From a virus, in the IMG/VR virus record IMGVR_UViG_3300025889_000076, positions 1-64,000 of that record: a DNA stretch of 64,000 bases. One strand, 5' to 3'. Of the stretch, positions 1-64,000 are shown in pieces. Numbering within the stretch: position 1 is the stretch's first letter; the number at the start of each line of letters is the position of its first letter. The translations under genes and the position numbers were made by a program. The notes beneath the pieces are model-generated. The model searched no databases and was not told where the DNA came from. It saw only the letters and a program-made list of their open reading frames with translations.

Positions 1-2
1 AA

Positions 3-170
3 ATGAGTGACGACAGATGGATAACTCTTTATGACAAAGAAAAGAATCCAACCTTGTATGTAAGACTTACAGAAGATGGATATGAAAAATATAAAGCAGG
101 AGAGAAATGGGATCACCGCTGGATTGATATTATGATGGATATTAACAGTATAAAACTCGCAGAGTTTTGA
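3..170 (+). CDS. small hypothetical protein (55 aa)
   Basis: A short open frame runs from an ATG at the very edge of the window to a TGA. It encodes a charged, soluble protein beginning MSDDRWITLYDKEKNP. The next gene follows 12 bases later with its own clear ribosome binding site, so this looks like the first visible member of an early + strand operon. The start could lie further upstream, outside the window. I recognise no family. Confidence 0.55.
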   Translation: MSDDRWITLYDKEKNPTLYVRLTEDGYEKYKAGEKWDHRWIDIMMDINSIKLAEF

Positions 171-182
171 AGGAGTTGACAA

Positions 183-548
183 ATGACTGATAAATCAGAG
201 AGTAGAGAAGGTTGGTACGGTTATGCTACTTTCGGATACAGCGATCAAGATAAAGAAAATAGAATCAAGAAAAAATTACAAGACTTATTAGACTCATTGA
301 AATGGAATACTTGGAATAGATGGAGTGATCCAGACTTAAACGACGTATACAGCAATGGAATGACCGGAGAGGTTGCGTCTTTTCATGACTGCGTTTATGA
401 AGCAATCAATCAGTCATACGAGATTGAGCAACTGCGGGATATCTTCTTTTCTTTACCAGAAGATCTTATTCTAATTGCCAATGAATGGGGCTTGTCAGAT
501 ACAGAATTTAGAGAGGCGGTATATTCACACTTATGTCAGAATTCATAA
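183..548 (+). CDS. hypothetical early protein (121 aa)
   Basis: A 121-residue soluble, acidic protein. The ATG is preceded by a strong AAGGAG site at good spacing, which decides the start. Its 3' end overlaps the next gene by 16 bases, as in a translationally coupled phage operon. Residues 6-25 are rich in aromatic and charged residues, and no catalytic motif or membrane segment is visible. Family unknown; it sits among small accessory genes upstream of the replication genes. Confidence 0.7.
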   Translation: MTDKSESREGWYGYATFGYSDQDKENRIKKKLQDLLDSLKWNTWNRWSDPDLNDVYSNGMTGEVASFHDCVYEAINQSYEIEQLRDIFFSLPEDLILIANEWGLSDTEFREAVYSHLCQNS

Positions 549-871
549 TCGACACTGGTAAAACCAGAACAGAACCAATTGATTATAGCTGGAGAAACCA
601 ACCCGGAGCGGGATGCCTCGGAGCTATTGATTGTAAAGAATGTGGATGTATCATGGCTGCTCAGGGTAGTCACTGTTTCTGTATGGGTATTTATACCTGC
701 CCAAGATGTGGTTATGAGTCTAAAGGATGGGTTCATAATATTCGTGGGTTCAAGAATGGTAGTCCAATTTATGATGATCCCGTTGATATTGATTCAGCGA
801 CCTTTGAGAAAATCAAAACTGGATTTAAAGTTGTTGACTTTGCTCCAACAGGTGTTCGGAAATATCTTTGA
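533..871 (+). CDS. small zinc-binding protein (112 aa)
   Basis: The centre of this protein holds two CxxC-type knuckles (CKECGC near residue 35 and CPRCGY near residue 57) with further Cys and His between them (SHCFC). This suggests a structural zinc site of the zinc-ribbon type. The start overlaps the previous stop, which suggests translational coupling. A competing frame at 579-887 has no such motif and is rejected. Role unknown; small zinc ribbons are common in phage early regions. Confidence 0.65.
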   Translation: MSEFIIDTGKTRTEPIDYSWRNQPGAGCLGAIDCKECGCIMAAQGSHCFCMGIYTCPRCGYESKGWVHNIRGFKNGSPIYDDPVDIDSATFEKIKTGFKVVDFAPTGVRKYL

Positions 872-883
872 AGGAGTTTACAA

Positions 884-1090
884 ATGAGTTCTGACGAACA
901 AATCGAAAACGCAGTAGATCAAATAGGCAAATCATTTAGTTTAACCGTTACTGAGAGAATCAATACTCAGCCAGGGTTTAGAAGAGAAATTCTAAGGCAG
1001 GTTATTGAATGTGTTGAATCTGACGATCTTTTAGTTGCTAAAAAAATGCTTGACCAAGTTCTTGAAGCTGATGAAGGAATTGATAGATGA
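884..1090 (+). CDS. small helical hypothetical protein (68 aa)
   Basis: A 68-residue protein preceded by GAAGGAG at ideal spacing. It is predicted to be mostly helical and acidic at its C-terminus. Its stop overlaps the start of the YopX-like gene in an ATGA arrangement, so the two are probably co-translated. No recognised domain. Confidence 0.65.
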   Translation: MSSDEQIENAVDQIGKSFSLTVTERINTQPGFRREILRQVIECVESDDLLVAKKMLDQVLEADEGIDR

Positions 1091-1455
1091 GCCGTGAGAT
1101 TAAATTTAGGGCATATTGCGGATTTGATAAAACTTGGCACTACTGGGATGTCTATGGCGAGTACCCACAGGGTATTTATGGTGGACTGAGCGAGCCGCAA
1201 CAATACACCGGCATTAAAGACAGAAACGGTAAAGAGATCTATGAGGGCGATATAGTTAAATGTGAGCCAGCTTGGTTTTATCAGTTTGAACATAGTGGAG
1301 AGATATATTTCTCAGAAGAACGTTCTGGCTTTTTTTATAAAAATGATGAGAAGAATATAAATTGGAATATAAATAATACTTTTGAGTGTGAAGTGATCGG
1401 GAATATATATATGAGCAAAACTAAAGAATCTGAGTTGGAGAAAGATAGTGAATAG
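1087..1455 (+). CDS. YopX-family phage protein
   Basis: This matches the YopX family of small phage proteins. The N-terminus reads MSREIKFRAYC, and the hallmark QYTGIKDRNGKEIYEGDIV lies near residues 38-56, followed by a beta-rich C-terminal part ending in VIGNIYM. YopX proteins form beta-barrel-like oligomers and are widespread in phages and prophages, but their function is unknown. The length of 122 residues is normal. It lies between a small helical protein and a Leu-rich peptide gene, with overlapping ends. Confidence 0.9.
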   Translation: MSREIKFRAYCGFDKTWHYWDVYGEYPQGIYGGLSEPQQYTGIKDRNGKEIYEGDIVKCEPAWFYQFEHSGEIYFSEERSGFFYKNDEKNINWNINNTFECEVIGNIYMSKTKESELEKDSE

Positions 1456-1651
1456 TCAGCAGTTAGAATTGCATTTATACATTTATTTTCAATCGCAGTT
1501 ATATCCGTCGTTATGCTTATGTTTAGACTCTGAATTAGACTGGCGGTTAAGATCTAAGTTATACTCCTATATTTCCTCTAAGTTACAATCGCAGTTACGC
1601 TTGCGATTGGAGAGATTATATGATTTAGACCTTCCTATTCAAGATAAATGA
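1448..1651 (+). CDS. low-complexity Leu/Gln/Ser repeat protein (67 aa)
   Basis: This open frame encodes an unusual peptide built almost entirely of Leu, Ser, Gln, Tyr and Arg in a loose repeat (for example SSKLQSQLRLRLERL). Leucines fall every two to four residues, which suggests an amphipathic or beta-like repeat. At the DNA level the repeat contains an inverted repeat, CAATCGC (1586-1592) with GCGATTG (1603-1609). It overlaps the YopX stop by 8 bases. It may be a real repeat protein or a frame across a structured repeat. Confidence 0.45.
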   Translation: MNSQQLELHLYIYFQSQLYPSLCLCLDSELDWRLRSKLYSYISSKLQSQLRLRLERLYDLDLPIQDK

Positions 1652-1660
1652 AAGTAACTT

Positions 1661-1768
1661 ATGTCATCTATATATAAAATTGAGTATCTAGGTCGTGAAA
1701 ATACTATAGATATTGAAATAGATTCAAAAGATCATATTTTTTACGCTAATGGAATACCTACATCTAAT
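1661..1768 (+). other. split intein C-fragment (IntC, 36 aa)
   Basis: The 36 residues before the polymerase sequence carry intein block F (NTIDIEIDSKDHIFYANG) and block G (GIPTSN), ending in the catalytic Asn. Ser is the +1 residue. The length equals that of the well-known cyanobacterial DnaE C-inteins, and the penultimate residue is Ser rather than His, as in several DnaE split inteins. The fragment starts at its own ATG, so it is a natural split intein and not a cis intein cut by the window edge. Confidence 0.85.
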
Positions 1769-2776
1769 TCTCATGCAGTAAGTTATGCTTACATGGCCTA
1801 TTGGTCAGCTTACTTAAAAGCAAACCATCCATTAAGCTTCTATCTCAACTGGCTGGTAAACGCTAAGGAGAAAATGGATTCTGACCGTGAGACATATGAA
1901 TTAGTAGAAAGTGCTAAACTTGATAATATCCCGATAAGAATTCCATCTATTGAATATATGAATGAGACCTATTCGATTCAAAATAGTGCTATTTATTTTG
2001 GGGTTACCAATGTAAAGAATGTGGGGCAGAATGAATTCAGAAAAATGGATAGGCTGATAAAAGAACAAGGCCAGGAAGTGACGCAAAATTGGATGTCTAT
2101 TCTAGTTCGTGTATTATCGAAAGTAAACAAGCGTTCGGTAAATAATCTAATTTCAGTTGGAATGTTTTCTAAATATAAGAAAAGTCGATCTGAAATGCTT
2201 CATGAATATTCTTGTATTAAAGAGTTAACAGCAAAAGAGTTAGAGAAGCTGACTGAGACATATGATTCTGAGTTATCATTAAAGCAAAACCTTCTAAAAA
2301 TTAATCAACTAAAAAAGAATGGCGGTGCGATTTCAAGTGAGAAGAGACAAGTTGTATTTAATAGTATCATTGATAGGTTAGATAATCCTGGGCGAGATTT
2401 AAAAGATACACCATTAACAATTTGTTTAGCTGAAGAAAATCTTTTAGGCGTACCTCTTACATATTCAAAGACAGACGCATGTCGTGATGCGTCCAGTGCC
2501 AACGCTCGCTGTAAAGATATTGCGGATGGCAAATTAGGACGCAGCATATTGGCTGTAGAAATAGTAAAATATAATGAGCATAAAACAAAAAATGAAACTT
2601 TAATGGCTTTTCTCACAGTAAGGGACGAATCTATGGAATTAGAGAATGTTGTTGTTTTCCCTGACATTTATGAAGAATACGGGGATATAATCTATGAAGC
2701 GGCCACTGTACTCCTGTTTGGCGAAAAGGCTAAAGATAGAGATTCCTTTATTGTGAGTGAGATTATTCAAATATGA
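1661..2776 (+). CDS. dnaE: DNA polymerase III alpha subunit, C-terminal half with N-terminal split-intein fragment
   Basis: This gene encodes the C-terminal half of a bacterial-type replicative polymerase (PolIII alpha/DnaE). The first 36 residues are an intein C-fragment (blocks F and G, ending GIPTSN), followed by the polymerase sequence SHAVSYAYMAYWSAYLKANHP, here the family's SH-A-x-YAx-x-AYxxAYLKxxxP motif. Residues about 100-200 resemble the helix-hairpin-helix region, and the last 110 residues resemble the OB-fold (LLGVPLTYS, then beta strands). The catalytic aspartates belong to the N-terminal half, which is not in this window. Activity should need protein trans-splicing with a separately encoded N-half. 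It is followed directly by small replication genes including an SSB. Confidence 0.85.
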   Translation: MSSIYKIEYLGRENTIDIEIDSKDHIFYANGIPTSNSHAVSYAYMAYWSAYLKANHPLSFYLNWLVNAKEKMDSDRETYELVESAKLDNIPIRIPSIEYMNETYSIQNSAIYFGVTNVKNVGQNEFRKMDRLIKEQGQEVTQNWMSILVRVLSKVNKRSVNNLISVGMFSKYKKSRSEMLHEYSCIKELTAKELEKLTETYDSELSLKQNLLKINQLKKNGGAISSEKRQVVFNSIIDRLDNPGRDLKDTPLTICLAEENLLGVPLTYSKTDACRDASSANARCKDIADGKLGRSILAVEIVKYNEHKTKNETLMAFLTVRDESMELENVVVFPDIYEEYGDIIYEAATVLLFGEKAKDRDSFIVSEIIQI

Positions 2777-3045
2777 GCGAAACATTTGCGGAATACTTAG
2801 AAGTTGGACTGTTAAAAGAATCAGATTGTTATAAAAAAATTCTTTTAGATGGCTGTATAGTGAAAAAAGGGGATGCAGAGATTAGTGATCTACGTTTTTT
2901 TATGAAAAAATATAGAAATGAGACATCTCCGAAACTTCAAGTATATAAGTCCAATTTGAATGGAAAGGAATTCATTAAGGACTTTTATAACTTCGATGAA
3001 GCTATTAATTGCTTTCGTAGCCTGATAAATGGGGTGGTTGCATGA
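2773..3045 (+). CDS. hypothetical protein in replication operon (90 aa)
   Basis: A 90-residue protein whose ATG overlaps the stop of the polymerase fragment, and whose end overlaps the SSB start (ATGA-type junctions on both sides). This tight coupling places it in the replication operon. It is soluble, with no recognisable domain or motif. Confidence 0.65.
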   Translation: MSETFAEYLEVGLLKESDCYKKILLDGCIVKKGDAEISDLRFFMKKYRNETSPKLQVYKSNLNGKEFIKDFYNFDEAINCFRSLINGVVA

Positions 3046-3344
3046 ACGTTTGTACTTTTATTGGGAAAATTACTGATCCTTTATCCTTAGAAGAGGAACA
3101 AAATACTCAAGTTTTAAGATTTAAGATGATGGTTGAGCAGACAAGAAATATTCGAGGTGGTCGAAAAATAACTGATAAAAACATATTATTTTTTGAGGCT
3201 TGGGACTCTGGAGCTAAAACAATATTTGATAATTGTCACATAGGTGATGAACTTGTAGTAGAGACTACTGCTAGGAGTAATGCGGGAAAAATAATTTTTC
3301 GTATTAATCAATTCAGGGCTATTAATAAAGGTCAGACTGTATGA
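3042..3344 (+). CDS. ssb: single-stranded DNA-binding protein (SSB-like, short)
   Basis: The protein follows the bacterial SSB OB-fold pattern: MNVCTFIGKITDPL at the N-terminus, VLRFKMMVE near residue 25, ILFFEAWDSGA near residue 48, and GDELVVETTARS before a final strand. At 100 residues it is essentially only the OB domain and lacks the acidic partner-binding tail of cellular SSB. It lies between the polymerase fragment and a sigma-like factor, with four-base overlaps. Its likely role is coating single-stranded DNA during phage replication. Confidence 0.8.
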   Translation: MNVCTFIGKITDPLSLEEEQNTQVLRFKMMVEQTRNIRGGRKITDKNILFFEAWDSGAKTIFDNCHIGDELVVETTARSNAGKIIFRINQFRAINKGQTV

Positions 3345-3793
3345 TAAAATCAGAAGAAGACCTGATAAAAGAAAATTACGGACTTGCCATATCTTTAGCT
3401 AAAAAGTTCTACAAAAAGAATAGCCTTTATTCTTTTGAAGATTTAGTTCAAATTGGTTTAATAGCTATGGTAAAAGCTCACAGACAATATAATTCTGACA
3501 AAAGCGTCTTTTCAACTTTTGCTACATATTGCATAAGAAACGATTTGATAAAGTTTGTTAAGAGAAATAGGAATGATTTAAATGTAGATCTTGTTAATTC
3601 TCCTATTGAAGAAAAATTTGATTTAGATGAAATTACTCCTGCTAACTTAACAGTTTTAGAAGCCGGAGTTTTTTATTATAAAAAGTCTGGTTATAAGGAT
3701 GTAGAGATCCGTAGGATTCTAGACTTAACGCCTAATGATTTCAAAAATATCACAAAATCCTGCTTTAAGAAAATAGTTAGAGCCAATGCGTAG
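3341..3793 (+). CDS. sigma-70-like RNA polymerase sigma factor (phage)
   Basis: Region 2 of the sigma-70 family is clear: YSFEDLVQIGLIAMVKAHRQY near residues 30-50, then FSTFATYCIRNDLIKFVKR, the pattern of the core-binding and -10-recognition helices. The C-terminal part (about residues 100-150) may be a degraded region 4 (SGYKDVEIRRILDLTPNDFKN). At 150 residues it is shorter than group 4 sigma factors. A phage sigma factor would redirect host RNA polymerase to middle or late phage promoters. It overlaps the SSB start and the glycosyltransferase start. Confidence 0.8.
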   Translation: MIKSEEDLIKENYGLAISLAKKFYKKNSLYSFEDLVQIGLIAMVKAHRQYNSDKSVFSTFATYCIRNDLIKFVKRNRNDLNVDLVNSPIEEKFDLDEITPANLTVLEAGVFYYKKSGYKDVEIRRILDLTPNDFKNITKSCFKKIVRANA

Positions 3794-5426
3794 AAAAAGA
3801 ATTTTATTTGTCTCCGAAGCTAGTTACTTAAATACTGGCTATGCTACATATAGTCGAGAAGTTATATCAAGGTTGCAAGCAACTGGAAAATATGACCTTG
3901 CAGAATTTTCTATTTATGGTACTGAGGATCATAAAGAGAGGAGTTCTATCCCCTGGAAGAACTACCCGAATATGCCAAATGGTAGTTCACAGGAACAGCA
4001 AGAAGATTATAAGAGCGATGGAGCTAATCAGTTCGGAAAATGGCGTTTCGAAAGAGTTTGTATAGATTTCAAACCTGATCATATTTGTTCAATAAGAGAT
4101 TGGTGGATGGATTCTTATATTCAGCATTCACCTTTAAGAAAGTACTTTAACTGGATCTATATGCCTACTGTAGATGCCAGCCCTCAAAATGAAGAATGGA
4201 TTGATACATTTTCTAGTGCTGACACTGTTCTAACATATTCTGATTGGGCTGTAGATGTTCTAAAAAATGCAAATCCTAATATGAACGTTAAACGTTCCGC
4301 CACACCATCTGCTTCTGAAGAATTCAAACCAGTGCTCGATAAGAATGCCCATAAAGTCAAAATGGGTATTAACCCGGATTGGAAAATTATTGGCACAGTC
4401 ATGAGGAATCAACGTCGGAAATTATTCCCCGAATTATTTGAAGCTTTCGGTAAGTACTTAAAAGAGACAGGTGAAAAAAATACCTATCTTTACTGCCATA
4501 CTTCTTACCCTGATAATGGTTGGGATATTCCTAAGTACCTAATTGATAGTGAGATTATATCAAGGGTATTATTTACGTATGTTTGTGGAAATTGTAATAA
4601 TGTGTCGTATAGTCATTTTGCAGATACGGTCCAGCCTTGTCCTACTTGTGGACAGTTCTCATCTAAATTAAGTAGCGTATCTTCTGGTGTTAGCAGAAGT
4701 GTATTATCTAATATTTACAATATCTTTGATGTTTATATCCAGCCAGCATCATCTGAAGGATTTGGTATTCCTGTCGTAGAGGCAGCAGCCTGCGGAATTC
4801 CAGTCATGGGAACAGACTATTCGGCAATGGAGACCGAGATTAGAAAACTTAATGGATATCCTATCAAAGTTAGATCTAAACATTTAGAAATGGAGACGGG
4901 ATGTGACAGGGCTTTACTTGACTTAGATCATACTGTAGAAATATGGAAAGAGCTATTAAATAAGCCTCAGTCTCTACGTATTCAAGATAGCTTAAAAACC
5001 AGGGAATCTTTCGAGAAGCACTATGGCTGGGACAAAACGGCAAAAGTCTGGGAAGAAGAAATAGACCTTTTAGATTTCTCTGACTGGACAGTAGAACCTA
5101 TGATGGCAAATCCTACCGCTTTGCCTAATAAAGAAATGAATAATAAAGACTTTCTTGATTTTTTGATTAATGTGACTCTGAACGAACCATCATTAGTTAA
5201 TACATATCCTTTTAATAAACTTCTTAGAGATTTGAACTTTGGTATGTTCCGTAATAATCCGGGAGGATTTTTCTATGGTGAACTTTCTATTTTTAATAGA
5301 GAAGAGTATAGACCTTTAAGTCGTGATCAAATTGTGGCGATGTTTACTGAAAAGGCCAAAAATAAAAACTTCTGGGAACAAGCCCGTTTAGGATTAATAA
5401 ATTTTAAAACAGAAAGTTGGCTATGA
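3786..5426 (+). CDS. GT4-type glycosyltransferase with zinc-ribbon insertion
   Basis: A 546-residue GT-B fold enzyme. The N-terminus (RKRILFVSEASYLNTGYATYS) has the glycine-containing acceptor-side motif. The C-terminal donor domain has the GT4 hallmark SSEGFGIPVVEAAACGIPVMGTD near residues 325-345, including the ExxxxxxxE-like motif that binds the nucleotide sugar. An unusual insertion near residues 265-295 contains two CxxC pairs (CGNCNN and CPTCG), likely a zinc ribbon. The C-terminal 120 residues after the GT domain are unassigned. It opens a run of sugar-related genes with overlapping ends. The acceptor cannot be told from sequence. Confidence 0.85.
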   Translation: MRRKRILFVSEASYLNTGYATYSREVISRLQATGKYDLAEFSIYGTEDHKERSSIPWKNYPNMPNGSSQEQQEDYKSDGANQFGKWRFERVCIDFKPDHICSIRDWWMDSYIQHSPLRKYFNWIYMPTVDASPQNEEWIDTFSSADTVLTYSDWAVDVLKNANPNMNVKRSATPSASEEFKPVLDKNAHKVKMGINPDWKIIGTVMRNQRRKLFPELFEAFGKYLKETGEKNTYLYCHTSYPDNGWDIPKYLIDSEIISRVLFTYVCGNCNNVSYSHFADTVQPCPTCGQFSSKLSSVSSGVSRSVLSNIYNIFDVYIQPASSEGFGIPVVEAAACGIPVMGTDYSAMETEIRKLNGYPIKVRSKHLEMETGCDRALLDLDHTVEIWKELLNKPQSLRIQDSLKTRESFEKHYGWDKTAKVWEEEIDLLDFSDWTVEPMMANPTALPNKEMNNKDFLDFLINVTLNEPSLVNTYPFNKLLRDLNFGMFRNNPGGFFYGELSIFNREEYRPLSRDQIVAMFTEKAKNKNFWEQARLGLINFKTESWL

Positions 5427-6112
5427 AAAGTTTTGGGATGTCTTGTAATGGCTGCTCTTTTGAAAATGGGACAGATTGTTCTATTGGAATTCTAGATAAT
5501 ATAAAGTTAGAATCAAATATTTGTCAAATAGTTGACGGTCATTATCAATTTGACAGAATTTGCCCTCATAAAAACAGTGAGAATCTAACTAAAGAGCAGT
5601 CTCTAGAAAAGAATAAGCTCCCCATTTCATTCATTATACTGGATAATGATCTAGAAAAGACAGAAGTCATTATTAATAACGTCCTCTCTTTTACAAAAGG
5701 AGAGAAGGTTTACAGTATTTGCGTCGTGACATTAGATAACTTTCAAAAATTGAAAGTTTTTTCTGACAAATATCATAATTTTTATGTATTAAGAAGTTTT
5801 AGCGAAAATAGAGAAGAACAGATTAGGGATGCATTTCTAAAAGTAAAAAATGGATACTCAATTATTTTAGGTTCTGATGAGAATGTAGAACAGAAGCACT
5901 TAGAGTCTATTAATTGTTTTGTTAACGAAAAAATGAAAAGACTTGGGTTAATTTTAGATTCTCCTATGGTCATTAATAACTCATTATTTCAATACCTCAA
6001 AGGAGATAAGGTTGTATCTTATCAAGAAAAGTTATCTCAAATGTGCGAAGAACAGAAAACAGTAAAAATGGTTCATAGCTGGGAGGATGTTAATGAAGCT
6101 GTCGGTATCTAA
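5423..6112 (+). CDS. Cys-rich protein with GT-A-like domain, uncertain
   Basis: The ATG at 5423 overlaps the previous stop as ATGA and is preferred to a TTG six bases earlier. The first 50 residues are Cys-rich (CNGCSFENGTDC, later ICPHK), a possible metal site. The rest (ISFIILDNDLEKTEVIINNVL, later SIILGSDENVEQKH) resembles a diverged family 2 glycosyltransferase fold, with GSDEN in the place of the usual DxD region. The assignment is weak and rests partly on its position in the sugar gene run. Confidence 0.45.
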   Translation: MKSFGMSCNGCSFENGTDCSIGILDNIKLESNICQIVDGHYQFDRICPHKNSENLTKEQSLEKNKLPISFIILDNDLEKTEVIINNVLSFTKGEKVYSICVVTLDNFQKLKVFSDKYHNFYVLRSFSENREEQIRDAFLKVKNGYSIILGSDENVEQKHLESINCFVNEKMKRLGLILDSPMVINNSLFQYLKGDKVVSYQEKLSQMCEEQKTVKMVHSWEDVNEAVGI

Positions 6113-6566
6113 AGAGTTGTCAGAAGATGAAGACGTAGACGAACTACTTAACATTCTAAATCCTAAAAAATCGGATGAAGTATTTATTAGTTTATTTAAT
6201 ACTTCTCTAGGTAATAAATTTGATGAAAAAGGTGTGATAAATGTAGGATTTGAAGATAGGTTAAATGTAAAAAGTTTAGCTATCCAAGAGGCTATAAATA
6301 ATCAATGTCATGCGTTTTTGTTTATCCCAAAAAATTGCGTTCCTATTCAAGGTATGGTAAATGCTTTGGTAGAACCAATGGATAAAGACGACAATGTATC
6401 TGTTACTTACAGCGACTTCTGTGTTGATGGTGTAGTCATGATACAAAGTATGCCTATTTGCTTTTGTAGAAGATTAGAACCTAATATAGATGATCTATAT
6501 GATATTTCAAAAACAAAAGGGATTATTAAGTATATACCAATAAGTTTGTATAATGTCAAACGATAA
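6093..6566 (+). CDS. small protein with GT-A-like features, function uncertain
   Basis: GGAGG at 6082-6086 is well spaced for the ATG at 6093; another ATG in frame lies at 6087. The protein has segments FLFIPKNCVPIQGMVNAL and NVSVTYSDF that resemble the middle of family 2 glycosyltransferases (display of a D-x-D-type strand followed by YSD). It is too short (158 residues) for a full enzyme. It may work with the preceding gene as a split or partner subunit. It overlaps both neighbours. Confidence 0.45.
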   Translation: MKLSVSKELSEDEDVDELLNILNPKKSDEVFISLFNTSLGNKFDEKGVINVGFEDRLNVKSLAIQEAINNQCHAFLFIPKNCVPIQGMVNALVEPMDKDDNVSVTYSDFCVDGVVMIQSMPICFCRRLEPNIDDLYDISKTKGIIKYIPISLYNVKR

Positions 6567-7251
6567 GAATATTAGGTTTATAAAAAAAATAAAAGACAAT
6601 AATCCATTAAATACTTTTATTCTACTTAATGCAGGTTGTGGACGTAGAACTAAAAATTATGGAAATAAATGTCTAATGAATTATCGTGGGAAAAGAATAA
6701 TCGATTCCCAAATAGATACTATTAATAAAGTATATGGAGATAAAGTAGATATTATTAATGTCACTGGATATCTATCAGACAAAGTTATCAATGAAACGAG
6801 GAATATAAGGTCTGTTGAAAACTTAAGATACGATTCTACAAATATTGTAGAAAGCATGAGAGTTGGTTTAAATGCCTCACTAGAAGGTAATGTATTTTTT
6901 ATACATGGAGATATAGTATTTTCACCTTCTTTTATCAAACCTATAGACTACATTAAAATTTCTGTGCCTATAGATAATAAGAATAAAATCAATAAAGACG
7001 AAGTCGGAGTAGCAATTCAGCAAGGAAAAGTCTGTAATTTCTCTTACGGGCTTAACGATAAGTGGTGCCAAATAGTATTTTTCCCTAATAATTTTTTCTA
7101 TGAATTAAGATCAATACTAAGCTCTGTAGACAAAAATATGACCACTTTTGAGTTTCTAAACTATTTAATAAATAGAGGATCTGATATAGTGCCTTTTACG
7201 CCAATTAGAGGTAATATAAAAGAAATAGATTCAATGAAAGACACTAAATGA
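6553..7251 (+). CDS. sugar nucleotidyltransferase-like protein (NTP_transf/MobA-like)
   Basis: The N-terminal NTP-binding signature of sugar-phosphate nucleotidyltransferases is visible: FILLNAGCGRRTKNYGNKCLM near residues 22-42, equivalent to the LAAGxGxRxxPxxxxxPKxLxP pattern, with RIIDSQIDTI following. A central strand FFIHGDIVFSP carries the metal-binding Asp, and YDSTNIVESM precedes it. The C-terminal GNIKEIDSMKD resembles the end of such domains. It probably activates a sugar phosphate to a nucleotide sugar for the neighbouring transferases. The substrate is unknown. The divergent G-loop (AGCGRR) should be noted. Confidence 0.65.
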   Translation: MSNDKNIRFIKKIKDNNPLNTFILLNAGCGRRTKNYGNKCLMNYRGKRIIDSQIDTINKVYGDKVDIINVTGYLSDKVINETRNIRSVENLRYDSTNIVESMRVGLNASLEGNVFFIHGDIVFSPSFIKPIDYIKISVPIDNKNKINKDEVGVAIQQGKVCNFSYGLNDKWCQIVFFPNNFFYELRSILSSVDKNMTTFEFLNYLINRGSDIVPFTPIRGNIKEIDSMKDTK

Positions 7252-8027
7252 AATTTAATATAGTATCTCAAAATCAAAGATTCATACAGTTCTGTAAATA
7301 TCTAAAAGAAGATGAGCATCAAGTCGTCATCGTAAATGGAGAATTTTCCGAATGTGACGTTATGATATATGATACGCATTTTAAACAGCAATTAGCTGGA
7401 GTAAGAGACTGTCTTCGTATTGAATTAACAGATGCTCAAAAAGGTGAAGATTTTTGTCTGTCATTTAATCAGGTTCCTAGTGCCTATCAAATACAAGATA
7501 GTTGTCTTTTACTAGGGCAAGGACAAAAATTAGAAGAACTTGTTTGCGATATTGTTGCTGTTGATCAAGATTTGAATAAAGTCAAATATATCGACAGATA
7601 TATGAATATGAATTACAAGGTAAGATTCTTTGGCAATCAGTCAATAAATACATATAACTATTGTGGAGTAATTAGAGGTAAGCAAATTTCTAATGCCTAC
7701 GCTTCTGCAAAAGTTAGTATATGTTTAAATAAACAGTCTGTTTTAATGGCGTTGGAGTCAGGTGGAAATGTTATCACAGATTCTGACTATGGATTAGGAT
7801 TACTTTCTGAGCAGGTTTTCTACGATGAAGAAGACTTTTACGAGAAGGTAGATGCTGTATTAAATGGGAATTATCAAGATGCAACTGAACTAAGAAATAG
7901 GCTATTAAAAGATAGAAGCCCATTTAGTATATGGGCCGACATCTTTAAGCAAATAGGGCTAGAGAAGGCATCACAAAGAATAGGCAAAAAAGGTGAGTCG
8001 GTACTCAATGCTCTATATTTCAAATAA
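7248..8027 (+). CDS. GT-B-like glycosyltransferase-related protein
   Basis: A 259-residue protein with a GT-B-like layout. An N-terminal Rossmann-like part (KFNIVSQNQRFIQFCKYL) is followed by a C-terminal part with YCGVIRGKQISNAYASAKVSICLN and ALESGGNVITDSDYGLGLLS. This resembles the donor-binding end of bacterial family 1/4 transferases, where a chromosome-like run of YxxAKVxLNxxxP and then a Glu-containing loop are usual. It overlaps both neighbours by four or more bases. It is shorter than a complete GT-B enzyme, so it could be a minimal or inactive relative. Confidence 0.5.
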   Translation: MKFNIVSQNQRFIQFCKYLKEDEHQVVIVNGEFSECDVMIYDTHFKQQLAGVRDCLRIELTDAQKGEDFCLSFNQVPSAYQIQDSCLLLGQGQKLEELVCDIVAVDQDLNKVKYIDRYMNMNYKVRFFGNQSINTYNYCGVIRGKQISNAYASAKVSICLNKQSVLMALESGGNVITDSDYGLGLLSEQVFYDEEDFYEKVDAVLNGNYQDATELRNRLLKDRSPFSIWADIFKQIGLEKASQRIGKKGESVLNALYFK

Positions 8028-8436
8028 GGGAAATATCTCTGGAAGAGATCCTAAAAAAGAAAATACCGTAGAGTACTTACTTCAAGCAGTACAGGATGGA
8101 TACTGTATTAAAACTGACTTATGGGTTATCAAAGGTAGGCTTGTTACAGGAAACGATTTTCCCGCCAATGGTATTATACTTGATAGATTCGAAAAAGACA
8201 AATTGTTGATTCAGGCTAGGAATCTTCCTGCCCTTCTGTTTTTACTAGAAAACGGATATCATTGCTTCTGGAGAGAGTCAGATGATATCGTCTTAACTAA
8301 TAAGAATTTTGTACTGTCTTTTAATAATTCTCTTATACCTAAATGTATAGTAATGAATCCAGAAAAGAATATTATTTCTGACTGGAGTAATTATTTAGGT
8401 CTTTGTAGTGATTTTATTTCAGGATATGTACAATGA
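8008..8436 (+). CDS. GDPD-like phage protein with altered active-site residues
   Basis: Starting at ATG 8008 (a GTG lies at 7993), the protein reads MLYISNKGNISGRDPKKEN, then GYCIKTDLWVIKGRLVTGND, then a short strand-helix series ending with CIVMNPE. This parallels small TIM-barrel proteins related to glycerophosphodiester phosphodiesterase, which begin ISHRGN...EN and carry EIDVW...GHD. Both positions that would be catalytic His (SNKGN, GND) are Asn here, so it may be non-catalytic. It is found in the sugar gene run and may bind a sugar phosphate. Homology is recalled by pattern and not searched. Confidence 0.5.
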   Translation: MLYISNKGNISGRDPKKENTVEYLLQAVQDGYCIKTDLWVIKGRLVTGNDFPANGIILDRFEKDKLLIQARNLPALLFLLENGYHCFWRESDDIVLTNKNFVLSFNNSLIPKCIVMNPEKNIISDWSNYLGLCSDFISGYVQ

Positions 8437-8891
8437 AAATAGGTGTTTTGTTTGATGATTTTTTAAAGAGTGATAAAAATTATTACATAATGAAAGCTAT
8501 GAATGAATATGTAGCAGTAGAAACAGACAATGTATGTGCTTTTGTTTGTAACATGAGTAATAAAATTATACCATCACTTTTTGGATATATGGGCATCAGT
8601 GATATTTCTCATTTTGAGAACGGGGTTTTAGTAGCCACAACTTTAAATACAGCGGATGCTTTAAATAAGTCTTCTTCTAATTCGAAAAAAGTGTTCTATT
8701 TATGGAACTTTGAGTGGGTTGATAAGACTTTTAATTTTTACGGGGTTCAAAAAATCCTAAACAATAAAGACTTACATATAGTAGTAAGATCTCAATTACA
8801 AGCAGACATTTTGAAAAATAACTTTAATATTGAGGTGGATGCAATACAAGAAGATTTTAATCTGGAGAAGTTAAATGAACTTTGCAATTGA
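8433..8891 (+). CDS. hypothetical protein of the sugar gene cluster (152 aa)
   Basis: A Rossmann-like N-terminus (MKIGVLFDDFL) and a central VFYLWNFEWVDKTFNFYG, followed by IVVRSQLQADILKNNFNI, resemble the N-terminal half of GT-B glycosyltransferases, where a strand-loop-strand ends with a Ser or Arg before a helix. Only about 150 residues are present, so it cannot be a complete transferase. It overlaps both the previous gene and the endonuclease gene. Function unknown; a sugar-transfer role is inferred only from context. Confidence 0.45.
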   Translation: MKIGVLFDDFLKSDKNYYIMKAMNEYVAVETDNVCAFVCNMSNKIIPSLFGYMGISDISHFENGVLVATTLNTADALNKSSSNSKKVFYLWNFEWVDKTFNFYGVQKILNNKDLHIVVRSQLQADILKNNFNIEVDAIQEDFNLEKLNELCN

Positions 8892-9657
8892 ACATGAACA
8901 AATTATTCGTAGTATGTATAAAAAAGGATGCAGTAGTTATGAGATTGCTGAACATCTAAATACTTATTCTACAAAAATTTTAAGGGCTTTAAAGTATCTT
9001 GACATTGAGGCTCGTGACTATGAGACGGCACAGAAAATTGCTATTAAAAAAGGACGGAGTAAAGTTCCAATAGAAAAAGGAGCGACTCTTACTGAGGCAC
9101 ACAAGATCGCCGTTTCTGAGGGCAGGGCTAAGGCGTGGTCTGAAGTATCGGATGAAGAACGTGCGAGACTGTCAGAGATCAGCAAGGCCCAATGGGCAGC
9201 AATGAGTGAAGAAGAGAAGCAAAATCTCCGCTCATTAGCCGCCGCTGCCGTCCGCGAAGCGGCTGTAGATGGCAGCAAAACTGAAAGATACCTCAGAAAA
9301 ACCTTGACAGAAGCGGGTTGGTCTGTTAGATTTCACGAGAAAAATTTACTTCCTGGACAAACCTTGGAAATCGATCTTTTTGTGGCTGACTTGAAGACAG
9401 CGATTGAAATTGACGGACCTTCTCACTTTTTACCAATTTGGGGGGAGCAAAAATTACAAAAGCACCAGAAAGCTGACAATAGAAAAGCAGGTCTTTTGAT
9501 GTCAGCCGGATATGTATTAATTAGAGTTAAACAGATGACGAAAACACTCTCCCAGCACAAACTTAGATTAGTGTCTGAGAGAGTATTGGAGGAACTTCAA
9601 AAAGTTCACCAGAAATTTCCCGACCCCGCAAATAGACTTATAGAAATCGAGGTTTGA
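8875..9657 (+). CDS. Vsr-like / DUF559-type endonuclease with N-terminal HTH
   Basis: The C-terminal half has the restriction-like fold signature EIDLFVADLKTAIEIDGPSHF near residues 165-190, with a K-D-K-x3-L motif (QKADNRKAGLL) and a final GYVLIRVK strand, as in Vsr/DUF559 nucleases used by mobile homing-type elements. The N-terminus is a helix-turn-helix (HEQIIRSMYKKGCSSYEIAEHL) that likely recognises DNA. The middle (residues about 75-125) is Ala/Glu-rich, probably coiled. It overlaps the previous gene by 17 bases. It is plausibly a free-standing homing endonuclease that mobilises this region. Confidence 0.75.
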   Translation: MNFAIEHEQIIRSMYKKGCSSYEIAEHLNTYSTKILRALKYLDIEARDYETAQKIAIKKGRSKVPIEKGATLTEAHKIAVSEGRAKAWSEVSDEERARLSEISKAQWAAMSEEEKQNLRSLAAAAVREAAVDGSKTERYLRKTLTEAGWSVRFHEKNLLPGQTLEIDLFVADLKTAIEIDGPSHFLPIWGEQKLQKHQKADNRKAGLLMSAGYVLIRVKQMTKTLSQHKLRLVSERVLEELQKVHQKFPDPANRLIEIEV

Positions 9658-9659
9658 TT

Positions 9660-10469
9660 TTGGCTAAAGCAAGTATAGGATTTAGTATTGATAATACTAT
9701 CGAAAAAGAGATGAAATCATCACTAGAAAGCTTTATAGCTTCTGTTGAAGATAACGATACGTATTCTTTTGATGATCTAAGTAATAAAGATAAAAAGGCC
9801 GCATATTTGTCTACTCATTGGGACTCTTTTGTTATGTCCCAATTTGATGAATCAGAATTGACTGATGGATATCCAAGAGTAAATGGGCTACGACGTGTAG
9901 CTGAATTACTTCTAGGTGATATTATTAAGAGTTGTCCGACTGAAGTTTATCCTGTGGCTCAACGCGATGAGACTCAGCGTTCTACCGTTGTGCATTCTAT
10001 TACTTTCTTATGGTTTGATAAAACGGAGAGGACTTATGCTGAAGTAGCTGATTGTTATTCCGGTAATCAAGATCCTGACTTTTTGGTTTATTCTCCATCT
10101 ACAGCTTCGACCAGAGCAGAAGCCAGAGCACTTAGAAAAGCTTTAAAACTTAAGAAGTGTTCTTTTGAAGAAATCAGCCATGTAGAGAATAATCATAGAA
10201 CATTAGAGAAAAAGAATAAAGCTGGGAGTGGTGCTTCTAGACCTGATCCTATTTCTTCTTCTCAAATAAGGTTTTTAGATAAAAGATGCAAAGATCTTGA
10301 TGTGGATGTAATGAAACTAATTAATCAAGGGCAGGGGAGATTCGATGCTATAGAAAATATGACAAAAGTTGAAGCTAAGGAATTGATTGATTTCTTAGCT
10401 AAAGTTTCTGCTGGAAAAGAAGAAATAGACAGTTTTATTAAAGGTTATAACCCAAATTGGAGAGATTAA
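9660..10469 (+). CDS. probable single-strand annealing / recombination protein
   Basis: The likely start is TTG at 9660, with GAGG upstream (another TTG lies at 9654). The core carries DGYPRVNGLRRVAELLLG near residues 75-95, then TYAEVADCYSGN and STASTRAEARALRKALKL. This pattern is that of phage DNA-annealing proteins of the Rad52/ERF-like type. The C-terminal stretch SSSQIRFLDKRCKDLDVDVM...MTKVEAKELIDFL resembles the small C-terminal domain found in many such annealing proteins. It follows the nuclease gene and precedes a zinc protein. Family assignment is by motif only. Confidence 0.55.
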   Translation: MAKASIGFSIDNTIEKEMKSSLESFIASVEDNDTYSFDDLSNKDKKAAYLSTHWDSFVMSQFDESELTDGYPRVNGLRRVAELLLGDIIKSCPTEVYPVAQRDETQRSTVVHSITFLWFDKTERTYAEVADCYSGNQDPDFLVYSPSTASTRAEARALRKALKLKKCSFEEISHVENNHRTLEKKNKAGSGASRPDPISSSQIRFLDKRCKDLDVDVMKLINQGQGRFDAIENMTKVEAKELIDFLAKVSAGKEEIDSFIKGYNPNWRD

Positions 10470-10470
10470 T

Positions 10471-10806
10471 ATGCACGTAGTTTTTACAGTAAACCCAAAA
10501 GATAGTCACGTTGAAACTTTTCAGGCTTTAGCGGCGGCAGATGAAATTTTTACAAATGAAGTCTGCGGAAAATGTGGACATGAGCATACTACGTATGTAG
10601 TTCGTGAAGTAAACGGAGATAAGTATTATGAAAAGCAATGTCTAAATCAAAAATGTCGGGCTAAAAAGCCTTTCAGCCTTCATAAACAGGGGAATACAAT
10701 GTATTTCCAGAAAAAGAAGAAGGATGCAGATGGAAAACTTACGGATGAGTATTGGGGTAATAATGGATGGCGTGTTTGGAACAAAGATACAGGTCAGGAA
10801 GAATAA
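10471..10806 (+). CDS. small zinc-ribbon protein (111 aa)
   Basis: It contains two knuckles, CGKCGHEH near residues 32-39 and CLNQKCRAKK near residues 56-65, a four-Cys zinc ribbon. A Lys-rich C-terminal half (FQKKKKDADGK) ends with GWRVWNKDTG. The gene begins one base after the annealing protein and seems to end the operon, since a hairpin and the RNA cluster follow. A DNA- or RNA-binding partner role is likely but unproven. Confidence 0.65.
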   Translation: MHVVFTVNPKDSHVETFQALAAADEIFTNEVCGKCGHEHTTYVVREVNGDKYYEKQCLNQKCRAKKPFSLHKQGNTMYFQKKKKDADGKLTDEYWGNNGWRVWNKDTGQEE

Positions 10807-10816
10807 GTAAAGTTTT

Positions 10817-10921
10817 AAACCCCGCAGGTTAATGTATAGCAAGTTAGTCTTAAGACTAATATAATCCGTTGCCGTATTGCTAGTCATATGAGTCATATGA
10901 TTCTGTATAAAAGGGGTTTTT
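10817..10921 (+). terminator. long-loop hairpin / possible terminator after early operon
   Basis: AAACCCC (10817-10823) can pair with GGGGTTT (10913-10919), followed by T and A bases, directly after the operon end. The 89-base loop contains the palindrome TAGTCTTAAGACTA and a direct repeat GTCATATGA-GTCATATGA. It may be a terminator or a small structured RNA. Confidence 0.4.
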
Positions 10922-10968
10922 AAAAGAAAAAGGTGTAATAAGTTTAAGATTTTGGCAATTAGGTGGAT

Positions 10969-11042
10969 GGTCTTGTAGCATAACTGGATAATGCAGTGGT
11001 TTTCTACACCACCGATTGGGAGTTCGAATCTCTCCAGGACTA
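10969..11042 (+). tRNA. tRNA-Arg(TCT)
   Basis: A complete cloverleaf can be drawn: acceptor GGTCTTG with CAGGACT, D-stem GCAT/ATGC, anticodon stem GTGGT/ACCAC with loop TTTCTAC (anticodon TCT), and T-arm GGGAG-TTCGAAT-CTCTC. CCA is not encoded. It reads AGA codons, which suit the AT-rich phage genes. Confidence 0.9.
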
Positions 11043-11154
11043 CTAAGTTGGCAACTGGCTGTTAAATAGTTGTCGGGATCGGACGCCTTATGGTGGTGAT
11101 AACCTGAGCGGTAACCCCGAAAGCGTTACGCTGGATTCGTAACCAGCACTTTAA

Positions 11155-11225
11155 AGGCGATTAGTTTAATGGTAGAACGGTGGTTTTACATACCACAAGA
11201 GAAGGTTCGATTCCTTCATTGCCTA
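11155..11225 (+). tRNA. tRNA-Val(TAC)
   Basis: The cloverleaf shows acceptor AGGCGAT with ATTGCCT, D-stem GTTT/GAAC, anticodon stem GTGGT/ACCAC with loop TTTACAT (anticodon TAC), and T-arm GAAGG-TTCGATT-CCTTC. No CCA is encoded. It immediately precedes the tmRNA acceptor piece. Confidence 0.9.
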
Positions 11226-11317
11226 CTGGTTGCCAGACCTTAAAACTGGATAAGCATGTAGAAGTTATTAAATTAGCAAAACAGGACGCGGGGGGCAGAA
11301 CCCCGCTACCTCCACCA

Positions 11318-11403
11318 AAGGCACAGACGAGATAGGAGACGACGGGTAGTAGTGACTGATCACCACACTTGACGCAGGAATCCCGTACTGCTGTGTCTCT
11401 GGC
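11318..11403 (+). other. tmRNA intervening segment
   Basis: These 86 bases lie between the encoded CCA end of the acceptor piece and the 5' G of the coding piece. In permuted tmRNA genes this loop is cut out by tRNA-processing enzymes. It contains a possible GCACAG...CTGTGT pairing near its ends that would bring the two cut sites together. Confidence 0.6.
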
Positions 11404-11494
11404 GGGGGTAAAATAGAATCGACTGGTTGTATAAGTTAATAGCTGCATGTCGTAGTTGGACCAAGGCTACGTTAAAATGGTCTAAACAATAATT

Positions 11495-11524
11495 GCAACT
11501 CGTAATTATGCGTTGTCTGCGTAA
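11495..11524 (+). other. tmRNA tag-peptide reading frame
   Basis: The resume codon GCA starts the frame GCA ACT CGT AAT TAT GCG TTG TCT GCG TAA, giving ATRNYALSA. The end closely matches ENYALAA of the enterobacterial tag, including the hydrophobic C-terminus used by Clp proteases. The stop is part of a GTCTGC-GTAA-GCAGAC hairpin (11515-11530), as in canonical tmRNA. Confidence 0.85.
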
Positions 11525-11538
11525 GCAGACGGGGGTTT

Positions 11539-11570
11539 GCCAGCACCTTCTAACCCAAGCTGGCATTTTT
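11539..11570 (+). terminator. rho-independent terminator after tmRNA
   Basis: GCCAGC (11539-11544) pairs with GCTGGC (11559-11564) and is followed at once by ATTTTT. Its placement at the end of the tmRNA coding piece fits termination of the RNA cluster. Confidence 0.65.
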
Positions 11571-11589
11571 CTCTAAAAAAGGAAGAATA

Positions 11590-11688
11590 ATGAAAACATT
11601 AAAGGTTTTTAATTTTGGAGATAAGGTTGAACTAGTAAAGAAAGAAGATAATGGAAAATGCTCAATCCAATCCCAGACTACCCATTAG
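11590..11688 (+). CDS. possible tiny protein (32 aa)
   Basis: A 32-codon frame begins with ATG and has GGAAG a few bases upstream. It starts MKTLKVFNFGDKVELVKKED, a basic beta-like opening. It ends just before the tRNA-Asn. No homology is recognised. It could be a real small gene or a remnant of a longer one, as the start resembles the beginning of many small phage proteins. Confidence 0.35.
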   Translation: MKTLKVFNFGDKVELVKKEDNGKCSIQSQTTH

Positions 11689-11693
11689 GTCTT

Positions 11694-11766
11694 GTCGCAG
11701 TAGCATAATTGATAATGCGGCGAACTGTTAATTCGTAAGATACAGGTTTGAGTCCTGTCTTCGCAG
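11694..11766 (+). tRNA. tRNA-Asn(GTT), acceptor stem imperfect
   Basis: The D-arm (GCAT/ATGC), anticodon arm (GCGAA-CTGTTAA-TTCGT, anticodon GTT) and T-arm (ACAGG-TTTGAGT-CCTGT) are all good. The acceptor strands GTCGCAG and CTTCGCA form only four of seven pairs. Both ends share CGCAG in direct orientation, as if one end had been rearranged. It is either a decayed tRNA or one that depends on unusual processing. Confidence 0.6.
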
Positions 11767-11783
11767 CTTATAGGAGATAAAAC

Positions 11784-11999
11784 GTGTGGGATTACTTCTG
11801 GAACGAACATAAAACAGAGGAGAAAATGGTGGAAGTAAGTTTTAGAGAAGATTGTGTTTGGATAAGTAAACCGTACGTGGGTGGATACCATCTTTCTTAC
11901 ACTGAGGCCAGACATCTGCTTGAAAAACTAAAGAGCCTTGACTCTGAACGACTAAAAGCAATCGATAAAAAAATAAAAGAGCTTGAGGCAACAAAATAA
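11784..11999 (+). CDS. small hypothetical protein between tRNAs (71 aa)
   Basis: TAGGAG lies six bases before a GTG at 11784, so GTG is preferred to the internal ATG at 11826. The protein starts with aromatic residues (MWDYFWNEHK) and has a helical, charged C-terminus (SLDSERLKAIDKKIKELEATK), probably a coiled coil. It sits between tRNA-Asn and tRNA-Gly. No known family. Confidence 0.55.
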   Translation: MWDYFWNEHKTEEKMVEVSFREDCVWISKPYVGGYHLSYTEARHLLEKLKSLDSERLKAIDKKIKELEATK

Positions 12000-12003
12000 C
12001 TGG

Positions 12004-12076
12004 GCGGGATTAGTTTTAATTGGCAAAACGTGGGGCTTCCACCCTCAAGTTAAGAGTTCAAATCTCTTATTCCGCA
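12004..12076 (+). tRNA. tRNA-Gly(TCC)
   Basis: The acceptor GCGGGAT pairs with ATTCCGC, D-stem GTTT/AAAC, anticodon stem TGGGG/CCTCA with loop CTTCCAC (anticodon TCC), and T-arm AAGAG-TTCAAAT-CTCTT. No CCA encoded. It reads GGA codons, frequent in AT-rich genes. Confidence 0.9.
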
Positions 12077-12110
12077 CTATTAGAAGAATCAATAAATTTA
12101 GGATAAATCT

Positions 12111-12560
12111 ATGCACCCCGACGAATATCAAACAATAATGGATTATGAAGACAGAATCGCAGAACTCGACTACAAACTCAACAAAAAGAGAGATGTGGTA
12201 GAAAGACCCTGGGGCCACTATAAAGTGCTACATAAAGGTGATGGGTATACTGTTAAAGAGCTAACTATTTTGCCCGGAAAATCACTGTCGGATCAGAGAC
12301 ATTTTAAGCGGGACGAGCACTGGCTAGTGATTAAAGGCACCTTAATGGTTGAATTACAACACGAAAAACATTTTGGCGGAAAGCGTTATACAGCTTTATT
12401 AACTGACGAAAGTTTAGATCAGACTAGAGATTTATCTTATTACATCATCCCAAAAGAAACTTGGCACCGACCCCACAACGAAGGAACTGAGCCAGTAGTT
12501 GTTGTTGAAACGTGGCTTGGAAATAGCTCTGAAGATGATATAGAGAGGCGTAATGTTTGA
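12111..12560 (+). CDS. mannose-6-phosphate isomerase type II-like cupin
   Basis: After an N-terminal helix of about 30 residues, the protein matches the cupin domain found at the C-terminus of ManC/GMP-type bifunctional enzymes: ERPWGHYKVL, GYTVKELTILPGKSLSDQRH, EHWLVIKGTLMVEL, YYIIPKETWHRPHN and VVETWLGNSSEDDIERR. The metal-binding His and Glu of the type II isomerase cupin are present. The expected reaction is fructose-6-phosphate to mannose-6-phosphate, and the guanylyltransferase part is absent. GDP-mannose dehydratase at 58807-59895 uses a later product of this pathway. It overlaps the next gene. Confidence 0.8.
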   Translation: MHPDEYQTIMDYEDRIAELDYKLNKKRDVVERPWGHYKVLHKGDGYTVKELTILPGKSLSDQRHFKRDEHWLVIKGTLMVELQHEKHFGGKRYTALLTDESLDQTRDLSYYIIPKETWHRPHNEGTEPVVVVETWLGNSSEDDIERRNV

Positions 12561-12786
12561 ATTTGATAGACTTATGGAAGGACAGGGACATCTAACAGAC
12601 AAGGTAAAATGTCCTCAGTGTCAGCATGAATATTTTTCAGTAATTATCCGCACTGATATGTCGGGCTTTTTTGCTGCATGTAAAAACTGTTCATATACTA
12701 CCGCTGGAATTGGTGGGTTACAAGGTATGTTAGAAGACAGACTAAGAGCGGTAATAAAAGTGGATATGGGGAGACGAAACGTCTAA
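12553..12786 (+). CDS. zinc-ribbon protein (77 aa)
   Basis: Two CxxC knuckles (CPQCQHEYF near residue 20 and CKNCSY near residue 43) form a zinc ribbon. A helix follows (GMLEDRLRAVI). The start overlaps the cupin stop by 8 bases, so it is co-translated. Unknown role. Confidence 0.6.
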   Translation: MFEFDRLMEGQGHLTDKVKCPQCQHEYFSVIIRTDMSGFFAACKNCSYTTAGIGGLQGMLEDRLRAVIKVDMGRRNV

Positions 12787-12817
12787 TTTTAGAAACTTTT
12801 AAACAGAAAGCATAAAT

Positions 12818-14020
12818 ATGTTACGTAGAACATTTCTTAAATCAGTAGCTCTTGGTGCAGGAGCGACATATTGCACCCCATCAATGGCGGCAAAACCAGA
12901 TAATGAAAAGTCCGTTATCTCTATCCATCTTCAGGGCGGAATTTCTGCCGTTGATTTCATTAATCCTATTCCAGATGCACCACCCGAATTCAGATCTTCT
13001 AGAGGGTCTGTTGACGCCGGTGGTTTTTTATTGGGTGGTGACTTTAGACAGATGGCAACGCTGGGCGATAATATGACTATTGTCCGATCAATGAAATTTA
13101 AGGATGCTAATCATCAAACCGCAACAATGGCTCACATGACCTCTCATTTTCACGTTCCTAACGCTGGACAACGTGAACCCAGCTTCGGTTCTCTTATAGC
13201 TAGAGAGTATCTGCCAAACAGCCCAAAGTCAGGCATTCCACATTATGTAAAGCTAAGAAACATTGATGGCGATGATGCCGCATGGCTAGGTATCCGATAT
13301 AACGGATATGACGCCGATGACGAGGGCGTTAAAAATATGAGTCTTCATAACGGAGTAGACTCGAAACGATTTGATACTCGCCTAAAAATGATGTCAATCA
13401 TAGATGACACAGCTAATCTCCCCGGACTGGGCACTGACTGGACAGATTTAAAAAATATGGCTGTCAACATTATTAGGGGAGATGCAGCCGAAGCTTTCGA
13501 CCTAAGTCAAGAGCCTAACTCAATTTACGGCGATTCTCGATTTGGTAAAGATCTTCTTCTTGCTAGACGATTGGTTGAGCGTGGCACTAAGTATGTTAGC
13601 TTGAATAGTAATGCGGGCTGGGATAATCACAGCAATATAGATGCCGCATTTGCTCAAAACGCTCCCGGATTAGATAATGGTATCTCCACACTTATCACGG
13701 ATCTTAAACAAAGAGGATTGTTAGACAATACATTGGTAATTCTCTGGAGCGAATTTTCTCGGACAAAAATCAATATGAATGGCGGAAGAGACCATAATCC
13801 AAACACTAACACTCTTGTGTTATTTGGGAAGCATGGTAAAGGTGTGATTGGACAGACTGATGATCATGGGTTGGTCAGTATGGGGGACACCTATTCACCA
13901 TCGGACCTGGCATGGACTATTGGTGACCATATGGGGCTTGACAAACGCTTGACAATCAAGGATAATAGCGATAGACCACGTCACGTTTTTAAAGATGACG
14001 CTAGAAACATACTTTCTTAA
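12818..14020 (+). CDS. Tat-exported DUF1501 protein (alkaline-phosphatase-like fold)
   Basis: The first 25 residues are a twin-arginine signal (MLRRTFLKSVALGAGATYCTPSMAA), and the body matches DUF1501. It has ISIHLQGGISAVDFINPIPDAP near residues 35-56, NHQTATMAHMTSHF near residue 98, AGWDNHSN near residue 266, and LVILWSEFSRT...GRDHNPNTNTL near residues 308-332. The metal-binding-type Asp, His and Ser/Thr arrangement is that of the alkaline phosphatase superfamily. The family is abundant in Planctomycetes. It is complete at 400 residues, with a well-spaced purine-rich start. Its substrate is unknown. In a phage it could act in the host envelope or periplasm. The gene has a neighbouring second Tat-type gene (14554). 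Confidence 0.85.
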   Translation: MLRRTFLKSVALGAGATYCTPSMAAKPDNEKSVISIHLQGGISAVDFINPIPDAPPEFRSSRGSVDAGGFLLGGDFRQMATLGDNMTIVRSMKFKDANHQTATMAHMTSHFHVPNAGQREPSFGSLIAREYLPNSPKSGIPHYVKLRNIDGDDAAWLGIRYNGYDADDEGVKNMSLHNGVDSKRFDTRLKMMSIIDDTANLPGLGTDWTDLKNMAVNIIRGDAAEAFDLSQEPNSIYGDSRFGKDLLLARRLVERGTKYVSLNSNAGWDNHSNIDAAFAQNAPGLDNGISTLITDLKQRGLLDNTLVILWSEFSRTKINMNGGRDHNPNTNTLVLFGKHGKGVIGQTDDHGLVSMGDTYSPSDLAWTIGDHMGLDKRLTIKDNSDRPRHVFKDDARNILS

Positions 14021-14115
14021 AGTGATCTGAGCTATTCCGTATGGACACCTAGTGCTATAAAAACATACAGGCAATGTGTAGCTGAAGGGCTAAAAAATGT
14101 TGGAGGTGAGGGTAT

Positions 14116-14364
14116 ATGACAAACGGCCATAAAGAAATAGAACCGCCATTTAAACCAGGAACTCAAGTAAAATGTATAAAAGAATCTACAGATGTATGGG
14201 TGGATGGAAAAGATATGTTCAATAGTGAATGTATAAAAGATGAAATTTATGATGTAGAATATTGTATTTTTAGTCCTATTGGATGGCTGATCGCGACACC
14301 CCCACCGCATAAAAGTTCTTGTGAAGAATTTTACAAAGCTGAAGATTTTACATCAAACTATTAA
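14116..14364 (+). CDS. hypothetical protein (82 aa)
   Basis: GGAGGTGAGGG precedes the ATG at a good distance. The protein begins MTNGHKEIEPPFKPGTQVKCI and is beta-rich with a PGTxVKC opening, like small KOW/SH3-type barrels. No motif gives a function. It lies between the DUF1501 gene and a small membrane protein gene. Confidence 0.55.
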   Translation: MTNGHKEIEPPFKPGTQVKCIKESTDVWVDGKDMFNSECIKDEIYDVEYCIFSPIGWLIATPPPHKSSCEEFYKAEDFTSNY

Positions 14365-14408
14365 CATAAGACATTGGATAATTTATGGCTTATAAAAAGG
14401 AAGGAAAT

Positions 14409-14561
14409 ATGAGTTTCATACCATTTTTTGGAATTTTTTTTGAATGTCGTAAATATCCGAATATTATAAAGAATAATACACTATACTTGTGGTATAGTCT
14501 TTACCACATTGTCTCGGCGGCAATAATCATAACTATAGTTTTAAGGATATCCAATGCTTAG
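14409..14561 (+). CDS. small membrane protein (50 aa)
   Basis: This frame starts at an ATG with AAAGGAAGGAAA upstream and ends inside the next gene start (the stop overlaps the ATG region at 14554). It encodes a short hydrophobic protein with an N-terminal aromatic stretch (FIPFFGIFFECR) and one probable membrane segment near the C-terminus (YHIVSAAIIITIVLRI). Size and overlap fit a small membrane partner of the following Tat-signal protein. A holin-like role is possible but not supported further. Confidence 0.5.
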   Translation: MSFIPFFGIFFECRKYPNIIKNNTLYLWYSLYHIVSAAIIITIVLRISNA

Positions 14562-14904
14562 ACGAACTTTTCTACACACAGCCGCTTCCGCTTTTGCCGC
14601 AGCAACAGTAATGTTTGGTAGTGGAGTAAAGTTCCACAGATCAACACTGGAAACTAAGATTGTAAATTGGTATGATTTTCTAAAATTTACACCAAAACAC
14701 ACAAAAGACAATGAGACTTTCATTGTTCCTTTAATGTACCGTTCTGAAGAAGATTTTGAAGAAGTTATTATTAGTATGCATGAGGTCGCTAAAAAGCAAT
14801 ACCCGGAGACTAAAGAATTCTGGACTTACACTATTCTTAATAGTGATGGACGTGTTGGATTTATTACCAGTAATTTAGAGCTAACAGAGATGATTTTTGC
14901 ATGA
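14554..14904 (+). CDS. Tat-signal small protein (116 aa)
   Basis: The N-terminus MLRRTFLHTAASAFAAATVMFG is a twin-arginine signal very like that of the DUF1501 protein 1.7 kb upstream. The remaining 90 residues are soluble, with an alpha/beta pattern (NWYDFLKFTPKH, ETFIVPLMYRSEEDFEEV, FWTYTILNSDGRVGFI). No family recognised. It ends the + strand block and faces convergent - strand genes. An exported partner or inhibitor of the DUF1501 protein is one possibility. Confidence 0.65.
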   Translation: MLRRTFLHTAASAFAAATVMFGSGVKFHRSTLETKIVNWYDFLKFTPKHTKDNETFIVPLMYRSEEDFEEVIISMHEVAKKQYPETKEFWTYTILNSDGRVGFITSNLELTEMIFA

Positions 14905-14925
14905 ACAAAAAATAATGAGTTATAG

Positions 14926-15366
14926 TTAGATAAGCAACAGACAAAATAGAATAAGCCACTTTCCTACTGGACATTTCGCAGATTTCCAAGCGGATTTACT
15001 TTTTAGATAGCAGCCACATTTTCCGCACCTATCCTGTTCTGGGATATAGAATTCACATCCTTTACAGATATCTAACCTCTGTTGTTGAAGCTCATCTTTA
15101 GCTTGAGCCATTCCCGTCTTCACATGATCTTTGGCGGCACTAGCCAAGTTTTTTGCCATTTCTATTTTAGAAGGCAGAGCTTGTTTATTTCGGCATTCGC
15201 CAGAGCATCCATTCTGATTACAAAACATACATTTCTTTACTTCTATAATTTGAGACTGTTCTACTTCTTTTTCTGTCTTTACTTGTTTTTGATAACAATC
15301 AATAAAGTTTTGTCTAGGGTCGAGACCCTCTAAAAGGCACTTATATCCGGTCTCTTTTTCTTCCAT
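14926..15366 (-). CDS. Cys-rich zinc-binding protein (146 aa)
   Basis: It has a central Cys cluster (CMFCNQNGCSGEC near residues 46-58) and a C-terminal block with ICKGCEFYIPEQDRCGKCGCYL and AWKSAKCPVGKW. That block is a small zinc domain seen at the ends of many phage proteins. A helical, Lys/Glu-rich linker joins the two. The final hydrophobic residues (LILFCLLLI) may be a membrane tail. It is the last gene of the long - strand block. Function unknown. Confidence 0.65.
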   Translation of the reverse strand: MEEKETGYKCLLEGLDPRQNFIDCYQKQVKTEKEVEQSQIIEVKKCMFCNQNGCSGECRNKQALPSKIEMAKNLASAAKDHVKTGMAQAKDELQQQRLDICKGCEFYIPEQDRCGKCGCYLKSKSAWKSAKCPVGKWLILFCLLLI

Positions 15367-15417
15367 TTTAAATGCTTTCTGTAATATTTTTAATTATCAA
15401 TAACACTTTAAGTCTGA

Positions 15418-15960
15418 TTAGGTAAATGTTGCTTTTTCAGTTACTCCAGAACCACTCCATGACCACCAGAACAACGATAACGTATATCGGTTACCTTGTA
15501 TTACTTGGTTTACTTTATGTCCTAAGTTTGCTTCAAAGGTTACTAGTCTTCCGGGTTTTGGTTTGATTGGTTCATGTCCATCAATAGCTAACTCTCCCCC
15601 TAGACAATCTGATAAAAATAGAATAGAGCTTGCTTTTCTATACCATCCCGTCATTGGATGGACCTCTCCGTCTTTGTGATGTCTTAAGTTTCCCCTCTCA
15701 GGAATCCAGTGTAGTCCTGCTCCATACAAGTCAAGATCAGGAAACAGAGTACCTGCTATCTCAACGTTTAAACACATTAACTGCAAAAGAATCTTGCAAG
15801 GTTCTGAAAGTCTAGAAGCATCTTTTGTAGCATACTTTGTAGAGTTTTCATCTGAATATTTATGCCAGTGAGGCCAGTTAGAAGACGGCATAACCGCCGT
15901 CGCTGATCTGATTAACGGCAGCCATTCAGGGAATTCTTTAACAATCAATTGCTTATTCAT
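15418..15960 (-). CDS. 2-oxoglutarate/Fe(II) oxygenase
   Basis: The jelly-roll signature is visible: HHKDGEVHP near residue 95 gives the HxD iron ligands, SSILFLSDCLGGELAIDG follows, GRLVTFEANLGHKVNQV gives the distal His near residue 150, and the R of GNRYTLSLFW should bind the 2-oxoglutarate carboxylate. This is the prolyl-4-hydroxylase-like class of phage dioxygenases. The hydroxylated target (a protein, perhaps a virion component, or a base) is unknown. It is clustered with a methyltransferase and a GT-like protein, suggesting a modification gene set. Confidence 0.8.
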   Translation of the reverse strand: MNKQLIVKEFPEWLPLIRSATAVMPSSNWPHWHKYSDENSTKYATKDASRLSEPCKILLQLMCLNVEIAGTLFPDLDLYGAGLHWIPERGNLRHHKDGEVHPMTGWYRKASSILFLSDCLGGELAIDGHEPIKPKPGRLVTFEANLGHKVNQVIQGNRYTLSLFWWSWSGSGVTEKATFT

Positions 15961-15972
15961 ATTATCACTTTG

Positions 15973-16521
15973 CTAAGGTTTTTGAGCACAGATAGAAACG
16001 CCAAGAAAGCTGGTGGCAATCTTGTTCCAGACTAAGACTGACTCAGGACTGTCAGGTGTAATGGTGCAAGGTCCATCATAAGCAGTACAAAGAACATTGA
16101 GGCCAGAGTCTTTACACATGACACTCAGAGCTTCTGTTGAAAATCTGAAGTAGTCATTCGGGTATCCATGAAGAGGGAAAGTTTGATGAGTACCAATGCA
16201 CAAGACTCCACCGGCCTTTAATGACCTTGCCATTTCATGGATAGCAAGCCAGGGTCTTTCAATGTGTTCTAGAGTGGCTTGTGAATAGATACCATTAAAG
16301 TAATTGCTGAAACTCTTTGGAATTGTTTGCAAGTCAAAGACCTGATCAACTCCTTCACCCTTTTCAATATCAGTTGTAATCCATTGAGCATGAGGAACAT
16401 GAAGCTGATGATTCGGTTGAACAGAACCTTCCCACACTTTTGCTCCTGTCAATAGAATCTTAGGGGATTCAATTGTTGACATGACTCTTTTGAACTCATC
16501 GACTGGATGTATCTTAGACAC
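15973..16521 (-). CDS. class I SAM-dependent methyltransferase
   Basis: A 182-residue Rossmann-type methyltransferase with ILLTGAKVWEGS (motif I is degenerate), WITTDIEKGEGVDQVFDLQTIP (the acidic end of strand 2), and GIYSQATLEHIERPWLAIHEMARSLKAGGVLCIG, the usual methyltransferase motif with a carrier helix. The target is not determinable. It overlaps the adjacent GT-like gene by 8 bases and lies next to an oxygenase. Confidence 0.75.
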   Translation of the reverse strand: MSKIHPVDEFKRVMSTIESPKILLTGAKVWEGSVQPNHQLHVPHAQWITTDIEKGEGVDQVFDLQTIPKSFSNYFNGIYSQATLEHIERPWLAIHEMARSLKAGGVLCIGTHQTFPLHGYPNDYFRFSTEALSVMCKDSGLNVLCTAYDGPCTITPDSPESVLVWNKIATSFLGVSICAQKP

Positions 16522-17791
16522 TGGCTTCTTCTACTTTCTTTAAGTGAGATTTTTCCCATTCAAGAAAAGCATCTCGTGGTTGATTTTCTAGTTTATACAT
16601 ATCGTCAACATTGTCACCAAAAATACAATATGATTTGTTAAGTGGAATCACATCTCCTGGAAGAGATTCAGTCCCCCAGTACCTATCTTTAATTTTTGGG
16701 ATACCTTGTTTGAAAAACTCAGAAGCTCTCAAAGAATAGAATGTGCCTGAGTAGTGGTAGCGATATTTACATCCAAAGTGTTTACCAAGTCTTCTGAAGC
16801 TTCCTGCAACTATATAGCCTTTAGAAAGAGCATCTTCAATTTCTTGAGGATTGCCTACAACAGTAGCATACATTGCTTCCGTCCACCAGTTAATAACTTC
16901 ACTTTCTCTTGTATGTTGTTGAGCACCTTTCGCATGAGCACACGTAATAATTGTGTTTTCGCCTTCATTGGCAACCATTGGAAACATTTTCCTGTATCCA
17001 ACAACTTCCCTTAACTTAGGATCATTCTTGACACTGATATGCTCCCAGCCATCATCAAAGATACTCTTAACATCTGGATGGTTACCTTCAGTGTTGTAGG
17101 CACAACACATGATCTTTCGGTCATACCCAGTTGCATACTTTTTCAAGAGTTCTTTGTGTCGTTGAATGTCACAATTTTCCCATAGATAAAATAACAGGAT
17201 TCTTTTTACTGGTCCTATGAATGGCTGAGGTTCTAAGTCAGAATTCTTTGATTCTAGTAAAGACTTAGAATCAGACTTTGTGAATGAAACAGATTTTCTT
17301 GATTCAATGAAGTCTTCAAATGCTTCCTCTCCACCAAATTGACAGGAAGAACACTTAGCCGCTCCCGCTACAGTCAAAGCTAATGAGCATTCTTTTCGGT
17401 TTGTCTCTGGATGCTTACACTCAAAAACTGGAATGACAAATGAACCTCTGCATGGAACACATTTATGGTCTCTTAGTTTTTCCCCTCGATATTCACAAGG
17501 AATATCATCAGAAGTTATGCTTGCCAAAATTGACTTAGGTTGATTGGATTTGGCGGTTGTTCTTTCAGTGAATTTAACACCAGTCCCCGAAGTGATTGTG
17601 ACTACTGAATCACCTGAAGCATCTTTCAGGTCAGACTCTTGGCGTTCCTTGAGCCAGCCTTTCTGATAGACACTTGTCACAGACAAAGGACAATTTACTC
17701 CTTGGCATATTTGTTTTTCCCGCTTTGACATTTCACGTTTGAATTGTTCGCACCATCCAGACGCACTATCACATTTACAAGGCTTATTCAT
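16514..17791 (-). CDS. Cys-rich glycosyltransferase-like protein
   Basis: A 425-residue protein with a Cys-rich N-terminal region (CKCDSASGWC, ICQGVNC, CVPCRG, CSSCQFGG), probably zinc-binding. Its C-terminal domain resembles a small family of transferase-like proteins: residues about 205-400 contain RILLFYLWENCDIQRHKELL, KIMCCAYNTEGNHPDV, HYSGTFYSLRASEFF and DRYWGTESLPGD. The last segments resemble acceptor-binding loops of GT-A/GT2-type enzymes. It overlaps the methyltransferase and the Cys-rich structural gene, so the three are co-expressed. Assignment by motif is moderate. Confidence 0.5.
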   Translation of the reverse strand: MNKPCKCDSASGWCEQFKREMSKREKQICQGVNCPLSVTSVYQKGWLKERQESDLKDASGDSVVTITSGTGVKFTERTTAKSNQPKSILASITSDDIPCEYRGEKLRDHKCVPCRGSFVIPVFECKHPETNRKECSLALTVAGAAKCSSCQFGGEEAFEDFIESRKSVSFTKSDSKSLLESKNSDLEPQPFIGPVKRILLFYLWENCDIQRHKELLKKYATGYDRKIMCCAYNTEGNHPDVKSIFDDGWEHISVKNDPKLREVVGYRKMFPMVANEGENTIITCAHAKGAQQHTRESEVINWWTEAMYATVVGNPQEIEDALSKGYIVAGSFRRLGKHFGCKYRYHYSGTFYSLRASEFFKQGIPKIKDRYWGTESLPGDVIPLNKSYCIFGDNVDDMYKLENQPRDAFLEWEKSHLKKVEEASV

Positions 17792-19377
17792 AAAGTCACC
17801 CTGATTGTTATATTCTCAGAACAGTAGCAGATGTCAGACATGTTCCCCGGAGCGGGAATTACAAAGTCTAACTGAAAGGGATTGCAAGATGCAGTGGTGA
17901 CTTGATGCACGAAATCCCACTGCCCTTCAAACGAAACGAATCTACCGTAGATGTAGTAGTTACCAGGCAGAGATTCATCAGGTGGGTCTTCTCCACAGTC
18001 CGGGGTAACGTAAAAGATCCCCAAAGTGTCAAACTCGAAGGCTCTTGTAGTGTTTAAGCATGATCCATTTAACAGATTGGTGATAGAGCTTCCTGGTCCG
18101 AAATATCTGTACGCGATCCAATTTTGACAGTATAGAGGATAGCCGAAGTCGCTAGGAGTCACTGATGCAGAAACACTGTATCCCCAAGTTGTCGGTCCCA
18201 TAGTGTAGATTTCACTGGCACAGTCCGAGATGATTTCAGCGTATAGCGTTGGCGGAATACACTGAGTAAATCCGGTAATTGGTGAAATCTTCGCCGCGAG
18301 ACACGCCCCCGGGCAAAGACTGTCTGGCGGATCAAGACATAGACAGTCTTCGCTTATTGAAAATACGTCCAACAGTCCTTCAATGTACGTGTCAGTGTCT
18401 GGAACCTCTGTGTCACCGAGAGTTACATCGCACCTCTTGACGTAGTTTCTGGGTGGTCCACCATTCAGTTCTATTCGAGTCAATGCCAGTGTAGTCTCAA
18501 ACGTGCCTGCGTCAGACTCTACTCGCCAGATTATCTCGCATTGGTTATTTAGAACACCAATGACGGTCACTTCGTCTGCCCCGTATGGGTCACCGCGGTC
18601 CACCTCAAAGACCTCTGGGCCATACACACAATCTACAAGAGTTAGTTTATACCTTCGGGTGGAGTATCCGTCGCACACGTTATAGGCAGTGTATGTCAGG
18701 CATACTTCTTCGGGGATGCACTGGCAAGGTGACAAGTACCAACAAAATTCATCTGCCTCCAAATCACCATCAGCCACTTGTGAAGCGAAGTCAGCCCCGA
18801 AAGTCCTTATTGCTGTTTCGCTTGCAACCGACAATTCTGGGCGATCACAATTTTCAATAGGTAAATCTGGCGGATCGCTTCTTGGGTTCATTTTTATCAG
18901 AGAGCACGGCGGCGGCTCCCCAAGAGAAAGATCGCCTCGTTGCCCGCTGTTTGAAATGCCGCCACGAGCAGACACTGTCAAAAGGCCAGTCACTTCGACT
19001 GGTGGATAGTCGTCAGTGAACAGGGAGAATGCCTGGTTTGTGAACCCAACTTCAAAATTATCACCACATTTCGAGAAGGACACCGAGTCTTCGCCAAGCA
19101 CAACGTTCATTGTGAAGCAGCACTCGTCATCAACGATGTGAAGATCAAACGAAATTGCTAGTGTAACATCACCGCAAGTCAGGTTCACAGACTGGTAACC
19201 ATCTTCACGGCAAAGATAAAACGAGTTAGCTGAAGCGAACTGGCAGCACTCAACACCGCCTGTGAATTCAACCTTGACACACAGCAGCTCTGGCAGGCAT
19301 TTCGTGCAGCCGACAACGTTATGCTTTACGAAGCAATCACAACAGCAGCAACTGCCTACTGGTTTAAGTTTAGCCAT
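17788..19377 (-). CDS. Cys-rich large protein, probable virion component
   Basis: The ATG at 19377 overlaps the upstream stop as TAATG and is preferred to an upstream in-frame start. The N-terminus reads MAKLKPVGSCCCCDC, and Cys is frequent throughout, with about 530 residues of beta-rich sequence, several repeated CxxC-like turns, and no transmembrane segment. The gene looks richer in G+C than its neighbours, so it may have been acquired separately. It follows another phage structural gene. It may be a disulfide-linked tail or fibre component. Function unknown. Confidence 0.6.
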   Translation of the reverse strand: MAKLKPVGSCCCCDCFVKHNVVGCTKCLPELLCVKVEFTGGVECCQFASANSFYLCREDGYQSVNLTCGDVTLAISFDLHIVDDECCFTMNVVLGEDSVSFSKCGDNFEVGFTNQAFSLFTDDYPPVEVTGLLTVSARGGISNSGQRGDLSLGEPPPCSLIKMNPRSDPPDLPIENCDRPELSVASETAIRTFGADFASQVADGDLEADEFCWYLSPCQCIPEEVCLTYTAYNVCDGYSTRRYKLTLVDCVYGPEVFEVDRGDPYGADEVTVIGVLNNQCEIIWRVESDAGTFETTLALTRIELNGGPPRNYVKRCDVTLGDTEVPDTDTYIEGLLDVFSISEDCLCLDPPDSLCPGACLAAKISPITGFTQCIPPTLYAEIISDCASEIYTMGPTTWGYSVSASVTPSDFGYPLYCQNWIAYRYFGPGSSITNLLNGSCLNTTRAFEFDTLGIFYVTPDCGEDPPDESLPGNYYIYGRFVSFEGQWDFVHQVTTASCNPFQLDFVIPAPGNMSDICYCSENITIRVTL

Positions 19378-20354
19378 TATGGACACCCTGCCTGACAGCA
19401 CATATACAAGACGACCCACTGACATTCTTCTGTGTCGTATGGATCACACATTGAAGTTGTTTTCATCTTCGTGGCGAAGCCGTATGCACCAAGAAGAAGA
19501 ATAGGGTCAATGTTGAATTGACAGCCTGCTTCATCTTGAACGATAATTTCATCACCAACATTAACACCAGCTCCACCGCAAGGTATTAGTTTAACAGTAG
19601 CAGTAACACAGCCCGTGCCAGCTTCATCAGAGTCAGTAACTTCAAACATAATAATTGATCCACCACCACCAGCAGACCAAACCTTTCTTTCATCATCCCA
19701 TCTTAAGTCTACGGGTCCAGTTTTCCATATATTAGGATTCCTAAAAGCTCCACTTGCAAATATATTAGGATTTTTTGTATCTGCCGGTACTGGTTTTTGG
19801 TCAGTGTCATAGCCCCAACCAGAAAGAACCATCGGTGCTCTTAGTCCAATAGATTTGACTCCATCATAAGTAAAAGTCCCATTTTCATAAAGATCTTTTA
19901 CAAAAGAAGCGTCTCCTGTTGTGCCATTACCGGCAGCTTGCCAAGTATTTGCAATTTGAATATTATGACCGCTACGAGCAAACCTATCATTATTTATTGT
20001 TTGAGAAACACCAGCATCAAAAATATTATTTGGATTAAATGGGTCTAATGTATAAGAATTAGGTTCTGTAAGATTTGTAGGATCTTCAAAGTGGGGTAGT
20101 TCAGAATGCCAAGAAGCTGTAGTATACGGAGAAAAGATTGTATCAAATCCAGCCAGACCTTTATTATCTACATCAGTACCAACATCTTGAATTGCGGCAG
20201 GAATAGACATTGCAGCAACTTCAATAGATTGGATATTACCACTTGAAGACCCACCATTTTGTATATAAACAGGAGTAGATCTTCCAACAAAAGCAAAAGA
20301 TGCAGTGCCTAAAGAATCCGTAAGTCCATTATTTAATTCTACTCTATCTGTCAT
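19377..20354 (-). CDS. probable tail/baseplate protein (325 aa)
   Basis: Residues 1-30 open with MTDRVELNNGLTDSLG, and the middle is beta-rich and Gly/Asn-rich, with an unusual Cys-rich C-terminus ending in LYMCCQAGCP. It shares its first residues (MTDR) with the adjacent 1024-residue protein, which suggests a related upstream leader or a common design. A tail-tip or baseplate role is inferred from position between the tail hub and the Cys-rich protein. Confidence 0.55.
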   Translation of the reverse strand: MTDRVELNNGLTDSLGTASFAFVGRSTPVYIQNGGSSSGNIQSIEVAAMSIPAAIQDVGTDVDNKGLAGFDTIFSPYTTASWHSELPHFEDPTNLTEPNSYTLDPFNPNNIFDAGVSQTINNDRFARSGHNIQIANTWQAAGNGTTGDASFVKDLYENGTFTYDGVKSIGLRAPMVLSGWGYDTDQKPVPADTKNPNIFASGAFRNPNIWKTGPVDLRWDDERKVWSAGGGGSIIMFEVTDSDEAGTGCVTATVKLIPCGGAGVNVGDEIIVQDEAGCQFNIDPILLLGAYGFATKMKTTSMCDPYDTEECQWVVLYMCCQAGCP

Positions 20355-20362
20355 TTTATATC

Positions 20363-23300
20363 CTATTTTACCAAATTAGCTATTGATTTGATTTTGTTGC
20401 CTAATTTTGAGATATTATCAATAAACCGTTTATTTGTTCTTCCTAATCTAGGAGCAAAAGTTTTCATATTGTATGTAGTTTTTATATCTGTCGCACTAAT
20501 ATTTACAGATATATCTGAAACCAAAGGTCCATTAGTTACTAAAGAAGCTCCTAAATTTGTCACTGAAGGAAGACCCGGAGATGTGACAGATCCTTGTTCT
20601 GTAAATAAGAAGTTAAAATTGTCTACAGTATTAGCTTTTGCTTGACCAACAAGATTCAAACCAGCTAAACCAGAAGTCAAAGTATAACTAGTTCCTCCAA
20701 TGGTTATTGTCGCTGGAATAATATAATTTTCTGGTACTAAATTAAGATCTTGTTCATATTCAATTTTTGCAGAATAATCTAAAGTTATATTATCTGTTAC
20801 CCAAGGACCATAAATAAATCTGTTTGACTGTTGAGGTATACCAAATGATCTAGGTGCTACTATAGCAGGAAATGGACCTTTGAAGTTTACATCTCCTCCT
20901 TGTATATTCTTATTAGACTGTTCATTATTAGAAGAACTAAACCCAGCAGAGGCTATAAGACTACTATTAGAACCAGCAGAATCTCCACCTGCACTTTCAG
21001 TATACAAAGGTCTATAGACCCTTTCTGTTTGACATATAGCATAAGGTATCATACCTACTCCATTTTCTGATATAACCGACCCAGCACCAGTTAAATAATT
21101 AATCGCAGAAGTGACATTCGCTGTATCAATTCCTACAGCTAGAGGTTTGTTATTCATTATGCCACTGCCCGAAAGAAGATTGGTGAAATTAGCCCTGTCA
21201 TAGTTAGTGAAATAGGTTGAAGGCAAAAAGAGATAATCTTTATCTAATTCTAATGGAAAAGAAAAGATATAATCGGAAGCGATTTGAGTTTGGGCAAATT
21301 TCTGACCTTTATACTCTGAAAAATCATTGTTTACAGATACGCTATTATATATATTCGACGATGTAAAATTAGAATTAAAATTGACATAAGAAGAAAGTCT
21401 TCCGTCTTTAACGAAGTAGGGACTTTGAGGTGCTTCGTATGCGGCAAAATTAGCTGGTTCTAAGTATGCAGAATCTGATAAGTCCCAAGACCTAACGAAA
21501 TCAGCAATCACCGATTCTTCATTTTCATCGACTTTGGTTGTAAATGCAGGCTGTTTAACTACCCAGCTTTTGCCGTAATGATCTTTTCCAATAGTTGAAA
21601 TCTTGCCATGAAGCATCTGTAAAAACCTTTGAGCCTGTACATTAGCCTGAGCATTAATAGGGTCACTTGGATCAATATTCGTAGTAACGGCATTAGAGGA
21701 TGAAGTAGAATATTTTTGAATAGTAGAGAGAGCACTTGCTTGATAAGCCGCTCCTGCCCAAGTATAACCACCAGCGGAAGTTAAGAATGGTTGATATGGT
21801 GTTCTTAAGGGTTGAGCAAAATGAGTTTGCATACTATTTAATTTTGCTGGTTTGATATGAGTTAGAAAATGAATCCAAGTATCAAAAGAATTCATTGCGT
21901 ATCTCATTTCCTTAAGGCTACATGCATATATTCCAGTTAAAATAGCTCCTGTCATATCTCCAGTGCCCACAATATCTTGACAGTCAATCATTATACAATC
22001 GACTATATCATTTGGATCTAAAATTTTAGTAACAACAGGTATGCCTCGTTTAGCCGTATCAGATGCAGTAGCACTAGCTCCGTAATTATTCAGTCTTTTA
22101 ATTTCCCCCCAATACTGGTATACATCACTACCATTATTTTCAATAAAGCCAATTCTTGACTGAAAACCCCCTGTTATCATTTTTCCAGCTACGGCACCTT
22201 CATTAAGCGACACACTTAATTGGGTAGAAGTATATCTCTCTAGTTCATCAGTTGATATATCCTCAAAAGTAGCTACTCCACCAAATGGAGAAGATGCAAT
22301 AGCTGGTCCACCAGGATGTACAACTCCAGTTGTCCAAGCAAAATCTAAAGGTAAATCAGCACCGCCAAATCCATTAGAAAAGGCAGCACTAAACGAACTT
22401 GGAATATATCCTCCATTCTTGTCAGAAATTTCTCTTTGGACAATAAACTTTGAAAGTGGAAATTTGTTTGAACCATATTGATTTCTGTTTTGTGTAATTA
22501 TATGAATTTCGCCACCAAAAGTTCCAATCTCAGAATTACTAGGTGGTGAAGCGACCCCATATGGGCCAGTAATAGTAGGATCTCCTAAACCTACAGGCTT
22601 TTTAAGATCTACCATATAAACATGATTTATCTCAGTACATAATTCATCTACAAAATCCATTAGAGTTGTAGATTTTACTCTATAGTCATATGGTATAAAA
22701 GAAGAGACTTGGCTGATAAATCCATTTATATCAAAAGTATAATAATAAGGCTGTGGTGCTGTGGGAGAATTAGTCCATTGATCAGCACCATAAATTATAG
22801 GACGACCAAGTTCTGGATTAGAGGTTGTATTATTGACGTTGATTAATTCGTCAATAGCAGCTACAAATCGATCTAACCTCATCCCGTCTTCATTAACTTG
22901 AGAGGCACCAAAACCTTTAGGTGTAGATAATCCATAATCGTCGTTTTCAAATACTCCAAAAGGATTTAAGACATTATAAACATTGTTAAAATTGACTAAT
23001 GGGTTTATATGTCCAAAATCTAAACTACTAGAAGTATTGGGTGCTACAGCTTCTGTAGCATTGCCAGCACCAGCATAATCTTCCGTAATAATAGAACAAG
23101 AGCTTAACAAAACTGTAGGAGTTTGAAGTACTGCGGAATAAGTTCTATCTCCATTCGAAGAAACGTTTCTTGATATATCCTTCAATATACCATAAAAACA
23201 AAATACTAAATCCCCGCTATTATCTACAATCTCAAAATATTGAGGAGACCCAATAACAGAGGTTGTGCTAATTCTTTCTCCTTCGTCTTCTATCAAATTA

Positions 23301-23437
23301 ATACTACATACGCCGCCTTGAGAGTCCCAACTAGAATTACAACTAAAATCTATAACGGTGGCACCTAAAAAAGTTTGAGTACCAATATCAGGATTAGCTA
23401 CTGCTGTATCTGTTCCAATTACAATTCTATCCGTCAT
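20363..23437 (-). CDS. large tail/baseplate protein (1024 aa)
   Basis: A 1024-residue mainly beta protein with no membrane segment, directly downstream of the 508-residue tail gene and the tape measure. The N-terminus (MTDRIVIGTDTAVANPDIGTQTFLG) and mid-region (HFLTHIKPAKLNSMQTHFAQPL) give no recognised domain. The order tape measure, medium protein, then a large protein is that of siphophage/myophage distal-tail and hub modules. The exact role (hub, central fibre or spike) is not resolved. Confidence 0.65.
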   Translation of the reverse strand: MTDRIVIGTDTAVANPDIGTQTFLGATVIDFSCNSSWDSQGGVCSINLIEDEGERISTTSVIGSPQYFEIVDNSGDLVFCFYGILKDISRNVSSNGDRTYSAVLQTPTVLLSSCSIITEDYAGAGNATEAVAPNTSSSLDFGHINPLVNFNNVYNVLNPFGVFENDDYGLSTPKGFGASQVNEDGMRLDRFVAAIDELINVNNTTSNPELGRPIIYGADQWTNSPTAPQPYYYTFDINGFISQVSSFIPYDYRVKSTTLMDFVDELCTEINHVYMVDLKKPVGLGDPTITGPYGVASPPSNSEIGTFGGEIHIITQNRNQYGSNKFPLSKFIVQREISDKNGGYIPSSFSAAFSNGFGGADLPLDFAWTTGVVHPGGPAIASSPFGGVATFEDISTDELERYTSTQLSVSLNEGAVAGKMITGGFQSRIGFIENNGSDVYQYWGEIKRLNNYGASATASDTAKRGIPVVTKILDPNDIVDCIMIDCQDIVGTGDMTGAILTGIYACSLKEMRYAMNSFDTWIHFLTHIKPAKLNSMQTHFAQPLRTPYQPFLTSAGGYTWAGAAYQASALSTIQKYSTSSSNAVTTNIDPSDPINAQANVQAQRFLQMLHGKISTIGKDHYGKSWVVKQPAFTTKVDENEESVIADFVRSWDLSDSAYLEPANFAAYEAPQSPYFVKDGRLSSYVNFNSNFTSSNIYNSVSVNNDFSEYKGQKFAQTQIASDYIFSFPLELDKDYLFLPSTYFTNYDRANFTNLLSGSGIMNNKPLAVGIDTANVTSAINYLTGAGSVISENGVGMIPYAICQTERVYRPLYTESAGGDSAGSNSSLIASAGFSSSNNEQSNKNIQGGDVNFKGPFPAIVAPRSFGIPQQSNRFIYGPWVTDNITLDYSAKIEYEQDLNLVPENYIIPATITIGGTSYTLTSGLAGLNLVGQAKANTVDNFNFLFTEQGSVTSPGLPSVTNLGASLVTNGPLVSDISVNISATDIKTTYNMKTFAPRLGRTNKRFIDNISKLGNKIKSIANLVK

Positions 23438-23440
23438 ATT

Positions 23441-24967
23441 TTAAGCCCCTTCATAGGTCCATTCAACGGAGAAAGAATATTGTCCAGTTTTAGGATTCCA
23501 AGACTCTTGTGGAGGTCCATAAAATACTCTTCCTGCTACAGCTACGCTGGAAGGATTATATGTATTGTAAATAGCCTGTATTTCTCCAGTTCCAGGTTGG
23601 GTAAAAGTACAGCCAGATTGTGCCATTTGTGCTGTAATCTGAAGAGTCTTTTTAAATTCGCTTCTTGAGTTTACATACTGAATTATTGGCTGACTTCGCC
23701 CAATCACTGGAGTAATACTAATTAATTGACCTGGATAGATATTACTAACTTGTATATCTTCAGTAAGTGCATTTGCAATTGTATTACCGGGACGTGTATC
23801 AAAAGAAAGAGAATAGCTTATTGTGCCAGCGTTTGGGTTATGCCCTATCGCTTTAGAAGATGATGCGGAATTTAAACAAGTACTAGCATAAACCCCACTA
23901 GCTCTTTGATAAAGTTGACTATCGGAACAATTGCTGGAAAAAAAGGAAAGGGCATTGGCGTACTTATCTGTATTTTCATACATAGACCCGCTTTCAGCCA
24001 ATCCTTGAATAGTCCCATTAATTGAAACCTTATTGAATCCGCTGAGATCATTATCTATAGAGAAGGAAACTTCTTCAGTGGCGGGAATTGCCCCAGATTC
24101 ATAAAGCGTCCATTCTTCTGAGATGGAATAATTGCCAGCATTCTGGTCAATATTTTCGGTAAATTTATGATTATAGTAGTTATAGCCCATATCCCCATAA
24201 GGGTCCAACCAACTACTAGGGGCATTTGCTGTTCCTATACCAATTACATTATGGACATATCCACTAGCTTGCTGCCAAGCATCTAATCCATTAATGAATT
24301 CACCGCTTGCGGAATAAGCTCTTTGCCCCACAGCACTGACGTTATGAGTCAAGGTATATAGTCTTTTAATAGTATCAATTGATCCACCAGAAAATGTAGT
24401 GGAAAACTGATCTGATTCATTAATAGACCAAGTCTCATCTGCTGTACTTATATAATATGTAAAGGCATCTTCTGAAGATTCATTAGAAAAGATACCATTT
24501 GAAGACTCAGTAAATGAAGTAGTTTTAAGAGTAATAGTATAGCCGCAACGATTTGTCCACCTAGATTGATCGTCGAAATCAATGGATTCTACATCGCAAT
24601 AAGCTTTTATACCGGAAGATTCATTGAATCCGGTTATATGTAAAAGAATCTTATTTCCCGTAATTAATATACTACGCAATAACTCTTGCTTTTTCATGAT
24701 TGACGTTAACATATTAGTTTCGTCAATACTTGAATTAATAGGATCATCGTTTGGGGTTTGAGTAGAATAAGCGGGGTCACCACTAAAGGCTACTGTGGGA
24801 CTACTGCCTGTAGATGTAGGACTGCCCTTGTTATCCATTAACAGGCCAGTTAACGTAATTGTATAATCTGCCCCTATTACTTTACCAGACCCTGTTTTTA
24901 AATAAGCCTTAGAAAAAGTAGCAGTAGGGGCCGGGACTATTAAATTAGAATCAATTGAGACTGGCAT
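23441..24967 (-). CDS. distal tail-type protein (508 aa)
   Basis: This protein starts MPVSIDSNLIVPAPTATFSKAYLKTGSG and overlaps the tape-measure stop. It contains a beta-rich N-terminal part (DYTITLTGLLMDNKGSP) and a long region with many Ser/Asn. Its place next to the tape measure gene suggests a distal tail or tail-tip protein that closes the tube. No motif proves this. Confidence 0.6.
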   Translation of the reverse strand: MPVSIDSNLIVPAPTATFSKAYLKTGSGKVIGADYTITLTGLLMDNKGSPTSTGSSPTVAFSGDPAYSTQTPNDDPINSSIDETNMLTSIMKKQELLRSILITGNKILLHITGFNESSGIKAYCDVESIDFDDQSRWTNRCGYTITLKTTSFTESSNGIFSNESSEDAFTYYISTADETWSINESDQFSTTFSGGSIDTIKRLYTLTHNVSAVGQRAYSASGEFINGLDAWQQASGYVHNVIGIGTANAPSSWLDPYGDMGYNYYNHKFTENIDQNAGNYSISEEWTLYESGAIPATEEVSFSIDNDLSGFNKVSINGTIQGLAESGSMYENTDKYANALSFFSSNCSDSQLYQRASGVYASTCLNSASSSKAIGHNPNAGTISYSLSFDTRPGNTIANALTEDIQVSNIYPGQLISITPVIGRSQPIIQYVNSRSEFKKTLQITAQMAQSGCTFTQPGTGEIQAIYNTYNPSSVAVAGRVFYGPPQESWNPKTGQYSFSVEWTYEGA

Positions 24968-27900
24968 TATACAATATTCCCTGATTTAAGATCTTCTTTT
25001 AATTTATTAATTTCAGAAGTAATCCCTTCAAAAATTTGTGATTTTATCATCGGGGTCATTCTTGATAAGAGTTCAGCACCATTTAATGTCACGGTAACTT
25101 GAGTAGGAGCTACTGTTAATGTTAGTTCTTTAGGTATAGAGTTAAATTGATCTACAGACTCTTTAAACATGGCAAAACCGTTATTACCAACTAGTTTGTC
25201 TACAGAATTAGAAAACATAGTATAAGATTCTGAACTATTTCCAAGTCCACCAACAGACCCACCATCTGCGTAATATCCAACTCTTCCGCCTTTATTATAC
25301 CCCTTAATCGAATTCAATCTGTTTAAATTATTTGTTCCTATAGCTTCTGCCGACTTTTTATTAATAACATATTCACCACGAGTTAACATAGCCGGATTAG
25401 CATCAACTCCCGGAACTCCACCAACTGGACCTCCGTTATTTAAATAATCTGCCGGGTTTATATGGTCTTTACCTAAAGATGGCGGATTACTTTGGAATCC
25501 ATAATCTAAGAAGTTCGCCCTTATTTTTGACAAATTCTTTTTAAAGTATGAGATATTTTTAGCATCTCTAGCACCTTCTACATCTTTAATTTGACCGTTT
25601 TTAGCCCATAAGAAGAACAGTTTTTCGTCTTGACTTAAAACGCTAAGTTTGGGATTCTTAGTAAAGTTCCCACTCAATGTTAGAGAATCGGAAATAGGAT
25701 TTCCAGTTAGAATAAGCTGTGCTTCACTCTCTTTGAACATACTGAGTTTAGATCCAGAAATCTTAGTTGGATTCACGCCAGCATCTTTATAAGCCTTAAT
25801 ATAAGGTAGTGCGTCTGAACCCAAATTAGACTTTAAAAACTTAGCTAAGTTGGGAGCATTAAATGCTTGTTTTATATTGTAAATTTCTTGAGGACTAGAT
25901 GGATAGTTCGATGAACCGGAGATCGATGGCTCATTCAGAATGGCTTCAGCTTTTTTAGCTTTGTTAGCTTTAAGTCTTTCTTGGTTAGCCTTTCTTCGTT
26001 TAGCCCTTGCTTCTTCTTTTGCTTTTTGTTCAGCTTTAAGTTTTGCCGCCTTTTCGTTGGCGAGATCAGTTTCGCTTTGCGGGCCAAAAACTACCCCTTC
26101 TGCTTTGTCTTTATTTAATCGACGATTTACTTCTTCGTTAATAGATCCTAAAAGTAATGCATCTTGGCGAGGATCTGGCCCATTTCCTAAGTTAGCTTGT
26201 AATGCATCTTGTTGAGCTTTTTGAGATTCGGTTTTGTTTTTAGACGCAGAATTGTATTCGTTTATTGCGGCGAATTCGGCTGCGGCTATTCCGCCACGTC
26301 TATCCGTTCTTCGATCTATTGAACCAGATACCGGGGCTTGTTCAAACTGTTTTTGTCTGTCTGTTGCATAATTCCTCGCTGCATCTTGAGCTTGAGCAGT
26401 TTGCTTGGCTTTTTCTTCCATTGCCCGCCCTGCTTCAGTTTGTCCCGGAGCTAATCTTCTCCGCCCCACTTCAGTTTGGCCTGGAGCTAATCTAAGTTTT
26501 TCTTCGTCTACAGGACCACCCGTAGCATAATTCCCCGCATTAATAGCTGATAACATTCCCGCTCCGTATTTATCAACAGAGCTTTTCTTAATCACAAATT
26601 CACCAGGTGTCAGCATAGCTGGCACCGTATCGGTTCCTTTTGGTTGGTAGTTAACTAATTGACCAGTACTTGCGTAGATTGGTCCACCAGTACTTTTTGG
26701 GGTAGCGGCTAATACATCCGCATCTAATTTCTTAGCAATGGTTCTAAGTAAATCATTACGAATTTCGTCTACAGTTAAATTATTCTCTATCTGTTTTAGT
26801 ATCTTTTCTTCCGTAGGAACCATATCCGCCAAGACTTCATCGATTTGACTTTCGTTAAACCCTTGATTTCTTAAGAAGTTTCCGGTAAGATTCTTAATGA
26901 CTTCTGCACCAGTTCTTCCACCAAAGACAGGAAGTTTTTCAAACCTTTTAAGAAGAGATAGGACATCTGCTCTTTTTTCTTCCGGTATAACTTCTGCCGA
27001 TCCAGACTGAACAGCTAATTTGGTAAGTCCTAATGTCTGTTGGAAATTAAATCTAGATTCTTTTGTTCCAAAAGCTAATTCTGTAGCTAATTCGCCCTTC
27101 TGCCTTCTCCCTTCTCTAGACTCATCTAATTTCTTTTGGAGAATAGCAGTCTCTTGTGTAGTATCAGACAAGAGTTGCATAGAATTTTCTAATTTATCCG
27201 CCTCTAATCCTAAGTCTTGAAGGGCACTTCTGGCAGATTTTTGCTGTTCTAGATTAAGTCTACCACTATTAATATTCTGTTGAAGTAGTTTTTGAGCATT
27301 TTTATTAATAGCAAGTTCGTTAGCAACTAAAGAAACATCTTTTGCAGCATTACCAGTTAAACTACCGCCTAAACCAGTACCGGCAAGTGCATTTCTACCA
27401 CGAGCGGTTCTATCTACACCGGCTTGAAACAGAGAAGGATCGTCTCCACGGATTTCCGCTATCTTATTCTTAATATCCTGTTCTAATTTAAGAGACTCGA
27501 CTCTACGATCATATATTCTTTGTTCTATAGTATTTCGTTTTTCCAATAACTCGCTATAGTTATCTAAAGACTCATTAATCTGCTGACGACCTCTTTCCAG
27601 GGTTTCAGCAAATGGCCCAATAGCATCTTCGATAAGTTTCTTCTCCAAGGCTTTAGCCGCCGCAGGATCACCTTTAAAATCACTTTCAGAAATTTCTTTT
27701 TGAATTTGTGTTATCTGTTCATCACTAATTATTCCAGAAAGTCTTTTACGAATATCTCCAGAAACTTTTTGTAAATCTCCACCAGCTAAACTTTGAGCGA
27801 ACCCATTAAATGCTCCGAGAACTCCCTGTATTTGATTAGCTTGATTAGCAAAGTCTGGACCTAAACGAGAAACTGCCCTAAGTCCCTCAGCGAATTTTGC

Positions 27901-30900
27901 TGTACCAGAACTATCAAAATCAGTCAGATTTGATCCGATTTCTTTTTTACCAACACTTCCGCTTATTGCAAAATCTAAATTAGCTAGACTATCTTTTTGT
28001 CTAGATAAAGCAGCATCAAAAGCTTCGAGAGAAGCATTAAGCCTAACTTGTATAGATAGTTGGGCTAGAAAAATAGAAATACTACGTTGTCTAGCCGCAT
28101 TCTCCGAAGCTATAGCCGCAATAGCCGCTTGATTCACTTGAATCATCTGGTTCCAAATAGATTCGGCTTCACCCGGAGGAAGTGTGGCTTTAAACGCTTT
28201 TGCCAATTCCGGAGAGTCTTGAGCTAATTTTTGCAGAGATATGCCTTGTGCATTTGCTGCTTCTGCTAACTGATCAAACGCATCTTTAACCTGCTGATCT
28301 GCCTGAGCAATAATTTCTGCTCTATTAGGAGCATCTTTGGATAATTGTATAGCCGCATCTTTTTGTGCTTTGGTTGCTTGTGCAAGTTTATTGGCTTCAG
28401 ATGCAAATCCAGCAAAATTAGTTTTTGGATCTAAGTCTCTAGATGCATTTCTAAATTGGACGCCAATACCATCCAAAGCTTTTTGAATATTAGTAGTTTT
28501 GGCTTGTTCAACTCTCTTTTTCTCATTTTTGGCTAATGCTTCACTATATGTTTCCATTTGTCCAAAAAAACCAGTCATATTAGCAAGACTAATAGCACCA
28601 TCATAAATAGAAGTCTTTAATGATGATGCATATGTTGCCAATGTTCCAGCTATTGCTCCAACACCAGCACCAATTGCTGTTCCAACAACTGGTACAATAG
28701 TACCTATTGCTGCACCTGTGGCTGCCGCTCCTAAAATTATTGTTTTGTTTAATTTTGCTTCTGATTCTTGTCTAGCAGCAAGTGCTGCTTCTTGCACATC
28801 ACCATTTTGTGCCGCAGACTCTGCTAAATTACCAAAAGAACCTATTATCTGATTTAAAATAGAATCTAATGACCCTACAATAGCTGCTGTTGCAACTAAA
28901 GGATCTATTTTTGAAGCGACTGATGTTAAGCCTTTTTTAACACCCCTAGTAGCACCTTTAACAGATAGAAATCCTTTACTAGCTTCAGTTTGTGCGTCTA
29001 GTTGTTTTTGCCTCTTTCTACTAGATTCTGATAAATCCCTTTGGTTTTGAACTAATTGATCATAAACCTGAGTAAGAGTATCTACAGATTGATTTTGTTT
29101 TCTTATAGCTTCTGCTGAATCTTTGACTTCCGCTAAATAAGCTTTTATTGCATCATTAGATGCTGTTGTAGCTTTTATTTGATTGCCAACTTTTTTTCCA
29201 AACTTTCTTTGAAGATCTGTCGTCGCTCTTATAACCTCTGCGTTATTTGAGTAAGACCTAAGTAACTCTTTTGTTTTACTGTCAAGTTTTTCTAATTTTG
29301 GCCCAGACGGACCAGCATAGCTCACTTGATTTTGTCCAGCAATTTCTCCTACAACCTGGCCTCTTCTACTACTACCTTTTTCTCCAGACGGATCACCTCC
29401 AATGAACTCAAAATCTTTTTGTAACACTTCAGCGGCTTGAGAAGCGTCTACTATTCTAGTTTGAAACGCATCAATTTTTTCCGCACCTTCTCTTAGGTTA
29501 ATATCTAACATAAGACCAGCCTCAAAAAGCTTTTGTCTTACTGCTATAGACTTTTGATCTATACCTATAAGTTCTTTAAGTACAGAATTAGATTTACCCA
29601 ATCCATCCTGAAACTGTTTAAAAGAACCCGATATCTGTTTAAGAGAAAATAATAAAACCCCAAATTCAGCAACGGCGGAAGTAATAAAACCAAATCCTCC
29701 AACTTCCCCACCGTCTGCAAATTTTTGAACACCTACAGGACCGCCCTTAGCATACTTATTTATCTTTTTAAGATTGCCATAACCATATGATTCAGCAGAT
29801 TTTTTATTGATTACAAATTCGCCGGGGGTTAATAAGGCCGGGACGGTATCTGTTCCTACAGACCCGCCTTTCGCAAATTTCGCTATATCTACACCACCAT
29901 ATTGCGTTTTGTCTTTATCTTTTCCGATTGAATATTTTTTAACAACAGCGGCCATAGATGATGGTTCATTAGTAAAATAAGCACCAATATTGATATTGTC
30001 TTTATACTTACCGGCCCCAATGGTTTTAGCTAAGTAAGTTATAGGATTATTGCCCTTATTGTCGTTTAAAGAATAAGATTTATTTTCTTTTAAAAATTTT
30101 GCATCACCCGGTTTTGCTGGATAGTCTAAAAATGCACCTCTACGTTTGTCTTGTCGTAATTTTCGAGAAGCGGCAACCGCATCTTCAAATATCTCCCAAG
30201 TTTTTGTTTTGGATGGATAGTCTTTATTTTTTCTTGCGGCAGATATCATTCTAGCCATCAAAGCATTACTTTTAGTAGAGTATCTATTTGGTTCAATAAC
30301 CCCTTTGTAAATTTTGTCTTCGTCTACATTAATAGTTTTGTATAAACTATTAATCTCTTTGCCAGAAGCCTCTACTCTCCCACCAATAGCATACTTATTA
30401 ATATCAGCCAACTTGTCAGCACCAAACGCCTGAACAGCACTTTTGCGAATAACAAATTCCCCAGGCTCCAACATAGCTGGAACAGTATCACCATTCCCAG
30501 CACCTGGAACAGAACCTCCGCGATTAAATCCTAAAACAGTACCACCTTTAGCAAATGGTCTTTTGGTTCCTAAGCCTGGAGTAGTAAATCCAGTTTTAAC
30601 CGCAGTAGAAAAAATGCCGCCTAGTTTAATAGAGCCAAGAAGGGCTATTAAAGGAATAAGGGGTTTAAGGGTGCGAGCGATCTCTAAGAATGCGTTAGCC
30701 ATACTCAAAGCAATCTTAACTATCTCCTTAAAGCTCTGAGTTTGACTAATCTCACGAATTAATGCAGCAAAGTTTTGACGAGTTCTCTCAATTGCCTGTG
30801 CTGTAGTCTCCTGTGCTTTAGCAACATCTTTATCTAACGAAACCCCACCAGCTAAAGCAACCTGTCTAGCTTCTTCTGCTTTTTTGAACTGTCCAAGCAA

Positions 30901-31923
30901 TGGAATCACACGAGACACCTGGCGAATACCACCAAGCTGTTCTACGACCTCAGCAAACTTAATCTGCCCCGCTTTAATTCCCGCTCTGTCCAATCCCTCA
31001 CTTAATCTTTTAACAGCCTCAAAAGCACCAACGAAATTACCCTGACCATCTTCAAGTTGAATGTTTAATTCTTTAAAATAGTCGATAACTTTTGGACGTT
31101 GTAATCTAGCGAAAATTGTACGAAAACCAGTAGAGATGGTCTCGGCGGATTCACGAGTGGTACTTCTAACAGCAGTGAAGAGAGAAATGAACTCATTAAA
31201 TGTACCATTAGCGGCTTTAAAAGCACCACCACCACGACGCACTGCTTCAATGATATCACTAGACTCAACAGCAAATTTCTTAGATACGGCATTAATTGCA
31301 CCTAATTGTGACTCTAATGACCCAACGCCTTCTTCAAATTGAGCGATGATAGCAACAGCACCTTCTGCCGTTTGAGCTATATTATCAAAAGTAGAAGCTA
31401 GAGTCGTTTTGGCTAATGAATTTAAAGCTATCTGGGTCTCTCTAGCAGTCAAACCAGACTGTGCTAAGACCACACTAGTTTTAGCAATAACATTAGCTGA
31501 TAAGCCATACTGTTGAGATAATTCAGATATTTTATTACTCAAGCCTTCTAAGTTTTTGACATTAGTATCAAACACCTGGGCGAGTTTAACAAATTCTCTT
31601 TCAAACTTAATAGCATCTCTAGTTGCTCTAGATAAAGCTATACTAATTCTACCTAAAATTGCTACTGCTGAAGTATAAGCGGCGAAGTTTCGTCCAGCTA
31701 TGCCAATAGCGTCACCAAAATCCTTAGTGTCTTTAGTAGATTTTTTAGTACTGGCACTAATTGCATTAAGCTGTTTATTAGCAGTAGCCGCATTATTCAA
31801 TTGGACATTGGCTTGAATATTCCCAAGTCCAGCTTGAATCTGTTGTCTCAAGGCTGAAACATTGCCGCCAGTTGGTGGAGTTAGTATTACCTGAAAAGTA
31901 AGGCCATTTGGCAATGATGACAT
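24967..31923 (-). CDS. phage tail tape measure protein
   Basis: At 2318 residues this is the longest gene of the window, as expected for a tape measure protein that sets tail length. The N-terminal 300 residues carry the phage minor-tail/tape-measure pattern with long helices (NLEGLSNKISELSQQYGLSANVIAKTSVVLAQSGL). The middle is a long coiled-coil region. Four repeated modules of the form TVPAMLxPGEFVIxKxxV...NKYAxGG occur near residues 485, 685, 1780 and 2195, giving a flexible linker-like repeat. Hydrophobic segments (LNKTIILGAAATGAAIGTIVP) occur near residue 1100. It starts right after a terminator-like hairpin with GGAG six bases before the ATG. Confidence 0.9.
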   Translation of the reverse strand: MSSLPNGLTFQVILTPPTGGNVSALRQQIQAGLGNIQANVQLNNAATANKQLNAISASTKKSTKDTKDFGDAIGIAGRNFAAYTSAVAILGRISIALSRATRDAIKFEREFVKLAQVFDTNVKNLEGLSNKISELSQQYGLSANVIAKTSVVLAQSGLTARETQIALNSLAKTTLASTFDNIAQTAEGAVAIIAQFEEGVGSLESQLGAINAVSKKFAVESSDIIEAVRRGGGAFKAANGTFNEFISLFTAVRSTTRESAETISTGFRTIFARLQRPKVIDYFKELNIQLEDGQGNFVGAFEAVKRLSEGLDRAGIKAGQIKFAEVVEQLGGIRQVSRVIPLLGQFKKAEEARQVALAGGVSLDKDVAKAQETTAQAIERTRQNFAALIREISQTQSFKEIVKIALSMANAFLEIARTLKPLIPLIALLGSIKLGGIFSTAVKTGFTTPGLGTKRPFAKGGTVLGFNRGGSVPGAGNGDTVPAMLEPGEFVIRKSAVQAFGADKLADINKYAIGGRVEASGKEINSLYKTINVDEDKIYKGVIEPNRYSTKSNALMARMISAARKNKDYPSKTKTWEIFEDAVAASRKLRQDKRRGAFLDYPAKPGDAKFLKENKSYSLNDNKGNNPITYLAKTIGAGKYKDNINIGAYFTNEPSSMAAVVKKYSIGKDKDKTQYGGVDIAKFAKGGSVGTDTVPALLTPGEFVINKKSAESYGYGNLKKINKYAKGGPVGVQKFADGGEVGGFGFITSAVAEFGVLLFSLKQISGSFKQFQDGLGKSNSVLKELIGIDQKSIAVRQKLFEAGLMLDINLREGAEKIDAFQTRIVDASQAAEVLQKDFEFIGGDPSGEKGSSRRGQVVGEIAGQNQVSYAGPSGPKLEKLDSKTKELLRSYSNNAEVIRATTDLQRKFGKKVGNQIKATTASNDAIKAYLAEVKDSAEAIRKQNQSVDTLTQVYDQLVQNQRDLSESSRKRQKQLDAQTEASKGFLSVKGATRGVKKGLTSVASKIDPLVATAAIVGSLDSILNQIIGSFGNLAESAAQNGDVQEAALAARQESEAKLNKTIILGAAATGAAIGTIVPVVGTAIGAGVGAIAGTLATYASSLKTSIYDGAISLANMTGFFGQMETYSEALAKNEKKRVEQAKTTNIQKALDGIGVQFRNASRDLDPKTNFAGFASEANKLAQATKAQKDAAIQLSKDAPNRAEIIAQADQQVKDAFDQLAEAANAQGISLQKLAQDSPELAKAFKATLPPGEAESIWNQMIQVNQAAIAAIASENAARQRSISIFLAQLSIQVRLNASLEAFDAALSRQKDSLANLDFAISGSVGKKEIGSNLTDFDSSGTAKFAEGLRAVSRLGPDFANQANQIQGVLGAFNGFAQSLAGGDLQKVSGDIRKRLSGIISDEQITQIQKEISESDFKGDPAAAKALEKKLIEDAIGPFAETLERGRQQINESLDNYSELLEKRNTIEQRIYDRRVESLKLEQDIKNKIAEIRGDDPSLFQAGVDRTARGRNALAGTGLGGSLTGNAAKDVSLVANELAINKNAQKLLQQNINSGRLNLEQQKSARSALQDLGLEADKLENSMQLLSDTTQETAILQKKLDESREGRRQKGELATELAFGTKESRFNFQQTLGLTKLAVQSGSAEVIPEEKRADVLSLLKRFEKLPVFGGRTGAEVIKNLTGNFLRNQGFNESQIDEVLADMVPTEEKILKQIENNLTVDEIRNDLLRTIAKKLDADVLAATPKSTGGPIYASTGQLVNYQPKGTDTVPAMLTPGEFVIKKSSVDKYGAGMLSAINAGNYATGGPVDEEKLRLAPGQTEVGRRRLAPGQTEAGRAMEEKAKQTAQAQDAARNYATDRQKQFEQAPVSGSIDRRTDRRGGIAAAEFAAINEYNSASKNKTESQKAQQDALQANLGNGPDPRQDALLLGSINEEVNRRLNKDKAEGVVFGPQSETDLANEKAAKLKAEQKAKEEARAKRRKANQERLKANKAKKAEAILNEPSISGSSNYPSSPQEIYNIKQAFNAPNLAKFLKSNLGSDALPYIKAYKDAGVNPTKISGSKLSMFKESEAQLILTGNPISDSLTLSGNFTKNPKLSVLSQDEKLFFLWAKNGQIKDVEGARDAKNISYFKKNLSKIRANFLDYGFQSNPPSLGKDHINPADYLNNGGPVGGVPGVDANPAMLTRGEYVINKKSAEAIGTNNLNRLNSIKGYNKGGRVGYYADGGSVGGLGNSSESYTMFSNSVDKLVGNNGFAMFKESVDQFNSIPKELTLTVAPTQVTVTLNGAELLSRMTPMIKSQIFEGITSEINKLKEDLKSGNIV

Positions 31924-31935
31924 GCTATTACTCCA

Positions 31936-31980
31936 TAAAAAAAGGGCGTACCTTGATTATTAAATCTTGATACGCCCCCT
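31936..31980 (-). terminator. rho-independent terminator before the tape measure gene
   Basis: On the - strand GGGCGTA (31971-31977 side) pairs with TACGCCC (31944-31950), followed by a run of seven Ts. It lies between the tail chaperone gene and the tape measure start, overlapping the tape measure leader, so it should reduce transcription of that gene. Confidence 0.7.
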
Positions 31981-31998
31981 TCTATATCATTAAATTAT

Positions 31999-32847
31999 TT
32001 ATTTTACTGCTGTCTTTTTCCTTTTTGGGGGTTCTTCTTCCTTAATAGTTAATACACCTAAATCATCTTCAAACTCAGCCTTTTCTACATTATCATCTTT
32101 TTCTAAAATAGGAAGTTCATTAATATTAATTCTTTTGCCATCTTCATTTAATATATATCCAAATTCATCAAGACGATTACCGTCACGGTCTATAGGTCTT
32201 CCATCTTTATCAATTAGTTGGTTTTTATCATCTACAAAATTGAATCGTTTAAGAAATCGGTTTTCTGTTAAAGAATTTTCATATTCTGGATCAATCTCAT
32301 ATACAAGTTCGCCAACGTGTTTTGCTGCATCCACACTAGCCTGATCATTCGACTTTTCCTGGTAATCATCGAAATCAGTATAAAAAGGCTTTTGGGACAA
32401 GAAATCTTTAGTACAAACAAAGACTAAATACGAGAATTTTTCTGCGTCAGCTTGTCCTTCTGCTGTCAAGTGATCTAGATTTTGTCTTTCAGAAATTAGG
32501 TCTTTAAATTCTTCACGCTTATCACGCAAAGACAAAGCCATTTCTTTAGCTTCACTAATCTTAAGCTTTTCGCCTTCTGTATTTTTCCCCTTATTTAGTT
32601 GATAATCTAGAAGATTAATCTCCTTAATAACATCAACATATTCTTTTTCTTGTTTATCTGTCCAAATACCTTGATCAATCATATACATATTAAGCTTTTT
32701 ACGCAGCATAGCACCTTCTTCCAGAGCCTGCCTAAAAGCTTTCTTGTATACTTTTTCCGCTTCCAAAGACTGCTTGGTAGTTGGAGTAGAGACAACAAGC
32801 TCTATTTCTTTACCATCTTTGTCTTTAGTTGTAAATCGTTTTTCCAT
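31999..32847 (-). CDS. tail assembly chaperone-like protein (282 aa)
   Basis: It lies immediately upstream of the tape measure gene, the normal place for tail assembly chaperones. It shows the common layout of an N-terminal beta part (KRFTTKDKDGKEIELVVST) followed by a helical part (EAEKVYKKAFRQALEEGAMLRKKL, WTDKQEKEY). A repeat-like tail (DKDGRPIDRDGNRLDEFGYI) follows. It resembles the 336-residue protein at 33185-34195 in the stretch ALEEGAMLRKKLNMYMIDQGIWTDKQE / AFQDNVFLQEELEDLIIKNEWWTDEQE, so the two are paralogues. No frameshift site was evident. Confidence 0.65.
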   Translation of the reverse strand: MEKRFTTKDKDGKEIELVVSTPTTKQSLEAEKVYKKAFRQALEEGAMLRKKLNMYMIDQGIWTDKQEKEYVDVIKEINLLDYQLNKGKNTEGEKLKISEAKEMALSLRDKREEFKDLISERQNLDHLTAEGQADAEKFSYLVFVCTKDFLSQKPFYTDFDDYQEKSNDQASVDAAKHVGELVYEIDPEYENSLTENRFLKRFNFVDDKNQLIDKDGRPIDRDGNRLDEFGYILNEDGKRININELPILEKDDNVEKAEFEDDLGVLTIKEEEPPKRKKTAVK

Positions 32848-32858
32848 CTTACTTCTCC

Positions 32859-33182
32859 TTAGTTTTTAGTGAATTTAATAGGCGTGACCGGAATTTGATA
32901 TTTATATCTATTCCAAAGTACGTCATACGTAGACAACTCAGATTCTACATTTCGTATCTGAGTATTTCCTTTATCCAGAATTTCCGATCTAAGATCATCA
33001 TAAATTTTTCTTATTTCTTCTTGATCTGTAGTTAGTGGCTCTTCTGAATTATGTCCCCATAAAAAGCCAAAATGATCTTCAATGCTACTTAGAGATCCAA
33101 TCATTGTGGTTTTTATTTTTTTCTCTATTGCTAAAGATAATTTCTCTTTAGACTTTTTTTTATAATGTACGTCCTTCGGCAT
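32859..33182 (-). CDS. small tail-module protein (107 aa)
   Basis: A basic N-terminus (MPKDVHYKKKSKEKLSLAIEKKIKTTMIG) is followed by a conserved-looking SIEDHFGFLWG and a helical end. The size and position between two paralogous chaperone-like genes suggest a tail assembly factor. It starts with ATAATG overlapping the upstream stop region. No known domain. Confidence 0.55.
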   Translation of the reverse strand: MPKDVHYKKKSKEKLSLAIEKKIKTTMIGSLSSIEDHFGFLWGHNSEEPLTTDQEEIRKIYDDLRSEILDKGNTQIRNVESELSTYDVLWNRYKYQIPVTPIKFTKN

Positions 33183-33184
33183 TA

Positions 33185-34195
33185 TTATCCCCTCTTCTTA
33201 AGGCTTTCCGAAAGTAATTTATTTGCTTGCATTTTTAATTTAGTTTGCACATGAGAAAATTCATGTTCTTCTAAAGAACCTTTTTCTTTTAACTCTTTCT
33301 CTCTAGATTGAATAGTAGCCTTTCCTTCTTGAGTATTCATATTATAAACGTTTTTAGCATCTTCTTTATTCTTTACCATAACGAAAACTTCGCCTGTTTT
33401 TGGCAACGCATCCTTTGCTGACTGTTTTCTTTCATCATCCCTTTTATTCCTTTGAGCAGTAAACCATCCGTCTATAGCATAATCATCTTCAATAATTTCA
33501 TCAGAAGGCATATCTGGAGATTCATATATACTATCATAAACTCTAGACCAATTTATCAACGACTTTTGCATATCGGTAAAATCACAAGCTGGAAAAGAGA
33601 AAAGGGCATTCCCGGTTTTTTTGGAGTTCCATATCAATCTCCATTCATGACTCTTGCTTACACGTCTAATCTCTTTATCGTCTAACAATTCTTCATTATA
33701 TTTTGAATAAATAAATTGAGGATTAAAATAATCTTTATCTAGTTTATTTCCGTATTGGTCAGTAGTGCATTCTTGAATGATAAACATTGTATATGCATGG
33801 GTTTTTAGGCTTTCACATGTATAATTGAATAAACCATACTTAATACGCTGTAAATCTTCAAAGACAGACCCTAGCTCTTTAATAGCCTTTTTTGTTTTTT
33901 CTTTTTTCTCTGTTCTGAAAAAATTATTAAAGTAATCCACCTTCATAGCTTCTAATTGCTTAGGTATCTCAATTAGCATAGTCTCTTGTTCATCAGTCCA
34001 CCATTCATTTTTAATTATAAGATCTTCTAATTCTTCTTGAAGGAATACATTATCTTGAAAAGCCTCTTCATAAATCTGTTGAGCAAAAGAATCAGCCAGA
34101 TACCTAGTTTGGGCATCTGGCTGATTTACAATTATCAATTGATCACGTAATTTTACAATGATTTTTCCAGAAAGTATCTTATTTAATTCCTTCAT
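33185..34195 (-). CDS. tail assembly chaperone-like protein (336 aa)
   Basis: A paralogue of the 282-residue protein downstream, with the same beta N-terminus (GKIIVKLRDQLIIVNQPDAQTR) and helical middle, plus a longer C-terminal part rich in charged residues (SREKELKEKGSLEEHEFSHV). A predicted coiled coil at the end and its position upstream of the tape measure support a tail chaperone role. No frameshift signal was seen. Confidence 0.6.
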   Translation of the reverse strand: MKELNKILSGKIIVKLRDQLIIVNQPDAQTRYLADSFAQQIYEEAFQDNVFLQEELEDLIIKNEWWTDEQETMLIEIPKQLEAMKVDYFNNFFRTEKKEKTKKAIKELGSVFEDLQRIKYGLFNYTCESLKTHAYTMFIIQECTTDQYGNKLDKDYFNPQFIYSKYNEELLDDKEIRRVSKSHEWRLIWNSKKTGNALFSFPACDFTDMQKSLINWSRVYDSIYESPDMPSDEIIEDDYAIDGWFTAQRNKRDDERKQSAKDALPKTGEVFVMVKNKEDAKNVYNMNTQEGKATIQSREKELKEKGSLEEHEFSHVQTKLKMQANKLLSESLKKRG

Positions 34196-34274
34196 CTAGT
34201 CCCTAATCTGTTTGTACTCCGATAAAAGTGTCGAAGAAAACACCCGCCATAGCCGAAACTAATCTAGATTATGA

Positions 34275-35504
34275 TTAGAATTTATTACTCCAATAAGTAC
34301 CGCCTACTCGAATAGGGTCTCCGCTATGGAGAATCACGAAATCATTAAAGTTAGAGAAGTTGTAAGTAATACTGGCATTTCCTCCACCAGCGTCACCACC
34401 ACCATAGGTAATAGAAGATATTTTATTCTTTTTACCAAGATGAATAACTGTTGAATCTTTAAGAGCAATACAGATTTCGTGATTATTCAAATTAGTTCGA
34501 TTAGTTTCCACAGCGTCTACATTATCTCCAGCAATAGCAATAACTTCTATAGCAGAAGTAACTTCAGTTGGAAATGATACATATCGATTATAAGGAATTT
34601 TTGTTCCAAGCTGATTAATGGATTCACGACCAAGATCTACAGAACAATTAAAAGATTGAATATGGGCTACATTAGTATTCAAACGACCAGCGGAAGTTGG
34701 TGCTGTACTAGCCCAAACAGTTCCAGAGATAGTACCGTCTGCCTGAACCCCTTCAATAACAGATGGGAGTATTGTAGTGTATCTTTCAGAGGCGGAACTT
34801 CCACCAGTTACATCACCAGACGTTACAACGTCTTCGCGACGAAGAACATGTCCTGTGCTATAGTTAGGTGCATCATCACCAAAAATTGAAGCAAAACCAG
34901 AACTGACCCCTCCAGATCCATTAATCAATACCAATTGACCATCAGCATCATCAGTAAGCCACTTTTTGTTATTACCAACGAATGATACATCTTCAGTACA
35001 GTTTCCATCTGTAGGAATAGTATAGCTAATACTAGACACATACATACCGGAATTGTAGAGTTCAGAGACAGCACTATCGCCAGATGTAACAGCTTCTTCT
35101 GTAGTAGCATTAATAACCATACGCATATCGGCACGGGTATCTGCTCTATTAGACAAAGTAGTAGATGTCCCAGATATAGGATTACCATTTCCATCATACG
35201 ATGAACCTAGATGGTAAATCAAAGGATATCCATCTAAAACCTTTTGCATCGAAACAGCAATTTCGGGGATATCTTCAATGTTCTCATATAGAGACAATTG
35301 ACCTAACTCAAATGCCTGTTCAAGGTTAAAGTTAGTATCAACACCGACACTTTGAACACCATGAACAATTGTGCTAGCACCTGTTTGAACTCCTCCTCCA
35401 GTTACCCATCCGTCAACTGGAGCACTAGTATTACCAATAGCCCCCAGCGTAACAGCTTGAGTGGCATAAAAAACTCTTGTATTACTATTTGAAAAACTTG
35501 CCAT
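34275..35504 (-). CDS. major tail tube-like protein
   Basis: The start is ATG 35504, since GGAGATAATTATG gives a clean Shine-Dalgarno site. The protein begins MASFSNSNTRVFYATQAVTLG and has LYENIEDIPEIAVSMQKVLDG near residue 60, then a beta-rich Ser/Thr-rich region. Residues 60-90 resemble a tail-tube motif of contractile or long non-contractile phages. With about 410 residues and a position upstream of the tail chaperones, it is the best tail tube candidate. Confidence 0.65.
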   Translation of the reverse strand: MASFSNSNTRVFYATQAVTLGAIGNTSAPVDGWVTGGGVQTGASTIVHGVQSVGVDTNFNLEQAFELGQLSLYENIEDIPEIAVSMQKVLDGYPLIYHLGSSYDGNGNPISGTSTTLSNRADTRADMRMVINATTEEAVTSGDSAVSELYNSGMYVSSISYTIPTDGNCTEDVSFVGNNKKWLTDDADGQLVLINGSGGVSSGFASIFGDDAPNYSTGHVLRREDVVTSGDVTGGSSASERYTTILPSVIEGVQADGTISGTVWASTAPTSAGRLNTNVAHIQSFNCSVDLGRESINQLGTKIPYNRYVSFPTEVTSAIEVIAIAGDNVDAVETNRTNLNNHEICIALKDSTVIHLGKKNKISSITYGGGDAGGGNASITYNFSNFNDFVILHSGDPIRVGGTYWSNKF

Positions 35505-35540
35505 AATTATCTCCAAGGAAAAATGTTGTATTGCAATTTA

Positions 35541-36512
35541 TTATACACCTAAAATTACTTCAACGGAACATTTAACTGTTCCAACGTGTAAATTAGGGCT
35601 GAGGCTGTAGATAGAGTCAAATTTCATATTAAAAAGACGTAAGTTCTTGAATGGGTATTGTGTTATGAGTTCCGGAAAATGCAATGCCCCCGAAGCGGGA
35701 ACACCTCTATGATCAAGGGGGAAGGCATTTGCCTCAGCAATTAGATTTAAATCATACATTTTAAAGTTTTTATCATTTTGATAAGTAACTATATCAAGTA
35801 GATTGTCTCTAATATAATCATCCTCAGATATACAATGAAATAATACATCTGTATATACATAAGAACTTCCGCCAAGTTGATATCCCTTAAAAGATCTATT
35901 ATTAACCACTTCTATACCAAGAGCAGGTAATTGAAGTCTATTCTGGGATAATTGAGACCAGTCTCCTGAAGTAGTATGGAATTGAGAGTTCTCCACACGC
36001 TCTGATTTTTTCTGTATCTCTTGAAACCAAGGCAATCCATCAGATTTTGTAACATTCACATATTTGTAGCTGTAGGCACAAGTAACCGTACTAGTAGTTG
36101 GGATCGCTGTATCAAAAACTACTCTACCCTGTGGATGATCTACATAATGAGAATAAGTACCAGTTTCTGTTACAGGATGAAATACATCATTGACATAAAC
36201 CCCTGTGACTCCTGGGTTTGCATTGTCCGTACCAACCAAAGGTGGATCAAATTCAGTAGCTACCCCGCTCTGCCAAACCCAATTACTTCGAAAACCTTCC
36301 CACACTTGACCAGCATTGTATCTAGGATCATTAACAAGCCTAAGCTGGTGTTCATTTCCACCATAATATCCACTAGAAGGTATAGATACGTTAATAAAGT
36401 TTTCTTTTTGCAGAAGTCCCCAATCAAAGAAAGAGATGAGATTCTCTCTTATGTCATTAGTAAGAGTCGAATCACCAATCTTTTGAAAGCCTTTCAGATC
36501 AATATTTGCCAT
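35541..36512 (-). CDS. virion structural protein (323 aa)
   Basis: This has a beta-rich sequence with repeated aromatic motifs (SFFDWGLLQKENF, GYYGGNEHQLRLVNDPRY, YSHYVDHPQGRVVFD). Its start overlaps the upstream stop as TAATG, and it lies between connector genes and the tail tube. It is probably a neck or tail-terminator protein. No characterised family was recognised. Confidence 0.6.
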   Translation of the reverse strand: MANIDLKGFQKIGDSTLTNDIRENLISFFDWGLLQKENFINVSIPSSGYYGGNEHQLRLVNDPRYNAGQVWEGFRSNWVWQSGVATEFDPPLVGTDNANPGVTGVYVNDVFHPVTETGTYSHYVDHPQGRVVFDTAIPTTSTVTCAYSYKYVNVTKSDGLPWFQEIQKKSERVENSQFHTTSGDWSQLSQNRLQLPALGIEVVNNRSFKGYQLGGSSYVYTDVLFHCISEDDYIRDNLLDIVTYQNDKNFKMYDLNLIAEANAFPLDHRGVPASGALHFPELITQYPFKNLRLFNMKFDSIYSLSPNLHVGTVKCSVEVILGV

Positions 36513-37147
36513 TATAATACCTTATTAATTTCTTCTTTTATGATATTCTCTATTGCTGTACGGCTTTCAGTAACTATCCTCGTCAAAAAGTTATCATCTT
36601 TAGTTCCTGCAAATCTAGGATCAACACGAAAGCTATTACCTGACTTAAGCATAAATCCTAGACCACTCCTAGAGTTATTAGCATTTACAGAAAAAACACT
36701 TTCAAATCCGCTTACAACAACTTGGGAACCTCTATTAAGTAACCAATCCATCCAGTTAATTATATAACCATTACTATCATAAGAGCCGGAAGGTATATTT
36801 TGAATTGGACCAACAGGATCTATTTTTATTGAAATACCAGAAAATCCGGCACTAAAAATTTTTCCGCCTTTTAAGACATTTACAGAGACTGAACTTTCTA
36901 TAGCCTGCAACATTTCATTAATTGCTTTATCGGCAACCTCTAGACTTAATCCAAAATCTAGAGCTAATTGTCCATGTCGTAATTCATCAAGAATTGGATG
37001 TGAAACTAATTGTTCAGTAATCAAAGATTTTATTCTCTGCTCAATAAAAACAGAAGCTTTGAGCATCTGCGGATCTATTTTCTTAGCTAGTAAAGAGAAA
37101 ACTTTAGCGGTAAATTGACGGTCTGTAGTAATTAATTTTAATCCCAT
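36512..37147 (-). CDS. head-tail connector-type protein (211 aa)
   Basis: It starts MGLKLITTDRQFTAKVFSLLA and has helical N-terminal and beta C-terminal parts (NGYIINWMDWLLNRGSQVVVSGF near residue 130). The stop overlaps the next start by a base, so it is translationally coupled. Connector or tail-completion role is inferred from position between a zinc protein and a structural gene. Confidence 0.5.
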   Translation of the reverse strand: MGLKLITTDRQFTAKVFSLLAKKIDPQMLKASVFIEQRIKSLITEQLVSHPILDELRHGQLALDFGLSLEVADKAINEMLQAIESSVSVNVLKGGKIFSAGFSGISIKIDPVGPIQNIPSGSYDSNGYIINWMDWLLNRGSQVVVSGFESVFSVNANNSRSGLGFMLKSGNSFRVDPRFAGTKDDNFLTRIVTESRTAIENIIKEEINKVL

Positions 37148-37154
37148 GTGACAC

Positions 37155-37358
37155 CTACTCGTTATCGCTATTATCTTCTTCTACTTCTTCTACTTCTTCA
37201 ACCTTTTTAATTTTAGGCTGAAAATAAGAAATTTTTACTTCTGGAATACACACCTTACAAGTATCCCTAAAACCTAATTTCCCAGAAACGTCTTTATCGA
37301 AGAATTCCAGACTGACAATTTTTCTTTGTCCACATGTTTTACATACTTTATTAGCCAT
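37155..37358 (-). CDS. small zinc-binding protein (67 aa)
   Basis: Starting at ATG 37358 (GGGAATAATC upstream), the protein is MANKVCKTCGQRKIVSLEFF with two Cys pairs (CKTCG and CKVCIP) and an acidic C-terminus (EEVEEVEEDNSDNE). It is a small zinc knuckle in a structural operon. An upstream in-frame ATG at 37376 would overlap the next gene by 16 bases. Confidence 0.5.
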   Translation of the reverse strand: MANKVCKTCGQRKIVSLEFFDKDVSGKLGFRDTCKVCIPEVKISYFQPKIKKVEEVEEVEEDNSDNE

Positions 37359-37360
37359 GA

Positions 37361-37837
37361 TTATTCCCTCTTCCAAAAGGTTATGATATAACGGTCGTGT
37401 TTAAACCCGTGAGGAACAGGTTCGGTAATTCTTGTATATCTAAATGTATCGTGCCCAGCTAATTCAGTATCTGTTACTAAAGCTATTGCCCTGTTAATTT
37501 TGGTAAGATCGCTAAGATAGCCAATAGTTTGTATAGCTCCATCAGGAACATCTATTTGTCCTATCTTAATGAAGTCTTTTTTATTACGATAAACTCGCAT
37601 TTTTATGGTATCAGAAGATTCTACAGTTTTAAATGTAGAAGTCCCCCGGCTAAAACCGGCTGATTCATTTCGATTCTGTATATTCAGGCTGCGTCTTTGC
37701 TTAACTGTAGGTACACTGTCTGTGATTACTTCGACCTGATGGGTATAAATTAAATTGCAGTTCACGCCAAAAGACGCAATCATCTCATCTGCAAATTCTT
37801 TATATTTAGTAAATATGTCAGAAGGAATAGATACCAT
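37361..37837 (-). CDS. virion connector-like protein (158 aa)
   Basis: Beta-rich protein with an N-terminal helix (IPSDIFTKYKEFADEMIASFGV) and a middle of strands (DTIKMRVYRNKKDFIKIGQIDVPDG). Such small proteins lie in head-tail connector clusters. The Asp/Lys pattern is not diagnostic. Position alone supports a connector role. Confidence 0.5.
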   Translation of the reverse strand: MVSIPSDIFTKYKEFADEMIASFGVNCNLIYTHQVEVITDSVPTVKQRRSLNIQNRNESAGFSRGTSTFKTVESSDTIKMRVYRNKKDFIKIGQIDVPDGAIQTIGYLSDLTKINRAIALVTDTELAGHDTFRYTRITEPVPHGFKHDRYIITFWKRE

Positions 37838-37845
37838 AATTTCCC

Positions 37846-38028
37846 CTATGCGGAATAGTAGTCGTAATCATCAAATCTCCCAGTTAAATAACCGCTCTGT
37901 GCGATAATTTCTGATCGATTAAATTTAGGGGCTGTATTATAATAATTCCCCAGTTCATCAGCACCTACAACAACACCGCCATTCACAATGTCATTAGCTG
38001 GTTTTATTTTCTGAAATACATCAGCCAT
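37846..38028 (-). CDS. small structural-module protein (60 aa)
   Basis: A 60-residue protein (MADVFQKIKPANDIVNGGVVVGAD...) with an acidic, Tyr-rich end (DDYDYYSA). It precedes the connector gene and has GAGGC upstream. No domain is recognisable. Confidence 0.5.
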   Translation of the reverse strand: MADVFQKIKPANDIVNGGVVVGADELGNYYNTAPKFNRSEIIAQSGYLTGRFDDYDYYSA

Positions 38029-38043
38029 TATAGCCTCTTTTCT

Positions 38044-38136
38044 TTAAAAGTCTACGAACATGATAAAAGGAGATGAATAATATGCATAGCCTTTTCCAAT
38101 TTTATTAACTTGATTATCTTCGAAAAAATGAAACAT
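38044..38136 (-). CDS. possible 30-aa peptide gene
   Basis: An open frame on the - strand of 30 codons (MFHFFEDNQVNKIGKGYAYYSSP...) lies between two structural genes with no other explanation for the 112-base gap. The site upstream is weak. It may be a real small virion or assembly peptide, or noise. Confidence 0.3.
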   Translation of the reverse strand: MFHFFEDNQVNKIGKGYAYYSSPFIMFVDF

Positions 38137-38140
38137 TATA

Positions 38141-40063
38141 TTAACCTAAATTCTGAGCTAGTACCATTCCGTCATAGTGATTTCCGGATGTACATAGAAA
38201 TCCAAAAAGGTCAGCCCTATTTCCAGAAGTACTAAGAGTTGGTGTTGTAGCTCCATCCCACTTGATTGTATTGAACCAAGTAACCGTTCTATTTCCAGTT
38301 CCATCTTGTTGCAGTCTCAAAATAAACTTTTGCCCCACTGTAGGATTGCTAACAGCAATAATTCTATTGGCTCCTCCTAAAGTTGCATAATGAGTATTAG
38401 ATTCATTTAAGTCAAATGTGATAGTAGCACCGTCAGGATTACTTTTAATACTAGTTTTAACAGCTTTATTAGTAGTTAATACACCGCCAACATTCCCTGA
38501 GTCACTGAGAACTAAAGCATCAAAATATCCTGTTCCTGCTGTAGAAAACTCAGATCCATTTAAAGCCAAGCCCGTCCCCGCAGTATAAGTAGTATCCGTC
38601 CCGTTAATAGTCAATACGTTGGTAGAAGTATTATAACTGGTAGTTACAGATCCAGTTCCACTAGCATATACACTATCACCAGATGCAATAGTTTCTGTAT
38701 TCCCGCTACCGTCTCCGAACACCCAATCATAACCTGCACCACCACCACCACCACCACCTTGTGAAACTCCGCTACCATTAAAGTAAAGAACGCCTCCTAC
38801 ATTATATAGTTTGTTAGTAGTTACATCGGGAGTTCCGGCCAATAATTGTACGCCGCTTCCAACAGTTATGGTGCGACCAAAGTTTCCACTATCTGTCACA
38901 ACCATTGATGGAGCTGTAAATAACGAATTGCCACTATCGTATGTAAAGCCTACAACTGTGTGGATAGCTACATCGTTGCCGCCCTTTGCTATAATGAAGG
39001 GGACACCGCTCAACTGTGTCCCTGAATTACTAACTTGACCACCGCCAAATCTCGGACCTGTAGGTCTTAAAAATATAGATCCTGTTGAGGCATGACTTCT
39101 GACCACAGTTCCAACAGCTACTGAATAATTTGGCAACCCTGGTTTTGATGAACTTAATACTCCAGAAGATGTGGGGGATAAATACGCAAGCTCTCCTTCA
39201 GTTAGTGCCGAAGTGTCTATATTTCTGACAAGTCCAAAAGTTGTGATATAACCAAAAGATGAGTCCTCTATATCATGAGTCGCAAGCCCAAGAATATTCG
39301 AGTCTATAAAAGAAGAAGCTATGGCCCTACTAATTTCCATATTACTTCCTTGTACCCCACTAACTATCACTACCGTTCCATTAGTAATTGTTGAACCCGT
39401 ATTATTCCTAACTCTAACCCAATTTTCTTGTCCTACTTGAAGACTAATATCAGATTCATCATTATAGAAGGCTAATGATTTATTGTCAGTGTCATAAAAC
39501 AGCCGCCCCTCTTTATAAGGAAGCGTTCCGGTAGTTGCTAAATCTATTGCTGAAAAGTTTCCCGTGCCTTCCGTATAAATTTGTGAACCACTAATGGTCA
39601 ATCCACTTCCAGCAGTAGAGACATAACCAGCATCATTCACAGCTTTTGGTGTTAAGGCTTTATTCTGTGATGCGTCTATAGTATTTGTTAATATTGTCAC
39701 ACCTGTGACAGAAGTTGACGCGGTCAAAGCATTAAATACAGTCCCAGATAGTTGTAATCCAGTGCCAGCAGTATAGGTCGTTCCACTACCACCACTACCA
39801 CCACTAACCCCAGACCATTGTACCCCATTATAAATCTTTAACCCATTGTCGTAGACAAGGTAGCCCGTTGGAGTTGGAGTAATTACATTTCCTGTTGGTA
39901 ATACCTTAACGCCATAAACACCAGAAGCGTCATAAGGGATTAGAGAGTCCGCAATATGTTGGTGCATATTACGAAAATCAAGTGGAGAAATGTCTCCATT
40001 TATATTGTCTATAAACGTTCCAGTAGAAAATACCACTAATTCTGAGGCTGTCTTAAAAGCCAT
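38141..40063 (-). CDS. tail fibre-like protein with C-terminal tip module
   Basis: The start is ATG 40063, because AGGAG lies just upstream and the upstream gene stop overlaps it as TAATG. The 640-residue protein has a Gly/Ser/Thr-rich beta-structured body with repeats of the form YTAGTGLxL. Its last 110 residues (KAVKTSIKSNPDGATITFDL, then SNPTVGQKFILRLQQDGTGNRTVTWFN...DLFGFLCTSGNHYDG) match the end of the 736-residue fibre. It probably forms part of a trimeric adsorption fibre. Confidence 0.75.
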   Translation of the reverse strand: MAFKTASELVVFSTGTFIDNINGDISPLDFRNMHQHIADSLIPYDASGVYGVKVLPTGNVITPTPTGYLVYDNGLKIYNGVQWSGVSGGSGGSGTTYTAGTGLQLSGTVFNALTASTSVTGVTILTNTIDASQNKALTPKAVNDAGYVSTAGSGLTISGSQIYTEGTGNFSAIDLATTGTLPYKEGRLFYDTDNKSLAFYNDESDISLQVGQENWVRVRNNTGSTITNGTVVIVSGVQGSNMEISRAIASSFIDSNILGLATHDIEDSSFGYITTFGLVRNIDTSALTEGELAYLSPTSSGVLSSSKPGLPNYSVAVGTVVRSHASTGSIFLRPTGPRFGGGQVSNSGTQLSGVPFIIAKGGNDVAIHTVVGFTYDSGNSLFTAPSMVVTDSGNFGRTITVGSGVQLLAGTPDVTTNKLYNVGGVLYFNGSGVSQGGGGGGGAGYDWVFGDGSGNTETIASGDSVYASGTGSVTTSYNTSTNVLTINGTDTTYTAGTGLALNGSEFSTAGTGYFDALVLSDSGNVGGVLTTNKAVKTSIKSNPDGATITFDLNESNTHYATLGGANRIIAVSNPTVGQKFILRLQQDGTGNRTVTWFNTIKWDGATTPTLSTSGNRADLFGFLCTSGNHYDGMVLAQNLG

Positions 40064-40545
40064 TACCAACTCCTATAATTTCTATCTTGTTGCCTTAATG
40101 AATAAGGGGATAGAACAGCTTCTCCAATATTACCACCGGCTTGATATTGAAGTTTCGCGTTCTCGTATTTTTCTTTAATATCTTCGTATACTATTTTTAG
40201 TCCATTTAATGTTGCGGTCATATTAATACTTGATGGACCGTCGCTAATACTAATCAAATTTGCACCCGCAGTTTTAATCTCGCTACCTAATATAATACAC
40301 CCTGCTCGTAAAGAGACAAGGTTTATAAAGGCGTTGTCTTTAGTCTCAACCGTAGGATCTGGCGATAAAGAACACCCATCCACATCAATAGTATAGACTT
40401 TTCCGAAATTTATTTCATTGTTCATTAATTGTGCGGCGACCAATATAGAAGTTTCCAATCTTGAATTTGTAAAAGTTGGATCAGATATATCAGTATCATT
40501 AATTAAATGTCTTACTATTGTTGTCATTTCGCTCTGCCACGCCAT
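40063..40545 (-). CDS. head-tail connector-like protein (160 aa)
   Basis: MAWQSEMTTIVRHLINDTDISDPTFTNSRLETSILVAAQLMNNEI: an N-terminal helix followed by the W...I..LI.D.....F....L...I..A pattern seen in gp6-type phage connectors. The C-terminal part is helical (LKIVYEDIKEKYENAKLQYQ). It is next to fibre genes, so a neck role is inferred by sequence pattern more than position. Confidence 0.5.
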   Translation of the reverse strand: MAWQSEMTTIVRHLINDTDISDPTFTNSRLETSILVAAQLMNNEINFGKVYTIDVDGCSLSPDPTVETKDNAFINLVSLRAGCIILGSEIKTAGANLISISDGPSSINMTATLNGLKIVYEDIKEKYENAKLQYQAGGNIGEAVLSPYSLRQQDRNYRSW

Positions 40546-40554
40546 AATTATCTC

Positions 40555-40863
40555 CTAAGACAAATTCTTATAAACTCTAAATGTACTTATATCTGAATAA
40601 AATTCATTAACGCCAAAGTCAACAAATGCTTGAATTTTCCAAGTTCCAACAACATCTAAATCTCCTGATGCTGAAGTATATGTGATTATTCCATCTGTTC
40701 CGTCTGTATAAAAAGAGGCGTTTTTAGACACAACGGTATTATCCGGCTTACTGAATCTAATATAATTAGTAGCTGAAGAAACATCTACGGCAGTCCCACT
40801 CTCTAGAACTGTCACTCTGAATTCTGTACCTACGTTATTTTGATGAATTTCATTCGCGGCCAT
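40555..40863 (-). CDS. BppU N-terminal-like baseplate/fibre protein
   Basis: The start at 40863 (MAANEIHQNNVGTEFRVTVLE) is chosen because earlier in-frame starts have no support. The sequence VTVLESGTAVDVSSATNYIRFSKPDNT and then GIITYTSASGDLDVVGTWKIQAFV has the beta-sandwich pattern of the N-terminal domain of phage baseplate upper proteins. At 102 residues only that domain is present. It is probably a fibre attachment component. Confidence 0.55.
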   Translation of the reverse strand: MAANEIHQNNVGTEFRVTVLESGTAVDVSSATNYIRFSKPDNTVVSKNASFYTDGTDGIITYTSASGDLDVVGTWKIQAFVDFGVNEFYSDISTFRVYKNLS

Positions 40864-40919
40864 TACATAGCCTTTCTTTTTTACTAGAAATTTTACTTCT
40901 TCTACAATAAGATACACCC

Positions 40920-42389
40920 TTAAGTCAATAATAGCATGAATGCTGGATGTGCTGTATTAACAATAGGTACAGTTATTACTTCTAATTCTGGAGAAAAAGA
41001 AGATCCTTGCTCTGCATAATAATTACGGTAAAAATGAGTTACATTAGAAGCCCATGTGGGAGTAGCGACATCTAGATCGTATGTACTTAATATTGAAACA
41101 AATCTGGATAATCCAGAAGTATTTACAGCCGCTCTACCAGCGGCATTCATTGTAAAAGTGTTATAACCAGCCGAATTTACACTTCCTGAAGTTATTTCCG
41201 TCGCTAAAGGAGTAGACTGAACAGCTTGAAAATCTGAAGTTGTTGGAACCGTAGTATTTGTAGAACTAGAACCATAAATATTTAAAGAGCTAGACCAGAA
41301 GGGGCTTGGGTTGGAAGAAGAGAAAATATAATATTTTAATAAACATGATGTTACTAATCCAGATAATGAAGATGTATCAAAGAAAAAATTAGCTCTATTC
41401 AGCAAATTAAATCTATTTGTTGTAGTATCAGATCTCATTCTTATATATCCGCTAGTATTACTAGCACTAGCTCCATTCCCATTTCCTGTACTCAATTGCG
41501 TCCATGTTTGTCCAGCTACAGATCTTTGTGTCCAAAAATCCATACTTGTAGTTTCTGGATCTGCATCTGGAACAAATGTAATATCTGTTCTTAAATAAGA
41601 TCCATCAGAAAAAGCATTTAGAATAAGTTGTCTAGGAATAAATTTTGTACAACGAACAGTCTCCTTATCTGATAAAAGCTCAAAATTAACTTTTACATTA
41701 TGTCTGATAATTTCTCCCTGCTCGTCATACCACCAGCAAACTGGATTTTTAATTAATACGCCTCTAATTTTGGAATCTCCAAGAGACACAAAAGCTTGAG
41801 TATTGTACAAATCTACAGAAGCAGTTGTTTTTCCATCCCAAGGTCTAATACCTTCAGAACCTCCAACCCAGGCTTTTGCATTTGAAGACCTTAGTAAAAA
41901 AGAATATTTTACATATTCTTCGTCTCCTGAAGGCACTTCTCTTATATGCACAACCTTTTCAATTCTGGTAGATAAACCTCTCCATAACCCCAATACTAAA
42001 TCAGCACCATTCCAAGCATTTTTATAGATAATACTACTAGGATGATTTTCGTCTATAAAACCTTCTATATTACGTTCTGCCTCAATGCATAATGATAATG
42101 AAAAATTTGGTTCGGCATTAAACCCCAAACTCACAGGGTCTTCTATAGCTCTTTTTATAGAATAAGAAGAATCAAAAACAAAGTCCGACCATTCTTGTGA
42201 AGATTTTGCAAAATCAGCACTAGCTGGAAAAGAAGAAACAGTAAAGTCAGGAAGAATTCTTTCATCTATACTAGTCCATACTCCTTGTTTTCTAAAATTA
42301 CGCCATCCTATACTTATTTTTGAAATAATAGTTTTACTGTCTTTTCTGACACTATCTATGTTCCAACCTTGCTGTAAAAAATTAGTCAT
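40920..42389 (-). CDS. fibre/adsorption protein with beta-sandwich (489 aa)
   Basis: The first 280 residues are beta-rich (RNFRKQGVWTSIDERILPDFTVSSFPASADF). The C-terminal half contains NRFNLLNRANFFFDTSSL, LKYYIFSSSNPSPFW and SILSTYDLDVATPTWASNVTHF, like the DNRLRE-type surface domain of bacterial and phage fibre proteins. The overlap with the neighbouring fibre gene suggests a shared tail fibre complex. Confidence 0.55.
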   Translation of the reverse strand: MTNFLQQGWNIDSVRKDSKTIISKISIGWRNFRKQGVWTSIDERILPDFTVSSFPASADFAKSSQEWSDFVFDSSYSIKRAIEDPVSLGFNAEPNFSLSLCIEAERNIEGFIDENHPSSIIYKNAWNGADLVLGLWRGLSTRIEKVVHIREVPSGDEEYVKYSFLLRSSNAKAWVGGSEGIRPWDGKTTASVDLYNTQAFVSLGDSKIRGVLIKNPVCWWYDEQGEIIRHNVKVNFELLSDKETVRCTKFIPRQLILNAFSDGSYLRTDITFVPDADPETTSMDFWTQRSVAGQTWTQLSTGNGNGASASNTSGYIRMRSDTTTNRFNLLNRANFFFDTSSLSGLVTSCLLKYYIFSSSNPSPFWSSSLNIYGSSSTNTTVPTTSDFQAVQSTPLATEITSGSVNSAGYNTFTMNAAGRAAVNTSGLSRFVSILSTYDLDVATPTWASNVTHFYRNYYAEQGSSFSPELEVITVPIVNTAHPAFMLLLT

Positions 42390-44599
42390 TATAAATTATA
42401 CCCTATTCCAAATCCGTCATATTGTCCACCAGAAGTACAGACAAAACCAAATAAATCCGCCTTATTACCAGTAGAACTTAATGTAGGTACAGTATTATCG
42501 GGCCATCTTATTGTTGAAAACCAAGTCACTGTTCTATTACCAGTTACATCCTGTTGTAACCTAATAGCAAACTTTTGACCTACTGTAGGATTTGATAATG
42601 CAAGAGTTCTATTTCCTCCTAGTGTAACAGTATGGAAATTAGATTCATTTAAGTCAAATGTTATAGTTGTAGAGTCAGCATTAGATTTATTAGAAGTCTT
42701 AATAGCTTTTGATACTGTTACTATTCCGCCAGTAATATTTCCGGTTGTAGATATCCCCGCAGAAGTAATAACTCCTGTAGTTGTATCATTAGCATCATTT
42801 CTTAGGTAGTTATCTTGTACATTAAAAGTGGTTCCAGCAAGCTGCAATCCGCTTCCGGCTGAATATGTGGTATCTGTATCAGTTACTGTTTCTGTCGCTG
42901 TACTAATACTAGTCACATGACCATTACTATCCAACAAAATGTCTTGAATATAAGTTCTACCGGAATTATTTGAACTAGAAGCCGCTGAGATAGCAGGATG
43001 TGCATTTAGATATCCTGAATCATTGACAAACTGACTAATATTGCCACCGCTACGTGCTACTGTGCTATCGACACTAAAAGTAGTAGTGGCTAGATTTAGA
43101 CCATCTCCCGCAGAATATGTAGTATTAGTATCTGTATTTACTGGATTTCCATTAAAATATAATGTGCCTCCGCTGTTGTATAATTTGTTAGTAGTGACAG
43201 ATGGAGTAGAGGAAGATATTAATATGCCAGTATCTACAGCTACTAAATTATGAACTCTTAAGCCCGTATCATTAACATTTAATGATATTATTTCGACTGT
43301 GGCATTAGGGTTTAAAGTAGATACCCCGACATTACCCAAAGCTACTCTTCGTGTCGAACTATCGCCAGTGATTAACTTTTGAATATGAACCTTGTTATCG
43401 GTATTATTAAGAATGCTAGTGTTAGCACCACTGTTAACAATCTCTAAATTATTATAACCATCAGCATTATACCCGGCCTGAAAACCTATATAATTGTTGT
43501 GATGACCACTAGAAGATTCTCCCGCATAATATCCAACAAAATTACAAAATTCTGCATCTCTAGATAAACTACCGGCATATTCTCCAATCATAACACTTCG
43601 AATAGAATTTAAAGATTCATCTCCAGCGTTTCTTCCACCCATGAACACAGTATCACAACCTACAGCATTCGCCCCAGCGGCCTTTCCTAAGAACTGGCTG
43701 TAGGAACAATTATTAGCATTAAAACCCGCCGTAGTTCCAATACATATAACACTGGTTAAAGAAGTACTCTCTTCGCCTGCCTCAGAGCCAATAAAATCAC
43801 AACTATCAGCATTCAGGGCATTATAACCAGCATAATCTCCTAACATATTTGTAGAAATATTGCCACTGGATTCCCGTCCAGCATAACTTCCAATCATATT
43901 TGTAGCTCTATTGCCACTGGATGCCCGACCCGCAGTATTGCCAATCATAGCTACATTAGTATTCCCGCTTGACGCCCATCCAGCAGACGATCCAATCATT
44001 GAAACATTTGTATTGTTTTTATTATAGGCTCCAGCGTAACTACCAATATATTCGACAGAGGCGGGTCCGATAGAATCAAGTCCCGCATTGTCTCCAATAC
44101 TAATAAAATCGGCATCTCCAAATGTTATATTTTTAAAATTACCAGTATCTGCTGTATAGAACTGAGTCCCGTTAAGTCTTAATCCAGTTCCTGCTGTATA
44201 TGACGTAGCCGCTGTAGTTTGTACGGTAGAATCAGAGAATATTACTCCGGAGCTAGTTAAGACTACTTGATCATTCGCATTCCTATAAACAGATTTTTCA
44301 GCAGGATAAGTTAAGAATACGGTATGCGTACCAGTAGATAAAGTAACGATACTATCCGCATTACTACTTGCTAAAATAGTATTACGTGTTAAAGTATCAG
44401 GAGATGCGTCAGTTATAGTTCCAATACCAACTTCCCAATCCGTTCCATTTGCATCCTGGATAGCATAGTAACAAGTATTTCCATTACCGACAGCAGACAC
44501 AAAACCTTCGAATCCAGCAACAGCACCGTCTAAATCCAAGGTGCCTGTACCTGTCGTCGAAGATGTTTCTTTTACTCTGTCTTTTAATATTAAAGCCAT
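42389..44599 (-). CDS. tail fibre with IG-x-x-AG repeats and C-terminal tip
   Basis: The N-terminus MALILKDRVKETSSTTGTGTLDLDGAV has the fold of a virion-attachment segment that introduces many phage fibres. Residues about 180-400 carry at least eleven repeats of about 18-20 residues built on IGxxAGxxSSGNxxxxM, suggesting a trimeric beta-helix like YadA heads. The C-terminal 110 residues match the tip of the 640-residue fibre (KAIKTSNKSNADSTTITFDL, then DLFGFVCTSGGQYDG). It is probably a receptor-binding fibre. Confidence 0.75.
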   Translation of the reverse strand: MALILKDRVKETSSTTGTGTLDLDGAVAGFEGFVSAVGNGNTCYYAIQDANGTDWEVGIGTITDASPDTLTRNTILASSNADSIVTLSTGTHTVFLTYPAEKSVYRNANDQVVLTSSGVIFSDSTVQTTAATSYTAGTGLRLNGTQFYTADTGNFKNITFGDADFISIGDNAGLDSIGPASVEYIGSYAGAYNKNNTNVSMIGSSAGWASSGNTNVAMIGNTAGRASSGNRATNMIGSYAGRESSGNISTNMLGDYAGYNALNADSCDFIGSEAGEESTSLTSVICIGTTAGFNANNCSYSQFLGKAAGANAVGCDTVFMGGRNAGDESLNSIRSVMIGEYAGSLSRDAEFCNFVGYYAGESSSGHHNNYIGFQAGYNADGYNNLEIVNSGANTSILNNTDNKVHIQKLITGDSSTRRVALGNVGVSTLNPNATVEIISLNVNDTGLRVHNLVAVDTGILISSSTPSVTTNKLYNSGGTLYFNGNPVNTDTNTTYSAGDGLNLATTTFSVDSTVARSGGNISQFVNDSGYLNAHPAISAASSSNNSGRTYIQDILLDSNGHVTSISTATETVTDTDTTYSAGSGLQLAGTTFNVQDNYLRNDANDTTTGVITSAGISTTGNITGGIVTVSKAIKTSNKSNADSTTITFDLNESNFHTVTLGGNRTLALSNPTVGQKFAIRLQQDVTGNRTVTWFSTIRWPDNTVPTLSSTGNKADLFGFVCTSGGQYDGFGIGYNL

Positions 44600-46602
44600 T
44601 ATAAGGCTACCTCAAAGGCTGTATCTATTTCTGTCATGAATTCTGTAGACTGATTTAGATTCATATTTAAAATACTATCAGATTCTACATAACTATCTAT
44701 ATTGTTTATACTATGTACATTTAAGTTAAAGGGCTGAGTAGTAACTAAGCTTAAATCAAATTCACATAGAGACTTTTGTTCTAGTAAAGAAGATAGGCCA
44801 GTTGAAAGTTTTGATAGTGAGAATGTATGTTGTCTTCTGATGTTGCCATCAAACAGCACAAGTGATTTAGATTGACCTCCTATTGATGTTCGGCTCAATA
44901 GGGATTTTAGAGTAACTTGTTGTAATCTATTTATATACAGTGGGAAGTTAACAACTTCTGTTCTACCAACTAATACACCATTTCCGGTGATTCTAGAACT
45001 AGAAGCAAGACTTGCTGACAGTGTCTGAGTTACAATATTGCCATTTATAGCAGCAGATCCGAAGATACTAGCTGAACTAGCAGATAACAAACTTCCTACA
45101 GCAGACAGGGTAGATGATCCACTGACTAATGAAATTCCGTCAGTAAAAGAATTAGCGTTAGTTATGTTTGAATTTAGTGTGCTTTGGGCGGAAAGCGACC
45201 CATTAATGCTTACTTCTTTACTAGACGTACTTTCCAGTATAGATCGATTAGCTAAACCTGCATTAATAGATAGTATAACACCAACATCTGCTGATACTTC
45301 AGATGATCCAATTATAGTCTTTTGACTCGTTAAGCTGACTGATCCTATAGCTGTAAGAGTAGAACTCGCCCTAAGAGATGAACTCCCTGGTAACTCTTGT
45401 CCCCCTTGGGATATTTCCCCAATCAAACGACCTTGTCCAGCAAATAGTAATGGTTTATTTACTATGCTAAAACCGTTATTAAACGCCTCTGAAAATGATC
45501 CAGGAGAATATCCGCCATTTATTATTAAGCTATTATTAGATCTAATTCTTGAAGAAGATATTAAAGATGTTGAGTTACTTATAGTATTGACTATAGTACC
45601 AGTAAGTTCTGCCTGTGAGCCAAAACTAGAACCTACAGATAATATCAAACTATTGTCAGGAACTATTGAAGCTTTACTACTTAAATTAGCACTATTAGAA
45701 GTAGATAGACTGCCTACAGAAAATACTCTAGAAGTACTTGACAACGATACAGAACCGCTTGAAATATTCGTAACGTTTACGTCTACTCTAGATGTAGAGG
45801 CTAAGGAAGCCCTTCCTCCAATACTTACATTAGCACTGCTAGAGACAGTAGCAGAAGCTGAGATAGTCGCTGCTATTATTTTTGTTAAGGAGCCATTGAC
45901 TACTGAAGTATTATTTGATACAATAGAGGAGTTGCCGGAGATTATTAATGACGGATCTCCAACTAGACTACCCGTACCAGACATCGTCAATACAGGGTTG
46001 CTTGTAGTCAATTTTCCGTCTGACCGTACTTCACTGGATGTAGATAGAGTTTGATCTCCATCAATAATTATACTTCCTTGACTATCCAAAGAAGCACTTC
46101 CGGTAAGTACAGAAGATATCTGCTTAGATATATTTCCTTCGCCACTAAGAAAAGAACTAGCACTTAGTGAAGAAGATATGGCCTTAGATGAACTTCCTTG
46201 ACTATTGAGAGAAGAGTTCTCTGCTAATGAAGCATCTACCGAGCCAGATAAACTTCCCTGACTTTCTAGAGAGATATTCGAAGCTAGTGAGGAAGATATC
46301 GAGCTAGATAAACTCCCCTGGCTTTCGAGAGAAGCATTCGATACAAGTGAAGAATATATCGATTGAGATATACTTCCTGTAAAATTAACTTCAGAAGAGG
46401 CTGGTAAAAAGGCAGGGCTGGATAATACAAAAGAAGCCTCAGACACTAATGTAGCTTGAGAAGCTAGACTAATATCTGAGGCTTTAATGAAGCTTGGTCC
46501 GGCACTTATAGTTGACGTGGCAGACAGTGTAGACGCACCATCCTTGAATCCACCACCAAGTGATGAAAATGGTAACGTGCTAAAGGCTTCAATACTAAAC
46601 AT
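44599..46602 (-). CDS. Ser-rich repeat fibre protein
   Basis: A 667-residue protein made largely of Ser, Leu and Ala, with many repeats of the form ISSSLxSxxSLxSQGS in the first 200 residues and related short repeats after. The start overlaps the adjacent fibre stop. The end has a non-repetitive tail (QHTFSLSKLSTGLSSLLEQKSLCEFDLSLVTTQPF). Ser-rich repeats are typical of fibres and of glycan-modified surface proteins. A role as O-glycosylated fibre is a hypothesis. No catalytic domain. Confidence 0.6.
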   Translation of the reverse strand: MFSIEAFSTLPFSSLGGGFKDGASTLSATSTISAGPSFIKASDISLASQATLVSEASFVLSSPAFLPASSEVNFTGSISQSIYSSLVSNASLESQGSLSSSISSSLASNISLESQGSLSGSVDASLAENSSLNSQGSSSKAISSSLSASSFLSGEGNISKQISSVLTGSASLDSQGSIIIDGDQTLSTSSEVRSDGKLTTSNPVLTMSGTGSLVGDPSLIISGNSSIVSNNTSVVNGSLTKIIAATISASATVSSSANVSIGGRASLASTSRVDVNVTNISSGSVSLSSTSRVFSVGSLSTSNSANLSSKASIVPDNSLILSVGSSFGSQAELTGTIVNTISNSTSLISSSRIRSNNSLIINGGYSPGSFSEAFNNGFSIVNKPLLFAGQGRLIGEISQGGQELPGSSSLRASSTLTAIGSVSLTSQKTIIGSSEVSADVGVILSINAGLANRSILESTSSKEVSINGSLSAQSTLNSNITNANSFTDGISLVSGSSTLSAVGSLLSASSASIFGSAAINGNIVTQTLSASLASSSRITGNGVLVGRTEVVNFPLYINRLQQVTLKSLLSRTSIGGQSKSLVLFDGNIRRQHTFSLSKLSTGLSSLLEQKSLCEFDLSLVTTQPFNLNVHSINNIDSYVESDSILNMNLNQSTEFMTEIDTAFEVAL

Positions 46603-46623
46603 GACTTAACCTATTTAAAAGGA

Positions 46624-47040
46624 TTAGTCAAATTTAATATCAAGATCTGATATATTGAACCGGAATGTATCTCCCAATAAAACATCTCTAGGGGTTGTTA
46701 AACCACCCTTAAAGAAGATATTACCGCCACTTAGAGCATCTGCAATAATAACTCCACTAGCATATCCCCAATTCCCTGCGGCAGTAGGGAAAGTAATAGC
46801 TGTATTATTAGAGACAAGTTGACCGCTACCATCTACCGTTGGTGGATCAAAATTACCAGTTGGGACGTGAACTCGTGCATATCCATTTCCAGTAATTTCA
46901 TTGGCTGAAGGATTTGATTCGCTAGGATAGTCAGAAGTTAAACCAATATAAACACCTGTAGAAGGAAGAGTAAAAGATTGACCCCTAAAAATAGCCGATA
47001 ATAGGCCGGATTCAAAATAGTCGGTCATCGCATTGCTCAT
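46624..47040 (-). CDS. virion protein (138 aa), phage tail/fibre family
   Basis: MSNAMTDYFESGLLSAIFRGQSFTLPSTGVYIGL belongs to a common pattern of small phage structural proteins (S-N-A-x-x-D-Y-F-E...LF-R, then VYIGLTSD). The beta-rich body ends with LLGDTFRFNISDLDIKFD. It opens the fibre operon on the - strand, with AAGGAG before the ATG. Often such proteins lie next to fibres and may be a tail accessory or fibre assembly factor. Confidence 0.6.
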   Translation of the reverse strand: MSNAMTDYFESGLLSAIFRGQSFTLPSTGVYIGLTSDYPSESNPSANEITGNGYARVHVPTGNFDPPTVDGSGQLVSNNTAITFPTAAGNWGYASGVIIADALSGGNIFFKGGLTTPRDVLLGDTFRFNISDLDIKFD

Positions 47041-47090
47041 GACGACTCCTTATTATTTTTGTGTAATGAATTAACAAGCTATACAATCTA

Positions 47091-48701
47091 TTACACCTTA
47101 TTATAGGTTTTTACCCATTTAGCCTGACCACAATCCCAAATCTTGTTCATACCGTGTTCATATCCAGTATTTGAGGGGAATTTCATACGGTGGTAGGTAG
47201 ACTGAGTGTCTGTCCACTTAAAACTTTTGTAACACGATTGACAAGAAAATCCTAAATCAGACAAATATTCTCCAGATCCGTATCTTTTATCAATAAATGT
47301 CGTAATACTATCTGGATTGTTCTCTAGTTCAAAAGATTTTAATAATCTAGAGAACCCCCCAGGAATAGAATACCCCTTCTTTGGACAGAATCTACTAATT
47401 TCCCAATTATTATCTTTTTTTCTTCTGACTCTCATAGCACAATAAACGATTTTGTCATTATGTAGTGTATATGTTAGCCCCTGACCTTTTCCCATTAAAT
47501 GGTTATCTTCAAAAAACATTTTTGATAATGAAGCACCCATTTTTCCAATTTTTAGTTTCCTAGCATAAATAGTATCGCTGATTGATAGTTTGTTATTGAT
47601 AATAGATTCAACAATTTCAAATTTATTCAATAACTCGTCTTCTAAAAAGAAAAGGGACTTATAGCCAAGTGCTTCATAAGCGTCTTTTTTATTTATATGA
47701 TATCTGTCATCCTGTTGAATTTTATCTGAGTGCCAAAATAACCCGTCCGTTTCAATAATTAAACTAAATTCCGGAATTACAAAGTCAGGGTAAAATCTAT
47801 CTAATTTTTTATTGTAATCAAAATCTATTCCTTTCTCTTTTAATAGATTAAAAATTAAAGTTTCGATGTTAGTCATACTCTTTTTGTAATTAATAGCATA
47901 GTCCCATCCATGCTGATTTGCTAATGTCGCAAAGTAACTTCTAGAAATACCTATCCTTTGAGACCATTCTGTCTTGTTCATGCCCTTATGAGTTTCTATC
48001 TGCCCCATTTCTGTTTTTGTTTTTAGGGACTTAGCATTGATAGCACAGGCATTTTCCGGCACCTGCATATAGTATTCTTTTCCATATCTATCTAGACAGG
48101 TTTGTCTTGATTTCTTTCTAACTTCTTCTAATTGGAAAACGTTATCAACTCCAAACTTTTCTTTTGATAATTTTTTACATGATTCCGAAGCTAAATAGTA
48201 TTCATGACCATATAATTTTTTGTTAGTGTTTTTCCTTTTTTCTTTGAATTCATCAACAGAAGATACGTTCTCTACACCATATCTTTTCATACAAGTTTCT
48301 TTATATTTACTCTGTACTTCTTGAGATTGTACAGCAAACTCTACTCCGTATTTTTTTAAGCAGGTTTCTTTAGATCTATTCTGGACGCTTTTATTCATCA
48401 TAGGATGTTCAGCTCCATATTTTTCCAAATTAGTTTCTTTTATTTTATCTTTAATGTCTTTTCTTTGGAATGGATTAGACACCCCATGTTTCTGTATAGA
48501 TATCTCTTCCCTCTTTTTATCACGACATTTTTTACAACAGTCTTTTGGTAATTTATCTCTACCAGTACTATATATCTTCATTGTTGTTTCATAGGTATTC
48601 TCACAGTAATCACAGAGGGCTAATATTTTTTTACGAGAGAACTTACTTAGGTTTTTGACTTCATATCCAAATTTTGATTTAGTTTGTTCGTTTAAAAACA
48701 T
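47091..48701 (-). CDS. homing endonuclease with DNA-binding repeats and Vsr-like core
   Basis: The N-terminal third holds an early Cys cluster (CDYCENTY, CCKKCRDKK) and about six repeats of 26 or so residues around KETCLKKYGVExxxxSxEV, the DNA-binding repeat found in phage homing endonucleases. A central stretch (KTEWSQRIGISRSYFATLANQHGWDYAI) is an HTH-like element. The C-terminal half has DRFYPDFVIPEFSLIIETDGLFWHSDK and EALGYKSLFFLEDEL, the Vsr-like fold. It sits between the major capsid terminator and fibre genes, a typical place for a free-standing homing endonuclease. Confidence 0.8.
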   Translation of the reverse strand: MFLNEQTKSKFGYEVKNLSKFSRKKILALCDYCENTYETTMKIYSTGRDKLPKDCCKKCRDKKREEISIQKHGVSNPFQRKDIKDKIKETNLEKYGAEHPMMNKSVQNRSKETCLKKYGVEFAVQSQEVQSKYKETCMKRYGVENVSSVDEFKEKRKNTNKKLYGHEYYLASESCKKLSKEKFGVDNVFQLEEVRKKSRQTCLDRYGKEYYMQVPENACAINAKSLKTKTEMGQIETHKGMNKTEWSQRIGISRSYFATLANQHGWDYAINYKKSMTNIETLIFNLLKEKGIDFDYNKKLDRFYPDFVIPEFSLIIETDGLFWHSDKIQQDDRYHINKKDAYEALGYKSLFFLEDELLNKFEIVESIINNKLSISDTIYARKLKIGKMGASLSKMFFEDNHLMGKGQGLTYTLHNDKIVYCAMRVRRKKDNNWEISRFCPKKGYSIPGGFSRLLKSFELENNPDSITTFIDKRYGSGEYLSDLGFSCQSCYKSFKWTDTQSTYHRMKFPSNTGYEHGMNKIWDCGQAKWVKTYNKV

Positions 48702-48730
48702 TCTATGATTCCTAAAGAGACTATTTTCAA

Positions 48731-48765
48731 TAAAAAAAGAGAGGCGGGCCGAAACCCGCCTCTCT
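48731..48765 (-). terminator. rho-independent terminator after major capsid gene
   Basis: GAGAGGCGGG (48739-48748) and CCCGCCTCTC (48755-48764) form a perfect 10-bp stem with a CCGAAA loop. On the - strand it ends in a run of seven Ts. It lies 18 bases after the major capsid stop and separates that gene from the homing endonuclease. Confidence 0.85.
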
Positions 48766-48782
48766 ATTATAGCAAAAATATC

Positions 48783-49793
48783 TTAGAAACTAGCCGCAAT
48801 TACACGTCGAGAATCCAATACCCCAAAACCTAGCTCACTAAATCCGTAAAAACCCATCTTCTGATGACGATGCAGCATCTCATCTTCGAAGATAGTAACT
48901 TCTTGTTTAACTGGCATAACAAAGCTATCGCTAGCCTTGAGGTCAAGACCGATAACCAGTTCTACATCACCATTAGGACCAAGTGCCCCACCAAGATTGT
49001 TAGTGAAGTAGTTCTGATATTCTTGGCTCTGTCCGAGTTCATCAAGAGCATGAAGATTAACATTGAACAAGCGAGAAAGTGCTCCACTTTCATCATTAGC
49101 GACATGAACTTCTCGACGACTAGTGTCATCAAGCTGATCAACGCCCCAGTTTCGCATGTCCTCAATTCCTTCAGGACTCAGATAAGCATCGGTCAATTGA
49201 CCACGATTCATAGAACCAGAGTTACCGCCACCATTACGTCTCATAACGGTCTTCATCAGACTTACGAGTCGTTTGGTGAACTGACCAGGAGCCGCATCAG
49301 TATCGAACAGCAAGATATTACGATCAACAGTAGCAGCCAAAATAGTATGCCAACCATCATCGTTCATCTTCTTGACGAAACCAGCTTCCAGGGCTTGAGC
49401 GGCACGATTCACAACGTCCCAACGTGCTTCGCGAACATATCGAAGAAGCATATCGATTGAGTTAGTAATTGAGTACGTAGGAATCGTCACATAGTCGCCT
49501 TCAACAGTCCGCTCAGGCACACGACCATGACCAGGATTGGTGTAAGCGACAAATTCATCTTCTTCTCCTGGAGCAATAAGATCCAGAGGAAATTCAGTTG
49601 AAGTACCTGGCTCCATAGGAATGCGTTCAAAGATACCACCAAGGATATCTCCAACAAGAACGCCTTCTCGGAGAGGCAATTCAATAGCTTTAGCCAACTG
49701 ATGCTGTGCGACAAGAGCTTCCGGCTTATTAGAACTACCGGCCCTTTTGATCAGTTCGATAAAGTCAGGACTAGGTTTAGTAAGAATAGACAT
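48783..49793 (-). CDS. major capsid protein, HK97-fold type
   Basis: A 336-residue protein with MSILTKPSPDFIELIKRAG, an N-arm-like start, then PMEPGTSTEFPLDLIAPGEEDEFVAYTNPGHGRVPERTVEGDYVTIPTY and a helix-rich middle (REARWDVVNRAAQALEAGFVKKM), as in HK97-fold capsids of large phages. The gene is G+C-richer and shows neat codon use, consistent with high expression. Order terminase-portal-protease-decoration-capsid is standard, and it is followed by a strong terminator. Confidence 0.85.
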   Translation of the reverse strand: MSILTKPSPDFIELIKRAGSSNKPEALVAQHQLAKAIELPLREGVLVGDILGGIFERIPMEPGTSTEFPLDLIAPGEEDEFVAYTNPGHGRVPERTVEGDYVTIPTYSITNSIDMLLRYVREARWDVVNRAAQALEAGFVKKMNDDGWHTILAATVDRNILLFDTDAAPGQFTKRLVSLMKTVMRRNGGGNSGSMNRGQLTDAYLSPEGIEDMRNWGVDQLDDTSRREVHVANDESGALSRLFNVNLHALDELGQSQEYQNYFTNNLGGALGPNGDVELVIGLDLKASDSFVMPVKQEVTIFEDEMLHRHQKMGFYGFSELGFGVLDSRRVIAASF

Positions 49794-49818
49794 TTATTTT
49801 ACCCCTAAGAAAAGTTTG

Positions 49819-50268
49819 TTAGACGTTGACAGCGACCTTGGCAAAGCCATCGGCGTTCTTCGTTGATAGAAATTGACCAATTTTTGGAGCCGTACCATCC
49901 TGCGTAGCAGAGCAGTTGCCCGAATCAGCCAAATAACAATCTTGGCCTGCCGTTGGAGTACCAGAAATCTGGTCCGTAACGACCCAACCTTTTCGCAAGA
50001 GGGTAACTTTACCTCCCTGCTGAACTTCATCTTTCTGCCAATTAATATGATAACGAGACTGATCAATATTAACGACATCATTTAAAAGAATACCAGCAAA
50101 CTTCGCACCACTTGCTTCTGCTGCAACTGTAACAACAGCGTTGCTGTTATCCATTGCGGAACCAGAACCAGCAGTACTGATACTCATGAACTGACCTTTT
50201 TCAGCCGTTTCGTTAATGAAAAAACTAATGTCAGTATCAAGTTCGTTTCGATCACCTTTAAGAGCCAT
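49819..50268 (-). CDS. capsid decoration-like protein (149 aa)
   Basis: The ATG at 50268 (MALKGDRNELDTDISFFINETAEKG) is preferred over one three codons upstream. The sequence has the pattern of phage capsid stabilising proteins: a flexible start, then KGQFMSISTAGSG, AKFAGILLNDVV and a beta barrel (VTLLRKGWVVTDQI, AGQDCYLADSGNC). It lies between the protease/scaffold gene and the major capsid protein. Confidence 0.7.
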   Translation of the reverse strand: MALKGDRNELDTDISFFINETAEKGQFMSISTAGSGSAMDNSNAVVTVAAEASGAKFAGILLNDVVNIDQSRYHINWQKDEVQQGGKVTLLRKGWVVTDQISGTPTAGQDCYLADSGNCSATQDGTAPKIGQFLSTKNADGFAKVAVNV

Positions 50269-50283
50269 TGTAAACACCCCTGA

Positions 50284-51633
50284 TTATTTAAGGTTTTGAG
50301 TAGTTTTAAGAACATTTCTAAAATAACTAGCAGTAGAAGCAAACGTATCTGTCAGATCTTCTGGAGTAGAAATAAGAGCGGCTTCCGCTTCTTGTTCAAC
50401 TTCCTCAAGTTCTTCAGCAACACTTTCTTCTACTTCTTCTACTTCTTCTTCTACCGCTTCAGCAATAACTACTTCAGGAGTAGCCTGTGGCGTATGGACC
50501 AATTCCAACATCGCTGCAAAAGCTTCATCATCTACAGAGTCGAACTTTTCTAAAAGATTGCCGACTTTGTCTTCAGTAATACCAACTTCAAGAGCCTGCT
50601 TAGTACGATTCAACGTGCGAATAGTAGCAACAGCCTCAGTGAGTTTAGTCTTGGAAGCATCTAGTTCAGATTTGACCGTAGCCAATTCTGTACTAAGAGC
50701 TTTTTCAGTTTCTACATGCTGTGCGATAGTTTCATTAAGTTCAGCAATCACAGCATCTTTTTCATTTTTCACATTTTCAAGTTCTGTAAGAGTAACGGAA
50801 GCTACGGCAGCTTCCAATTCAGGACTCGTGACCGATTGAGCATCGGACATAGCAAACTCCTTAATTTTAAAAGGTTGAGTTTCTTGCTCGAATACATCTT
50901 GGTTCGAATCAAGAATGATACTTCTAGGATTAGCAGGTTGATTAACTAAGCCTTTACCAGAAAAAGAGATATTACGCAATAATCTACCAACTTTGTATCC
51001 ATTCCATTTACCTTCGCCTCCATAAACCCGGAGATGTTTTGTTAAGAATGCAGAGTCTTCATCTCTAACAACTACATTTATTTTACCTTCTGGACTAATC
51101 ACAGAATAATCAAAGTCAGAAAATAGACACTCCATAGAGACTGCCCATTTTCCTTCATCAATCTCTTCAGTCAAAGATTTAATTCTTTGACGGAGTTCTG
51201 GATCACTCCAGCTTTTATAAATAACAGCCGAAGTAATAATATCGAATACTTCTGGTCTTTCTTCAGATACAACCTTCGACCCATCTTGATCAACAACAAT
51301 AGAACCAGTTATATGCCCAATGATATCAGTTTCATTATGCATATAGTTAAATTGCTTATCTACCGGAGTATCTCTTGCCGCCCAAACTTCATCAGGATCA
51401 AAAACATCGTCGTTTTTATTCCATCCAGTAGAGACAAGGATTGAGTTCAGATAATATAAATCAATCTGGTCAGGATTTGAATTACCAAAACCAGCAATAG
51501 TCTTTTGAATATCTTCTTTAGAAGGATGGGTATAGTCAGCATCAAGAAGAATTTTTGCTTCTAGTGCCACACTAGCACTAGACTTAACTATATCACTTAA
51601 ACCATCTAAAATTTCTTGTTCATATATTTTCAT
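50284..51633 (-). CDS. prohead protease fused to scaffold-like region
   Basis: The first 230 residues have features of phage head maturation proteases: HNETDIIGHI near residue 98, KWAVSMECLFSDFDY near residue 160, and LLRNISFSGKGLVNQPANPRSI near residue 220. The second half (residues about 260-400) is a Glu/Lys-rich coiled coil (TELENVKNEKDAVIAELNET...), like a scaffolding domain, ending in an acidic run. It is upstream of the decoration and capsid genes, as expected. It would self-cleave with the scaffold during capsid maturation. Confidence 0.75.
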   Translation of the reverse strand: MKIYEQEILDGLSDIVKSSASVALEAKILLDADYTHPSKEDIQKTIAGFGNSNPDQIDLYYLNSILVSTGWNKNDDVFDPDEVWAARDTPVDKQFNYMHNETDIIGHITGSIVVDQDGSKVVSEERPEVFDIITSAVIYKSWSDPELRQRIKSLTEEIDEGKWAVSMECLFSDFDYSVISPEGKINVVVRDEDSAFLTKHLRVYGGEGKWNGYKVGRLLRNISFSGKGLVNQPANPRSIILDSNQDVFEQETQPFKIKEFAMSDAQSVTSPELEAAVASVTLTELENVKNEKDAVIAELNETIAQHVETEKALSTELATVKSELDASKTKLTEAVATIRTLNRTKQALEVGITEDKVGNLLEKFDSVDDEAFAAMLELVHTPQATPEVVIAEAVEEEVEEVEESVAEELEEVEQEAEAALISTPEDLTDTFASTASYFRNVLKTTQNLK

Positions 51634-51646
51634 ATAGTCACCTCGT

Positions 51647-51659
51647 TTTATTATACACC
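51647..51659 (-). promoter_or_regulatory. GGTGTATAATAAA motif upstream of protease/scaffold gene
   Basis: On the - strand GGTGTATAATAAA lies between the portal stop and the start of the protease gene. Similar sequences occur at several other operon joints. It may be a -10-like phage promoter element. No -35 box is evident. Confidence 0.35.
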
Positions 51660-51664
51660 AAATT

Positions 51665-53755
51665 TTATAATTCGGCGTCTTTTATTTGAACGTATGCAAA
51701 ACAATAAATTTGACGCATCTCTTCTAGTGATGGTTCTTTAGAGTTTGAATTGAAGAAATCTTGCTTAAGACTAGCTATTTCAGATAGTATTAAGGGGGTG
51801 AGATTTGGTTCACTTTCCAATATACCAAGAATTACTTCATCAGTAATCTCTTGAAATAGTTCCAAATGTGATAATACACTTAGTTTTAAAAGTTCAAACT
51901 CATTAGACTGAGACTTTGTTAATGTCCTTGAATCTTTCTTATTGCAATGAGCTAGAAAAGAAGGAAGCAGGGAGTCGGCAATTTTCTTCTGTGCCGATAT
52001 TGCCCATATTAAGGCAGATGCTTTCCCAGGATTTGTCCTTGGATTGACCCTTCTTTGTTTTCTAGGTTTTGTATCCCTGGCATTTTTAGGTCTGCCATTT
52101 TCCGGACTTGGTTGTTTAGGATTTTCTGACTTTGGATTAGTTCCTGGCTCTTGACCTATAGGAGCTTGGGGGTTACGTTTTACTCTAGATACTTGCTCAA
52201 TGCTGATCTGATCCTTATTAAGAGCAATCTTGTTGAACTCATCTTCCTGTTGGGCATTATGATAAGGACCAGCTTTAGGAGGAATCTTATAGCTTTCTCG
52301 TGCTCTGGATTCTCTTTTGACTCTAGCTGTTTCAATCTCTTCATTTTCTCCAAACCTTTCTCTAACTGTTTCGAGAGAAATAACATCTCTATCAGCTAGT
52401 TGTATTAACAAGGCTTTTTCTGAAGAATCATCAGATAGAATCATATGGTCAAAATGTATATAGGCGGGATTCTTGAACCCCATAGCTTTCTGGACTTTTC
52501 GGATTTCTCCATTCCAGAATTTAGAGAGCATATTTCTACCGTATTCAAGTCTCTCAATTAATGTTTTGAGAGAGATGAAATTATTAGTAAATCCGCCGCT
52601 CTGTCCAGCAATTCCGGTTAAAGTTGGGGGAATACCCAATCCGGCATATATGCTATTTAATACAGGACCATACTTTTCATTACCTAAGAATTTATAAACC
52701 TGGCTATTACTCTCTTTGAAGTCAATTTCCGGACCCCAAACCAGATCCATTGTTCCTCCACCAACGTTAGTAGCTAAGACATCTCGCAATTTATCAATTG
52801 CTGCCTTTGTTGGGAGAATTTTGTGCTCAAGATCTCCTAGACGCCAAAGACGAATATTAGATATAGCACCATCTAGAGCAGACATATCAGCGAGCTTCAT
52901 CTTCTCAAGCATCGTGATATCGTCAAGTATTGGGTTAATCATGGGATATGCCCATAATTGCCAATCGTCTTTCTTATAATGAAAGACTTCTATAGTTTCT
53001 GGTTTTAGCTCAATCCTTTCCTGATTATTTTTTAATGCGTTAATTATATCAACTGGAAGATTTTTGAGTGTCGAATTTTTCTTTTTAAATTCATCTCGTA
53101 TCTTTTTAGAGATTTTCACAAAATATTTTTTATCGCCAGAAAATAAAGCAGTCTCACCACCATCTACTTCTATAGTAGTTGGATTAAGAAAATTGTATAC
53201 AAAAGGAATTCTACGAGTAGACATTTTCTCTTCGAGGTATTTAAGATCTTCATCACCCTTTGTTAAAGTTCTTTGATTTACTTTAGTAAGTTTTACATAA
53301 CGACGTTTAACAATAACGTTTCCGGTACGAAATAAATTATTTAAGAAACGCTCAGATCGTTCAGACCCACCAATTTCTTCCCACCAACGACGATAGAATT
53401 TTTGGGCATTAGGATCACTATGAACCAAACTAATCCCTTGTGAGCCAAAATCGCCCATCAAGTCGATAACGTTTTTTATAATCCCAACTTTATCATATGC
53501 AGACATACATCGCTGCATAATATCCTGTTGATGATTGGGAGGTTCTTCCCCCGGTCTGAATCCATAATAACTATTTTTACTATAGCTATCACGAACAGAA
53601 AGACCTGGCTCCATACTGAGGAAGGTCCGGCTTGAAGCACTAGCGGACATCATTCCTTGATATGAAGATAAATTTTCAGATGCTCTTTCTAAAGCATCTT
53701 TATCATTCATATCTATATATAGATTTTTAGCTGTACTAAGATTTTCTTCAGACAT
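51665..53755 (-). CDS. portal protein
   Basis: A 696-residue portal protein upstream of the protease. A helix-rich central domain contains SIYAGLGIPPTLTGIAGQSGGFTNNFISLKTLIERLEYGRNMLSKFWNGEI near residues 365-420, a motif typical of portal proteins of many tailed phages. The N-terminus holds the wing-like region, and the C-terminal 190 residues are Pro/Asn/Lys-rich (PNPQAPIGQEPGTNPK...) before a helical end. It forms the dodecameric entry pore. Confidence 0.85.
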   Translation of the reverse strand: MSEENLSTAKNLYIDMNDKDALERASENLSSYQGMMSASASSRTFLSMEPGLSVRDSYSKNSYYGFRPGEEPPNHQQDIMQRCMSAYDKVGIIKNVIDLMGDFGSQGISLVHSDPNAQKFYRRWWEEIGGSERSERFLNNLFRTGNVIVKRRYVKLTKVNQRTLTKGDEDLKYLEEKMSTRRIPFVYNFLNPTTIEVDGGETALFSGDKKYFVKISKKIRDEFKKKNSTLKNLPVDIINALKNNQERIELKPETIEVFHYKKDDWQLWAYPMINPILDDITMLEKMKLADMSALDGAISNIRLWRLGDLEHKILPTKAAIDKLRDVLATNVGGGTMDLVWGPEIDFKESNSQVYKFLGNEKYGPVLNSIYAGLGIPPTLTGIAGQSGGFTNNFISLKTLIERLEYGRNMLSKFWNGEIRKVQKAMGFKNPAYIHFDHMILSDDSSEKALLIQLADRDVISLETVRERFGENEEIETARVKRESRARESYKIPPKAGPYHNAQQEDEFNKIALNKDQISIEQVSRVKRNPQAPIGQEPGTNPKSENPKQPSPENGRPKNARDTKPRKQRRVNPRTNPGKASALIWAISAQKKIADSLLPSFLAHCNKKDSRTLTKSQSNEFELLKLSVLSHLELFQEITDEVILGILESEPNLTPLILSEIASLKQDFFNSNSKEPSLEEMRQIYCFAYVQIKDAEL

Positions 53756-53793
53756 AATCTAACCTTGTTATGATTACAATTAAACTACGTCTG

Positions 53794-53804
53794 TTTAATA
53801 CACC
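53794..53804 (-). promoter_or_regulatory. GGTGTATTAAA motif upstream of portal gene
   Basis: On the - strand GGTGTATTAAA occurs between the terminase stop and the portal start. It is a variant of the sequence before the protease gene (51647-51659) and before the operon at 61.8 kb. Confidence 0.35.
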
Positions 53805-53809
53805 GTTTT

Positions 53810-56800
53810 TTAATAAACCCCATTCATTTTTTCTGTATACCAGTTAGGACCAAGAAAAACAGCCTCGGTTTTTTTATTACTATCTGGCACGGAAGCAAAG
53901 CCTCCATAAATTTCATAAGAGTCTTGAATGCGGGCGTTACGAGCTTGTCGAGCAGCCATATTAGCCATTAAAAGTGCTGAATATCGGTCTTTTCTCAGTC
54001 TATCTTTCTTGCCCACACCTGTCTTAACTTCTGGTGTATTCCACTGATCTCTACCTGTAGGAGTCTGACGAATTTCTATAAGACACAGTTCATCCTTCAA
54101 TGCCTCAATTTCCATCACACAATCTTCCAAAGTATCATAAGTTCTGTTACTGGCTTTATCCTGTTCAATAGACAATCCAATTGTAATAGGATCAAATCTG
54201 GGGAATAGAAGAACTTTATCTTCCAGATCTTTTCTTAGACCATGATTAGCCTCAGAGAGCCAGTCATATTTCGCAAACTGGCATAATTCTAATATATGAA
54301 GACCCTGTTCGTCGTCAGTATCTTTTTCCTTGTCTTCATCGATAACAGGCCAAATAGGAAGTTCTCCTGGTAGAAGCCTAACAGGATCATGTAAAGCTTC
54401 AGCTACAGCAATTCCGCCACCTTGAGCATCCATTGCGATATGAATAGTTGGAAAAGCCCCCATTAGATCACGAATACGTCTGGCACAATATGCGTAGAAG
54501 TCCCCTTCTTCTGTTAATCCGCGTTTTAATCTCTCATTATACTCTTTTCTTGTAGTAGTCCAAACATGAGCTATTCTTCTATGATCTGAGTTTACTTCTA
54601 ATACAACAATCGAAAAATTATCGACTTCAGATGCAGGGTCTACACCAATAATATATTGCTTATCAATTTGCCCCTTTAGTGAGGGGTCAAAGTATAAGTC
54701 GCCAGAAGGTAACTTGATTGGTTTTTGCTCAGAACCCGTACATGCTTCAATCAAACTTCTCTTAAAGAATCCTGCACTATCTGTACAGAAAACAGCACTA
54801 AATTCCATCAGATAAATGCCGTTATGTACGGTAGCCTTAGAACGGGCTACTTGAGCGTCATCCATAAATCCTTTAGGAATTAACTCAAAAGGCATTCTAA
54901 TAACTGAATAATCTTTCCAGTTGAAACTATCCGGCACTTTTTCTTCGCCAAAAGTCTCTTTAAGCTTGACAGGATCGCCCTTAGAGTTTATAATTGAACG
55001 CCATCGTTTCCAATATGTTGAGAAATGATTAAAGTCATAATAAGCTGTTCCTGATAAAACAATCTGGTTACCAAAGTCTTCATTGGCAAAGTTTTCTTGT
55101 AAAAGAGAAAGGTCATATCCTCTTTGTTTTGCAAGATTTTTAGCTGCGGCTAATTTGACGCCTTCGGACGGTGATGAGGAAACGGCACCAAAACCGGCAA
55201 TAACGTTTTCGAATATGTCACGGGACTGTGAAGCAAATTCGTCTGCAATGATATCATTTGCTCTTAGTCCACGAATCTTTTGACCATCACCCACAGGAAT
55301 AGCGGTTACTGTACTGCTATTTATAATCATTCGGCACATGTCTACATCACGACGAGGCCCGCTATTAGAATCACATAAATCTCTTAATATAGGAGATTTC
55401 TTCCAGATGGTTTCCATATATTCATGAAGAAATTTAGACTGACGAAAAGCTGCTCCAATAACTACAACTTTTCGTTCAGGCATAATTAATGCACGCATTA
55501 ATGAATAAAGGGATAGGAGAAAGGTATTGTGAGTTACAATATAGTCTTTAGTGATGTATGTATGATCAGGACTATCCACTGAGATACATTGCATCTCTTC
55601 AAATTCATTTACATATTCCGCAGATATTAAAGAAGTATATTTCTCACGAGAAGTCTGGTTATTTTTTAACCTCTCTACTTTTCTAGGTAGCTTAAAAACC
55701 TGTTTAGAGGTGTTGATAAAGACTCTATAGTAAGGATTACGTGGGATTTGTTTTCCACGAATTTCGGAATAACTACCTGATCTATCGTCAATCTTCAATT
55801 GGCAGCTAATTCCTAAACTTCTTAAGACTTCTATTAAATCTTTAACCAGTTTTTCGCATGAATTAGTAAATTCAATAGCTCCATTTTTATTACAAGACCC
55901 ATCCGTATCTAACAGACCTCTAACAATCTCCATCCTCTGCTCTACCGATGAAGTCTTATATTCTTCTGGAATAAATTTATCTTTACATCCTACATTTAAT
56001 TTCATTCCTTCAATTATACTAACTAATCGATTACCATCTCTTTTATAGAATGATTTGCCCTTTTTAGAAAATCTTTTATTTAGTTGTTTATCTATGTCAA
56101 CGATTGTGTAGTTGTTATTACTAGAATCTTTCTTAATTTCAAATCCGTCTAATCTAGTTCTAAACTGCTCAATAATGAACGCATCGTCACTGGCAATTTT
56201 TGGCGTTCTGGTTGTCATACATCCATCACCAAGTAGACATCCCAATATATATGGATCTAAAGGTAGTTGTTTTTCTTCATACTGAATTGGCTCAGTCAGT
56301 GGAAGCTTATACTTATAAGCCCATTTACCAGGAGACGAATAAAATCTAACCCCGTCATTAATAATATCTTTGGTAGATACCGTAACTTCCTTCTGTTGTT
56401 TTTTCATTACCCATAAATGATCTTCGCAGCAATCAATCTCTCTACCATCTGCAAATTTTAATCTACAAACTTGTTTCTTGCCTTGTGGATAAATACCAAC
56501 TATATTACATAATTTTCCGTTCCTGGAATACACTTTATGATTATAAGTAATATCGCCCATACGAACCCATCCTTGGTCAGTAAGCAATGGTTCTGTACAT
56601 TTAGTTGCTTTCCCAACGCCACGACTACCAATCAGCATGGGAAACTTTCGCTTCCAGATTTCCTCAAGCATAAGTCCTTGAAAAGGGACAAGGTCTATAT
56701 TCAATATGTTCTTACAGAGAAAACAGAAGTACTCAGGCTGTATCATTAGCCAGGTAAACGTCTTGTAAAATTCCTCTGGATCGTCTGTAGTGAGTAAATC

Positions 56801-56893
56801 GAAAGGCTTACATAACTCATTTTTATTATAATTAATATTAAGCCAAGCATCATTAAGTTCGGATAATATTTCTACTCTTAAGCGTTCAGTCAT
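53810..56893 (-). CDS. terminase large subunit (TerL) carrying a class 3 intein
   Basis: The spliced protein would have 666 residues. Its ATPase domain has Walker A GSRGVGK + T split by the intein, and a Walker B-like DIIADEFA. The C-terminal nuclease domain has YIIGVDPASEVDNFSIVVLE, HIAMDAQGGG and DRYSALLMANMAA, the conserved acidic set of TerL nucleases. It cuts and packages phage DNA together with a small subunit. The 361-residue intein (55526-56608) interrupts the P-loop, so splicing is needed for activity. The gene starts at ATG 56893, four bases into the SPFH stop. Confidence 0.9.
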   Translation of the reverse strand: MTERLRVEILSELNDAWLNINYNKNELCKPFDLLTTDDPEEFYKTFTWLMIQPEYFCFLCKNILNIDLVPFQGLMLEEIWKRKFPMLIGSRGVGKATKCTEPLLTDQGWVRMGDITYNHKVYSRNGKLCNIVGIYPQGKKQVCRLKFADGREIDCCEDHLWVMKKQQKEVTVSTKDIINDGVRFYSSPGKWAYKYKLPLTEPIQYEEKQLPLDPYILGCLLGDGCMTTRTPKIASDDAFIIEQFRTRLDGFEIKKDSSNNNYTIVDIDKQLNKRFSKKGKSFYKRDGNRLVSIIEGMKLNVGCKDKFIPEEYKTSSVEQRMEIVRGLLDTDGSCNKNGAIEFTNSCEKLVKDLIEVLRSLGISCQLKIDDRSGSYSEIRGKQIPRNPYYRVFINTSKQVFKLPRKVERLKNNQTSREKYTSLISAEYVNEFEEMQCISVDSPDHTYITKDYIVTHNTFLLSLYSLMRALIMPERKVVVIGAAFRQSKFLHEYMETIWKKSPILRDLCDSNSGPRRDVDMCRMIINSSTVTAIPVGDGQKIRGLRANDIIADEFASQSRDIFENVIAGFGAVSSSPSEGVKLAAAKNLAKQRGYDLSLLQENFANEDFGNQIVLSGTAYYDFNHFSTYWKRWRSIINSKGDPVKLKETFGEEKVPDSFNWKDYSVIRMPFELIPKGFMDDAQVARSKATVHNGIYLMEFSAVFCTDSAGFFKRSLIEACTGSEQKPIKLPSGDLYFDPSLKGQIDKQYIIGVDPASEVDNFSIVVLEVNSDHRRIAHVWTTTRKEYNERLKRGLTEEGDFYAYCARRIRDLMGAFPTIHIAMDAQGGGIAVAEALHDPVRLLPGELPIWPVIDEDKEKDTDDEQGLHILELCQFAKYDWLSEANHGLRKDLEDKVLLFPRFDPITIGLSIEQDKASNRTYDTLEDCVMEIEALKDELCLIEIRQTPTGRDQWNTPEVKTGVGKKDRLRKDRYSALLMANMAARQARNARIQDSYEIYGGFASVPDSNKKTEAVFLGPNWYTEKMNGVY
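55526..56608 (-). other. TerL intein, class 3, with LAGLIDADG homing endonuclease
   Basis: The intein runs from Ala (56608-56606) to the Asn of THN (55528-55526), and the +1 residue is Thr. The N-terminal splicing block lacks the usual Cys1 (ATKCTEPLLTDQGW). Block B is CCEDHLW, with W two residues after the His. Block F has Cys at the Asp position (MQCISVDSP), and block G is YIVTHN with Thr before His. W-C-T together is the mark of class 3 inteins. Inside lies a LAGLIDADG endonuclease (LGCLLGDG and VRGLLDTDGS). Confidence 0.9.
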
Positions 56894-57438
56894 TTAGGTT
56901 CACCTAGATTTATATCAATTCCGGTATGGAGTATTGAATACCCGGAAATAAAAGATGTAATTTGCACTCTTTTAACACTAATTCCATATTCTTGCATTCT
57001 TCGATGAACCAAACCTGTGATTTCCCTATTCATTTTTGTCCGGTCATCCATTAACTCTTTTAATTCTTTTCTAGCTACATAACGACAGATTAGACCCATA
57101 GTTTCATCGTCAATCTGGTCTGTTACTTCGTAGGCTTTCGCTATCGCTGTCATAACGTCATCGACCTCGTAAGACACCACAGACCTTAGTTTGAGTGGTT
57201 TACCATCTAACGTCATTAAGTCTTGTTCAAGCGTATACAGAGACTGTCTGACAACAGGTAATAGATAGTAAGTTGAGAAAAAAGGGATATACCAGTAACG
57301 ACCTGGTAAAAGAAGAAGGGATGTGTGCATACCTTTGAATTTTACGCCTTGATGGGTTGGTTCGACTAGAATTCGACGGGGGATTAAATCCCCTATCAGT
57401 TTTACTAGCTCACCAAGCCATTCTAGATATGCAAAAAT
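56890..57438 (-). CDS. SPFH/Band 7 domain protein, probable ATT start
   Basis: The protein contains the SPFH pattern: ILVEPTHQGVKFKG, LLPGRYWYIPFF near residue 50, LRSVVSYEVDDVMTAI, and GLVHRRMQEYGISVKRVQI. The first ATG is at 57330, but the family N-terminus continues upstream in frame without ATG, GTG or TTG as far as the sequence AYLEWLGELVKLIGDLIP. An AAGGA site is 8 bases before an ATT at 57438, which gives a protein of 182 residues. The start of translation at ATT is inferred. SPFH proteins organise membranes or proteases. The role in a phage is unknown. The gene overlaps TerL. Confidence 0.65.
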   Translation of the reverse strand: MFAYLEWLGELVKLIGDLIPRRILVEPTHQGVKFKGMHTSLLLLPGRYWYIPFFSTYYLLPVVRQSLYTLEQDLMTLDGKPLKLRSVVSYEVDDVMTAIAKAYEVTDQIDDETMGLICRYVARKELKELMDDRTKMNREITGLVHRRMQEYGISVKRVQITSFISGYSILHTGIDINLGEPK

Positions 57439-57442
57439 TTTA

Positions 57443-57937
57443 TCATTCCTTAGAATTATGTTCTACCCATGTATCCCTAATTAATTGTGCCGCATATTTT
57501 TCAGCTTCTATCTTGTTCTCACAATACACAAATTCAATGTCGTAATTATCCATAACCTCATGAATTAATTTCCGGAAAAACCCGGAACCACCTCTTATAT
57601 ATTTCTTTTTACATTCTGGAATTCCGGAGTCATTAGGAAAACTAAAGATATGGGACTCCGGAAATTCACACAATATGATTGCTTTCTGAATCTTTGAGAG
57701 CTTATCAAGCTCTCTATAAAAACGCTCTTTCATTGATGTCTTCGCTAAGTTACCATATAGCTCACCACTAGTTGACTTTCTTTCAATAGCTAGAATATGT
57801 TCCATGCCTTCTATCGAGTAATCTCCCGCGTCTAGTTTCCGGAACTCTGTCTTCATATACTCTCCGGTAGACAAGTATGGTGCTACCTCAAAGAAAGGCT
57901 TTTGCTCACGAGTATCTATCAATATATTTATAGTCAT
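57443..57937 (-). CDS. ERCC4-type nuclease
   Basis: The ERCC4 nuclease core is present: INILIDTREQKPFF near the start and RKLDAGDYSIEGMEHILAIERKST around residues 33-56, i.e. GDY, then ERKxx(x)D-like. The fourth residue of ERKST lacks the exact Asp, but an E follows (GELYGNL). At 164 residues it is a minimal domain, as seen in phage nucleases. It likely acts on branched DNA in recombination or packaging. It overlaps the HNH gene by four bases. Confidence 0.75.
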   Translation of the reverse strand: MTINILIDTREQKPFFEVAPYLSTGEYMKTEFRKLDAGDYSIEGMEHILAIERKSTSGELYGNLAKTSMKERFYRELDKLSKIQKAIILCEFPESHIFSFPNDSGIPECKKKYIRGGSGFFRKLIHEVMDNYDIEFVYCENKIEAEKYAAQLIRDTWVEHNSKE

Positions 57938-58212
57938 TTTTTTTCATTTTTGGCAATGATTTGTTTGAATAGTCCTACATAATGGGCTTCTTTTCCATTA
58001 ATTGATTCATGACACTCTTTACAAAGAGTAATTAGATTAAATACTTCATATCTTAGCCAAGAGGCATCAGACCAACGTTCAATATGATGGACATGTAATT
58101 TTTTACGGCTCTTGCATCCTGGCATTTGGCACGTTCGTTTATCCCTCTTTAAGGTTTTTAACCTAGCGTCTTTATAAATAGGGCAGTCATAATGTCTTCT
58201 AACCATTCTCAA
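57934..58212 (-). CDS. HNH endonuclease (92 aa)
   Basis: The HNH pattern reads TCQMPGCKSRKKLHVHHIERWSD...NLITLCKECHESING with a Cys4 zinc site. It is near the packaging genes, where small HNH nucleases often assist terminase in long tailed phages. It overlaps the ERCC4 gene. As a free-standing small HNH it could also be a homing-type element. Confidence 0.85.
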   Translation of the reverse strand: MRMVRRHYDCPIYKDARLKTLKRDKRTCQMPGCKSRKKLHVHHIERWSDASWLRYEVFNLITLCKECHESINGKEAHYVGLFKQIIAKNEKK

Positions 58213-58358
58213 ATGACCAATCTTAGTCTAGTAATATATTTTGATTGTTATGTAAAACTAAGAAGATAAACAGATTCATATAATATGTCATTGTTTATGC
58301 CTTCATTAATTTTTAATTCAAAGTATGAACATAATATCTTTATAGCTTATTCTACAAA

Positions 58359-58823
58359 TTATTCGTAACTATAAGAGCCTGTATTAGGATCGGTTGTTTT
58401 TATTGATAGTTGATCTTTTACCCGGATTACTTGATATATACACCTACCGTTCTCAATCATTTGTCTAATTTTTTTTTGACGATCAGTTTCTCTTGATTCC
58501 CCCGTCTTAAATTCTATTAGAACAATCTGGTCACCTTTAAAATCAAAAACAACCATATCAATAGGAGAACCTAGAAATCGTACATCTTTCGGATCATATG
58601 GAAACCCATCTAGGTACGGAGCAAATTGTTCCGCTATCTGCCCTGTTCTTACTTCTGTTGATTTTAACTTGGATTTTATCTCGGAAATCTCTCTCCTAAG
58701 TTTTTGATTAGTAGATTGCTCTCTTTTTAAGTTATCTATTAAAATTTTAAATAAGATAAAGAGAATAATCGTAAAACCAAGTACAACAAAAGTAAACAAC
58801 AATGTATTATAATTCATACTCAA
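58359..58823 (-). CDS. membrane-anchored Holliday-junction-resolvase-like endonuclease
   Basis: An N-terminal transmembrane helix (LLFTFVVLGFTIILFILFKILI) is followed by a coiled segment (KREQSTNQKLRREISEIKSKLK) and a C-terminal nuclease core with IAEQFAPYLDGFPYDPKDVRFLGSPIDMVVFDF and IVLIEFKTGES. The last is the D...E-x-K motif of the endonuclease family related to archaeal Holliday junction resolvases. Such proteins are frequent in large phages. It overlaps the dehydratase stop by 17 bases. Confidence 0.75.
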   Translation of the reverse strand: MSMNYNTLLFTFVVLGFTIILFILFKILIDNLKREQSTNQKLRREISEIKSKLKSTEVRTGQIAEQFAPYLDGFPYDPKDVRFLGSPIDMVVFDFKGDQIVLIEFKTGESRETDRQKKIRQMIENGRCIYQVIRVKDQLSIKTTDPNTGSYSYE

Positions 58824-59895
58824 CCATTTCCTTTACAAGTTCTTCAAAACTATAGGATGGTGCCCATCCAAAGGTTTCTTGTGCTTTTTTACATGATCCT
58901 CTCAAGTAATCCACTTCTGCCGGACGGTAGAATTCCGGGTCAGTAACTACAAAGGGTTCCCAATCATCAATATCTATATGCTTGAAAGCTACTGTTAGGA
59001 ATTCCCTAATAGTTCTGGTTTCACCAGTACATATAACGAAATCATCTGATTTTTCCTGTTGAAGAATACTATGCATTCCCTCAGCATAGTCTTTTGCATG
59101 ACCCCAATCTCGACTTGCATCTAGATTACCTAAACGTAATTTAGGAAAACCTTGTTTATCGTATGGTGAAAAGTAAATGATATCTGGATCATCATCCATT
59201 CTTAACTGACCCTGCTCAAAACCCTGCTGGGTATCCATCCATCTTGAAAACTCACCAATCCATTTGGTAATCTTTTTCGTAACAAACTTATCACCTCTGC
59301 GAGGTGATTCGTGATTGAACAGGATTCCTGCCGCAGCATAAATACCATATGACTCACGATACAAGCGTACAAGGTGGTGTGCCCCCAGCTTTGCTACGGC
59401 GTATGGGGATTGGGGCATCATTTTTGTATTTTCGTCTTGATATTTCTCGACAGATCCTATACCATGCTCTGTGTAGGCTATAGACTGATAGGTATCATAA
59501 CTTGATCCAAACAGTTCACTCGTGCTTGCTTGGTAAAATTTAGTTGTTGGAGATAGTTCCTTAATACAATTAAGGATATTCAAAACTCCTTCATAATTAA
59601 TCTTACTCGTAACCACTGGCTGCTTAAACGATGTAGCTACATGAGATTGGGCCGCTAAATTATAAAATTCAGATACCCTATACTTAGTCAACAAAGACGT
59701 AATATAATGGGCATCACAAATATCGCCTTCCTCAAACTGAAAATTAGGATTAGTCAATAAATGTTTGATTCTATCAGAGGTATCTACAGAAACCCGACGA
59801 GAGAAGCCAATTACAAAATAGCCTTTCTTTAGCAAAATTTCAGCTAGATAAGATCCTGTTTGTCCTGTAACTCCAGAAATGACTGCTACTTGCAT
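58807..59895 (-). CDS. gmd: GDP-mannose 4,6-dehydratase
   Basis: This has the NAD(P) fold GVTGQTGSYLAEILLKKGY (TGxxGxxG), then FYNLAAQSHVATSF, the catalytic STSELFG and the YAVAKLGAHHL motif, then LFNHESPRRGDKFVTKKI and LGNLDASRDWGHAKDYAEGM, which are typical of GMD. At 362 residues the length is normal. It converts GDP-mannose to GDP-4-keto-6-deoxymannose, precursor of fucose, rhamnose or perosamine. No epimerase/reductase was seen in this window. It may supply the phage glycosyltransferases or alter host surface sugars. Confidence 0.92.
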   Translation of the reverse strand: MQVAVISGVTGQTGSYLAEILLKKGYFVIGFSRRVSVDTSDRIKHLLTNPNFQFEEGDICDAHYITSLLTKYRVSEFYNLAAQSHVATSFKQPVVTSKINYEGVLNILNCIKELSPTTKFYQASTSELFGSSYDTYQSIAYTEHGIGSVEKYQDENTKMMPQSPYAVAKLGAHHLVRLYRESYGIYAAAGILFNHESPRRGDKFVTKKITKWIGEFSRWMDTQQGFEQGQLRMDDDPDIIYFSPYDKQGFPKLRLGNLDASRDWGHAKDYAEGMHSILQQEKSDDFVICTGETRTIREFLTVAFKHIDIDDWEPFVVTDPEFYRPAEVDYLRGSCKKAQETFGWAPSYSFEELVKEMVEYEL

Positions 59896-59965
59896 TTGTT
59901 ATCCTAGAAAAATAATAAGGTCAGGTAAGCTAACAATTTATTATATCCCAAATAAGAAAAAATAT

Positions 59966-60385
59966 ATGTCCTCAGTGAAAATTCGCAAAGTTTATCAACG
60001 TTCCGTAGAAGCCCGAAATAATTGCTGTCTCCCCGCCTGCATTAGTTCTTTAACAGGTATTCCTATGAGGGAGATACCTTATCAGAAGAGACATATCAGA
60101 AAAAACTGGTTTACCGCCATGAATAAGTTCTTAGACTCTAAAGGTTTTGAGTTGAGAATCGTTCTTGCGGAACTTGTTAAACCTGATAAACCATATATTA
60201 AATGTTATGAGTTCAAGATTGACGGTGGGAACATAGGTTCACATTCCGTTGTGAATGTTGGATTCAAGACAATACATGATCCGTCAAAGTTTCTTCAAAA
60301 GAAGATAAAGCCAAAAGGATTCAATATGTCCTACAAAGAGACATATTATCTGGAAATATCTAGAAAAAGGACAAGGCCCATATAA
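59966..60385 (+). CDS. C39-like cysteine peptidase family protein
   Basis: Starting at ATG 59966 (MSSVKIRKVYQRSVEARNNC), the protein has NCCLPACISSLTGIPMREIP with the catalytic-type Cys near residue 20, a W...L...G segment, and GSHSVVNVGFKTIHDPS with His and Asp near residue 95. This is the compact papain-like layout of C39-type phage proteins. A role in protein maturation or host interference is possible. The start overlaps the leader of the opposite-strand dehydratase, so the two are divergent. Confidence 0.65.
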   Translation: MSSVKIRKVYQRSVEARNNCCLPACISSLTGIPMREIPYQKRHIRKNWFTAMNKFLDSKGFELRIVLAELVKPDKPYIKCYEFKIDGGNIGSHSVVNVGFKTIHDPSKFLQKKIKPKGFNMSYKETYYLEISRKRTRPI

Positions 60386-61177
60386 TTAATCAACAGTATC
60401 AGCACTGAGTAATGGCCTGTCTATCATTCCATCAGCATATTGATGATAATCCCCCAGGCGGGCCTTTTCTTGTTGAACAGCAAGCCGGAATTTTTCCATA
60501 TATTGGTTTTGTTCATCTAGCCATTCAGGATCGCGTAGAACCTTTTGAACCAGTCCGTCAAATGTCTCCCTATTATTTTCCAGCTTTTGAATACGTTGTT
60601 CTCTAGTACCTTTTAAGTCTTTAAACATCTTAGACTTTTTATCTTGTAAGTCCTTGAATTCTTTTGAGATAGATTCTTTAGCCGCACGTAATGTGGCTAT
60701 TTGTCTTTCCAGATTAAAGATTTGTTCAACATCGCGATCCTCTATTGGCTTCCGTTTTTCATTAACAATTAACTGTTCAAATTCCGCCACAGTTTGCATA
60801 GAGCTTTGTTGTTCCCGTAAAGCCCTGTTCATCAGAATCTCAAGTTTAATCACGTCAATAATCTGAAGTTCTTCAGTGGGCAGAATATCCTTACGGAATT
60901 GCCCCACAATCTGTGACCAGTGATAAAGGAACAATTTGAGTTCCTCTTCGGAAAATTGGGCTTGCAATTCGCTCCAATACGGCCTGCTCTTTAAATCATA
61001 GGCCGCTTGTACTTCAAAATTCTTCTTAGTACTTGGCCCCTTACCTATCTTACTCAAATGCTTCAGAATAGGATCAATCGCCCGATCTAAATTTTCCGCA
61101 ATTTCTTCTGCCGTAAGTTTATCACAGTTAGTTTCGATATAGTCCCATTCCGCTTTTGATAGTCTTCCTGTTTTCAC
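60386..61177 (-). CDS. helical DNA-binding protein, TerS candidate
   Basis: The N-terminus has a helix-turn-helix (LSKAEWDYIETNCDKLTAEEIAENLDRAIDPI), followed by a very long charged coiled coil (DVEQIFNLERQIATLRAAKESISKEFKDLQ) and a helical tail. It overlaps the sigma-like gene by four bases. HTH plus coiled coil is the plan of small terminase subunits and of other phage DNA-binding regulators. TerL is about 4 kb downstream on the same strand, so TerS is plausible. Confidence 0.55.
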   Translation of the reverse strand: MKTGRLSKAEWDYIETNCDKLTAEEIAENLDRAIDPILKHLSKIGKGPSTKKNFEVQAAYDLKSRPYWSELQAQFSEEELKLFLYHWSQIVGQFRKDILPTEELQIIDVIKLEILMNRALREQQSSMQTVAEFEQLIVNEKRKPIEDRDVEQIFNLERQIATLRAAKESISKEFKDLQDKKSKMFKDLKGTREQRIQKLENNRETFDGLVQKVLRDPEWLDEQNQYMEKFRLAVQQEKARLGDYHQYADGMIDRPLLSADTVD

Positions 61178-61656
61178 CAGTCTTCCCCCAGAATTTCTTT
61201 GACAGAATCAATTACCGCTTGTCTACGACCTTTTGTAATAACCACCCCGTTAGACATACGTAAGAAGTCGTTTTTAATTAAAGGACTCATTTTTGATAGC
61301 AGAAAATCCACCGAATCCTGATTATCAATGCTCTCTTCTGTAAAAAGAGAAAGGGGCTGGATAGAGATGGGTCGCATAAGGTTTCTTTTTGTCTCATTAG
61401 ACTTTTGTCTTTTTTGAGACGATTCCTCTAATCCCAAACGAAAGAAATTGTCGCGTTTAAAGTTTTTGAGTCTATTAGACATATGGACAGAAATAAAATT
61501 TTCTAAAGGCCGGGTTTGATCCCATCTTTCATAAGCCTCTAATCCAAAAATTATTGCTTCCTGTTCTATGTCTTTTACATCAAAATAGCCGAAGACGTAC
61601 TTAGTCGCTAACCTCTTCGCTATCGTCTGGATCATGTTCAGATGTGTCTGGTTCAA
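61174..61656 (-). CDS. sigma-70 region 2-like factor
   Basis: The segment FDVKDIEQEAIIFGLEAYERWDQTRPLENFISVHMSNRLKNFKRDNF is the sigma region 2 pattern (DxxQEAxxxLxxAxxxWDxxxxFxxFxxxxIRNRL-x-x-x-x-R). The C-terminal part is helical and not clearly region 4. The start overlaps the upstream gene by 56 bases; an internal ATG at 61635 is possible. With the gene at 3341 this is the second sigma-like factor in the window. Confidence 0.7.
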   Translation of the reverse strand: MNQTHLNMIQTIAKRLATKYVFGYFDVKDIEQEAIIFGLEAYERWDQTRPLENFISVHMSNRLKNFKRDNFFRLGLEESSQKRQKSNETKRNLMRPISIQPLSLFTEESIDNQDSVDFLLSKMSPLIKNDFLRMSNGVVITKGRRQAVIDSVKEILGEDW

Positions 61657-61747
61657 GTATAGCCTTCGCTTTCATTAAACATGGGTCTGGTATAAGAAGT
61701 TCTAAAGTCACGGCTTTCTTTAACTCTTCAGTTTCTTTTATGAGCAT
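61601..61747 (-). CDS. small hypothetical protein (48 aa)
   Basis: The start at 61747 has GGAGAG at good spacing; an earlier in-frame ATG (61798) gives a longer form without a clear ribosome site. The sequence is MLIKETEELKKAVTLELLIPDPCLMKAK with a strongly acidic end (EHDPDDSEEVSD). It leads the operon of the sigma-like factor. Unknown function; acidic tails occur in small transcription regulators. Confidence 0.55.
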   Translation of the reverse strand: MLIKETEELKKAVTLELLIPDPCLMKAKAILEPDTSEHDPDDSEEVSD

Positions 61748-61800
61748 AAAAACTCTCCAGGTAAGGGTATAATCTATTATATCCAATTTCTTCTCCAAAA

Positions 61801-61812
61801 GGTTAATACACC
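61801..61812 (-). promoter_or_regulatory. GGTGTATTAACC motif in divergent region
   Basis: On the - strand GGTGTATTAACC lies between the diverging small gene (61747) and the HNH gene (61817). It resembles GGTGTATAATAAA before the protease gene and GGTGTATTAAA before the portal gene. It is a candidate phage promoter. Confidence 0.35.
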
Positions 61813-61816
61813 AAAA

Positions 61817-62254
61817 ATGAATTATTTACAAATAGCACTATCGGGAAAAGCGGGAGCGGGAAAATTCGCCAAAGTCTCAAAAGAAGATTATGGGATGCTG
61901 ATTCGCTACTCATGGAACTACAGAGATGGTTATGCAATTACTAAGATTAACCGTAAAGAAGTGCGAATGCATCGACTCGTATTAGGGGTTGAAGATCCCG
62001 AAATACTAGTAGACCATAAGGATAGAGATCGACTCAATAACCAAAGGACAAATCTCCGGACATTTACACATACCCAGAACTCTAATAATAGAACTACCTC
62101 TCGTTATATTATAGCTTTTGGCGAGAAGCAGACTGTGGGCGAGTGGGCGGTAGACCCAAGATGCGGATGCTCCTATAATGTTTTATTAAAGAGACTGGAT
62201 AAGGAAATTGATCCAGAGATTGCTATATTGGCTCCTGATGATTCAGGTTCTTAG
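61817..62254 (+). CDS. HNH homing endonuclease (145 aa)
   Basis: It has the HNH_3 pattern RMHRLVLGV...LVDHKDRDRLNNQRTNLRTFTHTQNSNN, with the His-Asn-His metal site. The C-terminal FGEKQTVGEWAVDPRCGCSYNVLLKRLDKEIDPE is the DNA-binding helix-turn-helix unit (GE-K-T-x-x-x-WA-D-R-C-S...L-x-R) that follows many phage homing endonucleases. It is typical of free-standing homing endonuclease genes inserted between phage modules. Confidence 0.8.
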   Translation: MNYLQIALSGKAGAGKFAKVSKEDYGMLIRYSWNYRDGYAITKINRKEVRMHRLVLGVEDPEILVDHKDRDRLNNQRTNLRTFTHTQNSNNRTTSRYIIAFGEKQTVGEWAVDPRCGCSYNVLLKRLDKEIDPEIAILAPDDSGS

Positions 62255-62539
62255 CGGGGTAGTAAGGGTGAGACAATTTGGAGAGTGGTTTGGCGAATTT
62301 TGTTTGAACCCCCCCGGCCAACAGATTCCTACTACTCCCGAACAAATTACAAGATAAAACCCCCTGTCCTGTCCCCCTAAGTGTCCTGTCCGAAAATTCA
62401 AAAGAATTGAAAATTGATAAACCCTTTGGTAGTAACGACTTAGGTAAAAACCGAAAATTTACCTCTTGATAACAAGAATCGCCAGCCTATAATTAGGTGC
62501 AAGACGGAAACGACACCAAAAACAAAGGAAAAAAGTAAG
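62255..62539 (+). other. intergenic region with promoter
   Basis: A 285-base stretch between the HNH gene and the first compact-region gene. It contains C-runs and G-runs near 62310-62390, a good promoter at 62466-62493, and the untranslated leader of the following gene. I see no other gene. Confidence 0.6.
62466..62493 (+). promoter_or_regulatory. sigma-70-type promoter for right-end operon
   Basis: TTGATA (62466-62471) and TATAAT (62488-62493) are separated by 16 bases, close to the consensus housekeeping promoter. The first gene starts 47 bases after the -10 box. This indicates transcription by host RNA polymerase of the rightmost, compact early-like operon. Confidence 0.8.
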
Positions 62540-62764
62540 ATGATCACAGTTTGCCTCAATGATGGTCATGTAGTGTACGAATTCAACACAGTCACTGAAT
62601 TCGTCGATGCGTTCCCTGATGGTCTGGACCAGGACAATCTCGACCAGGGCTGTTATGTCAACTGTTCTATCCGTCAGGCTCAGGAAATAGCTTGGGAGCG
62701 AGAAGACCGGAAACGTCGATACAATACCAAGTTGCCATTCGTTGGTCAGCGTTGTCGAGACTAG
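62540..62764 (+). CDS. small paralogous protein A (74 aa)
   Basis: A 74-residue protein with an N-terminal beta strand (MITVCLNDGHVVYEFNTVTEFV), a helical central part and a basic end (WEREDRKRRYNTKLPFVGQRC). Seven of 74 residues differ from the copy at 63172-63396. It follows a strong promoter and starts with ATG after GGAAAAAAG. No known family. The near-duplicate suggests a recent duplication. Confidence 0.7.
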   Translation: MITVCLNDGHVVYEFNTVTEFVDAFPDGLDQDNLDQGCYVNCSIRQAQEIAWEREDRKRRYNTKLPFVGQRCRD

Positions 62765-62778
62765 GCTTGACGTTGCTT

Positions 62779-62810
62779 GCCAGGTCTGATACAATCGGGC
62801 CTGGCTGTTT
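62779..62810 (+). terminator. weak hairpin after first paralogue
   Basis: GCCAGG (62779-62784) can pair with CCTGGC (62800-62805) followed by TGTTT. It might be an attenuator between the first and second small genes. Evidence is only the stem and a short T-rich run. Confidence 0.35.
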
Positions 62811-62839
62811 CCCACTGTCTGATCTCAAGGAATGTTTGA

Positions 62840-63076
62840 ATGCGAAAATCAGTATACCAACTGTCAGCAGGTGATGTTGTTCGCTGCTTCAATGGTACTG
62901 GTGATCAGGTTGTCAGTTGTACGGATATCGTACAACATAACAAGAAGAAGCGAATACTTGTTCTAGTGAACAAGAAGACAGGGGTAAGGCGGCGTGTGGT
63001 ATGGGGCTACTATACAAAGGTCTCCATGCAGCCCATCATTCCAAGTACTGCACCTGCGATCAGTATACGAAAGTGA
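62840..63076 (+). CDS. small basic protein (78 aa)
   Basis: The ATG at 62840 has AAGGA at 62827-62831. The protein reads MRKSVYQLSAGDVVRCFNGTGDQVVSCTDI, a beta-rich basic protein with HNKKKRILVLVNKKTGVRRRVVWGYY. Unknown function; it could bind nucleic acid. It lies between the two paralogues. Confidence 0.6.
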   Translation: MRKSVYQLSAGDVVRCFNGTGDQVVSCTDIVQHNKKKRILVLVNKKTGVRRRVVWGYYTKVSMQPIIPSTAPAISIRK

Positions 63077-63106
63077 GCCACTAGTGGCACCGGCGGAAGC
63101 CGAGTC

Positions 63107-63139
63107 GTCTCACTCACCGCAGGTGTGAGTGAGCGAGAC
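63107..63139 (+). promoter_or_regulatory. leader hairpin, copy 1
   Basis: GTCTC (63107-63111) pairs with GAGAC (63135-63139), and ACTCAC (63112-63117) with GTGAGT (63125-63130), leaving a GAGC bulge and a 7-base loop. GCAACGGAA follows, and then the gene at 63172 with GGAG. It is nearly repeated at 63925-63957. Confidence 0.6.
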
Positions 63140-63171
63140 GCAACGGAATAAAATCAACGGAGAATCGAGCG

Positions 63172-63396
63172 ATGATCAAGGTTTGCCTAAAAGATGGTCA
63201 TGTAGTGTACGAATTCAACACCATCCCCGAATTTGTCGATGCATTCCCTGATGGCCTAGACCAGGAGAATCTGAACCAGGGCTGTTACGTGAACTGCACT
63301 ATCCGTCAGGCTCAAGAGATTGCCTGGGAGCGTGAGGACAGGAAACGTCGATACAATACCAAGCTCCCATTCGTTGGTCAACGTTGCCGGGACTAG
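63172..63396 (+). CDS. small paralogous protein B (74 aa)
   Basis: A near copy of the 62540 protein (67 of 74 residues the same), reading MIKVCLKDGHVVYEFNTIPEFV. The leader hairpin and CAACGGAGAA just upstream provide a ribosome site different from that of copy A. The conserved C-terminus (RKRRYNTKLPFVGQRCRD) is basic. Function unknown. Confidence 0.7.
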   Translation: MIKVCLKDGHVVYEFNTIPEFVDAFPDGLDQENLNQGCYVNCTIRQAQEIAWEREDRKRRYNTKLPFVGQRCRD

Positions 63397-63452
63397 GGGC
63401 TAGGCTACGGGTTGCAACTTCCGCTTTCTTTTATTCAGGATGGAGTTCTAAA

Positions 63453-63677
63453 ATGAAGCCAATCACTCAGCGACCAATCCCAGAGGGTTACACTACTGAA
63501 TGGGATAACACTATCTGGAATGTGGGTATTGTTTTCCTGTGGTCAGATATTTTCGACGATTATTTGCAATGCGGTCGAATCACTGTGAAGCCCGGAGATA
63601 CTTTGGCCGAAGCGTTCGAACGTGAAATGAATGAACCAATGTGGACAGAATTTGAAGTTTTCTTCGTCAACGAATAG
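63453..63677 (+). CDS. small hypothetical protein (74 aa)
   Basis: The ATG at 63453 has GGAG in front and gives MKPITQRPIPEGYTTEWDNTIWNVGIVFLW, a protein with many aromatic residues. A longer frame would start at 63384 but overlaps the preceding gene. It is predicted as a compact alpha/beta protein. No family recognised. Confidence 0.55.
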   Translation: MKPITQRPIPEGYTTEWDNTIWNVGIVFLWSDIFDDYLQCGRITVKPGDTLAEAFEREMNEPMWTEFEVFFVNE

Positions 63678-63682
63678 ACAGG

Positions 63683-63883
63683 ATGGAACCAGTGGACCCA
63701 CGTATCACATATATGGCTATTTTCAATGCCATGTCAATCGGTGACTTCACAATGGCGAGAGTTCACGCCACCGACCTGAAAGAATGGTTGGACAAAGGTG
63801 GATTCTATCCCGACACCTATACAAAAGTGGAGGTGGACGCCTATCTCGCGAGCGTATTGAGACGTACAGTAGGGTATGAATGA
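63683..63883 (+). CDS. small hypothetical protein (66 aa)
   Basis: MEPVDPRITYMAIFNAMSIGDFTMARVHATDLKEWLDKGG is mostly helical; the first ATG has no clear ribosome site. A later ATG (MAIFNAM, residue 11) is also possible. It is tightly packed with its neighbours. Unknown function. Confidence 0.5.
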   Translation: MEPVDPRITYMAIFNAMSIGDFTMARVHATDLKEWLDKGGFYPDTYTKVEVDAYLASVLRRTVGYE

Positions 63884-63924
63884 TCAAAAGCGAAGGCGGT
63901 CGTGTTGCCCGTTCTTCGCCGGTC

Positions 63925-63957
63925 GTCCCACTCACAGCAGGTGTGAGTGAGCGGGAC
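63925..63957 (+). promoter_or_regulatory. leader hairpin, copy 2
   Basis: GTCCC (63925-63929) pairs with GGGAC (63953-63957), and ACTCAC (63930-63935) with GTGAGT (63943-63948). Compared with copy 1 the pair T-A is replaced by C-G, a compensatory change, with the same bulge and GCAACGGAA tail. It leads the truncated gene at 63992. Confidence 0.6.
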
Positions 63958-63991
63958 GCAACGGAAACAAAACACTAAACGGAGAACGGCG

Positions 63992-64000
63992 ATGCTTGAC
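63992..64000 (+). CDS. truncated gene at window end
   Basis: Only ATG CTT GAC (MLD) is inside the window. It has GGAG upstream and follows leader hairpin copy 2, so it is likely the next gene of the compact operon. Confidence 0.5.

Follow-up and report, generated by a model that had tools for sequence, protein, structure and literature searches.

Introduction

Phage-encoded tmRNAs have been catalogued in several studies: the paper describing OM43 phage Melnitz reported 133 unique tmRNA structures among 402 phages, 53 of the structures being two-piece (PMC9004378), 79 unique phage tmRNAs were listed and the model RF04321 was defined (PMC11915505), and earlier phage cases were listed (PMC4131195). 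The gene described here resembles the two-piece ssrA of Melnitz and its pelagimyophage relatives in tmRNA type and genome size: it is permuted, of alphaproteobacterial type, and sits in a phage genome of some 140 kb that has a few tRNAs. Unlike in Melnitz, no Rfam match to a glutamine riboswitch was found near the tmRNA, and the neighbours are a tRNA-Val upstream and cupin and DUF1501 genes downstream. With cellular alphaproteobacterial ssrA (RF01849; for example, the Caulobacter two-piece tmRNA) the locus shares the permuted order, a GGC-G-A T-loop, G3-U70, the pseudoknot PK1 and a hairpin at the stop codon, but it is more divergent, has an 86-nt spacer beyond the CCA, and encodes a short tag (ATRNYALSA) with neither an ANDN start nor an AA end.

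The original prediction held that such a gene is rarely described in phages, which is true only in part given the 53 published two-piece forms and the 20 viral contigs found here. Permuted phage tmRNAs are already known; this work adds relatives with one-piece genes, differing loci and apparently exchanged tRNA-like domains.

Results

The window, meaning the whole stretch of DNA analysed, comprises bases 1-64000 of a 142,148-base metagenomic IMG/VR virus record. Among its gene products are a tape measure protein, a tail fibre protein and a LAGLIDADG-containing terminase large subunit; the terminase, the tape measure protein and collinearity with other virus records agree with the prediction that a phage genome carries the locus. 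The terminase large subunit gene (53810-56893) probably holds an intein, as indicated by its LAGLIDADG domain; in many relatives a shorter gene covers the same ends. Since the record is metagenomic, cellular contamination or misassembly of the contig was considered, but both flanks of the locus are collinear with other virus records and an 84%-identical copy of the tmRNA is present in a second virus contig (G044), making this explanation scarcely credible.

Searching Rfam with cmscan (Infernal) resulted in two overlapping matches over the cut-off: RF04321 (tmRNA_permuted) at 11254-11524, with 75.3 bits against a gathering cut-off of 47 (E 1.2e-12) and the full model covered (1-213), and RF01849 (alpha_tmRNA) at 11232-11528, with 77.3 bits against a cut-off of 50 (E 2.9e-19) over model positions 40-274 of 355, the outer model ends being unmatched. 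ARAGORN at default settings did not report the tmRNA (11232-11570); relaxed to 60%, it returned several weak calls, one of them a permuted tmRNA whose tag reads ATRNYALSA. No second permuted tmRNA was found elsewhere in the 142,148-base record. Judged from the two models, the structure and compensatory changes relative to the phage homologue G044, the locus is a genuine, structurally conserved two-piece (circularly permuted) tmRNA gene of the alphaproteobacterial type, as had been predicted.

All features are located on the + strand. The tmRNA begins directly after tRNA-Val(TAC) (11155-11226; ARAGORN; Rfam 67.6 bits), with which it likely shares a primary transcript. The upstream (3') piece starts with a 5' hairpin, GCCAG..CTGG (11232-11249; RF01849 alignment), followed by its strand of the inter-piece helices (11254-11287; RF01849 and RF04321 alignments), whose partner lies at about 11423-11450. 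The T-arm (11288-11306; Rfam alignment) consists of GCGGGG, the loop GGCAGAA and CCCCGC; the loop is of the alphaproteobacterial type (compare GGCGGTA and GGCAGTA in bacteria). This piece also includes TAAGCATGTAG (near 11251-11261) and GGACGCGGG (near 11284-11292), and ends with the acceptor 3' strand TACCTCC (11307-11313) and the discriminator A plus an encoded CCA (ACCA, 11314-11317), both read from sequence and alignment. The 86-nt intervening sequence (11318-11403) is expected to be removed; as a ribozyme, tRNA or other structured insert it was rejected (fold z of -0.8 versus shuffles, no Rfam match, unrelated to the G044 spacer).

The downstream (5') piece opens with the acceptor 5' strand GGGGGTA (11404-11410; sequence, alignment), whose G3-U70 wobble is the alanine identity element. 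It continues with the D-loop analogue and the 5' strand of the inter-piece helices (11411-11450; Rfam alignments and pair comparison with G044), PK1 (11451-11483; CGTAGTT/GGCTACG plus GGACCA/TGGTCT), the tag reading frame GCA..TAA (11495-11524), preceded by PK1 and ending in a stop, and the hairpin GTCTGC-GTAA-GCAGAC around the stop codon (11515-11530). A PK2-like element and terminator complete the gene (11531-11570; GGGTT/AACCC with GCCAGC/GCTGGC, then a T-run; aligned with G044, pairing read by eye), with hairpins extending to 11564. The halves are thus swapped as predicted, with the 3' piece before the 5' piece and every motif named in the prediction in its place, including AATCGACTGG in the downstream piece and the tag ATRNYALSA-stop, which relaxed ARAGORN also reads. 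The acceptor stem, described earlier as a perfect 7-bp stem, does have 7 bp, but one is the G3-U70 wobble, so not all pairs are Watson-Crick.

The region 11227-11573 folds 3.6 s.d. more stably than its dinucleotide shuffles (0 of 100 equally stable). The acceptor stem, T-arm and inter-piece helix all form when the joined region is folded freely, and again when the two pieces are co-folded with the spacer left out, the acceptor stem and inter-piece helix then joining the pieces.

The nearest homologue, G044 (IMGVR_UViG_3300031627_001041, 64,780 bases), has its tmRNA at 4308-4529, 84% identical over 169 columns (tree support 100/99; the next nearest, G043, has support 96/95). Its tag is ATRNYTVAA, with the start ATRNY identical in the two phages; its spacer is 38 nt and unrelated, and CCA is not encoded. 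Compared pair by pair, G044 shows no change in the acceptor stem, the T-arm or the first PK1 stem, and two-sided changes in the inter-piece helix (two pairs, A-U to G-C), the second PK1 stem (one pair, C-G to U-A) and the otherwise kept stop hairpin (one pair, U-A to G-U). Only two pairs of the predicted inter-piece fold are broken, both at an internal loop; two further helices of the energy fold, a long-range competitor of PK1 and one across the tag, also lose pairs and lie outside the known tmRNA structure. This covariation, from a single sequence comparison, is supportive of conserved pairing and not statistically strong. The two spacers are unrelated and unequally long (86 nt here, 38 nt in G044), which fits a segment that is removed, and together with the kept core helices this argues that the gene is conserved as a two-piece RNA.

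The local gene order is tRNA-Arg, tRNA-Val, tmRNA, a tRNA found only by Rfam, and tRNA-Gly (ARAGORN, Rfam). The Rfam-only tRNA (11694-11765, 49 bits, missed by ARAGORN) has the anticodon GTT as read by eye and is probably tRNA-Asn. The 111 bases between tRNA-Arg and tRNA-Val (11044-11154) contain hairpins with no Rfam match and a fold not better than shuffles. Downstream of the tmRNA are a cupin gene and a DUF1501 gene, and the same two genes (55% and 32% identity, respectively) follow the tmRNA in G044, at a different genomic place; 35 open frames of G044 match this record. G043 has nine matching frames, and its permuted tmRNA is beside yet another orthologue. Near the tmRNA there is one DUF1501 gene here (12818-14020) and three in a row in G044 (L236:5004-8798), and some of the encoded proteins have twin-arginine-like start regions.

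Scores on both models (75-77 bits) are far lower than the roughly 207-300 bits of cellular alphaproteobacterial genes on RF01849, and relatives have no tmRNA at this locus, as could be the case for a decaying passenger acquired from a host, its function lost. We consider this very unlikely: compensatory changes and an intact frame are present in both phages, and the cupin and DUF1501 neighbours common to both indicate that the gene was retained across considerable protein divergence.

The tag ends in LSA, compared with AA in 27/27 readable bacterial tags sampled. AA also ends the other phage tags that the model reads to the stop; those of G040 and G048 are incomplete in the model match and by eye end in ALV. 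With its LSA end, degradation of ATRNYALSA-tagged proteins may be weaker. An end unlike the others sampled could also fit a decoy RNA that, by binding SmpB, synthetase or ribosomes of the host, inhibits or diverts its trans-translation, LSA leaving the tagged products undegraded; inhibition of tmRNA is reported for the reduced phage tmRNA of DS6A (tRNA-like domain only) or for a similar molecule (PMC11915505, PMC4131195). A decoy would have no need of the full mRNA-like part, PK1, open tag and stop hairpin that are all kept here, and the tag of the close homologue G044 ends in TVAA, with the usual AA; we therefore judge it improbable and favour a working tmRNA.

The homologue search pattern resulted in 20 viral contigs, 20/20 with permuted or alpha-type tmRNA matches. 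The upstream gene (9654-10466) or the DUF1501 gene as query found no relatives. Among named phages there was no close DNA match to the tmRNA, and the search for a direct alphaproteobacterial source gave only short matches in 385 genomes. A tree sets the phage permuted tmRNAs apart from the bacterial ones; since it joins long branches and its bacterial rows are only those with the best scores, no origin is claimed from it. Very short permuted tmRNA-like genes, with a spacer of about 6 nt, a reduced upstream piece and tags that by eye end in ALV or VAV, were seen in G040 (L240:13000-13330, with 20 tRNA genes upstream), G048 (L241) and G052 (L245).

Relatives were fetched by terminase, and the lineage comparison comprises four near-full-length records (this one included) plus fragments, all metagenomic. 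Terminase identity is 52-54% for the other three, G015 (153.6 kb), G021 (157.7 kb) and G027 (152.7 kb); each matches this record over 48-55 open frames, for the most part in collinear blocks. A permuted tmRNA over the cut-off was found in 0/37 relatives, whereas G015, G021, G027 and the fragment G023 have a one-piece tmRNA over the cut-off (75-118 bits). These are of the same lineage by terminase and gene order and likewise have one tmRNA each, but they are unpermuted, lie at another locus, have the tag G(T/E)TQLALAA and do not encode CCA. Their locus is between the orthologues of record genes 77363-78643 and 81296-81619; G015, G027 and G023 show both of these neighbours and G021 only the second. 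A remnant of a one-piece tmRNA at the syntenic locus of this record (about 78.6-81.3 kb) was rejected: none was found by Rfam on most of the stretch or by nhmmer on the whole record, and blastn gave only short matches of chance size. At 79,280-80,990 of the record, outside the window and where relatives carry the one-piece tmRNA, degenerate 12-base units (CTCGCAGTTAxA) form an array of 1.7 kb, with short frames that by eye consist of SQLx tetrapeptide repeats ending in LERDSE-stop.

The tag-bearing bodies of the one-piece genes pair one way (89% identity for G015-G027 and for G021-G023, 74-75% across pairs) and their ends another (80% at the 5' and 84% at the 3' end for G027-G023; 50% and 58%, respectively, for G015-G027). 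The G021 gene (G021:18945-19301) is one-piece yet has the T-loop GGCAGTA, a form found in permuted genes of alphaproteobacteria. This suggests that the tRNA-like domain was exchanged separately from the tag-bearing body, although convergence may be the explanation instead. Another virus contig, L101, has a one-piece tmRNA whose start resembles permuted genes.

Discussion

The phage most probably has a working two-piece tmRNA that performs trans-translation with host SmpB and keeps ribosomes available during infection. Neither the record nor five relatives yielded a recognised SmpB, so use of the host protein is most likely. In this model, host tRNA-processing enzymes would cut the tRNA-tmRNA transcript at the acceptor stem and the 86-nt spacer would be lost, leaving two pieces held together by acceptor-stem pairing and the long inter-piece helix. 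The molecule would be charged by host alanyl-tRNA synthetase via G3-U70, and with host SmpB it would enter ribosomes stalled on broken mRNAs, add the tag ATRNYALSA and free the ribosomes for use in infection. From the sequence we infer that the RNA is transcribed, processed, charged and used with host SmpB, that the phage benefits, and that the host is an alphaproteobacterium. The roles suggested in the original prediction, tagging of stalled proteins and bypass of a host shutdown, are plausible.

That close relatives have the one-piece form at another locus indicates exchange of the gene type within one phage lineage, whether by gain, loss or replacement; two further members, G044 and G043, have permuted genes at other loci again, and a few queries of open-access full text found no paper on such an exchange. 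A tmRNA of some form in all three near-full-length relatives argues that the function is kept. It is possible, if rather uncertain, that the lineage keeps a tmRNA while the gene is repeatedly replaced (one-piece or permuted, at several loci, with the tRNA-like domain exchanged separately from the tag-bearing part), so that the rescue RNA would suit the SmpB, synthetase and ribosome of whichever host is newly taken up.

The analysis confirms a tmRNA gene that ARAGORN overlooks at default settings, and it brings together related phages that all retain a tmRNA but vary in its form, locus and tRNA-like domain. With this set of phages one can ask whether selection maintains ribosome rescue and adapts it to the host.
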